Assembly (NCBI RefSeq): GCF_001672295.1
Contig: NZ_JXMS01000002.1
Span: 1 to 64,000, forward strand
Direction: 5' to 3'
Origin: Halodesulfovibrio spirochaetisodalis
Lineage (GTDB): Bacteria > Desulfobacterota > Desulfovibrionia > Desulfovibrionales > Desulfovibrionaceae
DNA length: 64,000 nucleotides
Below the pieces are notes generated by a model, which saw only the letters and a list, made by a program, of their open reading frames with translations, was not told the origin of the DNA and searched no databases. The first letter of the stretch is position 1, and each line of letters opens with the position of its first letter. Of this stretch, positions 1 through 64,000 are shown one piece after another. A program made the position numbers and the translations under genes.

Positions 1-1
1 A

Positions 2-670
2 CCCCTCGAACAATGCCGAAAGCTATTACATGGTCACACACCGAAACTGCTCACAGCAACAGGCTATGGCCGTGAATTGGTTAAAAGTATTGAGCTTCCG
101 TATGAAGTCAAAACGATTACTGAAATCAAAGCACATGCCCTTGGCGCTCATGCGTTATTTCCAGACGCCCGAACAGTTCTTGATATCGGCGGTCAGGATA
201 CCAAAGCTATCGCCCTTAATGACAAAGGGAGAGTTCTCAAATTTGAAATGAATGACCGTTGTGCAGCAGGAACTGGAAAGTTTTTAGAGTATACGGCTGC
301 GGTATTTCAAATGGATGTCGAACAGTTTGGGAAATATGCGCTAGAGGGTATTAACCCGCCTGTTATTAACAGTATGTGCACCGTATTTGCGGAAACAGAA
401 GCAACATCGCTTATGGCACAAGGTTTTCCTCCATCAGATATCGCGTTGGCCTTGCATCAGGCTGTCGTACGCAGGACGTGCACCATGTTAAAGCGAACAG
501 GGTTAGAATACCCTCTCGTATTTTCCGGTGGCGTGGCAAACAACGCCTGCATACGCAATCAGTTGCAACAGGAACTCGGAAGCAGCGCTACTGTTTATAT
601 TGCAGATCAACCAGATATGTGTGGTGCTTTTGGGGCAAGCCTCTGGGCAGAACAATCGTGCTCTGACTAA
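2..670 (+). CDS. Acyl-CoA dehydratase activase (BadF/BadG/HgdC family), 5' truncated by window
   Basis: ATPase of the 2-hydroxyglutaryl-CoA dehydratase activator type, which uses ATP to drive an electron into a partner dehydratase or benzoyl-CoA-type reductase. The frame is open from base 2, so the N-terminus lies outside the window. Visible family marks are GGQDTKA (ATP-binding ASKHA fold) and the two cysteines that bridge a [4Fe-4S] cluster between subunits, in DRCAAGTG and SMCTVFAE. FSGGVANN near the end is the second phosphate motif. The dehydratase subunits, if linked, would lie to the left. A strong terminator follows. Family assignment is firm; the substrate is unknown. Confidence 0.88.
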   Translation, partial: PLEQCRKLLHGHTPKLLTATGYGRELVKSIELPYEVKTITEIKAHALGAHALFPDARTVLDIGGQDTKAIALNDKGRVLKFEMNDRCAAGTGKFLEYTAAVFQMDVEQFGKYALEGINPPVINSMCTVFAETEATSLMAQGFPPSDIALALHQAVVRRTCTMLKRTGLEYPLVFSGGVANNACIRNQLQQELGSSATVYIADQPDMCGAFGASLWAEQSCSD

Positions 671-726
671 GGGGGGCTTAATGCATAGAAGAAAATTGTT
701 CTGGTTACGACAACATAGATAAGAGT

Positions 727-762
727 AAGGCAGGCTGATTCATTTCAGTCTGCCTTTTTTCT
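727..762 (+). terminator. Intrinsic terminator
   Basis: A 12-bp stem (AAGGCAGGCTGA pairing with TCAGTCTGCCTT, one G-T) is followed by a T-run. It ends the activase transcript. Confidence 0.85.
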
Positions 763-816
763 TTTGGTATAGTCACATAATGTGTGCACAGAAATCTCGC
801 ATAAAGGCACAACCGA

Positions 817-1638
817 CTATCGTACTACTGCACTGGATGTTTTGTCGAACGGGTTTGTGCGGACAGCGAGGGAGAAAAGGTAAGGGTAGTCCGTTTGCAG
901 ATGTTGCATGTAGTCTATCCATTGGGAGAGCAACAGCTTGTATACTCGGTGGATATCACCCGAAAGATGCTTGAGATCTGTTTTAGGAAGATCGGTGAGA
1001 GTGCTTCGGTTAAGTAGCTCTTCTTTTAGATGGAATGTTGCCCACATCAGATCTGTAAACTGTTCATGCTCAGCCATGTTGGGGTTTTCTAGTATGCGCA
1101 TCAAAAAAGGCGTGTGGGTTTGTAATAGCTGCTTGAGCTCTTCTAAATCGTTTCCAGCATGTTGGGCTTCAAAGGGGTAATTCAGCATGTGCTGGCGTAC
1201 TCCGGCAAAGTCTTTTGCCTGCCATTTACCGCAATTGGCGAGTCTGCTTTGCACGGTAGGCAGGTTCGTATCCAGACTGGAAATTTGGAACAAGAGTTTG
1301 GTGCCCACTTCACTGAAAAAGCTTCCTATGACCATGTTAAGACGTTGCAGCCGCTCGCGTTTCTCTCTGGCATTTAACAGGCGTTCGGTCATGCTGGTGA
1401 GGACGATAGTGAAGGTGCATACGCCGGAGAGAATGAGAATAGTAGCGAGAATTTTCCCAGCTCCAGTTGTTGGGTGGATGTCTCCATAACCTACTGTGGT
1501 TACAGTAACGACGGAAAAATAGAGAGCATCGGCAAATGGGATATTTTCTGCATACATAAACCCGAAGACACTACAGAGAAAAAGGGTGCCTAAGGCGACG
1601 AGCCCAATGCGGACGCGTAGATGGGGGGAGATGGTCAT
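817..1638 (-). CDS. Two-TM potassium channel family protein
   Basis: Small bacterial K+ channel (Ion_trans_2 type), 273 aa. A first membrane helix lies at about residues 11-29, the pore loop carries the selectivity filter TVGYGD at 48-53, and a second helix lies at about 61-83. The remaining ~190 residues are cytoplasmic, helical and charged, and show no recognisable RCK/TrkA nucleotide-binding motif, so the gating domain is unclear. ATG start with an AGGA about 9 nt upstream. It converges with the activase gene and is probably monocistronic. Confidence 0.85.
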   Translation of the reverse strand: MTISPHLRVRIGLVALGTLFLCSVFGFMYAENIPFADALYFSVVTVTTVGYGDIHPTTGAGKILATILILSGVCTFTIVLTSMTERLLNAREKRERLQRLNMVIGSFFSEVGTKLLFQISSLDTNLPTVQSRLANCGKWQAKDFAGVRQHMLNYPFEAQHAGNDLEELKQLLQTHTPFLMRILENPNMAEHEQFTDLMWATFHLKEELLNRSTLTDLPKTDLKHLSGDIHRVYKLLLSQWIDYMQHLQTDYPYLFSLAVRTNPFDKTSSAVVR

Positions 1639-2026
1639 GTGCTATATCCTAGGGTTGGTTTTGCAGGCAATTTGAAAGGGTATTATTTCAGTGCGTTGTT
1701 TTGTTTGAAAGCTAGATGTCACGCTTAAAAACTAAGGTGGCGTGTAACTTGTTACGGCTATCCACAGTATTCTTTATTATGAGAATCACTGTGCCACCGC
1801 AGGCGTCTGCCTATCATAGTGAAGGGGTACCCAACAACACCAGTTTTTCCCGTATATCAATCTTATCTGGACGAATAGACCGATAAATTTCGAAAAGTTT
1901 CATCATAGTTGTGTCTTTGGGAGAACTAAGGGAGCGGGTAATAATATAACCCTGAAGGGAAACCTGCGTTTCCCTCCTTTGTGATAGGATGAATGCACGG
2001 ATATTCTAATTCCTAAGGAGAGGCTG
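1639..2026. other. Intergenic, with a possible decayed reading frame
   Basis: About 390 bp without an intact gene. On the minus strand a frame ending in TGA at 1814-1816 stays open to about 2010 and has coding-like composition (it includes KLFEIYRSIRPDKID), but it has no start and overlaps the next gene's ribosome site. It may be a remnant of an unidentified gene. The promoter of the 2027 gene must lie here. Confidence 0.3.
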
Positions 2027-2578
2027 ATGGTTGAAAGCCTGCAAAATGACGCGCCGGTCGGAATATGGCGGTTCAAACTCGGTATAATCTTACTTGTCCT
2101 AAGCATAGCATTTCCCGTGCTGGGAGTGCCACTGATTGCTGTTGTGGAATTACCAACTACGACGGCTGCTACGCTCTCTGGCATCATGTTTGTGAGTGCT
2201 GAACTGCTTGGAATCATTTCTGTAGCTGTTATGGGCAAGAGTGGATACGCCTATATCAAGAAAGCTGTCGTAGGCTTTTTCAAGCAATGCAAACCACCAA
2301 ATAAGGTGAGCCGTACCCGTTATACAGTTGGTCTCGTTCTGTTCGTCGTCCCTATCGTTCAGGGTTGGGTTTCCCCGTATGCGCCTGACCTGATCCCCGG
2401 CTATCGGGGCAATGAATTTTACTTCGGTATTGTTGGAGATCTGTTAGTGATAGCGAGCCTGTTTGTATTGGGCGGGGATTTTTGGGACAAGCTGCGCGCA
2501 CTTTTTATCTACAGGGCACAGACAGTGTTTCCGAAAGCGGAAAGCCCTGCGGGAGCAACAACTAAAAAGAGTGGATAA
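2027..2578 (+). CDS. Transporter suffix domain-like membrane protein
   Basis: Integral membrane protein of 183 aa with four predicted hydrophobic helices (about 15-38, 47-72, 100-115, 132-150). The pattern of a WRF-x-LG opening, then a GKSGYAYIKK stretch after the second helix, recalls the small 'transporter suffix domain' proteins, whose function is not known. ATG start behind a clear AAGGAG. It stands alone between the K+ channel and a Fic remnant. The family call is by resemblance only. Confidence 0.6.
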   Translation: MVESLQNDAPVGIWRFKLGIILLVLSIAFPVLGVPLIAVVELPTTTAATLSGIMFVSAELLGIISVAVMGKSGYAYIKKAVVGFFKQCKPPNKVSRTRYTVGLVLFVVPIVQGWVSPYAPDLIPGYRGNEFYFGIVGDLLVIASLFVLGGDFWDKLRALFIYRAQTVFPKAESPAGATTKKSG

Positions 2579-2669
2579 TCACTATGCATACCGTTAATAG
2601 CCTTCCAAAGCAGTACAGGTGCTTCACGTTGGCAACACGATTAAGGGCTCTTAAATCATGCAGCTTCCT

Positions 2670-2899
2670 TTAACGTTTTTTTCGATTAAAGACGTGATGA
2701 TTGATAGCATATTTCGTACTTCCACTACCTGCTGTTTTAACAAACATTTTCTTCTCAACTAGGTCGGCAAGGTCACGAGTCGCGGTCGCAAAAGCTGCTT
2801 TGGTCATGCTCGTGTATTTCTTGTTTGTCAGACCATCTTCAAATCTATCAAAGTCAGCATTGAGAAGCTTGTTTAGCGCGTTGTGTGACTTTTTTTAAA
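2670..2899 (-). pseudogene. Remnant of a Fic-family protein (C-terminal winged helix)
   Basis: Reading the minus strand from about 2899 to the TAA at 2670-2672 gives a protein end typical of Fic (DUF4172/Fic/HTH) proteins: NALNKLL, then GLTNKKYTSMTK, then ATATRDLADLVEK, the C-terminal winged-helix region of the family. An in-frame stop lies directly upstream and there is no start or FIC catalytic motif, so only the last ~75 codons survive. Confidence 0.6.
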
Positions 2900-2978
2900 G
2901 ACCAAAGAAACATTTCCTCCAAGCAGAGTATACTTTGTAAATAGATAAACAGTCGATATTGAAGAATAAAGGTCAGAG

Positions 2979-3030
2979 TGTTAAATGGTTGTTATGGCCT
3001 CGTGTTGAGGCATAGCCTAACCATTTAACA
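2979..3030. promoter_or_regulatory. 52-nt dyad in front of the NifU-like gene
   Basis: TGTTAAATGGTT (2979-2990) and its perfect complement AACCATTTAACA (3019-3030) enclose a second pair (TATGGCCTC with GAGGCATA, one bulge), giving a long near-complete hairpin that ends 13 nt before the start codon. It has no T-run, so it is not a classic terminator. It may be an operator or a structured 5' leader. Confidence 0.6.
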
Positions 3031-3043
3031 AACGGACGACAAA

Positions 3044-3493
3044 GTGCCCAGTTTTGATGAGATTGTGAATGAACTTCAGGGTAAAATTAATAACGAAACC
3101 ATTGAGGCCTTTGGGCAGGCAGGATTTGAGCGGTGGCGCAATCCGCCGCACAGGGGAAAACCTGCCAAGGCCAATTACGAGGGCGCATCCACTGGGGGGT
3201 GCGGCGAGACTATACGAATATTTTTACATATCGATGATGACAAAGTATGTGATGCAGGGTTCGCTACTGACGGCTGCGGTTCCAGCACCATCAGCGGTTC
3301 CATGGCTGCGGAGCTGGCCGTGGGTAAATCCTGCGACGACCTTGCTGCCATCACGGGAGAGACTGTTCTTGAAGGTTTAGGGGGGGCTGCCTGTCTGCCT
3401 GTTGACGACCATCATTGCGCCTGGTTAGCAGCCAACGCCTTACACGAGGCCGTGGGAGACTACTACAAGCAAACCGTGAAACGTGATAAATAA
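3044..3493 (+). CDS. NifU/IscU-like iron-sulfur cluster assembly scaffold
   Basis: 149-aa NifU N-terminal-type scaffold on which [2Fe-2S]/[4Fe-4S] clusters are built from cysteine-derived sulfur. The three cluster cysteines are C53 (TGGCGE), C78 (DGCGSS) and C125 (HHCAWLAANAL), as in the family. The C-terminal NifU/thioredoxin-like parts are absent, so this is a stand-alone scaffold. GTG start, fixed by the reading frame and by the leader hairpin directly upstream. No cysteine desulfurase is adjacent. Confidence 0.85.
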   Translation: MPSFDEIVNELQGKINNETIEAFGQAGFERWRNPPHRGKPAKANYEGASTGGCGETIRIFLHIDDDKVCDAGFATDGCGSSTISGSMAAELAVGKSCDDLAAITGETVLEGLGGAACLPVDDHHCAWLAANALHEAVGDYYKQTVKRDK

Positions 3494-3565
3494 GATTCAT
3501 CCGGCTCAAAAAGCCAAAAATGAAAATTTGCGTAACCACAAACGATCTGAATTGAAAAGTAAAAA

Positions 3566-3602
3566 GAAGCTCTATAGGTAGTTACTATGGAGCTTGTTTT
3601 TT
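3566..3602 (+). terminator. Intrinsic terminator of the NifU-like gene
   Basis: AAGCTCTATAG pairs with CTATGGAGCTT, followed by six T. The dispersed repeat starts immediately after the T-run. Confidence 0.8.
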
Positions 3603-3652
3603 AGCTCATAATGGTCATTAAGGTAACTTTCGATTTTTAGCGTAACACGATG
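3603..3652 (+). repeat. Dispersed intergenic repeat, copy 1
   Basis: About 50 bp with the pattern AGCTCATAAT, CATTA-GGTAACTTTCG, a T-rich stretch, then GCGTAACACGATG. Related copies lie at 5287, 7952, 9155 and 11350, all in the same orientation and all intergenic. Confidence 0.6.
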
Positions 3653-3808
3653 CTGCCAGACTAGGTGGTCCTTGCGTTATCAGGCGCACAGAGCCAAAGA
3701 GTACTGCGCTTCCGGGGTAATATGCACTGCTACAAAGGATCCTCATTGAAGGCGGAAGGGGGGCATCAGGTTCCCTTTGTTCGCAGTCCATATGAGCCTG
3801 TCACCCTG

Positions 3809-4210
3809 TTATTGTCCGGCCTTGCTAAACGTCCGCACACCTTCCCTCGTTACCAGCACAACATCTCCGTCACGGGTCAGCGCAATATCCCCAGCTCCCT
3901 CAATATTCCGCACTGCTTCGGACAACATTCCCTGTCTGTCTATGCAATATACAACACCATGTGAAACGGAACTCACATATACATTTCGTGCATCGTCCAC
4001 GGCTATGCCTGCAAGTTTTCCCAGCCCCGTCGCTAGATCAGTCTGTGAACTGTCCTCATATCGGGCAGCCACCCGTCCTTCTTCCGCATACCCCACATAC
4101 AAAACTCCCTTGTGGTCTCTCGCCAAAAGAAGACGCTCTGCAACGTCGCTTTCTGCATGCGCCACGGTGCCACACAAAATTAAAAACATTGCCGCAATTG
4201 CCCGTACCAT
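3809..4210 (-). CDS. Secreted NHL/beta-propeller-like fragment protein
   Basis: 133 aa with a cleavable signal peptide (hydrophobic residues 3-14, then AHAES). The rest shows about three repeats of the form G-x-A-hydrophobic-D-x-x-G-x-hydrophobic-Y/V (KLAGIAVDDARNVYV, GAGDIALTRDGDVVLV), as in NHL or SMP-30-like propeller blades, but too few to close a propeller. ATG chosen because AGGAGG lies 6 nt upstream. Divergent from the LysR gene, which may control it. Confidence 0.6.
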   Translation of the reverse strand: MVRAIAAMFLILCGTVAHAESDVAERLLLARDHKGVLYVGYAEEGRVAARYEDSSQTDLATGLGKLAGIAVDDARNVYVSSVSHGVVYCIDRQGMLSEAVRNIEGAGDIALTRDGDVVLVTREGVRTFSKAGQ

Positions 4211-4341
4211 ATGTTCCTCCTCTGGTCTTCTTTTCGTTTTGTTTGCATTCACGCCTTGTTCGTCTTGTAATGACAATACAATTGAAAATAAGACCAATCC
4301 AATACCATTTACATTCAGAATGATGCGATTTAGGTATTATT
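4211..4341. promoter_or_regulatory. Divergent promoter region between the NHL-like gene and lysR
   Basis: 131 bp between divergent start codons, the usual place for a LysR-type binding site. The region is A/T-rich, but I could not single out a convincing T-N11-A box. Confidence 0.35.
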
Positions 4342-5226
4342 ATGCGCACACGACAACTGAAAAGCTTCATCGTATTGGCAGAGGAACTGCATTTCGGAAA
4401 AGCAGCAGAGCGGCTCCATATGCAGCAACCACCGCTAAGCAGGCAAATCAAAGCTCTTGAAAACGAGCTGGAGGTTATGCTTTTCAAACGGAATAACAGG
4501 AAAGTGGAACTAACGGAGGAAGGAGCGTTCTTTCTACAGGAGGCAAAAGCCATCATTACGCGTCTAACAGCCGCACAGCACACCCTGAAAGCCATGGGGA
4601 ATGGCGAGGCAGGCACACTGCGCATCGGCTTTGTGGACTCGTCCATCACTGAACGCTTTGTCATCACCATGGGGCGCTTTAAAGATCAGTACCCTAAGGT
4701 AATCATAGAACTGGAGGAAAAGGTATCGGTGGAGCAGGTGGCGGCAATAGGAGAAGGGAGCCTGCACATCGGCTTCATCCGCACCCAGCTGGCGAAAACA
4801 CATGAATTGTCTCACATCAACGTTATCAACGAACCGTATATCATTGCACTGGCAAACAATCATCCCATGGCAGAGCAGGAAACCGTTTCCGTATACGAAC
4901 TCGCCAAAGAACCGCTTATCTTCTTCCCCCATCGCAAAAACCCGGGTTTTTACAACTGGGTTTTGAACGGCTTTGCCCAATACGACCTTATGCCGAAATT
5001 CGGCTTTGAAGTCGAGAGGGATCAAGCAGCAGAAATGTTTGTTGCAGGCGGCTTCGGTTACACATTGCTTCCATCCACCTCATGCAGAATGGGCAGACGT
5101 GGGCTGACGTACAAACGTATACAGGAACCTTTTCTGGATCTGCGCATTAGCATGGCATGGAACCCCGCGCATGAATGCCCGCTGGTGAACAACTTTATTG
5201 ATGTCTTTAAACAACAGGCGGGCTAG
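4342..5226 (+). CDS. LysR-family transcriptional regulator
   Basis: 294 aa. N-terminal winged HTH of the LysR type (RQLKSFIVLAEELHFGKAAE, then QQPPLSRQIKALE) and a periplasmic-binding-protein-like effector domain from about residue 90. The HTH and early effector domain resemble the CatM/BenM/CynR subgroup that senses small acids, but the ligand cannot be read from sequence. The neighbouring divergent secreted-protein gene is the likeliest target. Confidence 0.92.
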   Translation: MRTRQLKSFIVLAEELHFGKAAERLHMQQPPLSRQIKALENELEVMLFKRNNRKVELTEEGAFFLQEAKAIITRLTAAQHTLKAMGNGEAGTLRIGFVDSSITERFVITMGRFKDQYPKVIIELEEKVSVEQVAAIGEGSLHIGFIRTQLAKTHELSHINVINEPYIIALANNHPMAEQETVSVYELAKEPLIFFPHRKNPGFYNWVLNGFAQYDLMPKFGFEVERDQAAEMFVAGGFGYTLLPSTSCRMGRRGLTYKRIQEPFLDLRISMAWNPAHECPLVNNFIDVFKQQAG

Positions 5227-5556
5227 CGAAATATCATCGAACCAAAGTATGGATTTGCGGGTTGGTCGTTCTAAGGAACGTTTTTTAGCTCATAAGGAGC
5301 AATATGGTAATAAATGCTGCTCCAAAATGACGGGATGTGTGTGGTGAGGCGTTTAGCTGGAGACTTTTAGCTAACAGTTCTATTTTTCAAACAGATGGCA
5401 GAACATTTGTGGGTTCTGCATTTTTGAAGATAATAGATCGTGGTATTACAGCGTGTTAATTGAATATATCCACTTTCATGAGTATTCAGCCGTTCAGCCG
5501 GTGTTCACCACACTAAAAAAGGGTTCACAGCAATTGCTGTAACCCCTTGATTTTTG
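5227..5556. other. Intergenic flank of island 1
   Basis: No gene seen. It holds a degraded copy of the dispersed repeat (5287-5310) and, from 5396, a diverged copy of the sequence that also lies beside the intact tRNA-Pro at 20821-20982, including a tRNA-type terminator at 5514-5550. Confidence 0.6.
5287..5310 (+). repeat. Dispersed repeat, copy 2 (degraded)
   Basis: AGCTCATAAGGAGCAATATG resembles the first half of copies 1 and 3-5; the second half is lost. It also follows a hairpin with a T-run. Confidence 0.4.
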
Positions 5557-5601
5557 TGGTCGGGATGACGAGATTTGAACTCACGACCCCTTGAACCCCA
5601 T
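5396..5601. repeat. Left ~206-bp direct repeat (pairs with 20821-21027)
   Basis: Homologous to 20821-21027: both start with a GCAGAAC...GTTCTGC hairpin, pass through a conserved GTTCAGCC region and the tRNA terminator, and end in the identical 45-bp att core. Identity is patchy before the core and perfect within it. Confidence 0.75.
5557..5601 (-). other. Attachment site copy (att), left end of island 1
   Basis: Forty-five bases identical to 20983-21027, that is, the 3' part of tRNA-Pro from the anticodon loop region through CCA. Beyond 5601 the match to the tRNA stops, so no tRNA is encoded here. This is the duplicated 3' end left by integration into a tRNA gene. Confidence 0.85.
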
Positions 5602-5760
5602 GCAGTTGGTTTCTGAATGAAGTTGTTTTGTTTCAATATGTTATGGGGCTTGTGTTTTTTGTGTGTAGACTTTTTACGATATTAACCGATTGAATCTGTT
5701 CAGTGACACGTTGGTGCGTGCTGTTTAGCTAGTGTTAGATGAACGTACTCAGGATTTGAG

Positions 5761-7608
5761 TTAGCTCCAAATTTTAGAGGCAATTTTGAATAGTGTTTCC
5801 TGACGGTATTCTAACTCAGCTGGACCAAAAGTATGAAGTGGCTTTAGGTCAAGGTTCTCATCTTGATTAAGCTTGCGCATATCAATTTTAGATTTGTATG
5901 TATCTTCACGCAATGTCTCATTCCAATAAAGAGTATTTGCATATGTTTTCAACTTGTTTGCATATGTCTCGTTATTACTGGATATGTTATCTAATCCTTT
6001 TAAAAGTAGTACACCACCAAGTCTATTTCGCTCGACATCAAACAGTTCTTCGTCGTCTTTAAATAGTTTTAAGTTGTCAGGGTTGCGAGAGAGGATGTGT
6101 TCAACATGAAAACCGTTTTTGTTTCCACGCTTGGTCACTAAGTCGCTAAAAAGTTGTTTCATTTGCATGTTCGTGCCATTAGCTAGAAATTCTTCAATTC
6201 GGGCGAAGAAGTACCTAATGAAACGTCTGTTCAAGTTGCTAACACTCGTTCCTTTGAAGAACCCATAATTGAATGCTGTCGTAGTTCCTGTTTGTTTTTT
6301 GTCTTGAAGCATTGCAATAAGATGCTTTTCAAAGATAGGGCGAATAGTGTTTGCTGGTTTTTCTTTTATCTCTTCTGCAATTTGGTAAGATGTGACAGTA
6401 AATTTGTTACTGTCATATCCACCTTGAAGTTGCAGCAAGGTAAATAGCCTATCAAGCTCTCTCGAAACAATTTCAATTTTTTCGTCTTCCTCACGATCAT
6501 TAATGGAGCAGGTTGAGAGGATTAATCGGTATTGAGCATCCATTTCATTCAATCGGTTGTAAAAGACGTAAGGGCACTCGGGCGTTGGATGCTCACTGAG
6601 ATTCCAGATTTTTGCGTACAGGGTTGTGTAATATTTAAATTCGTTATTGAGAAAGCTTTTTACTTTGCTAGGGTTGTGACCCAGTTCAAGCACTGCGTCC
6701 ATATCAGCTTTAAATATTTCGCGATGGTAGCCTTTGTCAAAGCGCTGGCTTTCGGTACGAGTTGAAGCATATTTAGCTTTTAAGAAATAAGTAAAAAATG
6801 AATCGATTTCATCATCTCGAAATTTATTAATTACATTGACTTGTTCTTCCCAAAGCTCGTTGTAGCTACCTGTCTTGATTTCTAGCTTGTCGATTTGCCC
6901 GAGGAGCTTGCCCTTGAGTATTTCATAAGGCTTCAAACGTACTCCTCTGTCATTAATAACTTCAAATACCATTGGGACTTCAGTCTGTTCGACAGAGAGG
7001 TTTATGAGTACGAGACGGTGCAAGAAATAAAATACAAATGTCTCAAATTTAATTTTCTCATCAAGTGCAGTAGTTAGAAAAGAACTAATTTCTTGATAGT
7101 TGGAGACCATATTTGTAGCGGTAATTCCACTAGTGGGTAGGATTTCTTTTAACGACTTACTGTTATTAAGCAGTTCTTCCATAGTCTCTGTATGACCCTC
7201 ATGGTTCATCCAGAATTGTGAGCCATAACCACTTTTTCCTACAATTTTATTTTCAATCCACCCAGCCAGTTTTGAATCGTGCATATCAGCTAGCTGTTTC
7301 AATTTAATTAGAATTAACGTTAGCGTAGTAAGGCGTTGCTGTCCGTCAACTATGTAGACTTTTCCCTCTACGACATTTGTTACATAGGTATTTAGATAGT
7401 ACCATGGGTAGTACGCTGTGACGGTCTCTAAGCCTGGGGCAATATCTTTTTTTAATTCATAAATTTCGTTGAATTTGTAAAAAATGTCATCAAGAAGCCG
7501 AATGACAGGTTCACTGCCCCATTTGTAATCTCTTTGGTAGAAGTCAATGTGATATGTTGTTGAAGAAAATACTCGATCAATATTTTGTTTGTCGGGTGAG
7601 ATGTCCAT
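5761..7608 (-). CDS. Single-chain GmrSD-like nuclease (DUF262 + DUF1524)
   Basis: 615 aa. The N-terminal DUF262 (ParB/Srx-like NTPase fold) shows FYQRDYKW at 23-30 and the signature DGQQR at 88-92. The C-terminal DUF1524 HNH-type nuclease shows HVEHIL at 501-506 and a downstream NRLGG block. In GmrSD-type type IV restriction these two domains use nucleotide to cut DNA carrying modified bases. The usual HxxP of DUF1524 appears here as H-x-x-H-I-L, so the active site is slightly unusual. ATG behind GAGG. First gene inside island 1. Target modification unknown. Confidence 0.85.
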   Translation of the reverse strand: MDISPDKQNIDRVFSSTTYHIDFYQRDYKWGSEPVIRLLDDIFYKFNEIYELKKDIAPGLETVTAYYPWYYLNTYVTNVVEGKVYIVDGQQRLTTLTLILIKLKQLADMHDSKLAGWIENKIVGKSGYGSQFWMNHEGHTETMEELLNNSKSLKEILPTSGITATNMVSNYQEISSFLTTALDEKIKFETFVFYFLHRLVLINLSVEQTEVPMVFEVINDRGVRLKPYEILKGKLLGQIDKLEIKTGSYNELWEEQVNVINKFRDDEIDSFFTYFLKAKYASTRTESQRFDKGYHREIFKADMDAVLELGHNPSKVKSFLNNEFKYYTTLYAKIWNLSEHPTPECPYVFYNRLNEMDAQYRLILSTCSINDREEDEKIEIVSRELDRLFTLLQLQGGYDSNKFTVTSYQIAEEIKEKPANTIRPIFEKHLIAMLQDKKQTGTTTAFNYGFFKGTSVSNLNRRFIRYFFARIEEFLANGTNMQMKQLFSDLVTKRGNKNGFHVEHILSRNPDNLKLFKDDEELFDVERNRLGGVLLLKGLDNISSNNETYANKLKTYANTLYWNETLREDTYKSKIDMRKLNQDENLDLKPLHTFGPAELEYRQETLFKIASKIWS

Positions 7609-8115
7609 GCAAGCCTCTATAAGAAGTTTTTAAGCTAAAATTGTAATCAAGATGGAATAAAACCAGATTGTTAGCCATGTGTAAATAGTATCGTTTTTTC
7701 TTGTGTGGGGGAGCAGTAACAAGGTGCGTGAACTGAATCGTCACTAGGTTTGTAGATAGTAAGGGAATGTTCATTCTTTTGTATTGTCTTATGATTGGTA
7801 GATAGCACTAACTGTATACTCCGAGTTTTAATCGTATGTAGTAGGTGTGAAATCATCCCATTGAGAAAGAAGAAATTCCCCTATCTGCGGCTCTGATTAC
7901 GGATAGGGGGATAACTATTTGAGTTGGTAGAGATAAAAAAGGTTAGGAAGGACTCATAATCAAGCATTATGGTAAGTTTCGTTTTTTTGCGTAACACGAT
8001 GGTCGTTGCTGAAACTCTTTAGGGGAAGCTTACGGCATCAATTAGAATACAAGTTTTTCCTGTGTTCCTAATTGTTCCCTAAGGATTTACACATTAAATA
8101 GAGTTGTTGGCGTTG
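7609..8115. other. Intergenic, island 1
   Basis: About 500 bp, A/T-rich, no credible gene on either strand. It contains a hairpin (CCCCTATC with GATAGGGG, 7877-7908) and a copy of the dispersed repeat. Confidence 0.4.
7952..8002 (+). repeat. Dispersed repeat, copy 3
   Basis: ACTCATAATCAAGCATTATG, then GGTAAGTTTCG, T-run, TGCGTAACACGATGG. It is preceded, as in copy 4, by TTTGAGTTGGTA about 35 nt upstream, so the repeat unit may be about 90 bp here. Confidence 0.65.
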
Positions 8116-8736
8116 CTAATTTTGATCGTCAAAAATCGTATAGTCAAATCTCCAAATGTGGTCTGGGTTTCTTGAACATTGAACTATCGTTTGTTTTTCA
8201 ATGTCTGCTAAGTGGAGGCGCCCATCACAAGTAGGGCAATTGCCAGAAACACGAGTTAGCAATAAGTTACCGTTTTTTTGTGCTCGAATATTGAACCATC
8301 CCATTCTAAGGAATCGGTATTTATGAAGGGCAAGTCCAATAAAAAGAGGGAAAGTTCCAAATAGGCATATAAGAATAGTGCCAGTCCCCCCTATGCCAAT
8401 CCCTGCAGCCAAGGAAGCGAGACTTCCTAGGATAGAAAGAGCGCCAAAGGAAAAGACATACCAAGATTTAATGGGACTTTTAAAGAGCCGAAGAGGCACT
8501 TTCATTGATTCGTGGATGCAGGCTTGAGATTCGCTTGAAGAATGGTTTTGATTGTTGCTATTGCCTATTGAGCCAATATGGATATCACTATTATTTATGA
8601 TGTTATTGCCAGAAATTCCGTAATTTGAATTGCCTGTGTATTGATTTGCTTTTTCAGAAGTTAGGTTAGAGCCGCAGGCTGGACAAAAATTGTCTTCAGG
8701 TGCAGCCTCCTTTCCGCAGGTGGAACAATAAGGCAT
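8116..8736 (-). CDS. Zinc-ribbon membrane protein, unknown function
   Basis: 206 aa. An N-terminal zinc ribbon (CSTCGK, then CPACGS, residues 4-22) is followed by a long Asn/Ser/Ile-rich linker (about 30-68), two hydrophobic helices (about 91-113 and 117-137), and a C-terminal segment with a further CPTC and a lone later Cys that could form a second metal site. It sits in the defence island downstream of a broken regulator gene. I do not recognise a specific family; role unknown. Confidence 0.65.
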   Translation of the reverse strand: MPYCSTCGKEAAPEDNFCPACGSNLTSEKANQYTGNSNYGISGNNIINNSDIHIGSIGNSNNQNHSSSESQACIHESMKVPLRLFKSPIKSWYVFSFGALSILGSLASLAAGIGIGGTGTILICLFGTFPLFIGLALHKYRFLRMGWFNIRAQKNGNLLLTRVSGNCPTCDGRLHLADIEKQTIVQCSRNPDHIWRFDYTIFDDQN

Positions 8737-8756
8737 GTTGCTTTCTCTTTGATTTT

Positions 8757-8935
8757 TTAAGTGTCAGGTAATATGGAATATTTTTGCAATACTTCTACTC
8801 CATCGACTTTGATAGCTCGGCAGGTATGGAAGAATTCTACGATATCAAGCCGACGTTCTCTGTTTTCTGTTTTGGAAATAAAGGACTGCGGCTTTCCTAG
8901 TTTTTGAGCTAGCAGCGTATCTAGAGTCTGTATTG
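8757..8935 (-). pseudogene. Remnant of an XRE-family HTH regulator
   Basis: The minus strand down to the TAA at 8757-8759 reads as the end of an XRE/Cro HTH: LAQKLGKPQSFISKTENRER, then RLDIVEFFHTCRAI. The upstream half is gone (an in-frame stop precedes and there is no start codon). It is probably a dead regulator of a neighbouring island module. Confidence 0.6.
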
Positions 8936-9335
8936 TGATGTAAAAAAAACTTTACAGTTATAGTTTATAAAAATCTATAAATTACAAATGAATGTATTTT
9001 TTGTGTTGCGAAGAGCAAGGCGATGATTGTTGCGTAAAGAACTTGTAAATCATGATGTGCTGTTAAATCGGTAGGCAAAGAAAGGCTTCCTAACATTGGT
9101 TGGAACCATTGCTAGGGAGCCTGATTGTTTGAGTTGGTAATAATTGCCGAGAAGAGCTCATAATTGGTCATTATAGTAACTTTCGATTTCTTGCGTAGCA
9201 CGATGTTTTGTAGATGATTTTAATGAGTAATGGAGTTAAGTCCTGTGTTCAAGCTCCTTAGATTTATATGTTCAAGGTAGGATATGAGATCTGACGCTCC
9301 TGTGTGTTGCACCATAACAACAAGCTGAGTGCTTA
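8936..9335. other. Intergenic, island 1
   Basis: No gene seen. Contains a hairpin at about 9083-9124 (AGGCTTCCTA with TAGGGAGCCT), dispersed repeat copy 4, and presumably the promoter of the 9336 gene. Confidence 0.4.
9155..9205 (+). repeat. Dispersed repeat, copy 4
   Basis: AGCTCATAATTGGTCATTAT, then AGTAACTTTCGATTTCTTGC, GTAGCACGATG. Closest to copy 1. Confidence 0.65.
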
Positions 9336-10700
9336 ATGAAAAAAACAGTAGCAGAATTAGTTGATGTAGTTTTAGTTCCCTTTATGGAGATAAAACCTTC
9401 TGATGTTCTTTTATTGAAGAATTTGATTAATCATCTTCATGTCGATGGATTTAGGACACAAGGCGAATATTTTCTATGGGCTCAACAAGCTGGGAGTTTA
9501 GCTGATATCTGGCTAGAGGCCAAAAGTGATGATGTATACGATAGTATAGAAGATTTCGTTAAAAGTTGTCCTCCGTTACCTCAATTGAGAATGGAAGCTT
9601 GCTTGTCAGATTTTAATGATGAAGGGGGGGAAGGGAAGAGTGTATCTATCCCTCTGACAGTAAAAGCGATTTCAGACGAGTTTCATTCTTTTGAACCTGC
9701 TCTATTTGGCTATAGATGTTCAGAACAAGTGGTATCTAGAGTTAATTATGAGATGAATTATTTTGGCAAGCAGTGCTGGGTGTTGCGATCACGAGTAAAA
9801 TCAGATTTAACTCCGTTGGCGTTATCATTTTTCATATCTATCGTTGTCAGAAAAAGCCAAGAGCGTTTTAAGGAGCTCAGCGATATTATAAAGTTTATTC
9901 GTGGAATAAAAATAGATGTTGATGAGCTGCGTTTATTCGAAAAAAATCAAGCAGAGAGCTATGCTAAGTCTGTAAAATATTCATATCGACGCATGGTAGG
10001 TGACAATCATGTTGAAGAGTGGTTGGAAGTATTAAAGATTGTCGAATCTCCAGTAATAAGACTTGTAGATTTAGCAAACCCATTTAAAAAAATGGGCCTA
10101 GCTTACTGGGGAATAGCAAAAGAATTTGATGACTTAAATAGAGATGTAGGAGCTTTGTTTTTAAGTCAAAGTGACTACGAGCTATTCATACAAAACGGTG
10201 GGTTGGGATATACGTTTGTTGGTAGTTGGTCATCAGAAAACTTAAAGAACCTAAGTGCTAAACGTGGCTTGAAGGCAATTCAATCGTTTTACGATGTTTA
10301 TCTGCGTTTTCGAGAAAAGTTCATTGACTGTTCGTCATCTCCGATGGAGCGAATATTTGCGAAGCTATTATTAAGATGTTTGCCTGAAAGAAATGTCATT
10401 CATAAACGTGTTGAGATAGTTCAAGAAAAACTTTTTTTATGCGAGCATGGTTCGAATATAGAGCGTGGAAAGAAAGTTTATGCAGGATCAATAAAAGCTG
10501 GACACCAAAATAAAGCTGAAAAAAGTGAGAGAATGAGGCAAATAGTGTCAACTGCACGTGAGCGTGTAATTGAAAAGCATATTGAATTTCCTTGGAAAAT
10601 TTTTGGTGATATTCTTGAGTGTGTTGCAACAGAGCTAGACGTGAAGCCGAAAACTTTAAGAAATTACGGTGTGATAAAGAAATCTTTCCCGGAATGGTGA
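9336..10700 (+). CDS. Unknown 454-aa protein of island 1
   Basis: Soluble, mostly helical, no signal peptide or membrane segment. No catalytic motif recognised. The C-terminal ~50 residues (ending in ELDVKPKTLRNYGVIKKSFP) look like a small DNA-binding or HTH-type module, and the preceding region is Lys/Arg/Glu-rich. The codon use is A/T-rich compared with the core genes, which fits acquired DNA. The ATG lacks a strong SD. It stands alone between a dead XRE gene and the 141-aa gene, with its own terminator. Not a tyrosine or serine integrase as far as I can see. Confidence 0.7.
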   Translation: MKKTVAELVDVVLVPFMEIKPSDVLLLKNLINHLHVDGFRTQGEYFLWAQQAGSLADIWLEAKSDDVYDSIEDFVKSCPPLPQLRMEACLSDFNDEGGEGKSVSIPLTVKAISDEFHSFEPALFGYRCSEQVVSRVNYEMNYFGKQCWVLRSRVKSDLTPLALSFFISIVVRKSQERFKELSDIIKFIRGIKIDVDELRLFEKNQAESYAKSVKYSYRRMVGDNHVEEWLEVLKIVESPVIRLVDLANPFKKMGLAYWGIAKEFDDLNRDVGALFLSQSDYELFIQNGGLGYTFVGSWSSENLKNLSAKRGLKAIQSFYDVYLRFREKFIDCSSSPMERIFAKLLLRCLPERNVIHKRVEIVQEKLFLCEHGSNIERGKKVYAGSIKAGHQNKAEKSERMRQIVSTARERVIEKHIEFPWKIFGDILECVATELDVKPKTLRNYGVIKKSFPEW

Positions 10701-10743
10701 GAAAATTTGCCCAATACCCGCCACAGGGCAAAAAGAAGGTGTT

Positions 10744-10781
10744 AAGTCCTGTTTCGTAGTTAATGCGAAGCAGGACTTTTT
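10744..10781 (+). terminator. Intrinsic terminator
   Basis: AAGTCCTGTTTCG pairs with CGAAGCAGGACTT, followed by T5. Ends the 454-aa gene. Confidence 0.8.
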
Positions 10782-10877
10782 CATTTGAAACTTAAATGGG
10801 CTAATTACTCTTTCTATTTATTGTTGCGAAGCATTGTTATCAGTAATGAAAGCAAAGTAGCCAAAGTGAGGATTAGT

Positions 10878-11303
10878 ATGACTAATAATGTTAACAAGTT
10901 CGGGAAAGCAGCTCTGCAGCTTAATGATGCCCGTAATAATCTTCTTGAAAAGGTTGATGAACATACGGGCGCTGTTGATTCCATCCATAAAGCTCGAGAA
11001 ATGGGAGTTAATGATCCCTATACTGAAAATTCGGGATACTTCAGTCGGCAGAAAGTAAGACGTGCAGAGGCACGTGTTGATCATGCTGAAGAAAAGTATC
11101 AGTCTGCATTGCAGAATGTTATGGATGACAGCACAGGCCATGCAGACTTGGAGAAAGTTAAAGAAGTAGACAGTGCTATTGAATACTCCGGCGATTGTAT
11201 CAATACCATAATGGAAGGCGATGATGATGCGCTTGCCAGAGCTCTTTTAGAAAGGAGTGAAGCTGATCTCTCTATTTTGGTAGGCAACTTAGAGGATAGC
11301 TAG
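10878..11303 (+). CDS. Small hypothetical, coiled-coil-like
   Basis: 141 aa from the ATG at 10878 (GTGAGGATT just upstream); the frame is open further but the earlier residues look non-coding. Charged and strongly helical, with heptad-like Leu/Val/Ala spacing, no membrane segment and an acidic C-terminus. No family recognised. It has its own terminator and lies directly before a gene-poor stretch. Confidence 0.55.
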   Translation: MTNNVNKFGKAALQLNDARNNLLEKVDEHTGAVDSIHKAREMGVNDPYTENSGYFSRQKVRRAEARVDHAEEKYQSALQNVMDDSTGHADLEKVKEVDSAIEYSGDCINTIMEGDDDALARALLERSEADLSILVGNLEDS

Positions 11304-11314
11304 TTGCAAATCGT

Positions 11315-11349
11315 AAAAAGCTCCATACCAATCTGATATGGAGCTTTTT
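11315..11349 (+). terminator. Intrinsic terminator
   Basis: AAAAAGCTCCATA pairs with TATGGAGCTTTTT, loop of 9. Dispersed repeat copy 5 starts at the T-run. Confidence 0.85.
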
Positions 11350-11380
11350 AGCTCATAATAGAGCATTATGGTAACTTTTA
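11350..11380 (+). repeat. Dispersed repeat, copy 5 (3' half diverged)
   Basis: AGCTCATAATAGAGCATTAT followed by GGTAACTTTTATG; the GCGTAACACG end is not preserved. Confidence 0.5.
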
Positions 11381-11385
11381 TGTTT

Positions 11386-11525
11386 TTAGAATTTTTCAGC
11401 AGTGACATATACCCTGTCACAGGGGACACTTCGGGGGCTGTGGCAAGCTTCCACTTGTAATTCCCGAAGCTCTTGCTCGAGATCCCATGTCACGCAATAT
11501 GCCGCTTGTGTTAATCCACTCTCTT
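11386..11525 (-). pseudogene. Possible gene fragment
   Basis: The minus strand up to a TAA at 11386-11388 is open for about 46 codons with coding-like composition (WDLEQELRELQVEA, then DRVYVTAEKF), but has an in-frame stop upstream and no start. Origin not recognised. The rest of 11526-11760 shows nothing. Confidence 0.25.
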
Positions 11526-11760
11526 GCTATGCTGCAATGTGTTTTATCCAATACCTTCGTTTCTTTGTTATATATGTCCTCCTTGGGTGGGGAAGACTTA
11601 CAACAGGGGAATGGACGTTGGAAGATGGGTGGTTGGACGCTTCCAAAAATATATCAACATGAATTCTGTTTATTTCTATAAAAAAAGTGAGTTATCTATG
11701 TGTTTCGTTGCATAGAAACCACGTGCAAAACGAAAAAAGACACGCTGGGGGCACGTTATA

Positions 11761-14340
11761 TTATGAGGCTAAGCGTTCTTTTCTTTTTAATAATTCTGAG
11801 ACTTCTCGTTGGACTAGGGCAGGGATGTCAAAGCTTTCCCAGTGTCGTTCCTGTAACCACGAGAACACATCGTCTTCTCCCATTTTATCATCAGCTAAAA
11901 AGTCGTTGAGAGAGACAGCGCTTGTTCTTGATAGTCCAAGTCCGATAAAGGAAAGTAGCGTCTCAGTGCCTACGCCAAATTCTAGATAGACATCAAACTT
12001 AATATCTTCTGTTATCAAATGTTCTTGTCCACTTTCCTGTAAGTAAAATCTGAGTACATCCATATAAGCGGACAAGTATTTAGGAGCTTTAAAACGAGCG
12101 ACTTCTTCTACATCGCGCATTGTATTACGAATAACCTGAGGGAGGCGGACTTCCTTGCCACGGTCCCTAAGGTACTTAATGCGGTTGCTAATAATAGTTC
12201 CCAATGGATATCCCCGCATCCATTCAATCGTTATTAGCGCAAAAATTGGAATAGCCTGCGGCGGGTAAAAGGCGCGGTAAGCAGATTTGTTAATGCGATA
12301 GAAAATTTGAATTAGGTTCGTATACGCATCGTCACTATCGGGGGTTGAAGGCAATAGTTCCTCAGTGGGTTTATTTCTTGTACGAAAATAATCTAACAGC
12401 CCCTGGAGAGAGAGAGAACTTACCCCTGGATGTCTGGCGATAAGTTCATTGGGAAGGTCAACATGTTCGAAAAGAGCTTTGATAGTCCTATCCAGAGAGT
12501 TCGCGTACGGCTCTGGTAATCGTTTAGCTGACGGAGAGTCCAAGAAAGTCCCTTCACGGGCCTGCCAAGACATTGCATATGCCGTAACCTGTTCAAGTTG
12601 GGGATCAAGCTCTGACGGTTTCATGCTTCCCCGATTTTGCAAATAGCCTAACATCTTTTCCTGATCGTGAAGGACACTATCTGTTTCCCTTTGCACAGGA
12701 TATTTTGAACGCTTTGGAACACCATCAGGCCACAACTGAGGTCGGTTAACATCAATGCATACAATATTACCGCTAAAATCTTGCCCCCATCTTCCTGCCC
12801 TTCCCGCAAGGTTCCAAAAATCATGAGGCTTCATGGGGTTCCCCGAGCCTTTTCGCGGCCCGCGAACAACAATAGTTTTGCAGGCCAAATTAACTCCTTC
12901 AACTAGCGTGGACGTGCAGACCAAAAATTTAATAGCTCCTTGTCTGAAAAGTCTCTCGAGTTCAGAGCGCAATAATGTCGGCATATTGCCATAGTGGAAA
13001 GCAACCCCCTTTAAAACTAAAGAAGCTAGGAGGAAACGACGATGGATGGTTTTTTTAATAAAATCTGAAAGTTCTTTAAGTTCTTCGTTTTCTTGAGGAG
13101 TGTCGGCTAATCCGTCGAAAATCTGCTGTGCAACCTTTTCAGCTTCTGCAGCACCATTTGTATAAACGAGCGTTCCAGAGCTTTCGTCTCCCAAGGCTAA
13201 TGCAAGGTACGATAGGCGTTTAATCTGTGTATCTGGGCGTGCATGAAGTTCAATGTTGCCAATTTTCAGAAGTTCTTCATTTCTGACGAGGTGAAGTTCC
13301 CAGTTGGCTGGTGTTCTTGGAGCCTGTTGGGCAACAATTAAATTTTGTACAACAGTAAAGGTTTCATTTGGGATAATGGCATTGTTTTGGTCACTGCTTC
13401 CTTGAACGAAGACTTCAGGGTTTTCTGTTAATGGGCTTAAGAATATTAGTTTATTACAGTTGGTTTGCGTGTGGAGTCGTTCAATTGCGTCTTGAAGCAG
13501 AACGCCTCGTTGTCTGTCTCCAATCTTGTGGGCTTCGTCGATTATCGTGATGTCAATTTGAGGATTATCTTTCACATAGTTCAAAAAAACATGAAGCCTT
13601 TCTTGTGTGAAGACTAATATGGTGGGTTTGCAGCGGTTTCCTAATGCGGCTAGAGGGAGAGAAGCGACCCGAAGATCTTTTAATCCAAATGAAGCGGACA
13701 TCTCTATTAGTTCGCGTTCAATTTCACCAACTAACGCCCGAGTTGGAGCTATGAATACAGCTAACCGTGCTTTGCCCATATGAAATTCATTCAAAAGCCA
13801 CTGAAGCACTAGATAGGTTTTACCAGAGGCTGTAGGGGCAGAAGCGGAAACCCAAGAGGCGGAGTTAAGCCTATCCCAAAAGGTTCTTTGGAAGCGGCTT
13901 GCCATAATGGAGGTTCCGCTGGCAGGAGTAACAAGTTGTTCAAGTTCACGGCGCTCAAGCAGTAATCTGGCAAGCACACCAACCCTTTCTTTAATCCCAT
14001 CTAGTAAAAAATTCTTATCAACTGCAAGTTTGACTGAACGATGGTTTGAAAGCTGGGTTAATATTGAAGCTCCAGCGTCAATGACTTTTGTATCTTCTGA
14101 ATGCAAAATTGCAGGCAAGGCAATTCGTAGAGCAATTTCATTCGCTTTTGAAGAATCAGAGGCCGTCAATAGGCTGCCCGCAAAGAGTAGTCTTTGCCAA
14201 TCAGGAAGATAACCTTCTAGTTCTTCCGTGGGGGTAAGGTTTTGAAATTCCTTAGAAGCGGCATAGCCACAGAGCGAATCAATATCTTCCTTCAACCCTT
14301 CTTTGGAAAGAATCCACTGCTGAAGTTCACTAAGTATCAT
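11761..14340 (-). CDS. hamB: Hachiman defence helicase HamB
   Basis: 859-aa Ski2-like superfamily 2 helicase. Walker A APTASGKT at about 168-175, DEAH box DEAHK at about 268, LSPLTENP (motif III region), then TSTLVEGVNL and NLAGRAGRWG (motif VI) at about 511-520. In Hachiman, HamB is the DNA-sensing ATPase that holds the nuclease HamA in check until phage DNA is engaged. ATG at 14340 chosen because GGGG lies upstream; it overlaps the hamA stop by 11 nt, so the two genes are translationally coupled. Pairing with a DUF1837 gene makes the call firm. Confidence 0.92.
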   Translation of the reverse strand: MILSELQQWILSKEGLKEDIDSLCGYAASKEFQNLTPTEELEGYLPDWQRLLFAGSLLTASDSSKANEIALRIALPAILHSEDTKVIDAGASILTQLSNHRSVKLAVDKNFLLDGIKERVGVLARLLLERRELEQLVTPASGTSIMASRFQRTFWDRLNSASWVSASAPTASGKTYLVLQWLLNEFHMGKARLAVFIAPTRALVGEIERELIEMSASFGLKDLRVASLPLAALGNRCKPTILVFTQERLHVFLNYVKDNPQIDITIIDEAHKIGDRQRGVLLQDAIERLHTQTNCNKLIFLSPLTENPEVFVQGSSDQNNAIIPNETFTVVQNLIVAQQAPRTPANWELHLVRNEELLKIGNIELHARPDTQIKRLSYLALALGDESSGTLVYTNGAAEAEKVAQQIFDGLADTPQENEELKELSDFIKKTIHRRFLLASLVLKGVAFHYGNMPTLLRSELERLFRQGAIKFLVCTSTLVEGVNLACKTIVVRGPRKGSGNPMKPHDFWNLAGRAGRWGQDFSGNIVCIDVNRPQLWPDGVPKRSKYPVQRETDSVLHDQEKMLGYLQNRGSMKPSELDPQLEQVTAYAMSWQAREGTFLDSPSAKRLPEPYANSLDRTIKALFEHVDLPNELIARHPGVSSLSLQGLLDYFRTRNKPTEELLPSTPDSDDAYTNLIQIFYRINKSAYRAFYPPQAIPIFALITIEWMRGYPLGTIISNRIKYLRDRGKEVRLPQVIRNTMRDVEEVARFKAPKYLSAYMDVLRFYLQESGQEHLITEDIKFDVYLEFGVGTETLLSFIGLGLSRTSAVSLNDFLADDKMGEDDVFSWLQERHWESFDIPALVQREVSELLKRKERLAS

Positions 14341-15331
14341 TGCTAACCCCAATAATTTTAAGGAAATAGCTGCGAAAATCTTCTACGCATGGCATTGGGA
14401 CACAAATAAAGTGAATATCAAAATGTTCTAATTTGTTGTTTTTGATGTGCCCTTTCGTGGTCTTCTTCCAATTCTTAAGCTGTTGAGCTAGAGCGGCGGA
14501 TACATCTTCAGTAGACGCGGCAGCACCTTTATGGGGGTATGAATGAGAATCAAAGGCTGTTAGTGCAAACCCACAATGTTTTGTCAGCAAAGATTTCGGA
14601 TTATTTTTGTCCAAGTATTCTTTCAAGCCTGCGATTAAGTGTTCGTCAGTAAAGTTTGCAAATTCATTAACCAAGAGAATGTCTTGATTTCGTTCTGCAT
14701 CTTCACCTTCTTCATCTAGGAGGAATGGAGCTAATGATTCTAGGCAATTACTGATTGCTGTGGACGGAGTTTGGTAAACTTTGGATTCTCCCCAATAAAG
14801 ATTCAATCCACCTTCTGGTCTGGCTTCAACATAAACACCATCTGAACCATGGTAGTGCATACTCGTTGATGTCTTAAGAGTCATTTTGCAAATAACTTGG
14901 GTGATTCCAAAAATTGATTCAGCCATCGCAAACAGGAGCAATTCACCGCCTTCCCCACTTTTAGCGAGGTCGGTAAATAGATTTTTGGCACGTTCATGCA
15001 AGGCGGAAATGGGGGCCAGGGAGTTTGTTTCCATAGCTACTCGGCGTGCTTCTTCAGCCGTCTTGCGGGGGATGGCGTAGTCGATCACACGATCTCGTAG
15101 GTGTTCAGCTAAGGGCTTAATTCTTATTCGCCCATTAGCATCCGTGGGAAGGTAGTAACAATGTAGCCTTGTTTTTGTTTCTTCCAGTTCAAGATCCTTA
15201 GTGTGACAGATCAGGTGAGCATCGAGGCTTGAGGGCTTTCCCCTTAAAGCATCACGTAATAGTTCTCCCAGCATTTCCACTTGTGTTGGGCTAGAGTCTG
15301 GTATGTCAGAAAATAAGGAATGCTGCGTCAT
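14330..15331 (-). CDS. hamA: Hachiman nuclease HamA (DUF1837)
   Basis: 333 aa. The DUF1837 core is plain: GEGGELLLFAMAE (126-138), HGSDGVYVEA with D164, and LYWGESKVY with E182-x-K184, together a PD-(D/E)xK-type nuclease centre. HamA is the effector of Hachiman; released by HamB it degrades DNA and aborts infection. The N-terminal ~100 residues are variable in the family. ATG behind GAGG. First gene of the two-gene operon, with about 290 bp of promoter region upstream. Confidence 0.93.
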   Translation of the reverse strand: MTQHSLFSDIPDSSPTQVEMLGELLRDALRGKPSSLDAHLICHTKDLELEETKTRLHCYYLPTDANGRIRIKPLAEHLRDRVIDYAIPRKTAEEARRVAMETNSLAPISALHERAKNLFTDLAKSGEGGELLLFAMAESIFGITQVICKMTLKTSTSMHYHGSDGVYVEARPEGGLNLYWGESKVYQTPSTAISNCLESLAPFLLDEEGEDAERNQDILLVNEFANFTDEHLIAGLKEYLDKNNPKSLLTKHCGFALTAFDSHSYPHKGAAASTEDVSAALAQQLKNWKKTTKGHIKNNKLEHFDIHFICVPMPCVEDFRSYFLKIIGVSNDT

Positions 15332-15625
15332 TTAGTACCTCGTGTTGCCAAAGAGCACATTAGGAATTGCGATTCCGAAACTGCATGTAAGTGTCGACTA
15401 TCATCAATTTGTTTAAAAAACAATTTTCTGCCACTATCTATTTGATATTTAAAACTTAAAGGAAAATTTGTATCGCAAGCTTGACGTCTGGATTCCCGCA
15501 TTGGTCACTATTGATGTCAATATTATATTGTAATGTTTCTAGGTAGATAGGGGTGCGTATGTAACGCATTATGCACGCTTCTCCGCTAGCAAGAGCGATC
15601 TATTTTTTTTTAGTCACACGCATCG
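15332..15625. other. Intergenic, hamA promoter side
   Basis: About 290 A/T-rich bases that must contain the hamA promoter (minus) and possibly one for the 15629 gene (plus). No clear operator or other gene. Confidence 0.4.
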
Positions 15626-15628
15626 TTG

Positions 15629-15937
15629 ATGAGCGAGTACGATGCACCAGCGACCGCAGGAATGATCGTAGGGCTTACACAGCATTTAGTGGGTTACGGC
15701 AGATTCGAAGAGCTCATTAAAAGCTACTCAGAGCAAGGATATGATAATCCAAAGCGGGCTGCTGTAGCTGAGGTTTTTGAGGTGGGGAATATCTGGAAAG
15801 TAGGAACTCCTGTCGTGTTTCAATGGGCAATAGCTGCTGACGGGAAATCCTTCGAACTGACGTATTGGGATAGTCTGGCATGGCAGAGCGTTAAAAAAAT
15901 GTCTTTAGATGACATTCTAGCTCAAGTGTATAATTAA
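15629..15937 (+). CDS. Small hypothetical protein
   Basis: 102 aa from the ATG at 15629 (a TTG lies one codon earlier; neither has a good SD). Soluble, alpha/beta-looking, with a Trp-rich middle (GNIWKVGTPVVFQWAI, YWDSLAWQSV). No family recognised. The weak start and position next to the Hachiman promoter allow it to be a 5'-truncated gene. Confidence 0.4.
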   Translation: MSEYDAPATAGMIVGLTQHLVGYGRFEELIKSYSEQGYDNPKRAAVAEVFEVGNIWKVGTPVVFQWAIAADGKSFELTYWDSLAWQSVKKMSLDDILAQVYN

Positions 15938-16285
15938 CGTGCTGCTAAACGACTTGTGATGATTACAACAACACGCTGTAAGTAGTTGGCCCTGTAAGGC
16001 GAGAAAAACTCCCCTCTGAATGTTTTTCGGAGGGGAGCTTTAGTTTGTGATAGGCTGAAATACGTACCGCTTAGAGAGGTCTGACGATCAGATAAGCCGT
16101 ACAGCTGCAAAAGCTATCCTGAGCTAGACTGATTCTATCTAACCCACCAAACTATTTAGCCATTTTTCTTGACCCACCCAATGCCCATGTTAAGATAAGT
16201 GTATAAAATAATGAGCAATTTGTCTGCCCTACGGTTTCGCCGTGGGGCTCTTGTTTTTCCCGAAACATTATGCACGGAGGTTAAT
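15938..16285. other. Intergenic with two hairpins
   Basis: About 350 bp. CTCCCCTC with GAGGGGAG (16009-16037) looks like a terminator for the 15629 gene. CCCTACGG/CCGTGGGG with TTCG-like loop and a T-run (16224-16258) lies 28 nt before the DUF2958 start and could be a terminator or attenuator. Confidence 0.45.
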
Positions 16286-16600
16286 ATGTGGAACCCGCCT
16301 ACAGCAGAGCAGTTAGATAAGCTGCCTCGCCTATATCAAACCGAACATACACCACTTCAAGACAAAATTATTCATATACATTTCTATTTTGGAGATTGCG
16401 ACTGGTTCGTTGCCGAATTTGATGGGGAAGACATATTTTTTGGGTATGTCATTTTATTAGGTGATTATGAGAACGCGGAATGGGGGTATTTCACCCTTTC
16501 TGAACTATCAGACATCGCTGTTGCTTATACAGAGGTGGAACATGATCTATATTGGGAAGTTCGCCCAGCATCTCAAGTTGATAAGATTATGGGGAAGTAG
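16286..16600 (+). CDS. DUF2958 domain protein
   Basis: 104 aa. Begins MWNPPTAEQLDKLPRLYQTE, continues HFYFGDCDWFVAEFDGEDIF and ends YWEVRPASQVDKI, the hallmarks of DUF2958, small proteins common on conjugative and integrative elements; their role is unknown. ATG at 16286 chosen over the longer frame because GGAGG lies 6 nt upstream. First gene of a three-gene unit (2 nt to the next gene). Confidence 0.8.
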   Translation: MWNPPTAEQLDKLPRLYQTEHTPLQDKIIHIHFYFGDCDWFVAEFDGEDIFFGYVILLGDYENAEWGYFTLSELSDIAVAYTEVEHDLYWEVRPASQVDKIMGK

Positions 16601-16602
16601 CC

Positions 16603-16830
16603 ATGAATGAACATACCGTTGCACAGCTTATTGTTGATCTTTTTTCAATGGAAACTACCTCGGAAGAACGTGTGAAACTATTGGAGGAGCACCTTTCAAC
16701 AGAGGCAGATATGTTTGCTAATGCAGAGATATTTAAGAATACGGCAGGGCTAACGCTAACCTTTGCAGATGATAGTGCATTTCATGTATTTGTGTGCAGA
16801 ACCTCAGTTGATAAGGAAGAGGAGAAGTAA
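16603..16830 (+). CDS. Small acidic hypothetical in the DUF2958 operon
   Basis: 75 aa, acidic, single compact domain with an amphipathic N-terminal helix and a beta-like C-terminal half. No family recognised. It starts 2 nt after the DUF2958 stop, and its TAA overlaps the next ATG (TAATG), so all three are co-translated. Confidence 0.65.
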   Translation: MNEHTVAQLIVDLFSMETTSEERVKLLEEHLSTEADMFANAEIFKNTAGLTLTFADDSAFHVFVCRTSVDKEEEK

Positions 16831-17375
16831 TGGCTCCTCCTAAGAAGAGAGTACGCCCCCTTCAACAGGGGGCTTTAGATGGCTTTTGTGGAATTTATAG
16901 TTTGTTTAATGCAGCGAGGATCGTGGAACCAAATCTTACAGAAAATGCCTGTCATGCTTTATTTGCAACCTGTTTAACAGCACTAGAAGAGCGAAAGGAT
17001 GTTCCTGCCATTAACATAACAGGATTAACACTTCGCGATTTGTTGTTCCTTAATAGACAGGTTTTTAAACCCGCTTTTGGCATTAGACATGTTCGGCCTT
17101 TCGTTAAGGCGAAACCACGCTCTCTGGGGCATATGTGGCGGACTTTTTCTGAGGTGCTAGCAGAGCCTAAAACAGCTATTGTGTTGTCCTTCTCTTCAGA
17201 AGATTGGGCACACTGGACTGTAGTTCAGGATATTGATGAAAAGGCACTGTGGTTGGCGGATTCTGACGGGATGCGCACTATACTCCGCAAGGAAGTCAGT
17301 ATTGTAAAGGTAAGTGCCCGAAGGCCACTCTGTATTCAGTGGAGGGATGTGTTTGTGGTGAGGCGATCCTCTTGA
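16830..17375 (+). CDS. Papain-like (C39-type) cysteine peptidase-like protein
   Basis: 181 aa with a likely Cys-His-Asp centre: QGALDGFCGIYSLFNA (Gln plus Cys near residue 21), then AHWTVVQ (His) and LADSDG (Asp). The order and spacing match the papain/C39 fold; activity is inferred. No signal peptide or membrane helix, so it acts in the cytoplasm. Co-translated with the two upstream genes, which could be its regulators or substrates. Confidence 0.65.
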   Translation: MAPPKKRVRPLQQGALDGFCGIYSLFNAARIVEPNLTENACHALFATCLTALEERKDVPAINITGLTLRDLLFLNRQVFKPAFGIRHVRPFVKAKPRSLGHMWRTFSEVLAEPKTAIVLSFSSEDWAHWTVVQDIDEKALWLADSDGMRTILRKEVSIVKVSARRPLCIQWRDVFVVRRSS

Positions 17376-17414
17376 TATTAACATTTTGTTCTTGTTGTGA
17401 TTTTGCTGAAAGTT

Positions 17415-18092
17415 TTATGCGAAATCATTAAACATGGATTTAATTACGCTTGAGCGTCCTCGTTTAGCGGTATCTTTTAATTTGTTCCGAAACATAGATT
17501 CAGTCTGTTTTCTAACAGTCCTAGCAACAAAATCATGAACATCTTTCGTTAAGGTGAATCCTAATTTTTGAACATATGTAACTGCTCGCAACGCCTGCAA
17601 TTCAGGGTATAATTCAAGGTAGTCTTTGCATTGAAAAGTTATTTGTCTTTGGGAAAGGGCATCGAAAAAACCATCTTGGAATAGATTGCCAGTTGGCCAT
17701 TCGATAATGATAGAATTTGCCGTAAAAACAGTGCTTTTGGGGATGCTCTCAATTTTGTTTTGCACGATGCTTTTTTTCACAGCTAGAGTATCCTTGATCC
17801 TCCATACATCTAGTGTGTCATTTGGAAGTTGGAACTTATAGCCTCCAAACGAATTTCGTGTGTGTTCGCCGTATGGTGGAACAAAGTCTTCTGTGTCAAT
17901 AATAACATCAATATCTGAAACAACTACATTGTCATGATGGAAAGCGTTGTATGCTAAGTCCCTAATTACTCCTCCAAATATATATATTTTTCCATAGGTA
18001 CTTAGATGGTCAAGGAAAGTAGAAACATCCTTCCGTGAGTATATATATGATTCAAGAGCGTTGGTTACGAGATGTTCTGTCGGTGAAAGCAT
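17415..18092 (-). CDS. Pol-beta/PAP-type nucleotidyltransferase
   Basis: 225 aa. The nucleotidyltransferase head is clear: FGGVIRDL at 39-46 and SDIDVIID with the metal aspartates D60 and D62, as in poly(A) polymerase/CCA-adding-like enzymes rather than the CD-NTase GS motif. The C-terminal half is Lys/Arg-rich and helical. Last gene of the tight five-gene minus-strand operon; its ATG is one base after the upstream stop (TAAgATG). Substrate unknown. Confidence 0.75.
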   Translation of the reverse strand: MLSPTEHLVTNALESYIYSRKDVSTFLDHLSTYGKIYIFGGVIRDLAYNAFHHDNVVVSDIDVIIDTEDFVPPYGEHTRNSFGGYKFQLPNDTLDVWRIKDTLAVKKSIVQNKIESIPKSTVFTANSIIIEWPTGNLFQDGFFDALSQRQITFQCKDYLELYPELQALRAVTYVQKLGFTLTKDVHDFVARTVRKQTESMFRNKLKDTAKRGRSSVIKSMFNDFA

Positions 18093-18093
18093 C

Positions 18094-19020
18094 TTATTGT
18101 CCTACTGAAAGATTCATTTTTTGGGAATATTTATCGCGAAGAGAAATCACATCTTTATAGTAAAAATTATTAGCTAGTGTTTCACCTGAAATTGAAAAAT
18201 ATGTGGGAGCATCGTTTTTTACTTTGCTTGCGTGTCGGGGTAAAAACCACATTTCTTTTTTATCAAACACATATGCAGAGTATGGAAGAGGCCAATCGGC
18301 ACATCGTATTTCCAGCTTTCCTTGTGCATCATCCGATAGTTCCTTCAGAATTCGCTTGATTAAAAAGTGTTTTACGATTCGATCGATTTTATGTTTTAGC
18401 ATGGAAGGATCATACCCCTGAAAACCATTAGCTATTGCAGTAATGTTTTCTTCGCAAGAAGGGTTCAGCATTATTACTGTGAGTTCCAAGCCATTATTAA
18501 TCATTTGGACAAGGCGTTCGTGATGACTTTCAAATATATCAGTGAAGTATAAGGCAACACACGTACAGGACTTAGAACTTTCCATTTTATTTAGTAAGTC
18601 ATGAGTGTGCCAGCCTGAAATTTCTTGAAGTCCAAAGGCGCAGACACTGTCACAACGTTTATTCGTTGTGAGTTTGTGATCGATAGTGGACGTTAGCTCA
18701 TTTAAAAAATGTTTTTTAAGAAAATACTCAGAGCAACAACTATAAATGAAACTTGCAGCAAGAAGAGAACCAATTGAAGCTGAAATGTATGCATAAAATT
18801 GTTCATTTTGCTTTGAATAAAAATACGATGCGACAATTAAACAAAGACCAATTAAAGCTCCAAAAAGACAAAGAACAGCGGATGTTCCTTCAAAATCTTT
18901 TGGTGACATCTTCTTGAAAATACTTCTTAACTGCTTCCAAAACACCATTAGGAGGAGAACAAAACATATTGGCAAAATCAATTTCCAATATTCAGTTAAA
19001 GAATTAATGAAGCCTTCCAC
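18094..19020 (-). CDS. Membrane-anchored PLD-like protein A
   Basis: 308 aa from GTG at 19020 (GGGAG 5 nt upstream; a TTG at 19032 is possible). Hydrophobic helices near residues 12-28, 42-66 and 74-94 precede a cytosolic domain whose order (DIFESHHERLVQMINNG, LELTVIMLNP, later YFSISGETLANNFY) resembles noncanonical phospholipase D-like domains in which the HxK motif is worn. Fourth gene of the operon, 2 nt after mazG. Probably a membrane-bound sensor or effector; this is inference. Confidence 0.6.
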   Translation of the reverse strand: MEGFINSLTEYWKLILPICFVLLLMVFWKQLRSIFKKMSPKDFEGTSAVLCLFGALIGLCLIVASYFYSKQNEQFYAYISASIGSLLAASFIYSCCSEYFLKKHFLNELTSTIDHKLTTNKRCDSVCAFGLQEISGWHTHDLLNKMESSKSCTCVALYFTDIFESHHERLVQMINNGLELTVIMLNPSCEENITAIANGFQGYDPSMLKHKIDRIVKHFLIKRILKELSDDAQGKLEIRCADWPLPYSAYVFDKKEMWFLPRHASKVKNDAPTYFSISGETLANNFYYKDVISLRDKYSQKMNLSVGQ

Positions 19021-19022
19021 AA

Positions 19023-19319
19023 CTACTCCCAAGTCCTTTCGAAGTCATACTGAAGCTTATTCCTAACAGCCTCTTCGAGGTTGATGCCCATCACATTGGC
19101 TAGTTGAGCGCAATATATAATCACATCAGCTAATTCTTCTTCAGTAGAAGCAAGATCTCCTTGCTCGCTCCACTGAAAAGATTCAAGAAGCTCTGAAGCT
19201 TCAAGGCTTATTGATATTGCTAGGTTTTTAGGTGATTGAGACTTTTTTGAGTCCTTTGAGTACCACCCTTTAGTTTTAACCAACTCGTCGACCTGATTCA
19301 TCACTTCAGACAGTTTCAC
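19023..19319 (-). CDS. MazG-like nucleotide pyrophosphohydrolase
   Basis: 98 aa. The MazG metal-binding helices are visible as SLEASELLESFQW and EEELADVIIY, the E-x-x-E/D arrangement that hydrolyses NTPs to NMP and pyrophosphate. Single-domain size fits the MazG-like/iMazG group. The GTG at 19319 is preferred over the upstream ATG because TGGAGGATTAAA gives a good SD, embedded in the end of the methyltransferase gene, one base after its stop. Its job in the operon could be to remove or make a signal nucleotide. Confidence 0.8.
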   Translation of the reverse strand: MKLSEVMNQVDELVKTKGWYSKDSKKSQSPKNLAISISLEASELLESFQWSEQGDLASTEEELADVIIYCAQLANVMGINLEEAVRNKLQYDFERTWE

Positions 19320-19320
19320 T

Positions 19321-20037
19321 TTAATCCTCCAGTAACCTAGCATGAAAAACTAAATACCTTGGATAGTCCCAAGTTGCTCCGTATTTAGCTTGAACTTCAG
19401 GCGAGGGATATATTTCATCTAAGCCAATTAAACAAAAACCGTTTTTTCTCAGAATATTTATATAGCAATTTAATGGCCGATGTTTATACGGAACTCCATC
19501 AATGGTATTTTTTGAATCTAAAGTAATTGAAAGACTTATAGTGGCATCAATTTCATGCATGTAGGAATACTTGGATGAAGGGATTAATTTTTTGTAATCA
19601 TTGTAAAAACATGGATGAGGGATTGCAAAAACAAACGTGCCTTGGGGCGCGAGTAACTGTGAAATTGAGTTAAGCCAGCCACCTAAATCTGTTACAGCTT
19701 GAGCACACAAGTGAGATAAAATTAGGTCGTATTGCTCGAGGGAATTGAAGTCTTCAATTTTACAACAAGATATATTTACAGTCTGATCTTTTAAATGCTC
19801 TTTTGCGATTTCATACATTTTTGGCGAAGGTTCAACGGCTTTACAATCTATACTTTCTGAAACAATTTCTTTTAAAAGATGCCCTGTACCACATCCAACT
19901 TCCAAGAAAGTGGTTGGTGCTTCTCTTTTGATGAGTTTTAAATAGTACGGAATAAAAATGTCGCAAAAAGTGATATCTAAACCTGATTCAATTTGCTCTT
20001 TTCGAATGGCGGCAGCTTTATCCCATGCATTAGTCAT
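19321..20037 (-). CDS. Class I SAM-dependent methyltransferase
   Basis: 238 aa. Motif I is FLEVGCGTGHLL (44-55), followed by an acidic KAVEPSPKM strand end and LILSHLCAQ as the post-motif region. No DNA-methylase DPPY/NPPY catalytic motif and no target recognition domain, so a small-molecule or RNA/protein substrate is likelier than DNA. Its ATG lies inside the stop region of the upstream gene (8-nt overlap), so it is co-translated with it. Confidence 0.8.
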   Translation of the reverse strand: MTNAWDKAAAIRKEQIESGLDITFCDIFIPYYLKLIKREAPTTFLEVGCGTGHLLKEIVSESIDCKAVEPSPKMYEIAKEHLKDQTVNISCCKIEDFNSLEQYDLILSHLCAQAVTDLGGWLNSISQLLAPQGTFVFAIPHPCFYNDYKKLIPSSKYSYMHEIDATISLSITLDSKNTIDGVPYKHRPLNCYINILRKNGFCLIGLDEIYPSPEVQAKYGATWDYPRYLVFHARLLED

Positions 20038-20677
20038 CGTTGCGTCCTTTTGACTTACGAATGATATCTTTGGCTAGAGCGATTATTTGTGGACCAGAAT
20101 TATTATCAAAAACTGATATCTCATGTTTTGGGTGTGCTCCCCTTGCAATAGCAAGCTCTTCTGCACCGCTGCGATTGCCATTTATTAAAGTAAATCTTGC
20201 TTCTGGAGGAACTTCTTCCTCTGTTAGGAATAAGGTAACGCCTGCTTGTTCTAGTTGCTCTTTAAGGTCGTTATCTATGTCACTTGGGGTAATGATATCA
20301 AACCCCGTCCCTGTTTGCGCTCGCGTAACTATTTTATTGAGCACCCTTGGTGCTCTTTGAAGCCAAGAAATACGATTGCTTACTATCGTGACACTGCTAC
20401 CGCGTGAAATAAATCTTTCCATGAAATCGAAAGTCTCTTTTTCATCCTCGTTGATTACGATTTCAGGTAAATACTGAATCCCTTTTCTTGCGTACATAAA
20501 CACAATTGCAAAAATCTCTGCAATACCTACTGTTAGCAACCATCCTAAGTAAGGAAGTTCGTTACGTGTAGGCTCTGCACCGAACCATAGGTACAGAATA
20601 CCGACTAAAGTTAAGGCTGTTGTAGCGATAACAGCTATAAAAAAGAAATTTAGGATATTTTTTATGAATGATTGCAT
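20030..20677 (-). CDS. Membrane-anchored PLD-like protein B
   Basis: 215 aa, first gene of the five-gene operon. Two membrane helices (about 9-31 and 42-62) and then a cytosolic domain (FISRGSSVTIVSNRISWL, GTGFDIITPSDID, ARFTLINGNRSG) with the strand-helix order of a PLD-like half-domain; a canonical HxKxxxxD is not present. Likely inner-membrane anchored, with the domain in the cytoplasm. Together with protein A the operon has two such proteins, suggesting a membrane-associated complex. Function not known. Confidence 0.6.
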   Translation of the reverse strand: MQSFIKNILNFFFIAVIATTALTLVGILYLWFGAEPTRNELPYLGWLLTVGIAEIFAIVFMYARKGIQYLPEIVINEDEKETFDFMERFISRGSSVTIVSNRISWLQRAPRVLNKIVTRAQTGTGFDIITPSDIDNDLKEQLEQAGVTLFLTEEEVPPEARFTLINGNRSGAEELAIARGAHPKHEISVFDNNSGPQIIALAKDIIRKSKGRNDD

Positions 20678-20939
20678 TTGAGTTTTCTCGCATAGTAATG
20701 TCGTTAATTTCTTTTATTGTTGCTATGTTAAGCTGTGTAGTCAATATAGAAAAGTTGTTTTGAGAGGTTGTTGAAGATAGCAAGCAATGCAAACTATAAG
20801 TTTTTGATAATTTATAGGACTGGCAGAACACACAGGTGTTCTGCACTTCAAATACAACAGGTCATGGTATCTCAGCCTGTTAGTTGGCTATTTCGACTAT
20901 CATAACCACTAAGGTGTTCAGCCAATGTTCAGCCGCACT
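20678..20939. other. Intergenic, right end of island 1
   Basis: No gene seen. From 20821 it carries the ~160 bp that are repeated, diverged, at 5396-5556. The promoter of the five-gene operon must lie between 20678 and about 20800. Confidence 0.5.
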
Positions 20940-21027
20940 AAAAAAGGGTTCACAGCGAATCGCTGCAAACCCTTGATTTCTCTGGTCGGGATGACGAGAT
21001 TTGAACTCACGACCCCTTGAACCCCAT
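20821..21027. repeat. Right ~206-bp direct repeat (pairs with 5396-5601)
   Basis: Partner of the left repeat; the last 45 bp (20983-21027) are identical and form the att core inside tRNA-Pro. Confidence 0.75.
20940..20976 (-). terminator. Terminator of tRNA-Pro
   Basis: On the minus strand AAGGGTTTGCAGCG pairs with CGCTGTGAACCCTT and is followed by six T. The same hairpin is duplicated at 5514-5550. Confidence 0.8.
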
Positions 21028-21059
21028 TCAAGTGCGCTACCAAGCTGCGCTACATCCCG
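20983..21059 (-). tRNA. tRNA-Pro(GGG)
   Basis: 77 nt with encoded CCA. The acceptor stem CGGGATG/CATCCCG pairs perfectly, the D-arm has GCGCAGCTTGGTAGCGC, the anticodon stem CTTGA/TCAAG holds the loop ATGGGGT (anticodon GGG), and the T-arm contains GTTCAAATC. It is the integration target of island 1, whose att core is its 3' 45 nt. Confidence 0.97.
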
Positions 21060-21071
21060 ACATGAAATGTA

Positions 21072-21100
21072 AAAATATCGGGAGTAGTTCAGCTCGTCAA
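21072..21100 (-). promoter_or_regulatory. Promoter of tRNA-Pro
   Basis: TTGACG (-35) and TATTTT (-10) with a 17-bp spacer, about 13 bp upstream of the tRNA 5' end. Confidence 0.6.
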
Positions 21101-21134
21101 TAATGTTCTATGGTTAGGTAGATGTTCTAATTCT

Positions 21135-21172
21135 GTATGGTTACTCCGTATGGGGGATGATAGTAACCATAC
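21135..21172. promoter_or_regulatory. Perfect 11-bp inverted repeat
   Basis: GTATGGTTACT and AGTAACCATAC are separated by 16 bp, between the stop of the NikL-like gene and the tRNA-Pro promoter. No T-run on either strand, so an operator or a transcript-end stabilising hairpin is possible. Confidence 0.5.
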
Positions 21173-21177
21173 TGGAA

Positions 21178-21648
21178 TCAAGCTACCTTTTTACGTGAGC
21201 GTTTCAGTAGCAGGCAACCAGCGAGCAGATTGAAGATTACGCTTATGCCAAGAGCTATACGCAGCGGTTGGGATGATATTCCAGAACTTGCGGCAGCCTG
21301 CTTTATTCCTTCCTCAGAAATGTTGAGTTCCATTTCAGCTTTGTGCCCCATGTCCAAGGCTGTGATACGCCATGTACCTGCTGCATTCGGGACAAAGGCA
21401 AAATTACCTTGCGCATCAGTCCGGCCGTTTTGAAACTCAACGCCGCCTTCTTTTGTTTTCGGTGAAAAGACAAGTACCTCTGCATAGGACATCGGGTCGC
21501 CCCCAGCGTATTCAAACTGCACGATTGCAGTTTGGGTAGAGATACTCCGTGCAGTGACGCCATGAGCTAATGCTGAAGTCACGTTGAACACACAGAACAC
21601 CATAGTGAGCGCAGCTATAAAAGAGGCTTGCAGCATGCTAGTTCGCAA
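21178..21648 (-). CDS. NikL-like exported protein with C-terminal membrane anchor
   Basis: 156 aa: signal peptide (about 1-28, ending ALAHG), a carboxypeptidase-regulatory-like beta domain (ALDMGHKAEMEL, AGTWRIT), and a C-terminal helix with a basic tail (ISVIFNLLAGCLLL, KRSRKK). This architecture matches small accessory proteins of Nik/Cbi-type nickel or cobalt uptake systems. It overlaps the upstream DUF4198 gene by 11 nt. No NikMNQO genes are in view, so the metal role is inferred from the pair. Confidence 0.55.
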   Translation of the reverse strand: MRTSMLQASFIAALTMVFCVFNVTSALAHGVTARSISTQTAIVQFEYAGGDPMSYAEVLVFSPKTKEGGVEFQNGRTDAQGNFAFVPNAAGTWRITALDMGHKAEMELNISEEGIKQAAASSGISSQPLRIALGISVIFNLLAGCLLLKRSRKKVA

Positions 21649-22402
21649 TCGGGAAGGTAAGGGTCGCTCTTAAAACGTGACTTTCGTATTTGTCGCCGTT
21701 TCCTTCTGCAACGTGCTGAACTCGAATCATCCACAGGCCAGGGTTAGAAATACGGATTTTTGCCATTCCGTCACCGTATGGTTCTGTGGTGTATGCATAG
21801 GTGTTTTCAGTATCTGTGAACCCTTGATAGGTGGCAAATACGTTCTCTGGCGCAACGGGCTTGCCGTTGTAGAGAACTTTAACGCGAATCTCATCACCAG
21901 CATGCGCTGTGAGCGGGTTGTCTACAGGAATAATTTCTAAAAGGTGTCCGACTGCACGGTCAAACTTTGCTGTTTTTCCCTCTACTGGAAGAATGGATTT
22001 TGCAAATTTTTCATATTTTCTCGTAAGAATAACACCTTTTAAAGTTGATTTATCCCCTTTTTTCCAACCGGATGTGGTTTTACTCCAAATTTCACCTTTG
22101 CGGTGTGCAGCAATCACAGCTGCATTTCCGGACTTGAGTGTTACGCGTCCGTCCCAAGTCAGATATGCTTTGTTAGGGTGGAGAGTAACAGCATCTCCTT
22201 CGTACGATGCTGCGACACTTTCTTTTGCTTCAAGCTCTTCACTGTGCATGAATGAGTGAGAAGAAGCGAGGCTGAAAGGAACTTGCTGGTCAGCATGGTA
22301 CGATTTCCATTGTTCAGGAACGAGGATAAATTCATGAGCAGAGGCAAGAGCCGTTGTCATCAGCAGAAAAGCAGCACAAAAACCGATAACACGTTTAGTC
22401 AT
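21638..22402 (-). CDS. DUF4198 periplasmic protein (NikK-like)
   Basis: 254 aa from the ATG at 22402 (AAGGAGAACGAT upstream). Signal peptide 1-22 ending SAHEF; the mature protein starts with the His-containing HEFILVP typical of DUF4198, and ends in a beta-sandwich region (GLWMIRVQHVAEG). DUF4198 proteins accompany nickel/cobalt importers, and the first His after cleavage could bind metal. Co-transcribed with the NikL-like gene. Confidence 0.7.
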   Translation of the reverse strand: MTKRVIGFCAAFLLMTTALASAHEFILVPEQWKSYHADQQVPFSLASSHSFMHSEELEAKESVAASYEGDAVTLHPNKAYLTWDGRVTLKSGNAAVIAAHRKGEIWSKTTSGWKKGDKSTLKGVILTRKYEKFAKSILPVEGKTAKFDRAVGHLLEIIPVDNPLTAHAGDEIRVKVLYNGKPVAPENVFATYQGFTDTENTYAYTTEPYGDGMAKIRISNPGLWMIRVQHVAEGNGDKYESHVLRATLTFPIAN

Positions 22403-22712
22403 ATCGTTCTCCTTGAGTAACACGAAATTAAATTTTGTATACAAGTAGCGACCTGAAACAACAAAGTCAACAGGTTATCGTTCATGTTTTTGAAATGTTC
22501 GTGCTGATATAATTCTTGAATGTTCAGGATTGGTTTACGTGCTCTATGGCTGGCGGTGCTTTTTTGATGACAAGGAACGTGCTCTGAGGATAACAATAGT
22601 TAACAAGTAATCAGGATTATGAAGGCTGTTTGTCTGGTTGAAATCTATGTATGCTGGAGTGGGTACTTTGGAACTGAACGGGGAAGATTCATTGAATAAC
22701 GATGGTGAGTTG

Positions 22713-23648
22713 ATGAGCAATGGCTTGATTCCAGTGGCATTGAAGCATTGTCCGGACTATACATATTCTTCAGTACTTGCAGCTGTTCAAACTTGCTTGC
22801 AGGCTATCCATTTTTCACCGTCAGCTGGCGCAAAGGTTCTGGTAAAGCCGAATCTGCTTAAGGCGGACAGCACTGGCCTATGCTGCACAAGCCCCGTGGT
22901 TGTGGAAGCAGTGTGCGAATGTCTACTGGAGTATGGATGCACTGTTACAGTCGGGGACTCGCCGGCTTTTGGTTCAGCAGCATCGGTTGCCCGTAGCATT
23001 GGCCTCACAGAAGGATTGGAGCGTCTTGGTGTTCCCCTCATTACGTTGGATTCCCCAGCCTGTGTTACTTTTGCCAGCGGCAATTCTATAGGAATATCTC
23101 GCAGCGCACTTGAGAGTGACTTGCTCGTAAATGTTCCCCGTATGAAGGCACATACGCAGATGCGTGCTACTTTCGCAGTGAAAAATTTATTTGGCTGTGT
23201 AAGTGGAGTGCGCAAAGCCATTGCCCATTCTACGCACGGGGACAAGGCAAATGCTTTTCGGGAATTATTGGTGGATGTGGCGTTAGCGCTGCCGGAGTCT
23301 GTCAGTGTTGTTGATGGTATTACCTGCATGCATAAAACTGGCCCCAGCGGCGGAGAGCCTTATTCACTTGGCTTGATAGGAGCGGCAGGTGATCCGGTTT
23401 CGCTGGATACAGCATTGTATTCAGTACTTGGCTGTACTGTTGATGAAATGCCGCTTTGGGGTGAACTCCAGCGGAAAAATGTGCGCGGGGCGTTTCAGGA
23501 ACAACTGGAATATGTGCTGGCAACTCCTCAGGAGTTTGATGCTGAAGGCTTTATTTTGCCATTTCATCTTATACCGGAAACCTTTCATCCAATACGGCTT
23601 ATCCGTAGTGGTTTGAAACGGTTCTGGAAGCGCTATCTCTGTCCGTAA
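22713..23648 (+). CDS. DUF362 domain protein
   Basis: About 311 aa from the ATG at 22713; 22647 is another candidate. Typical DUF362 blocks: VLVKPNLL, GDSPAFGS, LVNVPRMKAHTQM, AVKNLFGCVSG and GGEPYSLGLI. The ferredoxin-like C-terminal domain that many DUF362 proteins carry is absent. Function of the family is not established; it is common in anaerobes and is thought to be linked to iron-sulfur or redox chemistry. The nearest neighbours give no clue. Confidence 0.8.
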   Translation: MSNGLIPVALKHCPDYTYSSVLAAVQTCLQAIHFSPSAGAKVLVKPNLLKADSTGLCCTSPVVVEAVCECLLEYGCTVTVGDSPAFGSAASVARSIGLTEGLERLGVPLITLDSPACVTFASGNSIGISRSALESDLLVNVPRMKAHTQMRATFAVKNLFGCVSGVRKAIAHSTHGDKANAFRELLVDVALALPESVSVVDGITCMHKTGPSGGEPYSLGLIGAAGDPVSLDTALYSVLGCTVDEMPLWGELQRKNVRGAFQEQLEYVLATPQEFDAEGFILPFHLIPETFHPIRLIRSGLKRFWKRYLCP

Positions 23649-25310
23649 TCAGACAGTTTCAGTTTGCTGCGTGCGCACAGCCCGTTTGTGATTTTCCAGC
23701 TCCATGGATAGCTTGGGCAATGGGTGCTCAATGGTAAGCGTTTGCCCATGCATGGTAACAAGAGTGCCGGCTGCCACTGTTCCTCTGATAATAACACGAT
23801 GCGCAGGATGGATAACGTCGGGCATAATTTTTTTAGCTAATGACTTTTTGATGCGTCTGGCTTTTTTCATCAGTTTGTCAGCCCGTTCGAGCATGTTTTC
23901 TGCCAGTTCCTTTTCCTGATTTTTTTTGATCCACTCATCAAGCTTTGAAATTGACTGAGAAAGTATTGCTTCTGTTTCAAACGGATTATCATGTGTTTTG
24001 GCATCGTTGGTGATAATCAGGGTAGGAGGGGCTCCGTTTTCTCCTCCTGCCTCGGCTATGTTTATTTCATTTCCTGCAACCAGCGTGCTTCCAAGAACAG
24101 TTCCATGTTCACTGCATGTACGTATAGCTTTTCCTGCTGTGAGTTCTGAGCTTACAATCGAACCGGAAGTAATGATATTTTGCTTTGCGATGATTTCTGC
24201 ATTGTGCATGTGGTTTGCGTAGACTGAGCCTTTTGCTGAAACTGTGCTTATTTCATTCAAAATGATTGCACCGGACACAAAAACATCCCCTCCGCAGGTG
24301 ATATTAGCCTGATCAACATCTCCATCTACAATTACATGGCGAGGTGCTTCCACAGTAAAACCCGGTGTAATGGAACCAGTAATGTGGACTGAGCCGCGTT
24401 TTGCGATAATATTACCCGTTTTCATATCCACATTGCCCTCTATGTGCAGCACATCAGTAATGGATAGAATATCATCACGGATAGTTAGCAGGCCGTCACA
24501 AGAGGCGTAATAAACAGCGTGCCCATCAATTTGCTGTACCCCATAGATATTTTCACCGGCGCGCAGAGCAGCTTTCTCACCGGTTTCAGCGTCAGTTTGT
24601 TCCAGTACAGGCAGGGCATTGCCGTAGACATCGAACCCGTTTGACGGTTCTGGAGAAGGAACTCTGACTGCAACTGGAGTGTGTGCAGGAACTTCCGCAA
24701 AGAATCCCTGATCCTTGAAGTTAACTGGTGTATCTGTTTTTTCGAGCGTGTTAAGAATGCGTTCCGGGAGTAACGGTATGATCGTCGGTGGCGTTGCATG
24801 TACAACAGGCTTCCCTTTGCATAGAGGAACCATACGTACCGGAATATTTGAAGCAGCAGCTTTTTGTGTTGCGGCATTGAATCGGGCGGTGTCTATAGGG
24901 GCATTGACCTCCAGCTGCCAGAGTGCCGATGCATAGTGGCTGAGCAGTAAGGAGTTTCCGCTGAAGTCTTTATGGTAGATATCTGCGTAGACGGTCATAC
25001 CGTCATTTGAAGGATACAGAATAGGACGGAGTTCAATGGTATTGTTGTTAATAAAAAGAATACCAAGCGCTGTTGCATAAATCTTATTTGTTGCCGGATC
25101 TATTGAGTAATTATGAGGAAGCGATGCGCTCTCCGGCGAACCGATTTCTGATGATATATGAAAGTGATTAAGACGCAGCGCTTTACCAATACAGGTACCG
25201 GGGGTGACAGGAAGCAGAGGATTGCCGTTCAGGGCGATATATCGGGAGAAAATGGATTCAGTTTCTGTTGATGCTGTCTGTTTGTTTTGCATCATACTGG
25301 CCTCCGGCAT
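23649..25310 (-). CDS. FapA family protein (DUF342)
   Basis: 553 aa. The DUF342 beta-helix repeats are clear in the middle: HIEGNVDMKTGNI, GSITPGFTVEAP, DGDVDQANI, GDVFVSGAI, SVYANHMHNAEI, KAIRTCSEH. The C-terminal part carries a predicted coiled coil (LDEWIKKNQEKELAENMLE). The family is named from flagellar assembly protein A of Vibrio and is frequent in flagellated delta-proteobacteria and spirochaetes; the molecular role is poorly defined. Single gene, converging with DUF362. Confidence 0.85.
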   Translation of the reverse strand: MPEASMMQNKQTASTETESIFSRYIALNGNPLLPVTPGTCIGKALRLNHFHISSEIGSPESASLPHNYSIDPATNKIYATALGILFINNNTIELRPILYPSNDGMTVYADIYHKDFSGNSLLLSHYASALWQLEVNAPIDTARFNAATQKAAASNIPVRMVPLCKGKPVVHATPPTIIPLLPERILNTLEKTDTPVNFKDQGFFAEVPAHTPVAVRVPSPEPSNGFDVYGNALPVLEQTDAETGEKAALRAGENIYGVQQIDGHAVYYASCDGLLTIRDDILSITDVLHIEGNVDMKTGNIIAKRGSVHITGSITPGFTVEAPRHVIVDGDVDQANITCGGDVFVSGAIILNEISTVSAKGSVYANHMHNAEIIAKQNIITSGSIVSSELTAGKAIRTCSEHGTVLGSTLVAGNEINIAEAGGENGAPPTLIITNDAKTHDNPFETEAILSQSISKLDEWIKKNQEKELAENMLERADKLMKKARRIKKSLAKKIMPDVIHPAHRVIIRGTVAAGTLVTMHGQTLTIEHPLPKLSMELENHKRAVRTQQTETV

Positions 25311-25574
25311 TTTGCTTTTATATTTACTTAAGCAATAATTTTAGCTGGTAATGGACTTAACAGTATGCGCTATTTTATTCTCCTGTTCTATGTAGCTTAT
25401 GTATATATTTACCTGCTCGTTACTGATAATAAAGGGAATAGTGGTACATTGCAGAATGTTTGAATCGAGTGAGTATACGCTTGCCTTTTTTTCCAGCAAG
25501 AGTAGGTTTTGCCCAGCCATACAGGGTGGCCAGATATAATCATCAATTCAGTAATTGATGTTGGAGATAAAAGA

Positions 25575-26405
25575 ATGACTTCTCTTCCTATTGGACTGTT
25601 TGATTCCGGTGTTGGCGGGTTGACTGTGCTCAAAGCACTGCGCTCTTCCCTGCCGTGCGAAGAAATATTGTATCTTGGTGATACGGCACGGTTACCCTAC
25701 GGAACCAAAAGTCAGGAAACCATTGTCCGCTATGCTGTGCAGGCTGCAGGAAAGCTTGTTGAACGCGGAGTAAAGATGCTTGTAATTGCCTGTAACACGG
25801 CAAGTTCTGTAGCTATTGAGCCACTGCAAAGAGCTTTTCCGGATATTCCTGTACTGGGTGTAGTGAAACCGGGAGCCACTGCAAGCTGTGCTGCGACAAA
25901 TAACGGCAGTATTGTGGTGCTTGCGACGGAATCAACTATCCGCGGTAATGCGTACCAGCGTGAAATTTTTGCGCTGAGACCTGATGTTCAGGTAACAGGC
26001 CTTCCATGCCCGTTGTTTGTTCCTCTTGCAGAGGAAGGATGGACTGACGGGGAACTCGTTGAGGGGATTGTCGCACGGTATCTTGACCCGTTGTTTGCGT
26101 CTCCGTTGGATGCAGCACAACAGAAGGCGCCGGACACCATTGTCCTCGGATGCACACATTTTCCTTTACTGGCTTCCTCTATTCGTAATGTGGTCGGTGA
26201 CCGTATCCATATTGTTGATTCAGCAGAGACAACTGCGCAGGAAGTAAAAAAGCTACTGACTGTCCGCGGGTTGCTTCACACAGAAACATCATGCGGTAGA
26301 ACCAGATTTTTAACGACTGACGATATTTCTCGATTTGCAAGAACTGGAAGCTGGTTTCTTGGATTACCTATTGAGGTTGATGATGTGGAATTAATCGACC
26401 TGTAA
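25575..26405 (+). CDS. murI: Glutamate racemase
   Basis: 276 aa from ATG at 25575 (GGAG upstream). Converts L- to D-glutamate for peptidoglycan. Both catalytic cysteines are present: C73 in IACNTASS and C193 in GCTHFPLL, with the GLFDSGVGGLTV opening and LGDTARLPYG block. Length is normal for the family. Followed by a strong terminator. Confidence 0.97.
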   Translation: MTSLPIGLFDSGVGGLTVLKALRSSLPCEEILYLGDTARLPYGTKSQETIVRYAVQAAGKLVERGVKMLVIACNTASSVAIEPLQRAFPDIPVLGVVKPGATASCAATNNGSIVVLATESTIRGNAYQREIFALRPDVQVTGLPCPLFVPLAEEGWTDGELVEGIVARYLDPLFASPLDAAQQKAPDTIVLGCTHFPLLASSIRNVVGDRIHIVDSAETTAQEVKKLLTVRGLLHTETSCGRTRFLTTDDISRFARTGSWFLGLPIEVDDVELIDL

Positions 26406-26431
26406 CTGCAAGTTTTATATCCGCTTTTAAG

Positions 26432-26490
26432 CAGGCTGAAAAAACATACGCGCTATTTATGGTGCGTTGTATTTTTCAGCCTGTTTTTTT
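26432..26490 (+). terminator. Intrinsic terminator of murI
   Basis: Long stem CAGGCTGAAAAA with TTTTTCAGCCTG, followed by T7. Confidence 0.85.
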
Positions 26491-26579
26491 ATGCGATCTT
26501 TTGACTGGGTGTGTTCAAATCATTTTGTTCTATGGTGTCAGATGTATACTGTTCTGAATGATTTTGTGAGGTCTGCATA

Positions 26580-27410
26580 ATGAATATGGCTATGAAATCT
26601 GGTTTTCGAGGATGGTATCTAGGTGCGTTACTCTGTGCAGTATTGTGTGGGATGTGCTTTGCTGAAGTCGCAGTTTCTGCTGAACAACCGTATGTAACGG
26701 TTCATGAGAACACAGCTCAACGGGCTTCGGATAAAACAAAGTTTATGAGTAGAACAGCCCGTACTTCTCTCTATCCTCAAACAGGGCTGGAGTATTATAC
26801 GCCGGAAGCGCAGGGCATTGTTTGCCCACGGGGCAAAGTTATCTTTATTTCTGCATTTGGTGACAGTCTGGTTTCAGGCTACGGCTTGGATAATGCAATG
26901 GATGCATTCCCGATGGTGCTTCAGGAGACGCTTCGTAAGCTGGGGTATGCTGTTGTGGTAGAAAACGATGGAATAGCAGGAAATACAACAGCACAGGGAA
27001 GAGCAAGGCTCCCGAAAGTACTACTTTCCAGACCGGATATTGTGATATTGGAACTCGGAGCAAACGATATGTTGCAGCATCGGAGCGTCGACAGAATGAA
27101 AAACAACCTTGCTGCCATGATCAGAAAAGTGAAAGCAACTGATGCAGAGCTGTTGTTTGCCGGAATGTATGCTGTTCCACATTTAGGGAAACGATATACA
27201 AATAAATTTGATGCTGTTTTCCCTGACCTTGCGGCAAAGTACAATGTGCTGTTTTATCCTTTCTTTCTCGAAGGAGTGGCGCTTGATCATGCCTTGAATC
27301 AGCAGGATGGGCACCATCCGAATGCTGCTGGAGTGAGAGTGATCGTCAGGAATATCCTTCCATATGTGGTGAAGCTGATCGGTGCTGTCTGTAAGCAGCC
27401 GACGCATTGA
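26580..27410 (+). CDS. Exported GDSL/SGNH arylesterase (TesA-like)
   Basis: 276 aa with an N-terminal signal (hydrophobic 11-33). The SGNH hydrolase blocks are FGDSLVSGYGL (Ser96), N-terminal block G in GIAGNT, LGANDMLQ (Asn162) and DGHHPN (Asp243, His246). Periplasmic lysophospholipase/arylesterase of the TesA family. A ~50-residue low-similarity spacer between the signal and the catalytic domain is longer than usual. Confidence 0.88.
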   Translation: MNMAMKSGFRGWYLGALLCAVLCGMCFAEVAVSAEQPYVTVHENTAQRASDKTKFMSRTARTSLYPQTGLEYYTPEAQGIVCPRGKVIFISAFGDSLVSGYGLDNAMDAFPMVLQETLRKLGYAVVVENDGIAGNTTAQGRARLPKVLLSRPDIVILELGANDMLQHRSVDRMKNNLAAMIRKVKATDAELLFAGMYAVPHLGKRYTNKFDAVFPDLAAKYNVLFYPFFLEGVALDHALNQQDGHHPNAAGVRVIVRNILPYVVKLIGAVCKQPTH

Positions 27411-27493
27411 GGGCGGTATAAAATCGCTTGCTAACGTATTTTGTTATGTGCATAGTATGCTTGTAGTTAACAGATTTCCTTGTGGAGGAACTA

Positions 27494-27652
27494 ATGAAAA
27501 AATACGAATGTCCGTGCGGATATGTGTACGATCCGGAACTTGGTGATATGGATAATAACATTCCGCCTGATACAGCTTTTGAAGATTTACCAGAAGATTG
27601 GGTATGTCCGCTTTGCGGTGCTGAAAAAGAATATTTTGAAGCTATCGATTAA
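27494..27652 (+). CDS. Rubredoxin with a C-x-C first knuckle
   Basis: 52 aa, preceded by GGAGG. Small one-iron electron carrier of anaerobes. The second knuckle is normal (WVCPLCGA), but the first reads [10 protein letters not shown], with a single residue between the cysteines instead of two. The rest (PEDW, aromatic residues) is canonical. Terminator follows. Confidence 0.9.
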
Positions 27653-27672
27653 TTGATTTTACAAAATAAAAT

Positions 27673-27712
27673 GCGATTTCTTTCTGCATGGTCAGAAAGG
27701 AGTCGCTTTTTA
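27673..27712 (+). terminator. Intrinsic terminator of the rubredoxin gene
   Basis: GCGATTTCTTTCTG pairs with CAGAAAGGAGTCGC, then T6. Confidence 0.8.
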
Positions 27713-27800
27713 TTATGCCGGTATTGCAACATATAATAAGATTTTGAGCCTGCCGCGTACTGTGTTATAATCTGAAAACACACACACGAGGGAGAGTCTT

Positions 27801-28553
27801 TTGTTATTTTTTCGCAATGCCAAGTTCTCTATAGCGACTAAGTTTGCTGTTGCTGCTGCTATTTTTTTCAGCTGCTCAGGGCTTATTGTTCTTTGTGTAC
27901 TGCTGATTTTAGCGGCAAGCTCTCCTCTGACGCCAGTGGATATTGTATGGCTTATGGCGTGCTGCGCAGCCATTACTGTTCCGTGCTTCTATTACTTGTT
28001 TAACAGGCTGTGTAGAAGCATCGTGTGCCGTCCTCTTGAAGAGCTTACACATACTGCTACAGAATTGGGCAGTGCTCCGCTACCTACCGAGATTCCAACA
28101 GAATTAGAACTGGATGCGCTGGCAATGGCGCTGGTTCGTTCCGGTGAAGTGTTCAGCAGGCGTATGCAGAATGCCACGGAACGTCGTTCTTACTTTGAAT
28201 CGTTATTCAAAGGGATGCCGGGATATGTTTCTGTTGTGGACACATCCTTTACTATTGTTCACGCAAATACCGCTTTTATGGAAACGTTTGCTATAGCGGA
28301 AGGGCGTTCCTGCAGGCATGTATGTACCCGTGAATTTCCCGGAGGCAACTGTCCTGTTGCTAAGGTTTTTATTTCAAAGGAACCTGTGGTTGTAACAGAG
28401 GAAGGAATGTATCCAGACGGTACAGCTGCGTTGTGGCTTGTGAGCGTTTCCCCCGTATTCGACTCTATCGGTAATCTGACCGCAGCAATTGAATCTCGTC
28501 TTGATATTTCTGAAGTCGTGAAACACGGCGTGACATCCCTGTACGGGACATAA
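27801..28553 (+). CDS. Membrane PAS-domain protein without kinase
   Basis: 250 aa from TTG (GGGAGAG upstream). Two membrane helices (about 15-38 and 48-68), a HAMP-like linker (CRPLEELTHTATEL), and a C-terminal PAS domain (FKGMPGYVSVVDTSFTIVHA, AFMETFAI). It has no histidine kinase, cyclase or methyl-accepting domain, so it would have to signal through a partner. Two Cys (CRHVC, GGNCPVAK) in the PAS could bind a cofactor; this is inference. Confidence 0.75.
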   Translation: MLFFRNAKFSIATKFAVAAAIFFSCSGLIVLCVLLILAASSPLTPVDIVWLMACCAAITVPCFYYLFNRLCRSIVCRPLEELTHTATELGSAPLPTEIPTELELDALAMALVRSGEVFSRRMQNATERRSYFESLFKGMPGYVSVVDTSFTIVHANTAFMETFAIAEGRSCRHVCTREFPGGNCPVAKVFISKEPVVVTEEGMYPDGTAALWLVSVSPVFDSIGNLTAAIESRLDISEVVKHGVTSLYGT

Positions 28554-28578
28554 CGTTATTCAGACAGTCATTTTCAGG

Positions 28579-28609
28579 ACTCTCACCAGAGGTGTTGAGG
28601 GCTTTTTTG
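28579..28609 (+). terminator. Terminator of the PAS gene
   Basis: CTCTCACC pairs imperfectly with GGTGTTGAG, followed by GCTTTTTT. Confidence 0.65.
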
Positions 28610-28613
28610 TGTT

Positions 28614-28810
28614 CAAAAAAGAGCCCCCTGTAATCTGGGGGGGGATGATTACAGGGGGCAAGATTGGTTGGTCTGAATCTACGCCTCGGATCCAGAACTA
28701 TATCTGTAGGGGGGGGAAGTCAGACATAATTCCTACCGTATTCAGAACCTAAGCACGACGGTTGGTACGTTGGGGGGGGGGACGCCTAATCGCTGGCAAT
28801 CCAACCGTCG
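28614..28810 (-). ncRNA. Candidate sigma-54-dependent sRNA with three C-runs
   Basis: About 197 nt on the minus strand. Hairpin 1: perfect 10-bp stem 28801-28810/28756-28765 with a 10-C run in the loop. Middle element: C8 at 28709-28716, within a weaker structure (GTCTGA/TCAGAC or alternatives). Hairpin 3: perfect 13-bp stem 28647-28659/28623-28635, loop with C8, directly followed by TC and T6, i.e. an intrinsic terminator. It begins at a predicted -24/-12 promoter and contains no plausible ORF. C-rich loops are the usual targeting part of sRNAs that pair with G-rich ribosome sites. The RNA is inferred. Confidence 0.5.
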
Positions 28811-28815
28811 CAAAC

Positions 28816-28838
28816 ATTATAGCAGTAAGCGTGCCAAA
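28816..28838 (-). promoter_or_regulatory. Sigma-54 (-24/-12) promoter, overlapping a TATAAT
   Basis: Minus strand TTGGCACG, four bases, CTGCT: GG (28835-28834) and GC (28823-28822) are separated by exactly 10 bases as sigma-54 requires. The predicted start is 28810, the first base of hairpin 1. A TATAAT (28821-28816) would give nearly the same start with sigma-70 but lacks a good -35. Confidence 0.6.
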
Positions 28839-28934
28839 GTCGTAAATTTCTGTTAATAAAAAAAGAATTTATAAAACAACAGCTTATGAGAATGTAAAAT
28901 TTAACTTGCTTCAAAAAATTGGCACGCTAGATTT

Positions 28935-28982
28935 ATTGTGCGTTTTCGAACGTTCGGTTTCGCACATTGTGCAAAATCGAAC
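28935..28982 (-). promoter_or_regulatory. Putative activator binding sites (UAS), 31-bp period
   Basis: ATTGTGC-N4-TCGAAC occurs at 28935-28951 and again at 28966-28982, three helical turns apart. An inverted, slightly diverged copy lies between them (GTTCG...CGCACA). Position is about -125 to -172 from the predicted sRNA start, typical for enhancer sites of sigma-54 activators. It starts right behind the activator gene's stop. Confidence 0.55.
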
Positions 28983-28994
28983 ACTTGTGACCGG

Positions 28995-30470
28995 TTAGGA
29001 CAAGCGTCTATATAAAGCATATCTTGATATGCCAAGATAGGATGCAGTTTTACTTTTGTTACCGTTGAACTTTTTCAGCGCAGCGTGAATTACAGACTGT
29101 GTGAGATCTTCTAGACTGAACGGCGTGTCAGGGAGAATGATAGTTGATGAATTCACGTCGATTGAAGGCATTGCCCCAGATTCTGATAGAGATGGACTGT
29201 TTTCACGTGCTGATATTTGGGCAGACCGGTTTGTATTGAGAAACTCGATATGCTTCGGGCGTAATACGGTATCATCATGGATGAGTACTGCACGTTCGAT
29301 TGTGTTTTCAAGCTCTCTTACGTTACCCGGCCATGAATACTTTGAAAGTGTTTCGATTGTTTCCGGTGCAATGCTGGAAAAATTCTTCCCCTTGCGCACA
29401 ACTTGCTTGCGAAGGAATAACGCTGCCATTTCGGCAATGTCTTTTTGGCGTTCTCGTAATGGAGGCAAGCGTAAGTGACCTACTGTAAGCCTGTGGTACA
29501 GGTCGCGGCGAAAAAGCCCTTCTTCCACCATAAGCTCAAGGTTTTTGTTACCGGCTCCAATAATGCGGGCGGTAAATTCTTTTTTCTGTAATCCACCAAC
29601 ACGGTAAAAAGATCTGTCCTCAAGCACGCGCAATAACTTAGGTTGCAAATGAAGAGGCATTTCAGCAATTTCGTCAAGAAACAGTGTGCCGTTTCCTGCC
29701 AACTCCAACTTACCTGCAGAACCGCCTGCTCTAGAACCTGTGTACGCTCCTGCCTCATATCCGAATAGTTCGCTTTCAAATAAAGATTCTGCAATAGCAG
29801 AGCAGTTCAGCGCAACAAAGGGTCTGTCACAATGGGTATCCCCATGATGAACAAGACGTGCTATGACCTCTTTACCCGTTCCTGTTTCTCCTTCAATAAG
29901 AATTGGAACATCTGGTTCATGGTGGAATATGGTTGCGTCGCGGATGACTTCCTGCATGCGTTGGGAGCCGGAAATGATTTCACCGATTCCTGAAACATTT
30001 CGAAGCTGGGAACGCATTTTTTCAAGATCTTCCTGTAAAGACTCTTTTGCCAGCGCAACCCGTTCTTCCATATTTTGCTTTAAGTCCTTGTTCTCAAAAA
30101 GCAGGTTCTGGTGCTCAAAGCTGCGTTCAACCACAGCTGCAAGTTCTCGTGCGTTGATAGGCTTATTCAGGTAGTCGTATGCGCCATTGCGCAATGCTGC
30201 GATGGCTGTATCCATATCTCCATGACCGGTGATAATGATAACATCGCTGCGCTTACTTGTTTCGCATGCTTTCAGTTCTGCGAGTAAAGACAGTCCATCA
30301 AGCATAGGCATTTTAATATCTGTGATAATCAGCGGGTAATAGCTTTCTTTGGCGTGGTTAAGCGCAGCGACAGGATCACTGAAGGTGCTTGGCTGGTGAC
30401 CCAAGTCTGTCAGAACAACACTAAGGCTTTGTAAGCTGGTTGGATTGTCATCAACAATAAGAATTCGCAT
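28995..30470 (-). CDS. Sigma-54-dependent response regulator (NtrC/DctD-type)
   Basis: 491 aa: receiver domain with phospho-acceptor D51 (IITDIKMP), AAA+ domain with Walker A GETGTGKE (194-201) and Walker B LFLDEIAEMP, and a C-terminal Fis-type HTH (NKSKTASYLGISRYALYRRL). The sigma-54 contact loop is GAYTGS (241-246) instead of GAFTGA, a mild deviation. Last gene of a kinase-kinase-regulator operon (9 nt after the kinase). The putative UAS, sigma-54 promoter and sRNA lie directly downstream and are its likeliest target. Confidence 0.93.
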   Translation of the reverse strand: MRILIVDDNPTSLQSLSVVLTDLGHQPSTFSDPVAALNHAKESYYPLIITDIKMPMLDGLSLLAELKACETSKRSDVIIITGHGDMDTAIAALRNGAYDYLNKPINARELAAVVERSFEHQNLLFENKDLKQNMEERVALAKESLQEDLEKMRSQLRNVSGIGEIISGSQRMQEVIRDATIFHHEPDVPILIEGETGTGKEVIARLVHHGDTHCDRPFVALNCSAIAESLFESELFGYEAGAYTGSRAGGSAGKLELAGNGTLFLDEIAEMPLHLQPKLLRVLEDRSFYRVGGLQKKEFTARIIGAGNKNLELMVEEGLFRRDLYHRLTVGHLRLPPLRERQKDIAEMAALFLRKQVVRKGKNFSSIAPETIETLSKYSWPGNVRELENTIERAVLIHDDTVLRPKHIEFLNTNRSAQISARENSPSLSESGAMPSIDVNSSTIILPDTPFSLEDLTQSVIHAALKKFNGNKSKTASYLGISRYALYRRLS

Positions 30471-30479
30471 ACCACTCTC

Positions 30480-32351
30480 TTAAACAGTCGTAGCCTGAGG
30501 CAATAAAATAGTAATAAGTGTCCCTTTATTATCTGCAAGTGGGGAGGTTGCTGTTATTGTCCCTTCCCAGCTGGTGACGAACGTATGTACCAATGCGAGT
30601 CCTAGCCCCATGTTTTTTCCTGACTCTTTTGTAGTAAAAAATGGATCGAAGATTTTTTCTCCAAGTCCGTTGAGTCCAGGGCCATTATCTTCAATGCTGA
30701 GCAGAACAGTGTCGTTATCTGTTTCGCAGGTTGTCACGGTAATTTCTTTGGCACCGTCGATAGTCTCTAGGGCGTGAACTGCGTTCATCACGATATTGAT
30801 GACAATTTGTTCCAACTGGATAGGTAACGCGAGCACCTTGGGCAGATTTGGTTGTAACTTCGTGCGTAGTTGAATATTGCGCGTTTCCAGTTTGCTTTGC
30901 AGCAAGGTTACTGCTTGCAGCACTGCCGCATTGGTGTCCGAGGGTTGTAACGGGAAAGCACCTTGATGCCGGACAAGTGAACGCATATGCGTAATAATGT
31001 CTTCGATTGTAGCTGTTTCCCGTAAAATCCACTCAAGTCGTTCTTGCAAAATGTCTATGGGGACTGTTCCTCGTTGTTCAACCATTAAATCCAACCCGCT
31101 TGCATACAGACGTAATGCAGAAAGGGGCTGATTGATTTCATGGGCGATACCCGCCGCAAGCGTGCTCATGGCTTCGAGCTTGCGCATCTGCTGTGTGCGA
31201 AGGGCTATCTTTTTCTTTTCGGTAATATCTTCAAGAAGAATAATTGCTGAGGAAAATTGTTTAGTTCGATGCAGAGGACACGCTGTGATACGGAATGTGA
31301 CTTCCGTGTCATTCAAGGTAGTAGAAAACTCACATTCATGCTCTTTCCCATCGTTAAGGGTAAGGCTTGCCGTTTTATCCAGTACGCATTCACCGTTTTC
31401 ATCTTCAAGCGTAAGCGGTTGCGGACAGCTGACAGGGTATGATTCGTTATGGATAGTGAACCAGTTACGGAACTGCCGGTTTGCGGCGGTAATATTTCGT
31501 TGCCCGTCCACAACAGCAATACCAAGGGATAGGTTGTTTGTAATGAGATGGTACTGACGTTCTGTAATGGCCAGTTTTTCCTGAAAACGGGTGAGCTGAG
31601 TAATGTCCAGACCCATGAGCAGGATAAGCTGTTCACCGTCCGTATCTGTAAATGGATAGCTTAAAAAACGGTATGAACGACCGGAGCGTGGACTTTTCCA
31701 CGCAGAGAAAGAAGGAGAACCAGTTTCAAACACATCAAACGGTGGTAAGTACGGATGTGTTGGTGCCTCTGCCGACTCGGTGTTTCCGGTGAAAGCGCTG
31801 TAGCAGGAGTCGCCGACAGAGAGCTGTACCTGTTCACGGAACGGTTTGTTAATATAGCGAAGTGTAAATTGCGGAGTCACCAGAGCGACAAATTCAGGAA
31901 GTTTATCCAGAATAGCCAGCAGGTTCAGTCGTTGTCGATCAGACTGATTTTTTCTCGGATACGTGTCAGAGCCAAGAGAGAGTGTACTGCTTATGATCTT
32001 GTCGCCGCCGGAAAGGCGTAACGGGCGAGGGTGTACTAATATTGTGACCCGCTGCCCGTACATGTCATTAAAAAATAGAGGAAAAGAACTGATCTTACCT
32101 TTTTTTTGGAGCACCATATGGTGTGAGATAGTAGCTAAATTTTCTGGTTCAACTAACTGGGCTTTCAGGTTGGGCAGAACATCTTTACGCGACCAGCCCA
32201 GCACTGACGATAAAAAGCTGCGTACATAGTCCAGATCAAGGCTTTGGTCAGATGAGCAGGTATCGCTGAGTTGGCGTAGCAAGTTGGAGACAGCTTCCGG
32301 TAACAGGGAAGAAGTGAATAATGGTATTTGGGGTGGCTGTAGTTGAGCCAT
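30480..32351 (-). CDS. Cytoplasmic sensor histidine kinase with PAS domains
   Basis: 623 aa, no membrane segments. Two PAS-like regions (KLPEFVALVTPQFTLRYIN; NLSLGIAVVDGQRNITAAN), a HisKA dimerisation helix with AGIAHEINQPLSAL near residue 400, and HATPase motifs N (NIVMNAVHA), G1 (SIEDNGPGL) and G2 (GLGLALVH). Predicted partner of the adjacent sigma-54 regulator. The signal is internal, perhaps redox or a metabolite, because there is no periplasmic domain. Confidence 0.92.
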   Translation of the reverse strand: MAQLQPPQIPLFTSSLLPEAVSNLLRQLSDTCSSDQSLDLDYVRSFLSSVLGWSRKDVLPNLKAQLVEPENLATISHHMVLQKKGKISSFPLFFNDMYGQRVTILVHPRPLRLSGGDKIISSTLSLGSDTYPRKNQSDRQRLNLLAILDKLPEFVALVTPQFTLRYINKPFREQVQLSVGDSCYSAFTGNTESAEAPTHPYLPPFDVFETGSPSFSAWKSPRSGRSYRFLSYPFTDTDGEQLILLMGLDITQLTRFQEKLAITERQYHLITNNLSLGIAVVDGQRNITAANRQFRNWFTIHNESYPVSCPQPLTLEDENGECVLDKTASLTLNDGKEHECEFSTTLNDTEVTFRITACPLHRTKQFSSAIILLEDITEKKKIALRTQQMRKLEAMSTLAAGIAHEINQPLSALRLYASGLDLMVEQRGTVPIDILQERLEWILRETATIEDIITHMRSLVRHQGAFPLQPSDTNAAVLQAVTLLQSKLETRNIQLRTKLQPNLPKVLALPIQLEQIVINIVMNAVHALETIDGAKEITVTTCETDNDTVLLSIEDNGPGLNGLGEKIFDPFFTTKESGKNMGLGLALVHTFVTSWEGTITATSPLADNKGTLITILLPQATTV

Positions 32352-32372
32352 GGTGTCTCCGGAAGCAATGAA

Positions 32373-34334
32373 TCAGGAGAATTTCTCCATATTGCGCGTA
32401 ATTTCTGTGGTGGTCTGATTGCTTAACTTTTCTAGTTGGTGAATATGATCGTCGGGTATTTTTTGTTCCATGCTGACGGCAGTATATATCTGCATCAGAG
32501 AATTACCTAGACTGTTTGCGCCGATATTAAAAGCTGCTGCAGCAAAGGACTGACTGTGCAATGCCGCTTTATCATACGCGTTTTCCTGTAAAAAGAGCTT
32601 CAATCCATACAGACGTTCTGCCACTTCGTCTACAAAGAGGGTATATAGGCGGCAGATTAGTTCCGTGTCATCTTCCAGTCTCAGCAGGGTTCCATCAACA
32701 TCAAGTAGTTGAGACATATCAGTTTCTTCACGATCCTTGGATGGATGTACAGGAGATTCTGATTGCTGTAATACTCGGGCAATTTCTTTGTACAGCTCTG
32801 CAGCATGAATAGGTTTAGCAACATACCCGTCCATTCCTGCTTCTATGAAGCGCTCTTTATCCCCTTTTAATGCAAAGGCGGTTACAGCGATTATGGGGAG
32901 ATTTTTTGGGGATTCCGGAATGGTGCCGGAACGCACGTGTTTCATTGCCTCCAGACCGGTGAGAAACGGAAGTTTAATCTCGGTGACTACAAGGTCGATT
33001 GGCTCAGAAGCAAGTAACTCCAGTAGCTCTGCACCGTTGGAGGTCAGGTGACAGTTGAACCCTTTTTTCTCCAGTAGTTCTCGTAGCAGTCGTTGTCCGA
33101 CTGCGTTGTTATCAGCAATCGCTACATGCAGACCTTGAGGAAGATCTGGAAGTTCTTCTATTTCTCTACTTTCTTCTTTAAAGTTGCCATGCTCAAACTG
33201 TGCGGTAAAATGGAATGTGCTGCCAGTCCCCGGTTTACTGCGCACCCATATTGTGCCGTTCATTAAGTTGACCAGATCTCGGCAAATAGCCAGCCCCAGT
33301 CCTGTTCCTCGTATAAGGGTTTTTCCTTCGGCAGGCACCTGTTTGTATGGTTCAAAAATAAAGTTTTGCTCTTCTTCTGTAATACCTACACCTGTATCCC
33401 GTACTGAAAATAGCAGTGTGTGATCTTTAGGTGCAGGAGCAGTAAATTGAGGGTCTGTATAGCCGCCGATTGTTGCCAGATCAGCGATTTCCAATGAAAT
33501 GACCCCTTGTTCAGTAAATTTAATGGCATTGGAAAGCAGGTTGGTAATAATCTGGGAAAGACGTGTGGGGTCTCCCCGTAAAATTCGTGGTACAAACGCT
33601 GGTATATCATACGTGATTGTCAGCTTTTTTTTGTGCGCCTTGGGTGTATGAGTGCGCACCACTTTGTCGATGAGTTCTTCCAGATCGAACCGCTTCGGTG
33701 TAAGCGCCATTTTTCGAGCTTCAATTCTGGATAAGTCCAGAATGTCATTAAGTATATCAAGCAGATTTTCCGCAGAATCCAGCACCGTTGTCATGTACTC
33801 CTGCTGGTCTTCATCCAGTGCTGTTTCCAGAGCAAGGTCAGTCATGCCGACAATGCCATTGAGGGAGTTGCGGATTTCATGACTCATACTGGCAAAGAAG
33901 CTCGATTTTGCGCTGTTTTCCAACTCTGCTTTATGGCGTGCTTTTGTCAGACGTGCTTCTTCAGAATGCTTAATCAGCGCAATTTCAACTGCGGAGTGCA
34001 ATTTACGGGCATCAAACGGTTTTAATATAAAGCCATACGGATTGGCTGATTTAGCTCGGTCAAATGTCCCTCTGTCGGAATATGCGGTAAGGAATACTAT
34101 AGGAATTGAGTGCTTGGCGTTGATGACATGAGCTATGGCAATACCATCCATATCACCCCGCAGGTTGATATCCATAAGAACTAGATCCGGGGAGGATTGT
34201 TCAACTGCTTTCAATGCGTCTTCGGCTGTGTTTGCCACAGCGCAAACATTATACCCGAGCGTTTCGAGCGTCCCTTTAATGTCGAGCGCAACAATACGTT
34301 CATCGTCAACCACAAGTATACTGATAGAAGCCAT
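32373..34334 (-). CDS. Hybrid REC-kinase-REC-HPt protein with altered REC2 and HPt
   Basis: 653 aa from ATG at 34334. Order: receiver 1 (D55 in LVLMDINL), HisKA (H152 in SHEIRNSLNG, where the usual T-P is N-S), HATPase (N at LLSNAIKF, GTGLGLAI), receiver 2, HPt-like domain. In receiver 2 the phospho-acceptor position is Glu (E452 in VVTEIKLP) rather than Asp, and the acidic pair is reduced to D-N. The HPt has H593 but lacks the K-G that normally follows (HSQSFAAA). First gene of the operon; it may act as upstream input to the kinase and sigma-54 regulator. Confidence 0.88.
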   Translation of the reverse strand: MASISILVVDDERIVALDIKGTLETLGYNVCAVANTAEDALKAVEQSSPDLVLMDINLRGDMDGIAIAHVINAKHSIPIVFLTAYSDRGTFDRAKSANPYGFILKPFDARKLHSAVEIALIKHSEEARLTKARHKAELENSAKSSFFASMSHEIRNSLNGIVGMTDLALETALDEDQQEYMTTVLDSAENLLDILNDILDLSRIEARKMALTPKRFDLEELIDKVVRTHTPKAHKKKLTITYDIPAFVPRILRGDPTRLSQIITNLLSNAIKFTEQGVISLEIADLATIGGYTDPQFTAPAPKDHTLLFSVRDTGVGITEEEQNFIFEPYKQVPAEGKTLIRGTGLGLAICRDLVNLMNGTIWVRSKPGTGSTFHFTAQFEHGNFKEESREIEELPDLPQGLHVAIADNNAVGQRLLRELLEKKGFNCHLTSNGAELLELLASEPIDLVVTEIKLPFLTGLEAMKHVRSGTIPESPKNLPIIAVTAFALKGDKERFIEAGMDGYVAKPIHAAELYKEIARVLQQSESPVHPSKDREETDMSQLLDVDGTLLRLEDDTELICRLYTLFVDEVAERLYGLKLFLQENAYDKAALHSQSFAAAAFNIGANSLGNSLMQIYTAVSMEQKIPDDHIHQLEKLSNQTTTEITRNMEKFS

Positions 34335-34506
34335 GTCCTTCTCCGACCGGTCGCAGACGTAACAAAGCGTAACTGGCAAAGTTACGTGTGCTGAATGGAT
34401 GTTACAACAGAGAGTTGTTGTGAAGTAGATGTGAAAAACTTTAAATGTATATGCAATAAATGCATGTGGTTGTCTAGGCAGGACGGGAGGAATTTTTCTA
34501 CGGCAT

Positions 34507-34536
34507 AAAAAAAGGCGGTCTGGTTAACCGCCTTTA
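34507..34536 (-). terminator. Terminator of the CI-like repressor gene
   Basis: AAAGGCGGT pairs with ACCGCCTTT; the minus strand continues in T7. Confidence 0.8.
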
Positions 34537-34556
34537 AGAGTAAAATTTTGTAATGG

Positions 34557-35264
34557 CTACATTGTCTGAAGGTTCCAGACAACGCGACCTACGACATCTT
34601 CTGTACAGCGGTCCATTGGCAGGTATTGCTCAGGATGGGCTGGGTTTTCGCTGCGCAGAATAAATCGCTGGTTGGCTGCATCAAGGAAGATGCGTTTGAT
34701 GGAGATACCTTCGTAAGGAACGTATACACCGTAGATTTCGCCGGAGAGAATGTTGGTCTGAGCAGTATCGAGACCGACATACGCTCCTTTTTTTATAAGC
34801 GGTTCCATGCTGCTTGCATCAACACGGAAGATTTGGATAGTAGCACCGGCAAAAGATTGGGGAATAGAGAGCTTACCGACACTGCTGAAACGACGGGTAT
34901 CTTCACCGTCTTCAGAGGTTTCAAGGTTTTGCATGGAGTGGATTGTAACAACTGCGCTACGCGCATCCGGATCGCCGAATTTGGCAGGGTTTTCGAAAAC
35001 CCGTCCCGCTGCTGGGCCTTCGACAGGTTGGTAGCCGTCTTCCTCTGTACGGAGGTACATCGGGCCAACACCTTTTTTGAGCCAGTCAGGATTGAGGCCA
35101 AATTTTTCAAATAACTTCATGAACCAGTCAGATGGAACAGAATCTCGACGCTTGGCATCAGAGATGCTGGATTGGCGAATATCAAGAACTTCTGCCAATT
35201 CAACCTGAGTTCTCGTATTTGTGGCTAGTTTAATACGTTCAAAAACTTCATCAAAGCTGGACAC
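34557..35264 (-). CDS. CI/LexA-like repressor (HTH + S24 peptidase domain)
   Basis: 235 aa from GTG at 35264, chosen because GGGAGAG lies 6 nt upstream; ATGs earlier in the frame have no SD. The N-terminal HTH (QVELAEVLDIRQSSISDAKR) is of the phage CI type and the C-terminal S24 domain has the autocleavage pair: Ser in DASSMEPLIKKG and Lys in ISIKRIFLD. No phage genes are nearby, so it is either a domesticated repressor or a stress regulator. Confidence 0.85.
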   Translation of the reverse strand: MSSFDEVFERIKLATNTRTQVELAEVLDIRQSSISDAKRRDSVPSDWFMKLFEKFGLNPDWLKKGVGPMYLRTEEDGYQPVEGPAAGRVFENPAKFGDPDARSAVVTIHSMQNLETSEDGEDTRRFSSVGKLSIPQSFAGATIQIFRVDASSMEPLIKKGAYVGLDTAQTNILSGEIYGVYVPYEGISIKRIFLDAANQRFILRSENPAHPEQYLPMDRCTEDVVGRVVWNLQTM

Positions 35265-35687
35265 GTGTCTCTCCCGCCAAGACATTTGAATAAGCATTGC
35301 TTATGAGCGCAAGTCTTGTCGTTGAAAATTGCTGGGTAGTGAGTGAAAACTCTACTGTATGTTTGCCGAGGTACAAACAAAACAGAGTGCAGACATTAAG
35401 AACAAAGTTCTAATGCAACAGTATCTAATAAACTCCGACAGTAAGTTTCTTAGATGGCTGGGAGGAAATTGTAACTCCCAGTGGATGCAGATTCTCTTTG
35501 TGGACGGATTTGCAATCAATTGTCAATATCACCATGTACGTATATTGATAAAAAATTGTAAATAAGTCTAAACTGCATTGGTGCTGAACTTTAAAAAGTG
35601 TGTTGTCTGAGTCTAGTTCAGACCTTTCAGAGTTATCTATAAGAGTAAAATAAAATGCAGCAAATTACACTAGAAAAAATGTAAATG
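35265..35687. other. Intergenic, nothing recognised
   Basis: About 420 A/T-rich bases between divergent transcription units' ends. The repressor promoter must lie near 35270-35330. Short frames here look random. Confidence 0.4.
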
Positions 35688-35734
35688 TAAAAAAGAGCGC
35701 AGCGGCATGAGAAAAATATGCAGCTGCGCTCTTT
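35688..35734 (-). terminator. Terminator of hflKC
   Basis: AAAGAGCGCAGC pairs with GCTGCGCTCTTT; the minus strand continues with a T-run. Confidence 0.8.
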
Positions 35735-35746
35735 AACAGTGTTTTT

Positions 35747-36595
35747 CTACTGCATTTCGTGCAGGAATTTGTTTTCTGGAGTTACAACTATGCGTGTATT
35801 ATTCTTAAAACTCTGCTTGTATGCTTCAAGAGAACGTTGGAAGTTGTAGAAGTCTTCATCCTTACCAAGTGACTCTGCATAAATCTTAGTTGCAATTGCA
35901 TCACCTTGACCACGAATGATCTCGGCTTCTTTATTCGCTTTTGCAAGAATAATAGTGCGCTCTTTGTTAGCAAGAGACTTAATTGTAATTGATTGCTGTT
36001 GACCTTCAGAACGGTACTGTTTTGCCTGACGTTCACGCTCCGCACGCATACGTCCGAAAATAGCACGCTGGTTTTCAGCAGGTAGGTCTGTGCGCTTAAT
36101 GCGGACATCTACAATTTCAATTCCGTATGCTTTGATTAAGTCTGAAGAACGTTTTGTAACCATCTGCATGATGCTGTCACGTTCTGTAGAAACAATTTCA
36201 GTAAGCGTGTAGCGACCAAGCGCTGCGCGTAATTGTGAATAGACAATATCATCAAGACGGGCTTGTGCACCCGGAATGGTTCGAACGGTCTGGTAAAAGA
36301 GGAGAGGGTTCACAATACGCCAGCGGGCATAGTTGTCCAGCACAAGTGCCTTTTTATCTTGTGTAAGCGCCTCTGCCGGTTGGGCATCGTATTCCAGAAG
36401 ACGTGCATCAAAGTAGATAACGTTCTGGATGAACGGGATTTTGAAGTGCAGACCGGGACCGTAGACATTGTTATCCGGTTTACCAAGTTGCAGAACAATA
36501 GCTTTTTCAGTCTGTTTAACAATAAATGCAGATTGAAATACTATAGCAACAATAAGTACAAGCAAAATCAGGATAGGAGTAGTTGTCTTTTTCAT
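35747..36595 (-). CDS. hflC: HflC, SPFH/band 7 membrane protease modulator
   Basis: 282 aa. N-terminal membrane anchor (7-25), then the SPFH/prohibitin domain (TEKAIVLQLGKPDNNVYGPG) and a long helical tail with the AKANKEAEIIRGQGDA block of HflC. Forms a complex with HflK around FtsH in the inner membrane and modulates its proteolysis. Its ATG overlaps the hflK stop by one base (TAATG). Confidence 0.95.
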   Translation of the reverse strand: MKKTTTPILILLVLIVAIVFQSAFIVKQTEKAIVLQLGKPDNNVYGPGLHFKIPFIQNVIYFDARLLEYDAQPAEALTQDKKALVLDNYARWRIVNPLLFYQTVRTIPGAQARLDDIVYSQLRAALGRYTLTEIVSTERDSIMQMVTKRSSDLIKAYGIEIVDVRIKRTDLPAENQRAIFGRMRAERERQAKQYRSEGQQQSITIKSLANKERTIILAKANKEAEIIRGQGDAIATKIYAESLGKDEDFYNFQRSLEAYKQSFKNNTRIVVTPENKFLHEMQ

Positions 36596-37674
36596 TACTT
36601 ACTCTCCTTCATTTTGCTGTCGCCAAGCGGTAAAAACGGAATCGTCGGAGAAACACCCTTATTAGGGACAATAATTTTGTTTACTCCGGAACCACTGAAT
36701 ACGCCTTCCATAGCTTCCAAGTACATTCTTTTTTTAGTGATGGATTTAGCCTGATTGTACTCAGTAAGAATTGCAAGGAAGCGAGAAGCATCACCCTGAG
36801 CCTTATTAACAGTAGACTCTTTGTACGCTTGAGCTTCGTTGACAATTTCTGCTGCTGCACCGCGTGCTTTCGGTAAGATGTCGTTACTGTAGGCTTCCGC
36901 TTCGTTAATGATACGGCTGCGGTCTTCACGCGCGCTTGCTACATCTTTAAATGCGTCGACAACTTCCTGTGGCGGGTGAACATCCTGCATTTGTACAGCA
37001 ACAATCTGAATACCTGCTTTGTAGCGGTTCAAAATATCCTGCAGCAATTTGCGGCAGTCATTTTGAATCTGAAGCTTTCCTTCAGTCAGCGCGTTATCAA
37101 TCTTGTTATGGCCGATGACTTCGCGCATAGCGGCTTCAGCAGCGCTTTTAACTGTAATTGATTGTTGCGTGACATTGAAGAGGTAATCTACAGCATTGCT
37201 GATGCGGTACTGGATAATGAACTGAACATCGACGATGTTTTCATCACCAGTAAGCATAAGGGATTCCGCTTTAACAGTGCGTGACTGTCCCTGCTGGAAA
37301 GAAGAAGCCTTACCAGTGGAGCGGAAGCCGATTTCAATACGGCGGATTTGAGAGACTTTAGGTTTGTATACAGTCTCAATAGGGTACGGAAGATGGTAGT
37401 GCGGTCCAGGGCCAGTTGTTGCAACATATTTGCCGAACTGGAGTACAACACCTTCTTCATCAGGTTGAACAATATAAATACCGGATGCGAGCCAGAGAAG
37501 AATAACCAGAGCAAGCACGAACTTGCCTGCAGGGAAGTTGATCCCCCGAAGTTTCTTCAGGCCTTCGCTGACCGGGTCAGAATCATTGCCGTCCTGAGAT
37601 GATCCACCCCAGTTAGGACCGTGACCCGATTGCCTCTGCCGTTTTTCTTGCAGTTTTTCCCAATCCCAATTCAT
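36595..37674 (-). CDS. hflK: HflK, SPFH/band 7 membrane protease modulator
   Basis: 359 aa. The N-terminal Gly/Ser-rich cytoplasmic segment (WGGSSQDGND) precedes a membrane helix (about 50-68), the SPFH domain (EEGVVLQFGKYVATTGPG) and the helical AEAYSNDILPKARGAAAE region typical of HflK. Partner of HflC and FtsH. First gene of the two-gene operon. Confidence 0.95.
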   Translation of the reverse strand: MNWDWEKLQEKRQRQSGHGPNWGGSSQDGNDSDPVSEGLKKLRGINFPAGKFVLALVILLWLASGIYIVQPDEEGVVLQFGKYVATTGPGPHYHLPYPIETVYKPKVSQIRRIEIGFRSTGKASSFQQGQSRTVKAESLMLTGDENIVDVQFIIQYRISNAVDYLFNVTQQSITVKSAAEAAMREVIGHNKIDNALTEGKLQIQNDCRKLLQDILNRYKAGIQIVAVQMQDVHPPQEVVDAFKDVASAREDRSRIINEAEAYSNDILPKARGAAAEIVNEAQAYKESTVNKAQGDASRFLAILTEYNQAKSITKKRMYLEAMEGVFSGSGVNKIIVPNKGVSPTIPFLPLGDSKMKESK

Positions 37675-38094
37675 AATATATAAAATCTAGGGCAGTTGGC
37701 TTAATAGGTCAAGCGGGTTTCTCAATAACAAGCGTAAGTCATTGTATAAATTTTACTATAGGATGGCCGTTAGTCTCGGTATACCTGATGGTATTTTGCT
37801 GCAGGATGAAAAGAATGGGATAATATATTATAACCACTATGAAGATCGCATCGAAAAGGTAGATCATGATAATTGGGTATACTATTTTTTACATGTTTAT
37901 TTTGAGTACCGTAATGGAAGGCAGCGAGCGACAGGGTGCTGACTGGCTAGTTAGCAAGCTTATGCGCCTATAAAAAATAATGAGCGATGAAGTGTCCTGA
38001 AGTAGAGAATATCAAGGAGTTGCTCTGCAGAGCGCAGTATGAATAAAGGGGCGGTACAGTCCCTTGAATATGAAGGTAAACAGCAGGTAGCAGT
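37675..38094. other. Intergenic with one doubtful small gene
   Basis: Divergent promoter space between hflK and the ferredoxin gene. Apart from the small frame at 37763 nothing is recognised. Confidence 0.4.
37763..37942 (+). CDS. Doubtful small hypothetical
   Basis: 59 aa from ATG at 37763. Tyr/Asp/Ile-rich (NGIIYYNHYEDRIEKVDHDN) with coding-like composition, but no clear SD and no family. Kept because its frame stays open across an otherwise empty region. Confidence 0.3.
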   Translation: MAVSLGIPDGILLQDEKNGIIYYNHYEDRIEKVDHDNWVYYFLHVYFEYRNGRQRATGC

Positions 38095-38511
38095 ATGAAG
38101 AGACTTGAAGCGGTTCGTATGGAACAATGTATAGGGTGTCATTCCTGTTCGTTGGCCTGTGCGCGGTTGGTACATAAAAAGTTGTCATGGAATACGGCCG
38201 GAATACGTATTTCTTCTGCAGGTGGGTTAACAACAGGATTCGAAGCGCGGATTTGCGTTGCTTGTGATCCGGCTCCGTGTGCTGAGGTGTGTCCCACAGA
38301 GGCACTGAAGCAGCGTAAAGGGGGCGGCGTCATTGTTAAGCACGATAAGTGCATAAAGTGCGGAAAATGTGCAGAGGTTTGTCCTGTAGATGCCATCTAC
38401 TATGAAACTGAGACAGATCTGCCATACTTGTGCATTCATTGTGGTCGGTGTGTACCGTTTTGCCCTCATAACTGTATTGAGCTGCGCGAAATTCCGCCGC
38501 AGGATCAGTAG
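38095..38511 (+). CDS. Ferredoxin-like electron-transfer subunit next to AOR
   Basis: 138 aa with four 4Fe-4S-type Cys clusters: CIGCHSCSLAC, CVACDPAPCAEVCP, CIKCGKCAEVCP and CIHCGRCVPFCP. Such four-cluster proteins pass electrons to or from tungsten-dependent aldehyde oxidoreductases. It starts the operon, and the AOR start codon follows its stop by 11 nt. Cytoplasmic, with no signal peptide. Confidence 0.9.
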   Translation: MKRLEAVRMEQCIGCHSCSLACARLVHKKLSWNTAGIRISSAGGLTTGFEARICVACDPAPCAEVCPTEALKQRKGGGVIVKHDKCIKCGKCAEVCPVDAIYYETETDLPYLCIHCGRCVPFCPHNCIELREIPPQDQ

Positions 38512-38522
38512 GGGAGTTGAAT

Positions 38523-40280
38523 ATGAAAATTGATCCGAATACTTCCCGAGTGCTACATGTTGACCTTGATTCTGGAAAAAGCCATGCGCTGACAATTGAA
38601 GATCGGCACATGCATATTGGGGGCAGCGGTCTTGCAGCGGTTTTATATGAGAGGTACGGAGCGGATGATGCACCTGCTGATGATCCCCGCCAGCCACTTA
38701 TTTTTGCCATAGGCCCCTTAACAGGCTTTTACCCGCTTATGAGCAAAGTTGTTTGCGGGTTCCGGTCTCCGTATACGGGAGAATGGTCAGAAAGCCATGC
38801 CGGAGGGCGTCTAGCGCTGTCTATCCGTTTCGCTGGATATGATGCAATCATGATTACAGGAAAAGCCGCAAAGTTGAGCGCTCTTGTTGTTGGCTCCCGT
38901 TCTTGTGAAGTGGAGAATGTCGCGTATCTGCGTGGTAAAGATGTGTTTGCCACAGGTAAGTTTTTGCGCAAGTTTGGCAAACATAATTCCGGTCATCGTT
39001 CTGCCATACGCATTGGCCCTGCTGGCGAACGTGGTGTGGCGTACGCATGTATCAATGTAGATTCGTTTCGCCACTTTGGTCGTATGGGTTCCGGTGCAGC
39101 CATGGGGTACAAAAACCTGAAGGGAATCATCATCTCAGGAGATGGTGCCTATGATTTACCGGAAGGAAAAGCCTATGCAGACATGATGCAGGATATTTAT
39201 AAGGATATCACTGAAACAGGTAAAATGAAAAAGTACCATGACTTAGGTACACCTCAGAATTTGATTCCGTTAAATGAATTGCATGCTTTGCCATGGAATA
39301 ACCTGCAAAAAACACATGACGAAGGTGTGGACGGTATTTCCGGCGAAACATTTGCTGAACAGCTTCTACTCAGGCAGGCCGCATGCGCTGGATGTCCGGT
39401 CGGGTGTATTCATATAGGGCTGTTACGGCAACAGTTCGCAAGCGAGCATGAGTTTCTCTACAAGCAGGTTTCCTATGATTACGAACCTATCTACGCTCAA
39501 GGAAGCATGCTGGGCATAACAAATGCAGCTGATGTGCTTGCATTGCTGGATGAAACTGAAAAGATGGGCTTGGATTGTATGAGTGCAGGTGTGGCACTTG
39601 CCTGGGCAGCAGAGGCTACAGAAAAAGGCCTTATTTCCAAAGAGGAAACCATTGTTGATCTCAAGTTTGGAGAAATGAAAGGCTTTCTTGAAGCACTCAA
39701 ATTTATCTCTTCAGGCGAAAATGCTTTTTATCAGGCGCTATCCCGTGGCTCTATGTCGGCAGCTAAATTGTACGGCGGAGAAGATTTTGCCTGTGTTCTT
39801 GGACAGGAAATGGCTGGCTACGCAACTGGAGAAGTCTTCTTTGTGGCTTCAGCGTATGGGTTCAGACATTCGCATCTTGATACTGGTGGCTACGCGTTTG
39901 ATCAGAATAATACAGAAAAGAATGCAGAAAAAGCTGTCGAATTTATGCTCGAAGATGAACGGGGACGTATTTACATCAACAGCATGATGGGCTGCCTTTT
40001 TGCTCGTGGAACTTACGGGCCAGATAAGTTGCAGGAGGCGTTACGTGCAGCCGGCTTTACCAATATTGCCGAGAACCTTGAAGAGGCTGGAAAGTATATT
40101 CAGAAGCTCCGCTGGCAGTTGAAGTGTAAAACCGGATTTAATGTGGATGCGGTAACCATACCAAAGCGGTTTACTGAAGTAGTTACATGGAAAGGGGCGA
40201 TTGACACAGTGTACATGGACGAAGTAGCAAAGCGTTACTCTGCTGCCATTAAAGAGATGGCACAGTGTGATAAACAGTAA
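38523..40280 (+). CDS. aor: Aldehyde:ferredoxin oxidoreductase (tungsten type)
   Basis: 585 aa from ATG at 38523 (GGGAG upstream). Oxidises aldehydes to acids with a W-bispyranopterin and one [4Fe-4S] cluster. Family marks: SGLAAVLY near the N-terminus, GPLTGFYPLMSK, FGRMGSGAAMGYKNLK (pterin region) and CAGCPVGCIH (C-x2-C-x3-C cluster ligands). Next to a four-cluster ferredoxin that would carry the electrons. The aldehyde substrate cannot be read from sequence. Confidence 0.92.
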   Translation: MKIDPNTSRVLHVDLDSGKSHALTIEDRHMHIGGSGLAAVLYERYGADDAPADDPRQPLIFAIGPLTGFYPLMSKVVCGFRSPYTGEWSESHAGGRLALSIRFAGYDAIMITGKAAKLSALVVGSRSCEVENVAYLRGKDVFATGKFLRKFGKHNSGHRSAIRIGPAGERGVAYACINVDSFRHFGRMGSGAAMGYKNLKGIIISGDGAYDLPEGKAYADMMQDIYKDITETGKMKKYHDLGTPQNLIPLNELHALPWNNLQKTHDEGVDGISGETFAEQLLLRQAACAGCPVGCIHIGLLRQQFASEHEFLYKQVSYDYEPIYAQGSMLGITNAADVLALLDETEKMGLDCMSAGVALAWAAEATEKGLISKEETIVDLKFGEMKGFLEALKFISSGENAFYQALSRGSMSAAKLYGGEDFACVLGQEMAGYATGEVFFVASAYGFRHSHLDTGGYAFDQNNTEKNAEKAVEFMLEDERGRIYINSMMGCLFARGTYGPDKLQEALRAAGFTNIAENLEEAGKYIQKLRWQLKCKTGFNVDAVTIPKRFTEVVTWKGAIDTVYMDEVAKRYSAAIKEMAQCDKQ

Positions 40281-40324
40281 GTAACCTGCGGGGTAACCAG
40301 CACCGCAGTAAAACCGGAGAGCAC

Positions 40325-40831
40325 ATGGGATTTTTTAGAAACAAACGCGGCCCGTTGATCCGTGCCAACTCTTCTGGTGAATTCTTTTTGCGTGCTATGC
40401 TGCTGATTGCGGTGTTTGTGATTGTTGCCACTGCATTTTGGTATCAGACAGAGTACAGTTATAAAGAGATCCGGTCTCGGGGAACTGTCTATGATCAGAC
40501 AGAAACACTTACGGCGGATCAAAAGTCTGCCCTGCGGGATTATGCGTCAGCAATGCGTGAAACTCACGGGTTGAAGCTTCGTGTGCAGGTGCTCAATACG
40601 CCTGTGGTGCTACCGGCCAAGCTGGATACCAAAACAGTATATATAGGGATTAACCCTTATAGCCGTCAGGTGCTTGTGGAGTTTCCTCCTTTATTGCGTA
40701 AGGCATTGGGACAAAACTATATGTACAAGCTGCAGAATGAATATTTTACCCCGTATTTTGAAAAGAACCAGTGGCAGCTGGGGCTGGCTTCAGCTCTACA
40801 ACAGCTGTGGGATGATATGGGTAAGCAGTAA
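40325..40831 (+). CDS. Membrane-anchored TPM-like domain protein
   Basis: 168 aa. A membrane helix (about 23-42) is followed by a soluble domain (ETLTADQKSALRDYASAMRE, LRVQVLNTP, VYIGINPYSRQVLVEFPPLL) that recalls TPM_phosphatase-type domains. Follows the AOR gene after 44 nt and may be in the same transcript; a link to AOR is not evident. Terminator follows. Confidence 0.55.
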   Translation: MGFFRNKRGPLIRANSSGEFFLRAMLLIAVFVIVATAFWYQTEYSYKEIRSRGTVYDQTETLTADQKSALRDYASAMRETHGLKLRVQVLNTPVVLPAKLDTKTVYIGINPYSRQVLVEFPPLLRKALGQNYMYKLQNEYFTPYFEKNQWQLGLASALQQLWDDMGKQ

Positions 40832-40862
40832 TACATTAAGAATATAAAAGAATTAGGAAAGA

Positions 40863-40890
40863 ACGGCAGGCGAATTGGCCTGCCGTTTTT
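40863..40890 (+). terminator. Intrinsic terminator
   Basis: ACGGCAGGC pairs with GCCTGCCGT, then T5. Confidence 0.85.
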
Positions 40891-40910
40891 ACTAGTAAGG
40901 AATGGTGTGC

Positions 40911-41069
40911 TTATTGTTTTTGGGTACCAGTAAGCTGAGAACCAGTAGTAGTGTGCTGCTCGCGATCTGCAGATTCCGTGTCCAGATGGCTGAAAAAAAG
41001 CAATCCAGCAAGCAGCAGGGCACAAAGAATGATGAACGCCCATTTTATGATGACACTCGTTGTCGGCAT
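40911..41069 (-). CDS. Small single-TM protein
   Basis: 52 aa, preceded by AAGGAG at good spacing. Residues 6-27 form one membrane helix (VIIKWAFIILCALLLAGLLF), followed by a polar Thr/Gln-rich tail. No family recognised. Confidence 0.6.
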   Translation of the reverse strand: MPTTSVIIKWAFIILCALLLAGLLFFSHLDTESADREQHTTTGSQLTGTQKQ

Positions 41070-41296
41070 AATTGCTCCTTCATGCGGTTCGGCTGTAACA
41101 GCATGGTATTACCTGATATGAGTATACCCTGAACTCGACTTGTTGTATGCAGGCATTATGCATGCAGTTTTTTATTTGTTTTTATCGGTACGTGAAAAAA
41201 CGTGATACGACTGACATCGTTAGCTTTGGGTAAGCCATCTGCTGCACATGTTTTTTCTTTATTATAGTAACGTATATTTTGTGAGTGATTAAAAGT

Positions 41297-41764
41297 ATGA
41301 AACATATTTTGCTGTTTACTGACGGCTCTTGTCTCGGAAATCCGGGGCCCGGAGGCTGGGCCAGTATTCTTCGCTTTGGTGATACTGAAAAAGAACTTTC
41401 AGGCGGGTTTGCACTGACTACAAATAACAGAATGGAAATTCTGGCTGTCGTTGAAGGGCTTGCTGCACTTAAAGAGCCTTGCAAAGTAGATTTGTATACA
41501 GATTCTCAATATGTGCGCAATGCTGTAGAGAAAAAATGGCTTGTAAACTGGCAGAAGAACGGCTGGAAGAATGCTTCTAAAAAGCCTGTAAAGAACAAGG
41601 ATCTTTGGCTCCGTTTACTTCCATACCTTGATAAGCATGATGTAAAACTGCACTGGGTACGCGGTCATAGCGGTCATCCTGAGAATGAACGTTGTGATGA
41701 GCTTGCGCGTGCTGAGGCAGCTAAGCCGAATCTACCTCGCGACGAAGGTCATGACGAGGCGTAA
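41297..41764 (+). CDS. rnhA: Ribonuclease HI
   Basis: 155 aa from ATG at 41297. Cuts the RNA strand of RNA-DNA hybrids. The four metal carboxylates are D9 ([10 protein letters not shown]), E47 (NNRMEILA), D69 (YTDSQYV) and D134 (RCDELAR), with H124 in RGHSGHPEN. Length is typical. Confidence 0.97.
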
Positions 41765-41856
41765 GCAAACGTGTTGTGAGAGTGCCGTGAGATAAAGAAG
41801 GTAATCTGTGCCTTCTCAGGTAGCTTCATGGATTTATGATTACAAGTATCTATGGT

Positions 41857-41892
41857 AAAGAGTTCAGTATGCATACTGAACTCTTTTCTTTT
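41857..41892 (+). terminator. Terminator of rnhA (perfect 30-bp palindrome)
   Basis: AAAGAGTTCAGTATG reads identically on the other strand and is followed by T-rich sequence. It lies where the next frame could start earlier, so the later ATG at 41905 is preferred. Confidence 0.7.
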
Positions 41893-41904
41893 GTGGATGT
41901 TGAT

Positions 41905-42846
41905 ATGTTGTGGAGCGGGCTTTTCCGTCCGTTGCTGCGGCTCATTATATCTATCTCGCTCGGACTGGCTATCGGGAACATTATTGAAGCACTGCATTGG
42001 AGCCGGTTTCTGGCTCGTATCTCGTCTCCACTGGTGAGGATGGCACACTTGCAGGATGTTTCCGGTGCAGCATTCACTATGGCTTTTTTTTCAAGCATTA
42101 CAGCGAATACATATCTGGCTGAACAATACGAGCAGGGGAAGATAGTCCGTAAGGAACTCTATTTTTCGAATTTGCTGAACAGTGCGCCCGTTCTGTTTTT
42201 ACACTTGCCGTCCCTGTTCTTTCTTGCGGTACCCTTTTTAGGGAAAGCGGCATTCTGGTACGTTGGAATAATTGTAAGCGCTGCGCTGTTTCGAACGTTA
42301 GGAACGGTTGTTGTTGGAAGAATGGTTTTGCCCCCAACACCAGAGGGCTGCGTGACGTGCGAACTGGATGACTCGGCACCCAAAAGTTTTGCGGAGGCAT
42401 TTCAACGGGTGGTGTCCAGATTTTCCCGAAGGATTAGACGGGTACTGCTTATTACCATACCAGTGTATGTGCTGGTCTTCATCTTGAACCGTTCCGGCTT
42501 TTTTACTGCACTTAATGAGGTCATTGGGGGGAGTAACGGTTTGCTTCCGTTTATCAACCCTCAGGCGGCAGGCGTGTTGCTTCTGAGTCTCGCGGCTGAA
42601 ATTACGGCAGCGATGGCTGCTGCCGGTGCTTTGCTAACGGAAGGAACAATACAGTCAAAAGATATCGTACTTGCTTTGCTGGCTGGTAATATCCTTTCAT
42701 CTCCCATGCGTGCCTTGCGGCATCAATTAGCAACGTATATGGGAATTTTTCCCCCGCGCCTGGCGCTATGGCTTATCTTTTGTAATCAGAGTGTTCGGGC
42801 AGTGTCGCTTATCGTATTTACACTGTTGTATTATTTCTGGGGATAA
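41905..42846 (+). CDS. Nucleoside recognition (Gate) domain membrane protein
   Basis: 313 aa, about eight hydrophobic helices. Two halves show the Gate/nucleoside-recognition pattern of SpoIIM/SpoVB-like and YjiH-like proteins (AFTMAFFSSITANTYLAEQ; LAAEITAAMAAAGAL, LAGNILSSPMRALRHQL). Transported compound unknown. Start at 41905 chosen because earlier ATGs fall in the rnhA terminator. Confidence 0.75.
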   Translation: MLWSGLFRPLLRLIISISLGLAIGNIIEALHWSRFLARISSPLVRMAHLQDVSGAAFTMAFFSSITANTYLAEQYEQGKIVRKELYFSNLLNSAPVLFLHLPSLFFLAVPFLGKAAFWYVGIIVSAALFRTLGTVVVGRMVLPPTPEGCVTCELDDSAPKSFAEAFQRVVSRFSRRIRRVLLITIPVYVLVFILNRSGFFTALNEVIGGSNGLLPFINPQAAGVLLLSLAAEITAAMAAAGALLTEGTIQSKDIVLALLAGNILSSPMRALRHQLATYMGIFPPRLALWLIFCNQSVRAVSLIVFTLLYYFWG

Positions 42847-42989
42847 CGTTCAGGAAAGGTTGCGGCGGAGCGCTGCAAGTGAACTGGCTGTGAGAATCAA
42901 GACTACAGGTAAATATTTTTGAATAGCTGCGGGGTGCCTGCTTTGAACGCTTTGTGAAAGACCGCAGGATACTCTGATTGTTTTTTCGA

Positions 42990-43036
42990 ATAATAAAACG
43001 AAGAACCCCGGCGCGGGTGGGGACCGGCCGGGGCTC
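42990..43036 (-). terminator. Terminator of the qrc operon
   Basis: On the minus strand AGCCCCGGC pairs with GCCGGGGTT, followed by TCTTCGTTTTATTATT. Confidence 0.7.
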
Positions 43037-43071
43037 AACTGACTTTAAGCTTACCTATCTGAAACTAAGCC

Positions 43072-44337
43072 CTAGTTGGACTTAGTCGCATTCAAAGCAC
43101 GTTCCTGCGGGAAAACCGGCAGGTAACGGTAGGACAGGCTGAGGATAATAGCACCGTAGGCAAGAACAAGTGCGCTTGCACCCCATTCTGCCCAGTTTGG
43201 CGCATAGGTTTCCCAGCTGTCGAAAGGCATTACCGGCATAGCAAGTGCCTGAACCGTAAATACGTAACGGTTGATGGTAATGCCGATACAATCCAGCAGT
43301 GCTGCAGAGTAGAACAGAGCAGGAGTGTTGCGCAGTTTCGGTGTAAGCAGAATGATACACGGAACTACACCGCACAGGAACAGCTCTGACCACAGGAGCC
43401 ACTTGCCGTAGATTGTCTGGTAGAAGTTCTGGTCAAAGGTGAGACCGGAACGTGGCAGTACATCTACTGCCCATGCATAGGTGTCTGCGAACTTGAATAC
43501 GAGGTATACAAGCAGCATTGCCCCTGCAATTTTACCCATAAGGGATTTGATTTCCCAGCTTACCAGTTTCTTGCCAGTCATTTTTTCCATGAGGGTTGCG
43601 ATAAGTACGGTGAAAACCGGACCGGAACCAACTGCGGAAATAACGAAGAGGAAGAATGTCCAAGGCCAGATGAAGAAACCATCACGCAGTACGTAAGGAC
43701 GACCAAAGAGAACGCCGTACATACCGCCGAGTGAGCCCTGGTGGAAAGTGGAAAGGAACGCACCAATACCAGCAAACAGTGGCATCCAAACGTGCAGGTT
43801 ATGCGCGAGGTGATGCAGTACTGGAATTCTGTTAAGCTGCTTCTGCTCAAGAATCAGTGGAATGTATTCAATGATCAGAACAATCAGGTAACAGGTAATA
43901 CAGAAGATAACTTCTGTGAGCATGGAGTGTACGTTCGCATGCCAGTAACCGAACCATGCACGAATCGGCTGACCTACGTCGAGCACGAGAATAAGCATAG
44001 CACCGGAGTAGCAAATAAAACCGATAATTACGGTGAGGTTAATGATGTTTTTCAGCGGGTCAATGTTCAGGATGTATCTGAGCAGACCGGTGAAGAACGC
44101 ACCTGCACCGAGTGCAATAACAGCAAGGTCAAAGGTAATCCAGAGACCAAAGCCGAAGTAGTCGTCAAGGCCTGTAACGCCAAGTCCTTCCGCGAGCACT
44201 CTGAATGCAGCGTAAAGACCCCAAAGAGCTACAGCACCGACAAGTCCCATCCAGATTGAAAACTTTGTCAAAGAGCAACGTGAGGTGCCCTCTGGAAAGA
44301 GTTCATGATCTGCAGGAAGAGAGTAGTTCTTTCCCAT
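43072..44337 (-). CDS. qrcD: Menaquinone reductase membrane subunit QrcD
   Basis: 421-aa NrfD/PsrC-type integral membrane protein with ten predicted helices. In Qrc it holds the quinone site and couples electrons from periplasmic cytochrome c3 to menaquinone reduction. Last gene of qrcABCD, 5 nt after qrcC. The order and sizes of the four genes match the Desulfovibrio Qrc complex. Confidence 0.93.
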   Translation of the reverse strand: MGKNYSLPADHELFPEGTSRCSLTKFSIWMGLVGAVALWGLYAAFRVLAEGLGVTGLDDYFGFGLWITFDLAVIALGAGAFFTGLLRYILNIDPLKNIINLTVIIGFICYSGAMLILVLDVGQPIRAWFGYWHANVHSMLTEVIFCITCYLIVLIIEYIPLILEQKQLNRIPVLHHLAHNLHVWMPLFAGIGAFLSTFHQGSLGGMYGVLFGRPYVLRDGFFIWPWTFFLFVISAVGSGPVFTVLIATLMEKMTGKKLVSWEIKSLMGKIAGAMLLVYLVFKFADTYAWAVDVLPRSGLTFDQNFYQTIYGKWLLWSELFLCGVVPCIILLTPKLRNTPALFYSAALLDCIGITINRYVFTVQALAMPVMPFDSWETYAPNWAEWGASALVLAYGAIILSLSYRYLPVFPQERALNATKSN

Positions 44338-44342
44338 GACTG

Positions 44343-45107
44343 TTACCCCTTAACCTTTTCGTCTTCCAGATAGTTATCAAGCTGACGCAGTACCCATTCA
44401 CGACGGCTTACGTAGTAAACCTGTGTGTCGGCACCGAGACGTTCGAGCAATCTGTGAGCGTATTTGGAGCTGGCAAGCTTCGCTACTTCGTGTTCTTCGT
44501 TGTTAAGGTCACCGAAGGTAATTGCACCGTTAGGACAAGCCTCGGTACAGGAAGTAACGTATTCGCCTTCAGGCAGATCCATAGGATCACGGCCTTCAAC
44601 GATTGCTTTGTCTTTTGCAGCCATCCAGCGGTGGTGACAGAAAGTACATTTTTCTACAACACCGCGAGGACGTACAGATACGTCTGGAGTAAGAGCTTTT
44701 TCAAGTCCGCCTGGCCATACCGGATCACGCCAGTTAAAGTAGCGTGCGTGGTAAGGGCATGCAGCCATGCAGTAACGACAGCCGATGCAACGAGGTGTTA
44801 CCTGGCTAACGATACCGCCTTCTTCGTTTTTGTCAGTCGCGATAACCGGACAAACAGAAACGCAAGGCGGGTGACCACACTGCTGACAAGGGCGAGGCAG
44901 GTAGGCTACGTCGTGTTCAGGGTAAGGTTTACCGTTGGACAGTTCGTAGACTGTGATCCAGTTCATTACTTTGATTTTATTGGAAGCATCGGCAATTGGT
45001 GCAAGGTTGTTTTCAGCCTGACATGCAACCATGCAGGCACCACAACCGGTGCATTTGTCGAGGTCAATTGCCATGCCCCATTTGATAGTGAATTCTTTAG
45101 TTTCCAT
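44343..45107 (-). CDS. qrcC: Menaquinone reductase iron-sulfur subunit QrcC
   Basis: 254 aa, four cysteine clusters: CTGCGACMVAC, CQQCGHPPCVSVCP, CIGCRYCMAACP and the CTFCHH...CTEACPNG pair. Passes electrons between the cytochrome/QrcB side and QrcD. No own signal peptide; it would be exported with the Tat-bearing QrcB. 12 nt after qrcB. Confidence 0.93.
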   Translation of the reverse strand: METKEFTIKWGMAIDLDKCTGCGACMVACQAENNLAPIADASNKIKVMNWITVYELSNGKPYPEHDVAYLPRPCQQCGHPPCVSVCPVIATDKNEEGGIVSQVTPRCIGCRYCMAACPYHARYFNWRDPVWPGGLEKALTPDVSVRPRGVVEKCTFCHHRWMAAKDKAIVEGRDPMDLPEGEYVTSCTEACPNGAITFGDLNNEEHEVAKLASSKYAHRLLERLGADTQVYYVSRREWVLRQLDNYLEDEKVKG

Positions 45108-45119
45108 GACGCTCGTCCC

Positions 45120-47192
45120 TTATGCCTTGCTGACGTTTACACCAGCAACATTCCAGACAGACTGTCCGGTGCCGGCTTCATATCCAACAGTCAGCAGCTC
45201 CATGACGTTTTCGCCTTTGCCTTTACTGAACTCATCAAATGCGGTGTGACCAAAGCCCATCAGCACTGCGATGGTATTCGGCATTACGCCTTCGAAAATG
45301 TTCACACGGGCCTGGATGCTGCCGCTGCTATTAGTGAGCTTGATACGGTCATGTTTTACCACGCCGAGCTCACGGGCAGTTGCACCGTTCATCGCAACAT
45401 ACATTTCGTTCTTCTGGAGTTCCCAGCGACGAATTGTTTTGTTGTTGTACGGTGGGATAGCGGTGTTAGGAGTACCGATGTTAAGCTTCTGCACAGGGGC
45501 GATGCTCAGTTTTGCAGCCTTAGGTGCAGCAGCGAGTGCTTTACCCATAACGGCAGCGCCAAGGCGCAGGCCGGACTGTTCTGCAACAGCATCACTTGTG
45601 AAGAACTCGCCTTCCATCAGGCTGTCCCAATCAGCACCTGCGGCTTCTGCTTTTGCCTGAAGAACTTCTTCATAGGTAGCAAAGCCAAGATCCATGTTAA
45701 GCTGACTGGCAACGTTTAAGAGAACGTCGGCAGCAGGCTTTCCGTCAACCGCGCAAGGTGCAACAGGGCGTGCAAGTGCGTAGAACGCCTGACCGATGCC
45801 GTATGGTGTTTCAACGTCATCAAAGCGCTCAAGGCCGAGTGGAGTTGGCAGAATAAGGTCACATGCCTGAGCTGTTTCATCAAGGAAGCTTGTGAAAGCA
45901 ACTTTAAACGGAACCTTATCCATAACTTTCGCCATAGCTGCAGGCTGAGGCAGACCGTATACAGGGTTTGCTTCGTAGAAGACCATAGCACGAGGTGCTG
46001 GCACTTTTCCGGCACTGATGCGGGAAAGGTAAGCCACGAGATCTTTATCAGCAATTTCTGAACGATCCATGCCGGAAGCAATAACTTTCGGCGCTAATGG
46101 AAGAGCTTTTACGCCGCCTTCGCGACCAAAGCTTCCGAGCAGCATGTTAACCGCTGTTCCAGCAAGAACAGTTGCAACGCCAGTACCTTGACCGAACTCT
46201 GAGCCGGTAAGAACGAGCGGACGTTCTGCCTTGGAAAGCTCAACAGCGATAGCTTTAAGCTTAGCAGGAGTAACGCCTGTGAGAGATGCAACTTTTTGCG
46301 GTGTGAACTGGGCGGCAAGCGCTTTGAACTCAGCAAAGTCAGGAGCATTAACAGAAGCACCAGCTTTGATAAGCAGGTTAGCAATACCTAAAGCAACAAT
46401 TGCTTCTGTACCGGACTTTGCAGGCAACCATTCGTCTGCACCGGCCGCTGTGTTACTTTGCACAGGGCCTGCGTAAACGTATTTCACAGTCGGCTTTTCT
46501 GCCGCAGGGTGAGATTGCTTGAACGCAGCGCGGTTGCGGAGCACAGTGCCCCATGACTCAAGAATGTTGGCACCGAGAGCAAGCACGTAGTCGCTGTTTT
46601 CGATGTCGTAGCCAAGCTGACCGTTACCGTTCATTGCAGCAAACGCGCGTGCAGCAGGCTGTACCTCGGAAGGCATTACATAGAAGTCTTCGGAACCGCT
46701 TTCTTTCGCCATGCCGGAAAGAAGTTCGTTGATAGTACCGGTTTCGTCACCGGATACGTATGCAATTTTGGAACCTGCTCTTCTGAGGTTTTCTTTGAGT
46801 ATTTTCTCTGCTTCTTCCCATGAAATAGCAACATAAGCGCCGTCACCGGAATGCTTAAGCGGACGCTTTACACGGGAAGGAGAGTACATAAGCTGAACTT
46901 CTGCTGCAGCAAGAGCAGTGATGCCACCCATGGAAAGAGGGTGGTTATCATCCGGAAGCGCACGCACAGGGCGGTTGCCAACCAGACGAATTTTCATGCC
47001 CGCAGCGGAAGGACACAGTTTACTGATGGTAGAAATATAGCTGTTTTCTCCATCTACATTTCGTGGAATCCAGGACCAGTTCTGAGTCCAGATACTCGCG
47101 TCATCAAGGAGCTTCCAAGGTACGGGAGTAGCCAGAACACCAGTAGTGGCGCCTGCAACAAACTTAAGGAATCCTCGTCTATCTACTGCCAT
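45120..47192 (-). CDS. qrcB: Menaquinone reductase molybdopterin-family subunit QrcB
   Basis: 690-aa member of the molybdopterin oxidoreductase family with a Tat signal (DRRGFLKF at 4-11, then a hydrophobic stretch). In Qrc this subunit keeps the fold but is known to lack a catalytic Mo site; consistent with this I see no Fe-S motif C-x2-C at the usual N-terminal place. Ribosome site GGGGAG. Second gene of the operon, 14 nt after qrcA. Confidence 0.93.
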   Translation of the reverse strand: MAVDRRGFLKFVAGATTGVLATPVPWKLLDDASIWTQNWSWIPRNVDGENSYISTISKLCPSAAGMKIRLVGNRPVRALPDDNHPLSMGGITALAAAEVQLMYSPSRVKRPLKHSGDGAYVAISWEEAEKILKENLRRAGSKIAYVSGDETGTINELLSGMAKESGSEDFYVMPSEVQPAARAFAAMNGNGQLGYDIENSDYVLALGANILESWGTVLRNRAAFKQSHPAAEKPTVKYVYAGPVQSNTAAGADEWLPAKSGTEAIVALGIANLLIKAGASVNAPDFAEFKALAAQFTPQKVASLTGVTPAKLKAIAVELSKAERPLVLTGSEFGQGTGVATVLAGTAVNMLLGSFGREGGVKALPLAPKVIASGMDRSEIADKDLVAYLSRISAGKVPAPRAMVFYEANPVYGLPQPAAMAKVMDKVPFKVAFTSFLDETAQACDLILPTPLGLERFDDVETPYGIGQAFYALARPVAPCAVDGKPAADVLLNVASQLNMDLGFATYEEVLQAKAEAAGADWDSLMEGEFFTSDAVAEQSGLRLGAAVMGKALAAAPKAAKLSIAPVQKLNIGTPNTAIPPYNNKTIRRWELQKNEMYVAMNGATARELGVVKHDRIKLTNSSGSIQARVNIFEGVMPNTIAVLMGFGHTAFDEFSKGKGENVMELLTVGYEAGTGQSVWNVAGVNVSKA

Positions 47193-47206
47193 TGGATACT
47201 CCCCTT

Positions 47207-47839
47207 TTACTTATGACAGACGAAACATGCGTTGCTGGAACGGGTAACGCCATAGTGCTCAGGGTGAGCATGGCAGCGTTCACATTGCCACATTTTCATT
47301 GTCTGTTTGCTGTACGTAGTCAGCTTGTTTTCATAGTAAGTCGGGGCCTTGTCCATATTGGCCACATCAATGTGACACTGGGAGCAGAGCTCAACTTCAG
47401 AGAAGTCATGACAGTTGTTACATGACTCAAGTGAGTGAGCAGCATGACTGAAGAAGACGTTATCAGGCTGTTTCTGGTAAACATGCCATTTAACTTCTTT
47501 ACCGGTCTCCACGTACTCCTTAATGAAGCGTGCTTCTTCCGGATCTTCCCCGAGTGGTTCGTCGCTGTGACATTCAGCACAGCTTTCAGTTGTTGGAAGG
47601 CCGGCAAATGTGCCGTCTTCACGGAAATAATGGCACGCAGAACATTCCATTTCTGCGTCTTGAATATGCACCTTATGGCTGAAATTAATCGGCTGTTCCT
47701 GTTCTGAAAAAAGCATTCCAGGGAAAGCCCACCAACCAAAGATGAGTGCCACTACCAGACCTACGAAGAACGGGGCCGCGCCGCCAAATTGGCGTGACGT
47801 ACTGTTCCCGTCGGCAGGATGTAAAAGCCTCTCCTCCAT
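47207..47839 (-). CDS. qrcA: Menaquinone reductase six-heme cytochrome QrcA
   Basis: Six C-x2-C-H heme sites (CSACH, CAECH, CNNCH, CSQCH, CERCH, CFVCH) after one N-terminal membrane anchor (FVGLVVALIFGWWAFPG), which holds it at the periplasmic face. It takes electrons from type I cytochrome c3. I start at ATG 47839 (GAAGGG upstream), 210 aa, which puts the anchor at the N-terminus; GTG 47893/ATG 47887 are alternatives giving 228/226 aa. First gene of qrcABCD; a Rex/CRP-type palindrome lies upstream. Confidence 0.93.
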   Translation of the reverse strand: MEERLLHPADGNSTSRQFGGAAPFFVGLVVALIFGWWAFPGMLFSEQEQPINFSHKVHIQDAEMECSACHYFREDGTFAGLPTTESCAECHSDEPLGEDPEEARFIKEYVETGKEVKWHVYQKQPDNVFFSHAAHSLESCNNCHDFSEVELCSQCHIDVANMDKAPTYYENKLTTYSKQTMKMWQCERCHAHPEHYGVTRSSNACFVCHK

Positions 47840-47931
47840 AACCCTTCGCCTCATAGCTGGTTTAAAATATTGAAAAAAAGCCCACATTACCACACCAGTT
47901 GTGTCTACTTCTTAGGGGCAATTGCGTCAAG

Positions 47932-47945
47932 GTGAAATATTTCAC
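47932..47945. promoter_or_regulatory. Rex- or CRP/FNR-type operator upstream of qrcA
   Basis: GTGAAATATTTCAC is a perfect 14-bp palindrome. It fits the Rex core GTGAA-N4-TTCAC and also the CRP/FNR-type GTGA-N6-TCAC pattern. It lies 39 bp before the earliest qrcA start. Confidence 0.6.
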
Positions 47946-48010
47946 GAGCGGTAACTAACCCTTCTGAAATGTACACATTTAGCCGATGCGGCATATCCAT
48001 TAACTGTGTT

Positions 48011-48037
48011 TCTAAAACATAAAAACAAAGTTTTAGA
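48011..48037. promoter_or_regulatory. Inverted repeat TCTAAAAC-N11-GTTTTAGA
   Basis: A perfect 8-bp dyad in the A/T-rich divergent region. It could be an operator or chance. Confidence 0.3.
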
Positions 48038-48335
48038 TACTAAAAAAACGGTTGGAAATGGGCTGGTTGAAAGTCCAGTCAGTCTGTTGAGTCTAGTTTT
48101 TTCAGTGTGTTAGCTCTTTAAATCGAGTGCTCTAGTAGTTTTTATTGCTTGTGCAAAAAATATTAAGGCCGGAGAGCCGGAGAAAATGAGGATAAAATTA
48201 GTTTTTCATAAAAATAAGCAGGTTAGCTTTTTAAAGAAATTCTTGGTGAATGTTGCATAATAGGAAGATTTTTTTTTGAAGCTATGGTAATGAGGGGTGT
48301 GATTTCATGTATATGTGCAAGAACTGGGAGCGCAT

Positions 48336-50042
48336 ATGGATAAGAATTTTAGAGAAGGTTGCTTGCTGCTTAGCACATTACAAGGTGAGAGGCAGTCTTT
48401 GCCGGATCCCGTTGATTTTGCAACCGCCATAGAAAAAATTGTCGAGCTCGAAGAGTACTCTGCTAGGCTCGAACTTGAAGCAGCAACAGCAAAGCGTGAA
48501 GCAGCGTTGTTGCGCGATATTTTGCGTGCTATTCCTGCGGACACCACTGTGTATACCGCTGATGATCAAATTTTATATGCGACGACCTCGGCTGCAGACA
48601 CACAGTGGACCCCTGCGCTCAGTGAGCTGTATGCCAGAGAGGGCAAGCATCGTCGTTCACCAGAGGGTGACAAAGTTGACCAGCAGACAAAAGAGGTTCT
48701 GGAGAAAGGCGAGAGCTGCTCATCCATTGAATGTCATGCGAAAACAGGTGCGCACCGGAATGTTCAGTATATTCCTTTGCGATCTCACAACGGTGAACCG
48801 TTGTTGTTGAAATATGCGCACGATGTAACTCGCGAACTCGAAATGGCTCAGGAACTGCGGGCTGCGAAGGATGCAGCAGAGGCTGCCGACAAGGCTAAAA
48901 GCGATTTTCTGACAACCATGAGTCATGAAATACGTACGCCGATGAACGGCCTTCTCGGCATGCTTGATCTTGCGCTGGATACGGAACTCGATGGGGAACA
49001 GCGGGAGTATCTTGAAGCAGTTGAGAATTCAGCCGAGTCCTTGCTTGTGCTGATCAACCAGATTTTAGATTTTTCCAAGATTGAAGCCGGAGTTCTTGAG
49101 ATAGACAATCAGGCTTTCAGGCTACGTAAGCGCCTTTCTGCCTTGCGGACGATGTTCTTTCATCGGGCGGAAGAGCGTTGTTTAAAGCTTATGTTTACTG
49201 TTCCGGATGATGTACCGGACGTTATTGTGGGTGATTTCCCTCGTATCCGGCAAGTCATCGTAAACCTTCTTGATAATGCGCTTAAGTTTACAGACGGAGG
49301 GACAGTACAGCTTTCAGTGGAGCTTCAAGCCCTTGAACAGGATACTGCTCAATTACGTTTTTCAGTGAAGGATAGCGGAATAGGAATCCGTAAAGAACAT
49401 CAACAAGCTATTTTTGAACGATTTGTCCAGTCTGACAGCTCTGTTTCACGCCAATACCAGGGAACCGGTCTCGGGCTCGCCATTTGTCGTAAGTTAGTTG
49501 AACTGATGGGCGGTGTCTTAGAAGTTACCAGTACTCCCGGAGAAGGGGCAGAGTTCTTTTTCACGCTGTCATTCCAGCTTGGTAAATTGAATGAGCATGG
49601 TGACGTGGCAACGCGTGAGACAGCAATGGCAAAGCCTGTGTTAGGAAGCAGCAAGAAAGTACTTGTTGTTGATGATAATGCTGTGAATTTGAAGTATATG
49701 GATATCTTCCTGAAAAAACAGGGGTTCGAAGTAGAATTGGCAACAAACGGCCTTGAAGCTCTTGAAGCTTTAGGAGCTGACCCCTTTGATTTGGTCTTGA
49801 TGGATATTGCTATGCCGCAGATGGATGGACTGGAAGCAACCCGTAGAATCAGGGAGTCGACAGATTTTTCTGTTAATCCGGACGTTCCGGTCGTGGCCAT
49901 GACCGCCCATGCCTTAAAAGGTGACAGGGAAGCCTTTCTTGCTGCAGGGATGAATGAATACGTTGGAAAACCTATAAATCCAGACAACTTACTTCGTGTC
50001 TTGTTTGACCTGTTGCAGTGTGAAAAAGCCGCTACAGGCTAG
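48336..50042 (+). CDS. Hybrid sensor histidine kinase with receiver
   Basis: 568 aa from ATG at 48336 (GGGAG 7 nt upstream). N-terminal coiled coil and PAS-like domain, HisKA with MSHEIRTPMNGLLGM, HATPase (NLLDNALKF, GTGLGLAI), and a C-terminal receiver with LVLMDIAMP as phospho-acceptor. No membrane segment. Orphan: no output regulator is adjacent, so it probably feeds another system through the receiver. Last gene before tRNA-Ser and island 2. Confidence 0.92.
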   Translation: MDKNFREGCLLLSTLQGERQSLPDPVDFATAIEKIVELEEYSARLELEAATAKREAALLRDILRAIPADTTVYTADDQILYATTSAADTQWTPALSELYAREGKHRRSPEGDKVDQQTKEVLEKGESCSSIECHAKTGAHRNVQYIPLRSHNGEPLLLKYAHDVTRELEMAQELRAAKDAAEAADKAKSDFLTTMSHEIRTPMNGLLGMLDLALDTELDGEQREYLEAVENSAESLLVLINQILDFSKIEAGVLEIDNQAFRLRKRLSALRTMFFHRAEERCLKLMFTVPDDVPDVIVGDFPRIRQVIVNLLDNALKFTDGGTVQLSVELQALEQDTAQLRFSVKDSGIGIRKEHQQAIFERFVQSDSSVSRQYQGTGLGLAICRKLVELMGGVLEVTSTPGEGAEFFFTLSFQLGKLNEHGDVATRETAMAKPVLGSSKKVLVVDDNAVNLKYMDIFLKKQGFEVELATNGLEALEALGADPFDLVLMDIAMPQMDGLEATRRIRESTDFSVNPDVPVVAMTAHALKGDREAFLAAGMNEYVGKPINPDNLLRVLFDLLQCEKAATG

Positions 50043-50079
50043 CAGAAAAAGAAAAAATTAAAAAAATTGCGTTAAGTGC

Positions 50080-50108
50080 TTGCGCTTTGAATCGTAATTC
50101 TCTATACA
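50080..50108 (+). promoter_or_regulatory. Promoter of tRNA-Ser
   Basis: TTGCGC and TATACA with a 17-bp spacer, about 40 bp before the tRNA. A small hairpin (GCTTCGCAAGAAGC) lies between. Confidence 0.55.
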
Positions 50109-50147
50109 GACCACCTCTGCTTCGCAAGAAGCATTACAAGAGAACAC

Positions 50148-50239
50148 GGAGAGGTGGCAGAGCTCGGTTGAACGCGGCGGTCTTGAAAACCGTTGAAGGT
50201 TTGCGCCTTCCGGGGGTTCGAATCCCTCCCTCTCCGCCA
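50148..50239 (+). tRNA. tRNA-Ser(TGA)
   Basis: 92 nt, class II with long variable arm. Acceptor GGAGAGG/CCTCTCC plus encoded GCCA, anticodon stem GCGGT.../ACCGT region with loop CTTGAAA (anticodon TGA), and T-arm GGTTCGAATCC. Its 3' end is the attachment site of island 2. Confidence 0.97.
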
Positions 50240-50240
50240 T
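50222..50240 (+). other. att site, left end of island 2
   Basis: ATCCCTCCCTCTCCGCCAT, the 3' end of tRNA-Ser, repeated exactly at 57405-57423. The tyrosine integrase gene begins 135 bp further on. Confidence 0.85.
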
Positions 50241-50249
50241 TAAGAAATT

Positions 50250-50276
50250 AACCCCTTGATTTATCGAGGGGTTTTC
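50250..50276 (+). terminator. Terminator supplied by island 2
   Basis: AACCCC pairs with GGGGTT, followed by TTC. It differs from the hairpin behind the right att site, which is probably the original tRNA-Ser terminator. Confidence 0.6.
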
Positions 50277-50374
50277 TTGTATCTAATGCCTGTCTGACGC
50301 TTCCAGTAGCACTTTTTGGGGTACTTTTGGGGTATTTTCCCCCAAGTATGACCCAGAAGCTGGAGCATATATCT

Positions 50375-52150
50375 ATGTCGAATTACATCGAACGCCACGG
50401 AAAAGGTTGGCGTTTTTGTCTTCGTATCCCACCTGAGTATCAAGCCTTTGAAAACAACCGAAAGGTAATCAAGAAGAGCCTCAAGACCGCAGACAAGCGT
50501 GAAGCATCGCGCCTTGCGAAGGGGGTGTACAATTCTATCCAGAAACGATGGCATGATTTCGCTACAAAGCAGGATCAGCCGCTTGATTACGAAGAGCTTG
50601 ATATGCATATCAAGCAGTATCTTTTTGACCTCCAAGCCAAAGACAAAAAGAATCGTCGAGATTTTAGTGGAATGGTTCCTAAGTGGCTCTTGCCATACAC
50701 CTCTTCTGGAATGCACAGCAATGAAGAGCTTGCCTGCCTTCATTGGGTAGATGAGTATCAACGGATGCTCAAAGACCCGTGGTATCCGAGCCTTGATCCA
50801 CAGGAATTTCATGATCCTTATGTAGCGTTTGCATATCTTACGTCTGAGATTGAAGGTTTTAAGAAGCGTTTTGGGTATGTTACGCCTGCTGAAAGCTCTA
50901 AGGAGTTCACTATAGGGCAGGAAGTCACCAAGGCTCATATCCAGTTAGAGCGATTGAGAGCAGCACGAGCGAAGGGGGATCTTGCTCAAGAGCAGTTTAT
51001 CTTCAATGCTCTTTTTCCTTCTGGTGCCCCTCAAGATGCTAACGTTTCAACTGCTTCTACCTGTTCATCTTTGGTTGAGTCTGGTGCTCCATTATTGAAG
51101 CTTTCTGAGGTGTTTGATCGATGGAAAGAAGAGCACCTGCGGTATAACAGGGCACCCAAGACCGTTACTGACTTCAAGTCTCAGGTGTCGCGCTTTATTG
51201 AATACCATGGTGATATGCCTATAGCTGAGGTTACACGACGGCATGTGTTTGAGTTTCGGGATGCAATGCTTGACCACCCAGCATGCTTAACCAAGGCAAT
51301 GCGCGAACTTTCCATTAGAGAGCGTATTGAGGTTGCTAAAAGTGACCCATCGGTCAAGAAGGTGAGTCCGAGAACTGTGAATGAAAAGTGCGTAGCAGCT
51401 TTAAGTGCTGTTTTTGGCTATGCAGAGCGTGAATTGCTGATTGAATCTAATCCTGCACATAATGCTAAAAAACGTGTTCAAGCTACGCATAGAAGCCGTC
51501 AAGCGTATACAGATGAAGACTTGAAGTGTATTTTTGAGTCTTTTCCTGTTTATACTGAAGGATACAGACCTAAAGTGAGTTTGGGCGAGGCTGCTTTTTG
51601 GCTGCCGTTGCTTGGACTTTTTACAGGGGCTCGGCTGGAGGAACTTGGCCAGTTGTTAGTGGACGATGTGAGGCAATCTTCTGATGTCTGGTATCTCGAC
51701 TTGATGGGGAGAAACGATACGCCCGAAGGGAAGAAGCAGCGTTTTAAGAATGTGGCCTCTCATCGAGAAGTTCCAGTTCATAGTAAGCTGATAAAAATAG
51801 GTTTTCTTGAATTTGTGAACGAACAGAAGGCGGCTGGGCATGTATGGCTTTTTCACGAGCTTCCAGAGAATACGGACAAGCGCACAGACCGTTTTAGTAA
51901 GTGGTGGAATCGTTATTCAAGACAACATGGTGGCTTTGATAGTTCAAAAGTGTTTCATAGCTTCAGGCATACTGTAAAAAATGCTTTTCGCCGAGCTGAA
52001 TCCGACATGAGGATTGCTGACCGCCTTCAGGGACATTCCCTTGGAACTGAGGGGAGTAAGTACGGGGATGATGTTCCTGTGAATATTTCTCAGAAAACAA
52101 TTGAGCTTCTAAGATATGATGTGGATTTTAGCCCGCTGTATCGAAACTAA
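50375..52150 (+). CDS. Tyrosine site-specific integrase of island 2
   Basis: 591 aa from ATG at 50375. N-terminal MSNYIERHGKGWRFCLRIP (DUF6538-like arm region), a SAM-like core-binding domain, and a catalytic domain with Arg in FTGARLEELG, HSFRHT (H-x-x-R), GHSLG and a Tyr shortly after in SKYGDD. Longer than most phage integrases (about 400 aa), like those of island integrases in delta-proteobacteria. Lies directly beside tRNA-Ser, whose 3' end it uses. Confidence 0.93.
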   Translation: MSNYIERHGKGWRFCLRIPPEYQAFENNRKVIKKSLKTADKREASRLAKGVYNSIQKRWHDFATKQDQPLDYEELDMHIKQYLFDLQAKDKKNRRDFSGMVPKWLLPYTSSGMHSNEELACLHWVDEYQRMLKDPWYPSLDPQEFHDPYVAFAYLTSEIEGFKKRFGYVTPAESSKEFTIGQEVTKAHIQLERLRAARAKGDLAQEQFIFNALFPSGAPQDANVSTASTCSSLVESGAPLLKLSEVFDRWKEEHLRYNRAPKTVTDFKSQVSRFIEYHGDMPIAEVTRRHVFEFRDAMLDHPACLTKAMRELSIRERIEVAKSDPSVKKVSPRTVNEKCVAALSAVFGYAERELLIESNPAHNAKKRVQATHRSRQAYTDEDLKCIFESFPVYTEGYRPKVSLGEAAFWLPLLGLFTGARLEELGQLLVDDVRQSSDVWYLDLMGRNDTPEGKKQRFKNVASHREVPVHSKLIKIGFLEFVNEQKAAGHVWLFHELPENTDKRTDRFSKWWNRYSRQHGGFDSSKVFHSFRHTVKNAFRRAESDMRIADRLQGHSLGTEGSKYGDDVPVNISQKTIELLRYDVDFSPLYRN

Positions 52151-52297
52151 AAGAATAAACGTCTAAGGCTAGTAGTTAGGCGCACGTAAGGCCTATAGGT
52201 CGATTCTTAGCAACGTTTATAAGCTAGACGGCTCATTGGTCATGCTTGTGAATACATCGCTTAGAATCAAAAAATGGTTATCTGTGCTGAAAATAAG

Positions 52298-52324
52298 AAA
52301 AAAGGGGCGTTAAGCCCCTTTTTA
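52298..52324. terminator. Bidirectional terminator
   Basis: AAAAAGGGGC pairs with GCCCCTTTTT between two convergent genes. Confidence 0.85.
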
Positions 52325-52337
52325 TATTGTGCACCAT

Positions 52338-52586
52338 TTATTGAACTTGTTTGAGACTAAGAAAGTCTCTGCAGTGCTCCTCAAGCTTTTCAAGAGCTTC
52401 TATTCCGCTAATTTTTTCCGTGCAGAGTTGTTCACCGATATACTCAACAACTCCTTGAAATTCGCCAACAAAGACAGCGTGGTGGGCTTCTTCATCGCAC
52501 CGGATGCACATGTTTTCAACGCCAAAACATGGATGAGGTCGCTTAATCATTTTTCTTTCACAAATATCACAATTTACTATGTGCAT
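52338..52586 (-). CDS. Small zinc-finger protein of island 2
   Basis: 82 aa. Two C-x2-C pairs (CDICER and CIRCDEEAHH) suggest one zinc site in the first half; the second half is a helical, acidic tail. No family recognised. SD AAAGGA. Possibly co-transcribed with the GIY-YIG gene just upstream on the same strand. Confidence 0.55.
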   Translation of the reverse strand: MHIVNCDICERKMIKRPHPCFGVENMCIRCDEEAHHAVFVGEFQGVVEYIGEQLCTEKISGIEALEKLEEHCRDFLSLKQVQ

Positions 52587-52618
52587 TTTATTTCCTTTAT
52601 ATTGTAGTCATAGTGTGG

Positions 52619-53095
52619 TTAGCCGCCGATACGAGTATTCCAGCCAATATTTCGCCCATTTCGAAGCATCTGCTCCATCATTTCCGTCAGCCTATTTCGA
52701 GTACAAGCAAAAATGATTAATACAGCGTCGTCATAGTGTTTTTGCATAAATTGACACATGCGCCGATTTGGAAATTTGTTCTTTCTGGCAGCCCAACGGT
52801 GGGACATAAAACGTTTATGAGGGTTTTTAGAGATTCCAATATATCCCTCAAAGATATCTTCAAGCTTATCTGGTGTAGTAATGTGATAAGCGTACCTAAG
52901 CTCACTAGTGTCTTTGAGGTTTCGTTTGACATCAAATGCTGCCAGTTGCCATGCAGTGCCAAAAGTGTTTTGCCATCCTTTTTTTCTCAAATGGCTGTAG
53001 TGCTGAATCACATCGTCATACGTGCTCAGTACTACATGCTTTTGTCTCCAGTATTCTGGAATGTTTAGTCTTTTCATTACATCAAAGTTGTTCAT
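52619..53095 (-). CDS. GIY-YIG nuclease-like protein
   Basis: 158 aa. The GIY-YIG fold is suggested by LRYAYHI (GIY position) and EGYIGISKNPHKRFMSHR (YIG strand and catalytic Arg), then a downstream EMMEQMLR with the metal Glu and a closing GWNTRIGG like the family's GxN...GG. The N-terminal 60 residues look like a small DNA-binding addition. Could be a mobile-element or defence nuclease. Confidence 0.65.
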   Translation of the reverse strand: MNNFDVMKRLNIPEYWRQKHVVLSTYDDVIQHYSHLRKKGWQNTFGTAWQLAAFDVKRNLKDTSELRYAYHITTPDKLEDIFEGYIGISKNPHKRFMSHRWAARKNKFPNRRMCQFMQKHYDDAVLIIFACTRNRLTEMMEQMLRNGRNIGWNTRIGG

Positions 53096-53436
53096 TTCTT
53101 GTATAATCGCTCTTGTTATCTGGAGTAGTTCGCAATTTTCTCAAAAATGGGGGGTCACAAAATTGTGCCCCATCTCAACAGAGTTACTGAAGGTGTTGTT
53201 TTTTTACAGGGGGGGCTGGAAATTTTTATATTGCTTGAAATACCATACGATTACCTTAAGTATACACTGCAAGACTTCTTCATCGCGGGCGATTTTTAGG
53301 CAAATACAGCTTGGTTATGCTCAAAGAAGATCGATGGTTATAGCCAAAGATAGTGAGGTGCTACTCATCAATGATGAGAAAGAATGGTTCTTTATTCATC
53401 AATACTATTTGCTATATAAAAGTTCCCCCAACGTTC
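53096..53436. other. Intergenic, island 2
   Basis: About 340 bp. The open plus-strand frame here lacks coding character. The GIY-YIG promoter (minus) must lie near 53100-53200. Confidence 0.35.
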
Positions 53437-54234
53437 TTACTTACTTTTATTCGACCAGTGTTCCTCAACAATTTCTGAACTTGTCAATTCGCCCTGTGTT
53501 ACCAGCGTTAAAAAATTTTCTGGCAGGTTATAAACTTGAGCCACTGTCTCTTTCCGCTTCTTTTTCCTGCCAAATCCTTTCTGTCGCATTAGCATGCGCC
53601 TGAAGTCATCAAGTCTTCTCTTTAAACACTCATCCATGAAGGATTTGAATTTGGCTCCCTTCTCTGGGCGATAATCCTGAAGGATTTCTGCAAGTGTAAC
53701 GCCAACAAAGGAGAGAAGTTCATCACGCTCAAACTCGAAGCCCTCACGGAGAAGTTCCTGCATAAAAAGATCGGTGTAGAATTCTAATTTCAAACGGATA
53801 TCGTGCTCTTGCACAAGGAATTCAATTTCTGCAGTTTTCTTGGTGCCCGTTTTTCTCTTCTTTAAGCTTTCAGTTGAGCTTCGTTTCAATAACGCCTTAG
53901 AAAGGATTCTCTTGACTGTTGCGACGGACACTTGAAGCTGATGAGCAATTTCTTGATTAGCTGCACCTCTCATCCAGAGTCTACGGACTTTTTCACGCTC
54001 CTTGAGTTTTGAAGGAAGAACGCCTTTAAATGTCTGGAGCTCTTGAGTGACTGCTTTTGTTATAAGCCTCTTATGTTCGATAACTTCCTCTAGATAGCAG
54101 CTTGCACTAATTACTTCAGATTCTAGTTCTGGGTCTTCCTCAAATGCTGTTTTTGCATGACTACAAATCGTGGAGTTCATGCATTCCCAGAGTATTTCGG
54201 CATGTAATCCTTCAATCTCTTGATCTTTTTTCAT
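53437..54234 (-). CDS. Sigma-like protein with HTH before region 2
   Basis: 265 aa. A sigma region-4-like HTH comes first (KEREKVRRLWMRGAANQEIA, then QVSVATVKRILSKAL, about 80-120). A segment resembling sigma-70 region 2 follows (VTLAEILQDYRPEKGAKFKS, FMDECLKRRLDDFRR, about 175-225), the reverse of the normal order. Lys/Arg-rich. Could be an alternative sigma-like regulator or a DNA-binding protein of the element. Followed upstream by a 79-aa gene. Confidence 0.5.
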   Translation of the reverse strand: MKKDQEIEGLHAEILWECMNSTICSHAKTAFEEDPELESEVISASCYLEEVIEHKRLITKAVTQELQTFKGVLPSKLKEREKVRRLWMRGAANQEIAHQLQVSVATVKRILSKALLKRSSTESLKKRKTGTKKTAEIEFLVQEHDIRLKLEFYTDLFMQELLREGFEFERDELLSFVGVTLAEILQDYRPEKGAKFKSFMDECLKRRLDDFRRMLMRQKGFGRKKKRKETVAQVYNLPENFLTLVTQGELTSSEIVEEHWSNKSK

Positions 54235-54256
54235 GAATATTCTTCTGTAGATGGCT

Positions 54257-54496
54257 CTAATGGAAAACTTGACTGGCTGCAGGATTATTCATTGTTGTTT
54301 TTGCAACGTAAATATGATGCAGGATGCTAATCATCTCTTTGGTAAGGTTTTCATACACTTTTTCTGGTGTTGTTTTTGACTCAAGAAGATCTTTTTGAAT
54401 TTCAAAAATTATATACTGAATAGATTCAAGTGTAGAATAGACATTGGCAAATTCTTCCATAGAAAAATCCTTTTTTATTGTTTCAAATGTGAACAT
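54257..54496 (-). CDS. Small helical hypothetical
   Basis: 79 aa, helical and acidic, no motif recognised. On the minus strand 22 nt before the sigma-like gene, so the two are probably one transcript; it could be an antagonist or partner. Confidence 0.5.
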   Translation of the reverse strand: MFTFETIKKDFSMEEFANVYSTLESIQYIIFEIQKDLLESKTTPEKVYENLTKEMISILHHIYVAKTTMNNPAASQVFH

Positions 54497-54780
54497 GATG
54501 AGTAAGCTTATTTTGTCTGACGAGCTTCCAACAGTTATTTTCCGTTTTTTAAAATCAGAAGCGTTTTATCACGTCTAAAATTTTTGTCAATAACCTATTG
54601 AAAAGAATACTGATCTTGAAATGTCGTCAACAAATTTTCAAAAACCGAATAGAGCATTTTCACAGTTCGTTTAAATAATTCTTAATTTTAGAATGTTATT
54701 GCATGTCGACTGCCAAGCTCCCTAACGCTACCCCAGTTATTATTGACAACATTTTGTCGCTGCTTTGTTAAAAGGAGAAT

Positions 54781-54806
54781 AAAAAAAGCGACCATCATGG
54801 TCGCTT
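54781..54806 (-). terminator. Terminator of the serine recombinase gene
   Basis: AAGCGACCAT pairs with ATGGTCGCTT, T7 on the minus strand. Confidence 0.85.
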
Positions 54807-54813
54807 CGTAGTG

Positions 54814-55365
54814 CTATTGCTTTGCTTGGCGTTTTATTCGCTTTACTGTCGAGACTGAACATCCAAATTTGTCGGCAGTCTTACTGATAGAGTTCCCTTG
54901 CTGGACGAACTCCAACACTGCCTCTCGTTCAAACTGCCGCTTTCGTCCCTTATACTTCCCAGCCGCTTTGGCTTTCTCAATTCCGGCGGCTTGTCGTTCT
55001 TTCCTGAGGTTCGTTTCGAATTCGGCAAATACACCCAACATCTGTAAAAACGCTTTGCCGCTTGCTGTGCTGGTATCAATTTTCTGATCAAGAATCTCTA
55101 GGGCAGCACCTTTTTCGTCCAGCAGGCTCACGATCTCGAGCAAATCAGCCATGTTCCTTGCTAGCCGATCAAGTTTCCACACAACCAGTTTTTCACCTTC
55201 AGTGATGACCTTGAGGATTGTTTGAAGTTTCGGGCGGTCTGCATTGGTTCCTGATAGCTTCTCTTCGAAGATAATCGCTTCTGGATAGTGTTGTGTGATT
55301 GCATCGACCTGCATGGTCGTATCTTGTCCAGTGCTTGAAACGCGGCAGTAAGCAAATGTCTTCAT
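54814..55365 (-). CDS. Serine recombinase (resolvase/invertase)
   Basis: 183 aa. Catalytic Ser in YCRVSSTGQD, Arg block WKLDRLARNMADL, EKLSGTNADRP, and a C-terminal HTH (NSISKTADKFGCSVSTVKRI). Length is normal for small resolvases/invertases. Acts on paired short sites; a dyad lies just upstream of the gene. A second recombinase in addition to the tyrosine integrase of the island. Confidence 0.93.
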   Translation of the reverse strand: MKTFAYCRVSSTGQDTTMQVDAITQHYPEAIIFEEKLSGTNADRPKLQTILKVITEGEKLVVWKLDRLARNMADLLEIVSLLDEKGAALEILDQKIDTSTASGKAFLQMLGVFAEFETNLRKERQAAGIEKAKAAGKYKGRKRQFEREAVLEFVQQGNSISKTADKFGCSVSTVKRIKRQAKQ

Positions 55366-55397
55366 GGTAAGCTCTCAGGTTGGTTCATTAGAGTTTA

Positions 55398-55473
55398 GAC
55401 CCATCACCTTTTGATGGGTTCATAATTCCGTTACCAACCCTAATAGACCTCTATTGAACTAGGGTCAATAGAG
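55398..55473. promoter_or_regulatory. Candidate recombination/operator site upstream of the serine recombinase
   Basis: CCCATCA and TGATGGG form one dyad, and CTCTATTGA (55449-55457) with TCAATAGAG (55465-55473) form a second, perfect, 9-bp dyad spaced 7 bp, plus a partial direct copy (ACCCTAATAGA) in front. Arrangement resembles a multi-subsite res region. Confidence 0.5.
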
Positions 55474-55487
55474 TATGCTCAAGTGGA

Positions 55488-56150
55488 CTAACTCTTTATA
55501 GAAAACTTAAGCTGATTTTCTTTAGCTTCATTGTGAAGGAGATAATTGAAAAACAAGTGACTGCTGAGAATAGAATAAATTTCTTCCATTCTTCGCCATG
55601 CGAAGGAACGGAAGTTTTGTGGTTGCTTTTGACCTTTTGGTGAGTTGATTTGATATTCAATTCTATCTCGGATTTTATTTAAACAAGCCACAACTTCAGG
55701 GTTGATTCTTATCTCTAGTCGTTCTATTTCATTGATTATTTCCAGCATGGCTTCGCAGAGTTTTATGGTAACCTCGTTAGGATGACCATATCCTCTGCGG
55801 TTGATAGTTCCCTTAAATAGGTAGGGTGTGGCGTCTGCACTGTTTATTTTAAAGAACTGTGTAGAGTGTCCTCCGTCGTTTCCAATAAAAACGTTGTCAT
55901 CTACAATAGTTAAGTATCGATCAAATGCAGTACAGCAACGAAATAGTTTAACAATGTTTGTGATGTATTTTTTTGTTCGACGAAATGTCTGTATTCCAGA
56001 GGGAATAGTATTAAAAACTAAGTAGAAAATACACGCAGAAGCTGTTGAGTACGCAATGTTTTGGACAAATGTACCATACGATTTGTCATCCAGTTTGGCA
56101 CATATTGTAAATATGATCGCTAAGGCGGCTAGTTCTAACAATTTGTGCAT
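55488..56150 (-). CDS. Unknown two-TM protein (divergent pair, left)
   Basis: 220 aa from ATG at 56150; the frame is open further but would run through the opposite gene's start. Two membrane helices (about 4-20 and 32-50) and a ~165-residue soluble domain with no recognised motif (NDGGHSTQFFKINSADATPY, RINPEVVACLNKIRDR). Starts 17 bp from the divergent 361-aa gene. Stop lies near the recombinase site. Confidence 0.55.
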   Translation of the reverse strand: MHKLLELAALAIIFTICAKLDDKSYGTFVQNIAYSTASACIFYLVFNTIPSGIQTFRRTKKYITNIVKLFRCCTAFDRYLTIVDDNVFIGNDGGHSTQFFKINSADATPYLFKGTINRRGYGHPNEVTIKLCEAMLEIINEIERLEIRINPEVVACLNKIRDRIEYQINSPKGQKQPQNFRSFAWRRMEEIYSILSSHLFFNYLLHNEAKENQLKFSIKS

Positions 56151-56167
56151 AGCAGTGAGGAAAAGTG

Positions 56168-57250
56168 ATGTTTGATCAACAGTTTGAAAATTTGATGGAA
56201 TGTGCAACGCAACTGGCGGACAATCCAAAGTACTTAGATGCGATAACTGCACATTATATTACCGGTGATAAGTGCCAGCTTGATATTAAGATTGATGATC
56301 CTGTCTGGGACTACATGAAAGATAGTTTGTCCATTGACACCGTATGTCTCATGCAGGCTTTATACAAGGATTTGACACACCTATTTAACCTTGACTCTGT
56401 AAATAAGTATACACCAGAAGAACTAAAAAAAGAATTCAATTCGCAGCTCGATTTCGCATACCATGAAGGGTGTATACAAATTAATGCTGATTTGTCTGGG
56501 ATCGTTAATGTAATGTTTGATGGGTATAAGGATTTATTAAGTGCTAATTCAAGTAGATGGAACTGTGCTGTAAGTGGGTCTCTTTTTGCTTTGGCTATAG
56601 TGACGCTTGGAACCGAAGATTGGTATTCTTTGAAAAAATTACAAGTCTTAAAACGTGAAAATGCTTCAAATAACAATATTACTAAAGCGCTCGGCTATGC
56701 ACATAAAATTTTAATGGGGTCTCGTGGTACTCCAGATTTCTTAGTGAAAACTTTGAGTAAAGGCGGTGTGGTGAGTGTAAATGGCGAAAAGCCAAAGACT
56801 GCTAGCCAGTTAAAAGCACTGAAATATAAAGATACTGTTGTCGATGAATATCACATAGACGATCGTTTTAAGCTTGAGGCATTTTCTTCTAATTTTGTGA
56901 CTGCTCCTGTTGCAGGGAAAAGTCGACGCATGAGTCTTAAAGAGTTGGAGCCTGATGACGTTGAACGAATGGCACAATTGGCAAAAAAAGTAGTGCGAAC
57001 TAAGCGAGCTGTTTACCAAAATTTGCAAGTGTCAGTTTTTTTTAAAGGTGTCGAATATGCTGGTGCTCAAGTTGACGGCTTTGGTGATAAACGCTCTGAT
57101 GCCATTACTGCGGAAGAATTGTTCTCAAATCCACTTTATTCGTTTCCTGTAGAGCGTCGTATTCTCAAAAAGAAACAGAAGAATAAGAAAGATAATGATC
57201 CTAATTGGCTTGCTCTTCCAAACACTTTGCCTGACTCTAATGAAGAGTAA
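56168..57250 (+). CDS. Unknown 360-aa protein (divergent pair, right)
   Basis: ATG at 56168 behind GAGGAAAAG. Soluble; a hydrophobic patch near 130-145 (NCAVSGSLFALAIVTLG) is too weak for a sure helix. The C-terminal half is basic and the end is a Lys-rich tail (RILKKKQKNKKDNDP). No family recognised. With its divergent membrane partner it occupies the cargo end of island 2. Confidence 0.6.
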   Translation: MFDQQFENLMECATQLADNPKYLDAITAHYITGDKCQLDIKIDDPVWDYMKDSLSIDTVCLMQALYKDLTHLFNLDSVNKYTPEELKKEFNSQLDFAYHEGCIQINADLSGIVNVMFDGYKDLLSANSSRWNCAVSGSLFALAIVTLGTEDWYSLKKLQVLKRENASNNNITKALGYAHKILMGSRGTPDFLVKTLSKGGVVSVNGEKPKTASQLKALKYKDTVVDEYHIDDRFKLEAFSSNFVTAPVAGKSRRMSLKELEPDDVERMAQLAKKVVRTKRAVYQNLQVSVFFKGVEYAGAQVDGFGDKRSDAITAEELFSNPLYSFPVERRILKKKQKNKKDNDPNWLALPNTLPDSNEE

Positions 57251-57404
57251 GATAACTTTCCTTACGCACTTGTTTTTGGGGGAATTCTGGGGCACATTGC
57301 CAAAAATCACTTACAACGAAGCGTCAGTTTTTTCGAGTGATTCCTATTGTAAAACAATGGGTTAACGCTTCTTGATTTCGGAATGATGGGGTGCAGCTTT
57401 GTGT

Positions 57405-57423
57405 ATCCCTCCCTCTCCGCCAT
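57405..57423 (+). other. att site, right end of island 2
   Basis: Exact 19-bp copy of the tRNA-Ser 3' end (see 50222-50240). Confidence 0.85.
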
Positions 57424-57430
57424 GTAATTA

Positions 57431-57465
57431 AGCCCTTACAGTGAAAGCTGTGAGGGCTTTTTTTT
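57431..57465 (+). terminator. Original terminator of tRNA-Ser, displaced by island 2
   Basis: AGCCCTTACAG pairs with CTGTGAGGGCT, then T8, starting 7 bp after the right att site. Confidence 0.8.
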
Positions 57466-57837
57466 GTCCAACGGCTTAGGTTAACGTGTTTGTCCAACTT
57501 TTCGTAAATACAAATGACTACCCCTTAGTGAACAGAACATAAGGGAATTCATTTCTTTATTTTTACTTATAGAACTATTGAATTTTTTTAAATATCTTTT
57601 GGTCAACATTGCTGTAAAAATAGCAATAGATGTAAAAGATAAGATTTTTTTGGCACCCTTTGGGTGCCATTTGTGTTTTTTATGGCAAAAAATTGCTTAT
57701 ACAGACTATTAGCTCTGCTAATATGAGAAGATAATAGCATGATTACGTATAAAATAAATTTTTTCTGCAAGTAATACATGAATACTACATATGTTTTAAG
57801 AGTATATAATTAACACTAAAGAAAAATAGGATACAAC

Positions 57838-59589
57838 GTGCTGGACACAACAACACTGACTCGTTTTTTTCCTTTCCTTTACTGGCTGCAAGAATTTACC
57901 AAAGAAAAATGTAAGATGGATGTTAATGCAGGCTTAAGTGGAGCAATAATTGTTCTGCCGCAGGGGGTTGCATTTGCTACGATTGCCGGATTACCACCGG
58001 AGTTTGGCTTATATTCAGCCATGGTGCCAGCAATTGTTGCTGCTTTGTTTGGGTCTTCTCATCATTTGATATCTGGCCCTACCACAGCAATATCGTTAGT
58101 TATTTATCAAAATTTAAGTAGTATTTATGAACCTTTTTCAGCCGAATACATTGGCGCAGCTTTCTCTCTTGCATTGTTAACCGGAATTATTCAATTACTC
58201 TTCGGCATTATCAAGTTAGGAACATTGGTTAACTTTGTTTCGCACTCTGTTGTCGTAGGGTTTACAGCTGGTGCTGCTGTATTGATTGGCTTTAGCCAGT
58301 TAGGCAACTTTTTGGGTATGGCGTTACCACCAGGTATTCCCTTTTATGAAAAGGTGCCCCACATTTTGCAAAATATAGAGTTCATCAATAGTCCAGCAGT
58401 TGCAATTGCTTTGATTGCTCTACTTACCTCTATTTTTTTTCAAAAGTATTTTCCTAAAATTCCAGGAATGCTCTTTGCTCTTATTTTCGGTTCGGTTGCT
58501 GCACTATGCTTAGGTGGCGAGCAAGCCGGGATTAAACTTGTGGGAGCCTTGCCTGCTCAACTTCCACAGTTTGTTATTCCTCAGATTGACTTGCACACCA
58601 TTCAGCAACTTGGCTCAAGTGCTTTTGCAATTGCTATTCTAGGATTGACAGAAGCTGTTTCTATTGCCCGTTCTATTGCAATGCACTCCAGGCAACGTAT
58701 AGACACTAATCAGGAATTCTTGGGACAGGGGCTATCCAACATCGTCGGTAGTTTCTTTTCCTGTTATGCTGCATCCGGATCTTTTACCCGCACTGGCGTA
58801 AACTATACTGCTGGTGCTCGGACACCTGCTGCTGCAGTGTTTGCAGCAATTTTTTTGGCAATCATCCTGCTTTTGATTGCGCCTGTGACAGCCTACCTGC
58901 CCATCCCAGCTATGGCTGGAGTTCTCATGGTTGTTGCGTATCGCCTTGTTGATTTTCACCATATCCGCTCTATCATGGAAACAAGTCGTGCTGAACTTGT
59001 TGTTATGAGTGTAACCTTTTTCTCAACGCTCTTTTTACATCTTGAATTCGCAATTTACGTTGGCGTATTGCTCTCTCTGGTACTCTACATAAAAAAAACA
59101 GCCCATCCAGAGCTTAAATCGATTACCCTAAAACGAAATAAAACAGGTCAGGGAATGTTTGTGGAAGTTCAGGAAGAGCAACTTCTCGAATGCCCACAAA
59201 TTAAGGTAGTACGCCTACGTGGTGAGATTTTTTTTGGTGCAATCGATAACATTATTGAAGCCTTGCATCGAGAACTTGAAAAAAGTCCGACCCAAACTAA
59301 GCTTCTTATCGTTTTGAAAGCTGTGACATTTATTGATGTAGCAGGGTGTGAGATGTTCTCTCACGAAAATACAACACTACGCCTTGAAGGGAAGGAAATG
59401 TATCTTTCTTCCCTTAATCCCGAGGTGTGTGAGATGCTTACACGTGCAGGCGTTCTTCAGCAGCTTGGTGAAGACCATATCTTTCCTGATAAGCAGACAG
59501 CCATCAGCACATTGGTTGAAAGAGTTAGCGACAACAAATGTCATTCTTGCAAAGCCAGAATATTTAGAGAATGCCAACACGTTGCGTAA
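57838..59589 (+). CDS. SulP-family anion transporter with STAS domain
   Basis: 583 aa from GTG (AGGA upstream). About 12 membrane helices with the SulP signature region (IIVLPQGVAFATIAGLPPEF, GPTTAISLVIY), then a C-terminal STAS domain (VVRLRGEIFFGAIDNI, VTFIDVAGCEM). In a sulfate reducer, sulfate or bicarbonate uptake is the obvious guess, but the ion cannot be told from sequence. Terminator follows. Confidence 0.92.
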   Translation: MLDTTTLTRFFPFLYWLQEFTKEKCKMDVNAGLSGAIIVLPQGVAFATIAGLPPEFGLYSAMVPAIVAALFGSSHHLISGPTTAISLVIYQNLSSIYEPFSAEYIGAAFSLALLTGIIQLLFGIIKLGTLVNFVSHSVVVGFTAGAAVLIGFSQLGNFLGMALPPGIPFYEKVPHILQNIEFINSPAVAIALIALLTSIFFQKYFPKIPGMLFALIFGSVAALCLGGEQAGIKLVGALPAQLPQFVIPQIDLHTIQQLGSSAFAIAILGLTEAVSIARSIAMHSRQRIDTNQEFLGQGLSNIVGSFFSCYAASGSFTRTGVNYTAGARTPAAAVFAAIFLAIILLLIAPVTAYLPIPAMAGVLMVVAYRLVDFHHIRSIMETSRAELVVMSVTFFSTLFLHLEFAIYVGVLLSLVLYIKKTAHPELKSITLKRNKTGQGMFVEVQEEQLLECPQIKVVRLRGEIFFGAIDNIIEALHRELEKSPTQTKLLIVLKAVTFIDVAGCEMFSHENTTLRLEGKEMYLSSLNPEVCEMLTRAGVLQQLGEDHIFPDKQTAISTLVERVSDNKCHSCKARIFRECQHVA

Positions 59590-59633
59590 GCAACAGCGAT
59601 ATAACTTATCAACTACTTATGCATACTATAATT

Positions 59634-59665
59634 AAAAAGCCCCCTATATTACAGGGGGCTTTTTA
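59634..59665. terminator. Bidirectional terminator
   Basis: AAAAAGCCCCCT pairs with AGGGGGCTTTTT between convergent sulP and lysR genes. Confidence 0.85.
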
Positions 59666-59695
59666 GTGGTAGTAATGGCTGTACGGTTTAAGAGG

Positions 59696-60580
59696 TCAGG
59701 ATTCAAGAATATGAGTTAAAAGAGTTTGCTTAACACCTTGAACCTTGTTTCCTCTACGCTGAATAATTGAAACATTTTCTTTGGGAAAGATATGATTCAA
59801 TATAATAAAATCTACAGTATCTTTATACATCTCTCTAAAAGGCTCATAGGACAGAATGCATGAAATACCAAGTCCACGACTCACATACTCTGCATTTAAC
59901 TGAACATTTGGACTCTCCATAACCACCTTGTATGACAATCCGGCTTCGTCAAGCATTGCATCAAGAAGGCTACGCGCTGAAAACTTAACATTTTTTTGAG
60001 GTAAGATAAGAGGAAAACGAACGATATCCTCAAGTGTAACAATCTGTTTTGTAAGTTCATGCCCTTTGGGCACCATTAACGCGTATTCCCCGGCTCTCCA
60101 TGGGGTTTGTTCCAAATTGCCAGGAACAGTCGATCCGTGAACAAGCGCAATATCAATAGCACCGGAAAGAACATCATCGATGCATTTTTGTGGATTCATG
60201 TGCTTGAGATACAATGAAACTGTAGGGTACTTTGCTTTAAAATCTTCCAGAATAGGAGGCAAATAACACTGCATTATTGCTAATGGTGCCGCTACACTTA
60301 CCCTACCAGTAAAATCGCCCTTGAGCTCTGCAAGGTCATCCAACAACTCTTCTTTGTTGCGTACAAGTTTTTCCGTAAATTCAAATACGCGGTGTCCTTC
60401 ATCTGTAAGCTGAACGCCTTGCTTGCCAATTCGTTCAAACAGCGTAACACTCAATTCCTGTTCCAGCTTTTTAATTTGCTGGCTTAGTGCTGACTGGGTT
60501 CTAAAGGTTGCCTCTGCAGCGCGGGTAAAACTGCCTAGTTTTACTATATGATAGAACCCGATTAATTGGTGTAGTTCCAT
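59696..60580 (-). CDS. LysR-family transcriptional regulator
   Basis: 294 aa from ATG at 60580 (GGGGA 6 nt upstream; ATG 60598 is also possible). HTH in MELHQLIGFYHIVKLGSFTR / QSALSQQIKKLEQEL, effector domain after ~90. The frame extends upstream through the radical SAM stop, so the later start is preferred. It follows the radical SAM gene on the same strand and may control it or the TAXI-TRAP genes. Confidence 0.92.
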   Translation of the reverse strand: MELHQLIGFYHIVKLGSFTRAAEATFRTQSALSQQIKKLEQELSVTLFERIGKQGVQLTDEGHRVFEFTEKLVRNKEELLDDLAELKGDFTGRVSVAAPLAIMQCYLPPILEDFKAKYPTVSLYLKHMNPQKCIDDVLSGAIDIALVHGSTVPGNLEQTPWRAGEYALMVPKGHELTKQIVTLEDIVRFPLILPQKNVKFSARSLLDAMLDEAGLSYKVVMESPNVQLNAEYVSRGLGISCILSYEPFREMYKDTVDFIILNHIFPKENVSIIQRRGNKVQGVKQTLLTHILES

Positions 60581-60656
60581 ACTTAGTCCCCAATTCATAT
60601 CAAGTCCCTTAATGTGCAAGTAGCAACAACTGAAGCACTCATATGCCCTTTGCACA

Positions 60657-61799
60657 TTAGACGGAACCTTGCCATCGAGCTGCAAGCTCTTTCAATTTAG
60701 GTATTGCGTAAGGTAGAAAAATCTTCATGGAAGCACAAAAATAATTCTGCTCAAACCCATTCGGATTATTCTTTCGATCTTTCAGGCACCCGCCGTTGCA
60801 GAAAGCTAGCCACTTACATTTTTTACATTTAGGGGATACATGTGCCTTGGCTCCACCAAAAAGCCGTTGCATTTTCCCGTTGAACAGTAGGCGCAAATCG
60901 TCCTGCAATACATTGCCACTTTTATGCGCTGGCTCAACGAAAAAATCACATGGGAACACATCGCCATTATGTTCAATAGCTAGATACGACCCACATTTCT
61001 TCTGTATTCCACATTCAATTCCAGTGTGTCCCAGGAGGGTAAAGAAAAGTGTCTCAAACTGGCGGACTGATGTAATAGGCCTACCATCTCTAAACTCGTT
61101 ATACCAGCAATCAAAAATGCAGCACAAAAAATTGCCATAAGCTTTCGGAGATACAGAGAAAGCTGTCGCTTGCCCACGAAGATCTTTTTCAATAACCGGA
61201 ATAAACTGTAAATAGCTAAAACCTTCACCTGTAAGGTACCTGTATGTCTCATCGGGATACTTTACAGAATAACTCGTAACGCAGCTAAGAATATTCGTTG
61301 CAACTCCAGCTTGAGCACACGTTTTTGCATTCATTGAAACAATATTCCATGTACCTTCACCATCTGCATCTTTTCGATAGGCATTATGCACATGCTCTGC
61401 ACCATCCAGAGAAACCCCTACCAGAAAATCGTTTTTCTTAAAGAAAGAAATCCAATCTTCATTAAGTAAGGTGGCGTTTGTCTGGATTGCGTTACTGATG
61501 TTGATACCTGCACCATATTTTTTCTGTAGCTCAACTGCTTTTTCATAAAAAGAAAGACCTGCAAGTAGCGGCTCTCCACCCTGCCAGATGAAAGAGAATG
61601 ATGACGGTGCATTAGTAAGAGCCTTTTTAATAGTGGCTTCCAGAACATCTTCTTGCATAATCACACAATGCGATGCTGAAGCTTCGGCTCCAAACATTTC
61701 ATGCTTTTCCATGTAAAAACAGTAGGTACAACGTAAGTTGCACGAAGGGCCTGCAGGTTTGATCAACACGCAGGACAAATATTGAGGATCTCGCAGCAT
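60657..61799 (-). CDS. anSME-like radical SAM/SPASM enzyme
   Basis: 380 aa. Radical SAM motif CNLRCTYCFY (C-x3-C-x2-C), substrate loop WQGGEPLLAG, and SPASM auxiliary-cluster cysteines (CGIQKKCGSY, CDFF, CKKCKWLAFCNGGC). Family members convert Cys/Ser of sulfatases to formylglycine. No sulfatase lies in the window. Between the TAXI-TRAP genes and lysR, on the same strand. Confidence 0.88.
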   Translation of the reverse strand: MLRDPQYLSCVLIKPAGPSCNLRCTYCFYMEKHEMFGAEASASHCVIMQEDVLEATIKKALTNAPSSFSFIWQGGEPLLAGLSFYEKAVELQKKYGAGINISNAIQTNATLLNEDWISFFKKNDFLVGVSLDGAEHVHNAYRKDADGEGTWNIVSMNAKTCAQAGVATNILSCVTSYSVKYPDETYRYLTGEGFSYLQFIPVIEKDLRGQATAFSVSPKAYGNFLCCIFDCWYNEFRDGRPITSVRQFETLFFTLLGHTGIECGIQKKCGSYLAIEHNGDVFPCDFFVEPAHKSGNVLQDDLRLLFNGKMQRLFGGAKAHVSPKCKKCKWLAFCNGGCLKDRKNNPNGFEQNYFCASMKIFLPYAIPKLKELAARWQGSV

Positions 61800-61805
61800 A
61801 ATAGT

Positions 61806-61831
61806 AAAAGAGGCACCCCGTGAGGGGTGCC
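61806..61831 (-). terminator. Terminator of the TAXI-TRAP operon
   Basis: GGCACCCC and GGGGTGCC, followed by TCTTTTACT on the minus strand. Confidence 0.8.
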
Positions 61832-61843
61832 ATGTAGTTTGAA

Positions 61844-62818
61844 TTAATTAAATCGAGCATTCATTTCGGCTAAAAATGCATCAATCTCTGGATGATTCAT
61901 TTCTTTATAGTAACGAATTGCTCCGGGATGTAGCGGAATAGACATACTCTGCAAAGCCGTTTTTAAAGAGGTGACACGCCAGCCACGATGTACCTTACCA
62001 AGGTCTTCAAGGTTTCCAAAAATAGACTTCATCATTTTGTAGACCAGCTCTTCAGAGACATCTGCACGCGCTACAAAGTTGTGACGATATGCAAGAGAAC
62101 GAACCGATTTTTTCTGACCAGGGTATGTTCCGGCAGGAAGGTCGGTTATAAAGTACATCGGATTGTCTTTAAGAAGCTGCTTAAGCTTACTTTCATCAGC
62201 AGGAACCCAGTTAAGTTCGCGAGTCTGTGCCAAGTCCATCAGCGGAGCAAGTGGAATTGCACCAAACCACATTGCAGCATCTAATTGACCATTTTTCATT
62301 TTTTCAGTCATCTCTGGAAGGGTTTCAGAGAATGCTTCAAAATCATCACGAGTAAAACCAGATGCGCTGAGATACTTGAAGTTGTCTGCACGGGCGAGGG
62401 AGCCCGGAGGTCCCACGCCAATACGTTTTTGGGCAATATCACCAATAGCGCTGATATTAGAATCCTTCAAAGCTGGTAATTGCTGGTACGCAATCTGGTG
62501 TGAAAACATACCAAGCACCGGTACAGGCTTTTGATAAATGCCTTCACCTTTGTATGCCTGAAGGGCTGCTCCAGGAGCAGTAAATGCAAACTCAAGGTCA
62601 CCAAGTCCCATCAAGTAAAGGTTGTGGATTCCACCTTTAGTTGCTTCCACTGTAAAATCAATCTCAGGAATCTCACGTCCAACTACATCAGCCACACCTG
62701 CCCCCATGGTGTAGAGAGCCATACCTACCGGGTTGGTTCCCACAGAAACAAAGGTTCTGGCAAATGCACTGGAATGGAATGCCAGCAGCATAAGCGCTGC
62801 AATAATAATGCGTTTCAT
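61844..62818 (-). CDS. TAXI-family TRAP solute-binding protein
   Basis: 324 aa with signal peptide (1-20, ending AFAR). TAXI fold marks: VGTNPVGMALYTMGAG (glycine loop) and a GPPGSLARAD binding region. Delivers an organic acid to the fused TRAP permease directly downstream of which this gene lies (15-nt gap). The ligand is unknown; glutamate or C4 acids are typical for TAXI systems. Confidence 0.92.
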   Translation of the reverse strand: MKRIIIAALMLLAFHSSAFARTFVSVGTNPVGMALYTMGAGVADVVGREIPEIDFTVEATKGGIHNLYLMGLGDLEFAFTAPGAALQAYKGEGIYQKPVPVLGMFSHQIAYQQLPALKDSNISAIGDIAQKRIGVGPPGSLARADNFKYLSASGFTRDDFEAFSETLPEMTEKMKNGQLDAAMWFGAIPLAPLMDLAQTRELNWVPADESKLKQLLKDNPMYFITDLPAGTYPGQKKSVRSLAYRHNFVARADVSEELVYKMMKSIFGNLEDLGKVHRGWRVTSLKTALQSMSIPLHPGAIRYYKEMNHPEIDAFLAEMNARFN

Positions 62819-62833
62819 ATATTGCTCCTTCTA

Positions 62834-64000
62834 CTAGCTGCTGACAGGTGCAGAGTTGGCAGCAAGGTTTTTACCGCCTTTCATCTGTGATATTGCCGCA
62901 AGAGCAAACATTAAGCCGCCAAGAGCGTTACCGCGCCAATCCGGATACACCAGAAGCACAGAACTAATAGCAAACAGTGCACGCTCCCATATGAAGCATG
63001 GACGTTTCCAGAATCCTACAACTGCAATCGCCAAGCTATATACACCGATCAACGCAGTAATCAGCGCGCTGACAATCTCCATTGGTTCACCTATTGCCAC
63101 CAACTCCGGACCATACACAAACATATATGGTACGATGTATGTTGTGATGCCAATAAAGCAAGCGGTGAACCCTGTCTTGTTAGGATCAGTTTTCGCAATA
63201 CCAGCCGCAGCGTATGCTGCAAGAGCAACTGGTGGAGTAATTGCGGAGATGATACCGAAGTAGAATATAAACATATGGGCTGCGATTGCAGGTACACCGG
63301 ACATCTCTAACGCAGGGGCCACAAGTGCAGCGAGCAGGATGTACGCTGGCGCGGTCGGAAGCCCCATTCCGAGAATAAGAGAGGCGCACATTGTAAGAAG
63401 GAGTAGAATGAACTTAGAACCACCAGCTACTGCAATAAGCATTGCAGATAATTTTAGCGGAAGACCGGTGATTGTAACTGCACCAATAACAATACCTGCA
63501 CTCGCACATGCCACAGTTACAGGGAGCATATTCATGGTTCCGTCAAACAACGACCAGAAGAATTTTTTCACATCCAGCCATGTTTCACGACGAGCAAAGC
63601 TAATAATCACAGTACCAACAATTGTCCAAAATCCTACGTACATTGCTGAGTAACCAGCGACTAATAAGCCAATGAGCAAAGCAATAGGAAGGAACAGGTG
63701 CATGCCTTTTGAAACTTGATCCATGCGTGGAGCGTCTTTATCAAGACCGGTTTTCAAACCGAGGCGCAGGGCTTCAAAATGAACAATTGCAAACTGTGAA
63801 AAGTAAAAAAGTAATGCTGGGATTGCTGCCGCCAGAGCAACTTCGCTATATGGGATACCGATAGTTTCTGCCATCTGGAACGCTGCGGCACCCATGATTG
63901 GAGGAGCCAGCTGCCCACCTGATGAGGCAACAGCAACCACCGCTGCTGCAAAGTTTCTGGTGTACCCTGAGCGCATCATCAAAGGGATGGTCAAAGAACC
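62834..64000 (-). CDS. TRAP transporter fused permease, 5' truncated by window
   Basis: The minus-strand frame is open to the window edge, so the N-terminal ~half is outside. TRAP 4TM/12TM fused-permease marks: MMRSGYTRNFAAAVVAVASS, GQLAPPIMGAAAFQMAETIG and GMGLPTAPAYILLAAL. Multiple membrane helices. Works with the TAXI binding protein. Confidence 0.92.
   Translation of the reverse strand, partial: GSLTIPLMMRSGYTRNFAAAVVAVASSGGQLAPPIMGAAAFQMAETIGIPYSEVALAAAIPALLFYFSQFAIVHFEALRLGLKTGLDKDAPRMDQVSKGMHLFLPIALLIGLLVAGYSAMYVGFWTIVGTVIISFARRETWLDVKKFFWSLFDGTMNMLPVTVACASAGIVIGAVTITGLPLKLSAMLIAVAGGSKFILLLLTMCASLILGMGLPTAPAYILLAALVAPALEMSGVPAIAAHMFIFYFGIISAITPPVALAAYAAAGIAKTDPNKTGFTACFIGITTYIVPYMFVYGPELVAIGEPMEIVSALITALIGVYSLAIAVVGFWKRPCFIWERALFAISSVLLVYPDWRGNALGGLMFALAAISQMKGGKNLAANSAPVSS

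Follow-up and report, generated by a model that had tools for sequence, protein, structure and literature searches.

In the LuxO-Qrr system of Vibrio, a sigma-54 activator adjoins a sigma-54-driven RNA. The motifs of CrcZ in Pseudomonas are A-rich, and the loops of ar14 (RF02344), an RNA of Alphaproteobacteria, carry the anti-Shine-Dalgarno sequence CCUCC. For the actinobacterial 6C/B11 RNAs (RF01066), we know of no control by sigma-54. In the excerpts used here, 6C/B11 RNAs comprise two hairpins with C6-C8 loops (PMC10470900, PMC4046766), one of the two C-loops of B11, no matter which, is enough for repression of a G6-leader reporter (PMC10470900), and the title of a cited study describes 6C RNA as chaperone-independent. 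The CbrAB-CrcZ system of Pseudomonas, as excerpted, consists of a sigma-54 response regulator gene followed by the sigma-54-dependent RNA that it activates, with CrcZ sequestering Hfq/Crc (PMC8871633).

The closest circuit is that of DVU0679, a GAYTGS-bearing regulator of Desulfovibrio vulgaris Hildenborough. According to the relevant passages of PMC3333781 and PMC4641369, its target on tiling arrays and DAP-chip is the downstream ncRNA Dv_sRNA2, the function of which was given as unknown in 2011; sites are also predicted downstream of DVU0679 orthologues in D. vulgaris Miyazaki and strain G20, and a second regulator in the same table, DVU0653 (GAFTGA), has a downstream ncRNA as well. The window analysed here, a stretch of 64,000 nucleotides from Halodesulfovibrio spirochaetisodalis (contig NZ_JXMS01000002.1, positions 1 to 64,000), shares with this circuit a GAYTGS response regulator and, in both the window and its homologues, a sigma-54-promoted ncRNA read from the sequence directly downstream of the regulator gene. 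The window regulator is probably the DVU0679 orthologue, an assignment based on the GAYTGS fingerprint (PMC4641369) and the layout rather than on an alignment; the excerpted passages give neither the sequence nor the loops of Dv_sRNA2, with which we infer the window RNA to correspond.

At gathering thresholds, no Rfam family is found at the locus. A permissive search of the window RNA returns only 6C and 2dG-II, both sub-threshold, with 6C at 25.2 bits against a gathering score of 47 (E 0.22). The window RNA shows the 6C trait of hairpins with at least six C in the loop, and this likeness to an RNA of another phylum is likely convergent. Among relatives of the window RNA, the permissive search gives sub-threshold hits to ar14, BjrC80 and three other families. 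The ar14 model has no match in the window RNA; it reaches 32.0-34.3 bits, against a gathering score of 58.8, only in L188 and L199 of the 17 loci searched, where it falls on the second and third of the tandem RNAs of genus g9 (L188) and on hairpins of genus g11 (L199). No description of these poly-C loops was found in the limited collection of literature searched.

The poly-C-loop locus and its fold

The only runs of eight or more C in the window lie on the minus strand at 28637-28644, 28709-28716 and 28772-28781. They amount to five overlapping C 8-mers, a number reached in 0/100 shuffles (mean 0.49). The three runs of 10, 8 and 8 named in the sequence-only reading are confirmed. All three are predicted to be unpaired inside stem-closed elements of a putative sRNA of about 200 nt (28612-28810, minus strand), supported by its fold, its covariation and a model match at 28611-28814, with the 5' end derived from the -12 element. 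The minus-strand fold of 28812-28610 has an energy of -71.2 kcal/mol (z = -4.77), which none of 200 shuffles equals.

The RNA is predicted to form three hairpins. In H1 (28756-28810, minus), a 10-bp stem (28801-28810 with 28756-28765) encloses an inner GCC/GGC hairpin and the C10 run at 28772-28781. H2 (28694-28733, minus) has a stem of 13 bp including G-U (28721-28733 with 28694-28706) and the loop ACUUC8UA, with C8 at 28709-28716; it is closed by a near-invariant long-range helix, identified from the alignment, between GGnUCUGAAUAC and (GUAGA)UUCAGACC (28670-28749, minus). H3 (28614-28659, minus) consists of a 13-bp stem (28647-28659 with 28623-28635) with a C8 loop at 28637-28644, followed by the T-run CTCTTTTTT, and bears out the earlier assignment of the last stem as an intrinsic terminator. 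The earlier description of stems of 10 and 13 bp likewise holds, while its placing of one C-run in a weaker element does not, the stem of H2 being 13 bp with G-U and all three runs lying in good stems. When each of the 50 C/G runs of at least 7 in the whole genome is scored for an enclosing simple stem (G-U allowed), stems of at least 8 bp surround only the runs of H2 and H3 (13 and 13); the other 47 runs reach at most 7 bp, and the H1 run scores 4 because of its inner hairpin.

No conserved ORF is found at the locus, where the overlapping mechanical ORFs measure only 21-47 aa and the length of the C-runs differs among relatives, in agreement with the earlier statement that no ORF explains it. 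A peptide encoded in the RNA was considered and rejected, as the 9-codon frame in H2 has no start codon in L009. Beside the sRNA lies the convergent gene of a PAS-domain protein (27801-28553, plus strand), a homologue of which adjoins the RNA in 6/10 loci of the genus, ours included.

Conservation of the RNA, its promoter and its regulator

An sRNA homologue occupies the same place in 10/10 genomes searched of the genus (g1); BLASTN finds long relatives in six of these, our own included, and short same-place matches in the other four. A covariance model built from the ten aligned genus sequences (R1) and run against 288 family genomes recovers the ten themselves and, in a second genus (g43), five genomes (E 9e-10 to 2e-13), each with the match downstream of an orthologue of the regulator. 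Its one other match, in G141 (E 0.0045), lies away from any regulator orthologue, has no loop array and was rejected. A second model, R2, searched against 348 genomes of the order, gives 20 matches, of which 17 are genuine loci, two of them (G073, G075) outside its training set. The remaining three (G062, G211 and G086; E 0.014-0.016) are spurious, none standing beside a regulator orthologue or bearing a loop array; the G062 locus offers no more than a receiver-type stretch of 31% identity and a single hairpin, terminator-like, whose loop is C5. Among the loci listed from a GAYTGS-block scan of named genomes, 80 loci in all and belonging to other activators, R2 has no matches. The homologues thus number 17, ten in the genus and seven in g43, all downstream of an orthologous NtrC-type regulator gene; in an eighth g43 genome listed, the contig ends just past the regulator. 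This comparative evidence supports the initial placing of an sRNA beside a sigma-54 activator gene.

C-runs of 6-10 stand at equivalent places in these 17 genomes of two genera. By folding, the three main C-runs of the 17 homologues are 0.84-1.0 unpaired, compared with 0.37-0.46 over the whole RNAs, and the g43 RNA has an additional C6-C7 run outside the hairpins, predicted to be 0.34-0.87 unpaired. At three g43 loci (L048:1902-2062, L049 and L051), the sRNA is followed, after about 80-210 bases, by an FMN riboswitch scoring above the gathering score.

The covariation search that the sequence-only reading had proposed shows stems that covary strongly. In a 15-sequence alignment, which was fitted to the structure of R1 and therefore favours it, 93.7% of cells are paired, against 33-43% with the partners slid, and double changes occur in 23/44 pairs, against at most 8 when slid; 0/500 shuffles attain any of five covariation measures. 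A plain MAFFT alignment of the ten genus sequences gives double changes in 18/44 pairs. Helix 1 (H1) changes on both sides in 7/10 pairs, and helices 4 and 5 (H2) do so in all 11, with helix 4 pairing in 77.9% of cells. The long-range helix is invariant in 7/11 pairs and hence offers little covariation to judge by. Single-sequence minimum-energy folds mostly match the consensus, with L038 and L044 each swapping out one helix.

Directly upstream of H1, every homologue carries TGGCA(C/T/A)N6TGC, a motif that doubled as the search anchor. In the window, the putative sigma-54 -24/-12 promoter is TGGCACGCTTACTGC (28822-28836, minus), present in conserved form in 17/17 homologues and also the search string used. 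It is the single occurrence of TGGCACN6TGC in the window, and shuffles contain a mean of 0.59, with at least one in 46/100; the promoter claim, already made from the sequence, therefore rests on conservation. A TATAAT located 3' of the -24/-12 element was rejected as a sigma-70 -10 box, the exact hexamer being present in 1/10 genus sequences (ours). Further upstream, conservation marks three tandem GTGCGN4CGCAC-like sites (28938-28982, minus), placed at about -115, -129 and -146 relative to the -24 element; in the window, two of them deviate from the pattern by no more than 1 mismatch. The triplet recurs with at most 2 mismatches in 15/15 loci, and two later g43 loci also have three sites; the distances to the -24 element are about 115-120, 129-134 and 146-152 bp, and 140, 154 and 172 in L047. 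The -24 element itself sits 147-185 bp past the regulator stop in g1 and 212-214 bp past it in g43. The palindromes are expected to be activator sites of the regulator; binding of the regulator upstream of the ncRNA is reported in the literature for D. vulgaris.

By domain and motif reading, the regulator (28995-30470, minus) is an NtrC-family response regulator with a receiver, an AAA+ domain with GAYTGS and a Fis HTH. Its probable partner is a PAS histidine kinase encoded at 30480-32351 on the same strand. The window regulator has GAYTGS, as do all 17 g1 and g43 orthologues read; the tie of the motif to the RNA is loose, since the orthologues of g9 and most of those of g20 have GAFTGS.

C-rich RNAs behind regulator orthologues of other genera

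Orthologues of the regulator, defined by score (E at most 1e-150) and not by a tree, occur in 43/285 family genomes. The downstream DNA was read for 40 of the 43 (30 loci and 10 fetched; three g20 genomes were left out). Poly-C hairpins are present in 23/40 loci: ten in g1, six in g43, two in g9, one in g15, two in g16 and two in g11. A CCUCC-bearing RNA behind a sigma-54-like promoter is seen in 6/40, all among the nine g20 loci read. In 9/40 loci (two of g20, one of g18, four of g55 and two of g3) no such RNA is seen, and in 2/40 the contig ends.

In g9, g15, g16 and g11 (7 loci), the poly-C hairpins downstream of the regulator are built on different scaffolds. Their main C-runs are predicted to lie in loops, with a few runs paired, notably in terminator stems. 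Judged from these sequences, the stems vary among genera and the C-rich loops are kept. In g9, C-loop sRNAs form tandem arrays of two (L185) or three (L188), and a separate -24/-12 element precedes every copy; the runs are C4-C6, and upstream sites precede at least the first two RNAs. In g16 and g11 (L198-L201), an ORF of 114-170 aa lies between the sigma-54-like promoter and the poly-C hairpins. These small ORFs belong to no Pfam family above cut-off, with one of the four receiver-like at 28.7 vs 30.2 bits, and the transcript may be an mRNA with the C-loop array as its 3' portion. The -12 element of g11 is weak (TTGT).

The g20 promoters and motifs were read with a loosened pattern without shuffle control. 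The CCUCC stretch of these RNAs is complementary to the Shine-Dalgarno sequence and resembles the anti-Shine-Dalgarno loops of ar14; it is 0.89-0.97 unpaired in five loci and 0.64 in L193, where it lies outside the loop of the minimum-energy fold. In L187, L189 and L191, the CCUCC-loop RNA and the regulator gene lie on opposite strands and converge, the RNA having a promoter-like element of its own.

Proposed action, rival explanations and candidate targets

The favoured reading, held with a probability of about 0.65, is a sigma-54-dependent sRNA whose C-loops would act as antisense on G-rich ribosome sites in the manner of 6C/B11; on this analysis, the earlier idea of C-rich loops as seeds would be the best-supported mechanism. 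The active kinase and response regulator would switch on the RNA by binding the three tandem sites, which lie about 115-150 bp upstream, a step suggested here by comparison and published, in the excerpts, for the GAYTGS regulator of D. vulgaris. The RNA would then fold into hairpins, for which the evidence is comparative, presenting C8-C10 as single strands, an exposure that is predicted and conserved, and its own terminator would end it. Each C-run may block translation by pairing with a run of G located in or close to a ribosome-binding site, and several equivalent loops would provide redundancy and a wide target set. Action would most likely be Hfq-free, as in actinobacterial 6C/B11; no Hfq match is found in the window genome by a search that is positive in 5/14 control genomes.

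CsrB is a decoy for CsrA, and poly(C) is the classical ligand of Rho. The main rival to the antisense reading, though an unlikely one, is a decoy in which the repeated C-loops titrate a protein favouring C-rich RNA, as CrcZ does for Hfq/Crc; Rho is a conceivable client. Such a decoy accords with the presence of multiple equivalent loops whose scaffolds vary freely from genus to genus, with the tandem multiplication of RNAs in g9 and with the order of kinase, sigma-54 regulator and RNA, which is that of cbrA-cbrB-crcZ in the excerpted PMC8871633. It is opposed by the lack of an Hfq match in the window genome, by the absence of any known client protein, by the B11 precedent, which is antisense in the excerpts available, and by the g20 stretch CCUCC(U), which fits Shine-Dalgarno pairing and so speaks for the antisense reading. 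Against the latter stand the regulator orthologues of g18, g55, g3 and two g20 loci, which lack such an RNA, and, for a simple ribosome-site model, the mode of action of PmaR in Agrobacterium, an RNA with a C-rich loop that, in the part of PMC6234868 consulted, mostly activates and acts mostly away from ribosome sites.

The parallel to LuxO and Qrr drawn in the sequence-only reading survives as a layout, a sigma-54 activator adjoining a sigma-54-driven RNA, and fails as homology. The LuxO model, whose cut-off is 800 bits, gives the regulator a score of 295.5, there is no Rfam Qrr match at the locus, and Hfq has no match in the genome; a Qrr-type quorum-sensing RNA under a LuxO orthologue, already disfavoured, is thus highly improbable. 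Nearer parallels are DVU0679/Dv_sRNA2 in circuit, CbrAB-CrcZ in layout, and 6C/B11 and ar14 in loops. That there is no RNA gene at all, only chance homopolymers or sequencing errors beside the terminator of a convergent gene, hardly deserves credence: homopolymers are error-prone and the gene at 27801-28553 does end nearby, but the conservation of C6-C10 runs in 17 genomes with covarying stems contradicts an artefact, and no comparable stem surrounds any other C/G run of at least 7 in the genome.

Candidate targets were sought among G6 runs located 3-10 nt before an ATG in two genomes, our own and G001. There are 66 in our own genome against 39 for the reversed pattern, and 45 against 33 in G001, which by count is no more than a mild enrichment, and G-rich sequence is in any case usual at ribosome sites. 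In our own genome, 59 of 63 distinct places were examined, four copies of one repeated string being left out, and in G001 43 stretches covering 44 places. Frames of at least 30 codons, not all of them genes, follow in 26 cases (24 distinct places) and 18 cases, respectively. The string GGGGGGACGGGAGATG recurs on contigs C4, C20, C33 and C40 of G000, no more than a few hundred bases from an end on C4, C20 and C33, and is probably part of a repeated element or rRNA operon.

Three orthologous pairs with 64-65% identity emerge: a giant VCBS/cadherin adhesin, a UbiA-family prenyltransferase and a protein without known family (first 136 residues). The adhesin, a giant VCBS/cadherin-repeat protein with the start UAGGGGGGGAAUCAUG, is one candidate target and the best lead, though a lead only. 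Its G6-G7 ribosome site is kept in 6/6 genomes that have the gene, with N-terminal proteins 59-66% identical to ours. Its N-terminus is not found in four GC-rich members of the genus that keep the RNA, so the adhesin cannot be the only target. The predicted duplex between the H2 loop and the adhesin ribosome-binding site has an energy of -22.1 to -24.5 kcal/mol, compared with -8.6 for one made-up ordinary Shine-Dalgarno site, and the leader folds on itself with -7 to -9 kcal/mol. In the leaders of the VCBS adhesins L258-L263, the G-run is predicted to be able to pair with a UUCC(C) that precedes it and so to mask the ribosome site, a fold that may possibly act in self-regulation independent of the sRNA. 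The strongest predicted duplex, -25.7 kcal/mol, belongs to a 148-aa protein with a G7 start, which was rejected as a target because the G-run is conserved in 0/5 others; duplex energy therefore does not single out real targets. A chemoreceptor has G6-G7 in 3/4 close orthologues, ours included, and G6 in 1/6 more distant homologues. The biology of adhesins in D. vulgaris is treated in PMC13090378, PMC11784015 and PMC5646257, as excerpted.

A broader proposal, which remains tentative and somewhat doubtful, is that poly-C loop arrays make up a class of RNAs spanning the lineage and governed by one orthologous sigma-54 response regulator, with the exposed C-rich loops as the main thing kept between genera. 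Such RNAs might act as a chaperone-free, multivalent master switch on G-tract ribosome sites (with CCUCC in one genus) that controls surface attachment, or might be the first RNA to serve as a decoy for a protein that binds poly(C).

To our knowledge, little work has been done on post-transcriptional control in these bacteria. The circuit from regulator to downstream ncRNA is partly known already through DVU0679 and Dv_sRNA2; the present analysis proposes a testable mechanism for an ncRNA of the DVU0679 type and shows that C-rich loops recur on unlike scaffolds behind a single regulator. The design, if chaperone-free, would resemble that of mycobacterial B11 in a distant phylum. In conclusion, if the adhesin lead is true, attachment and biofilm formation, both relevant to metal corrosion, would be linked to a two-component signal.
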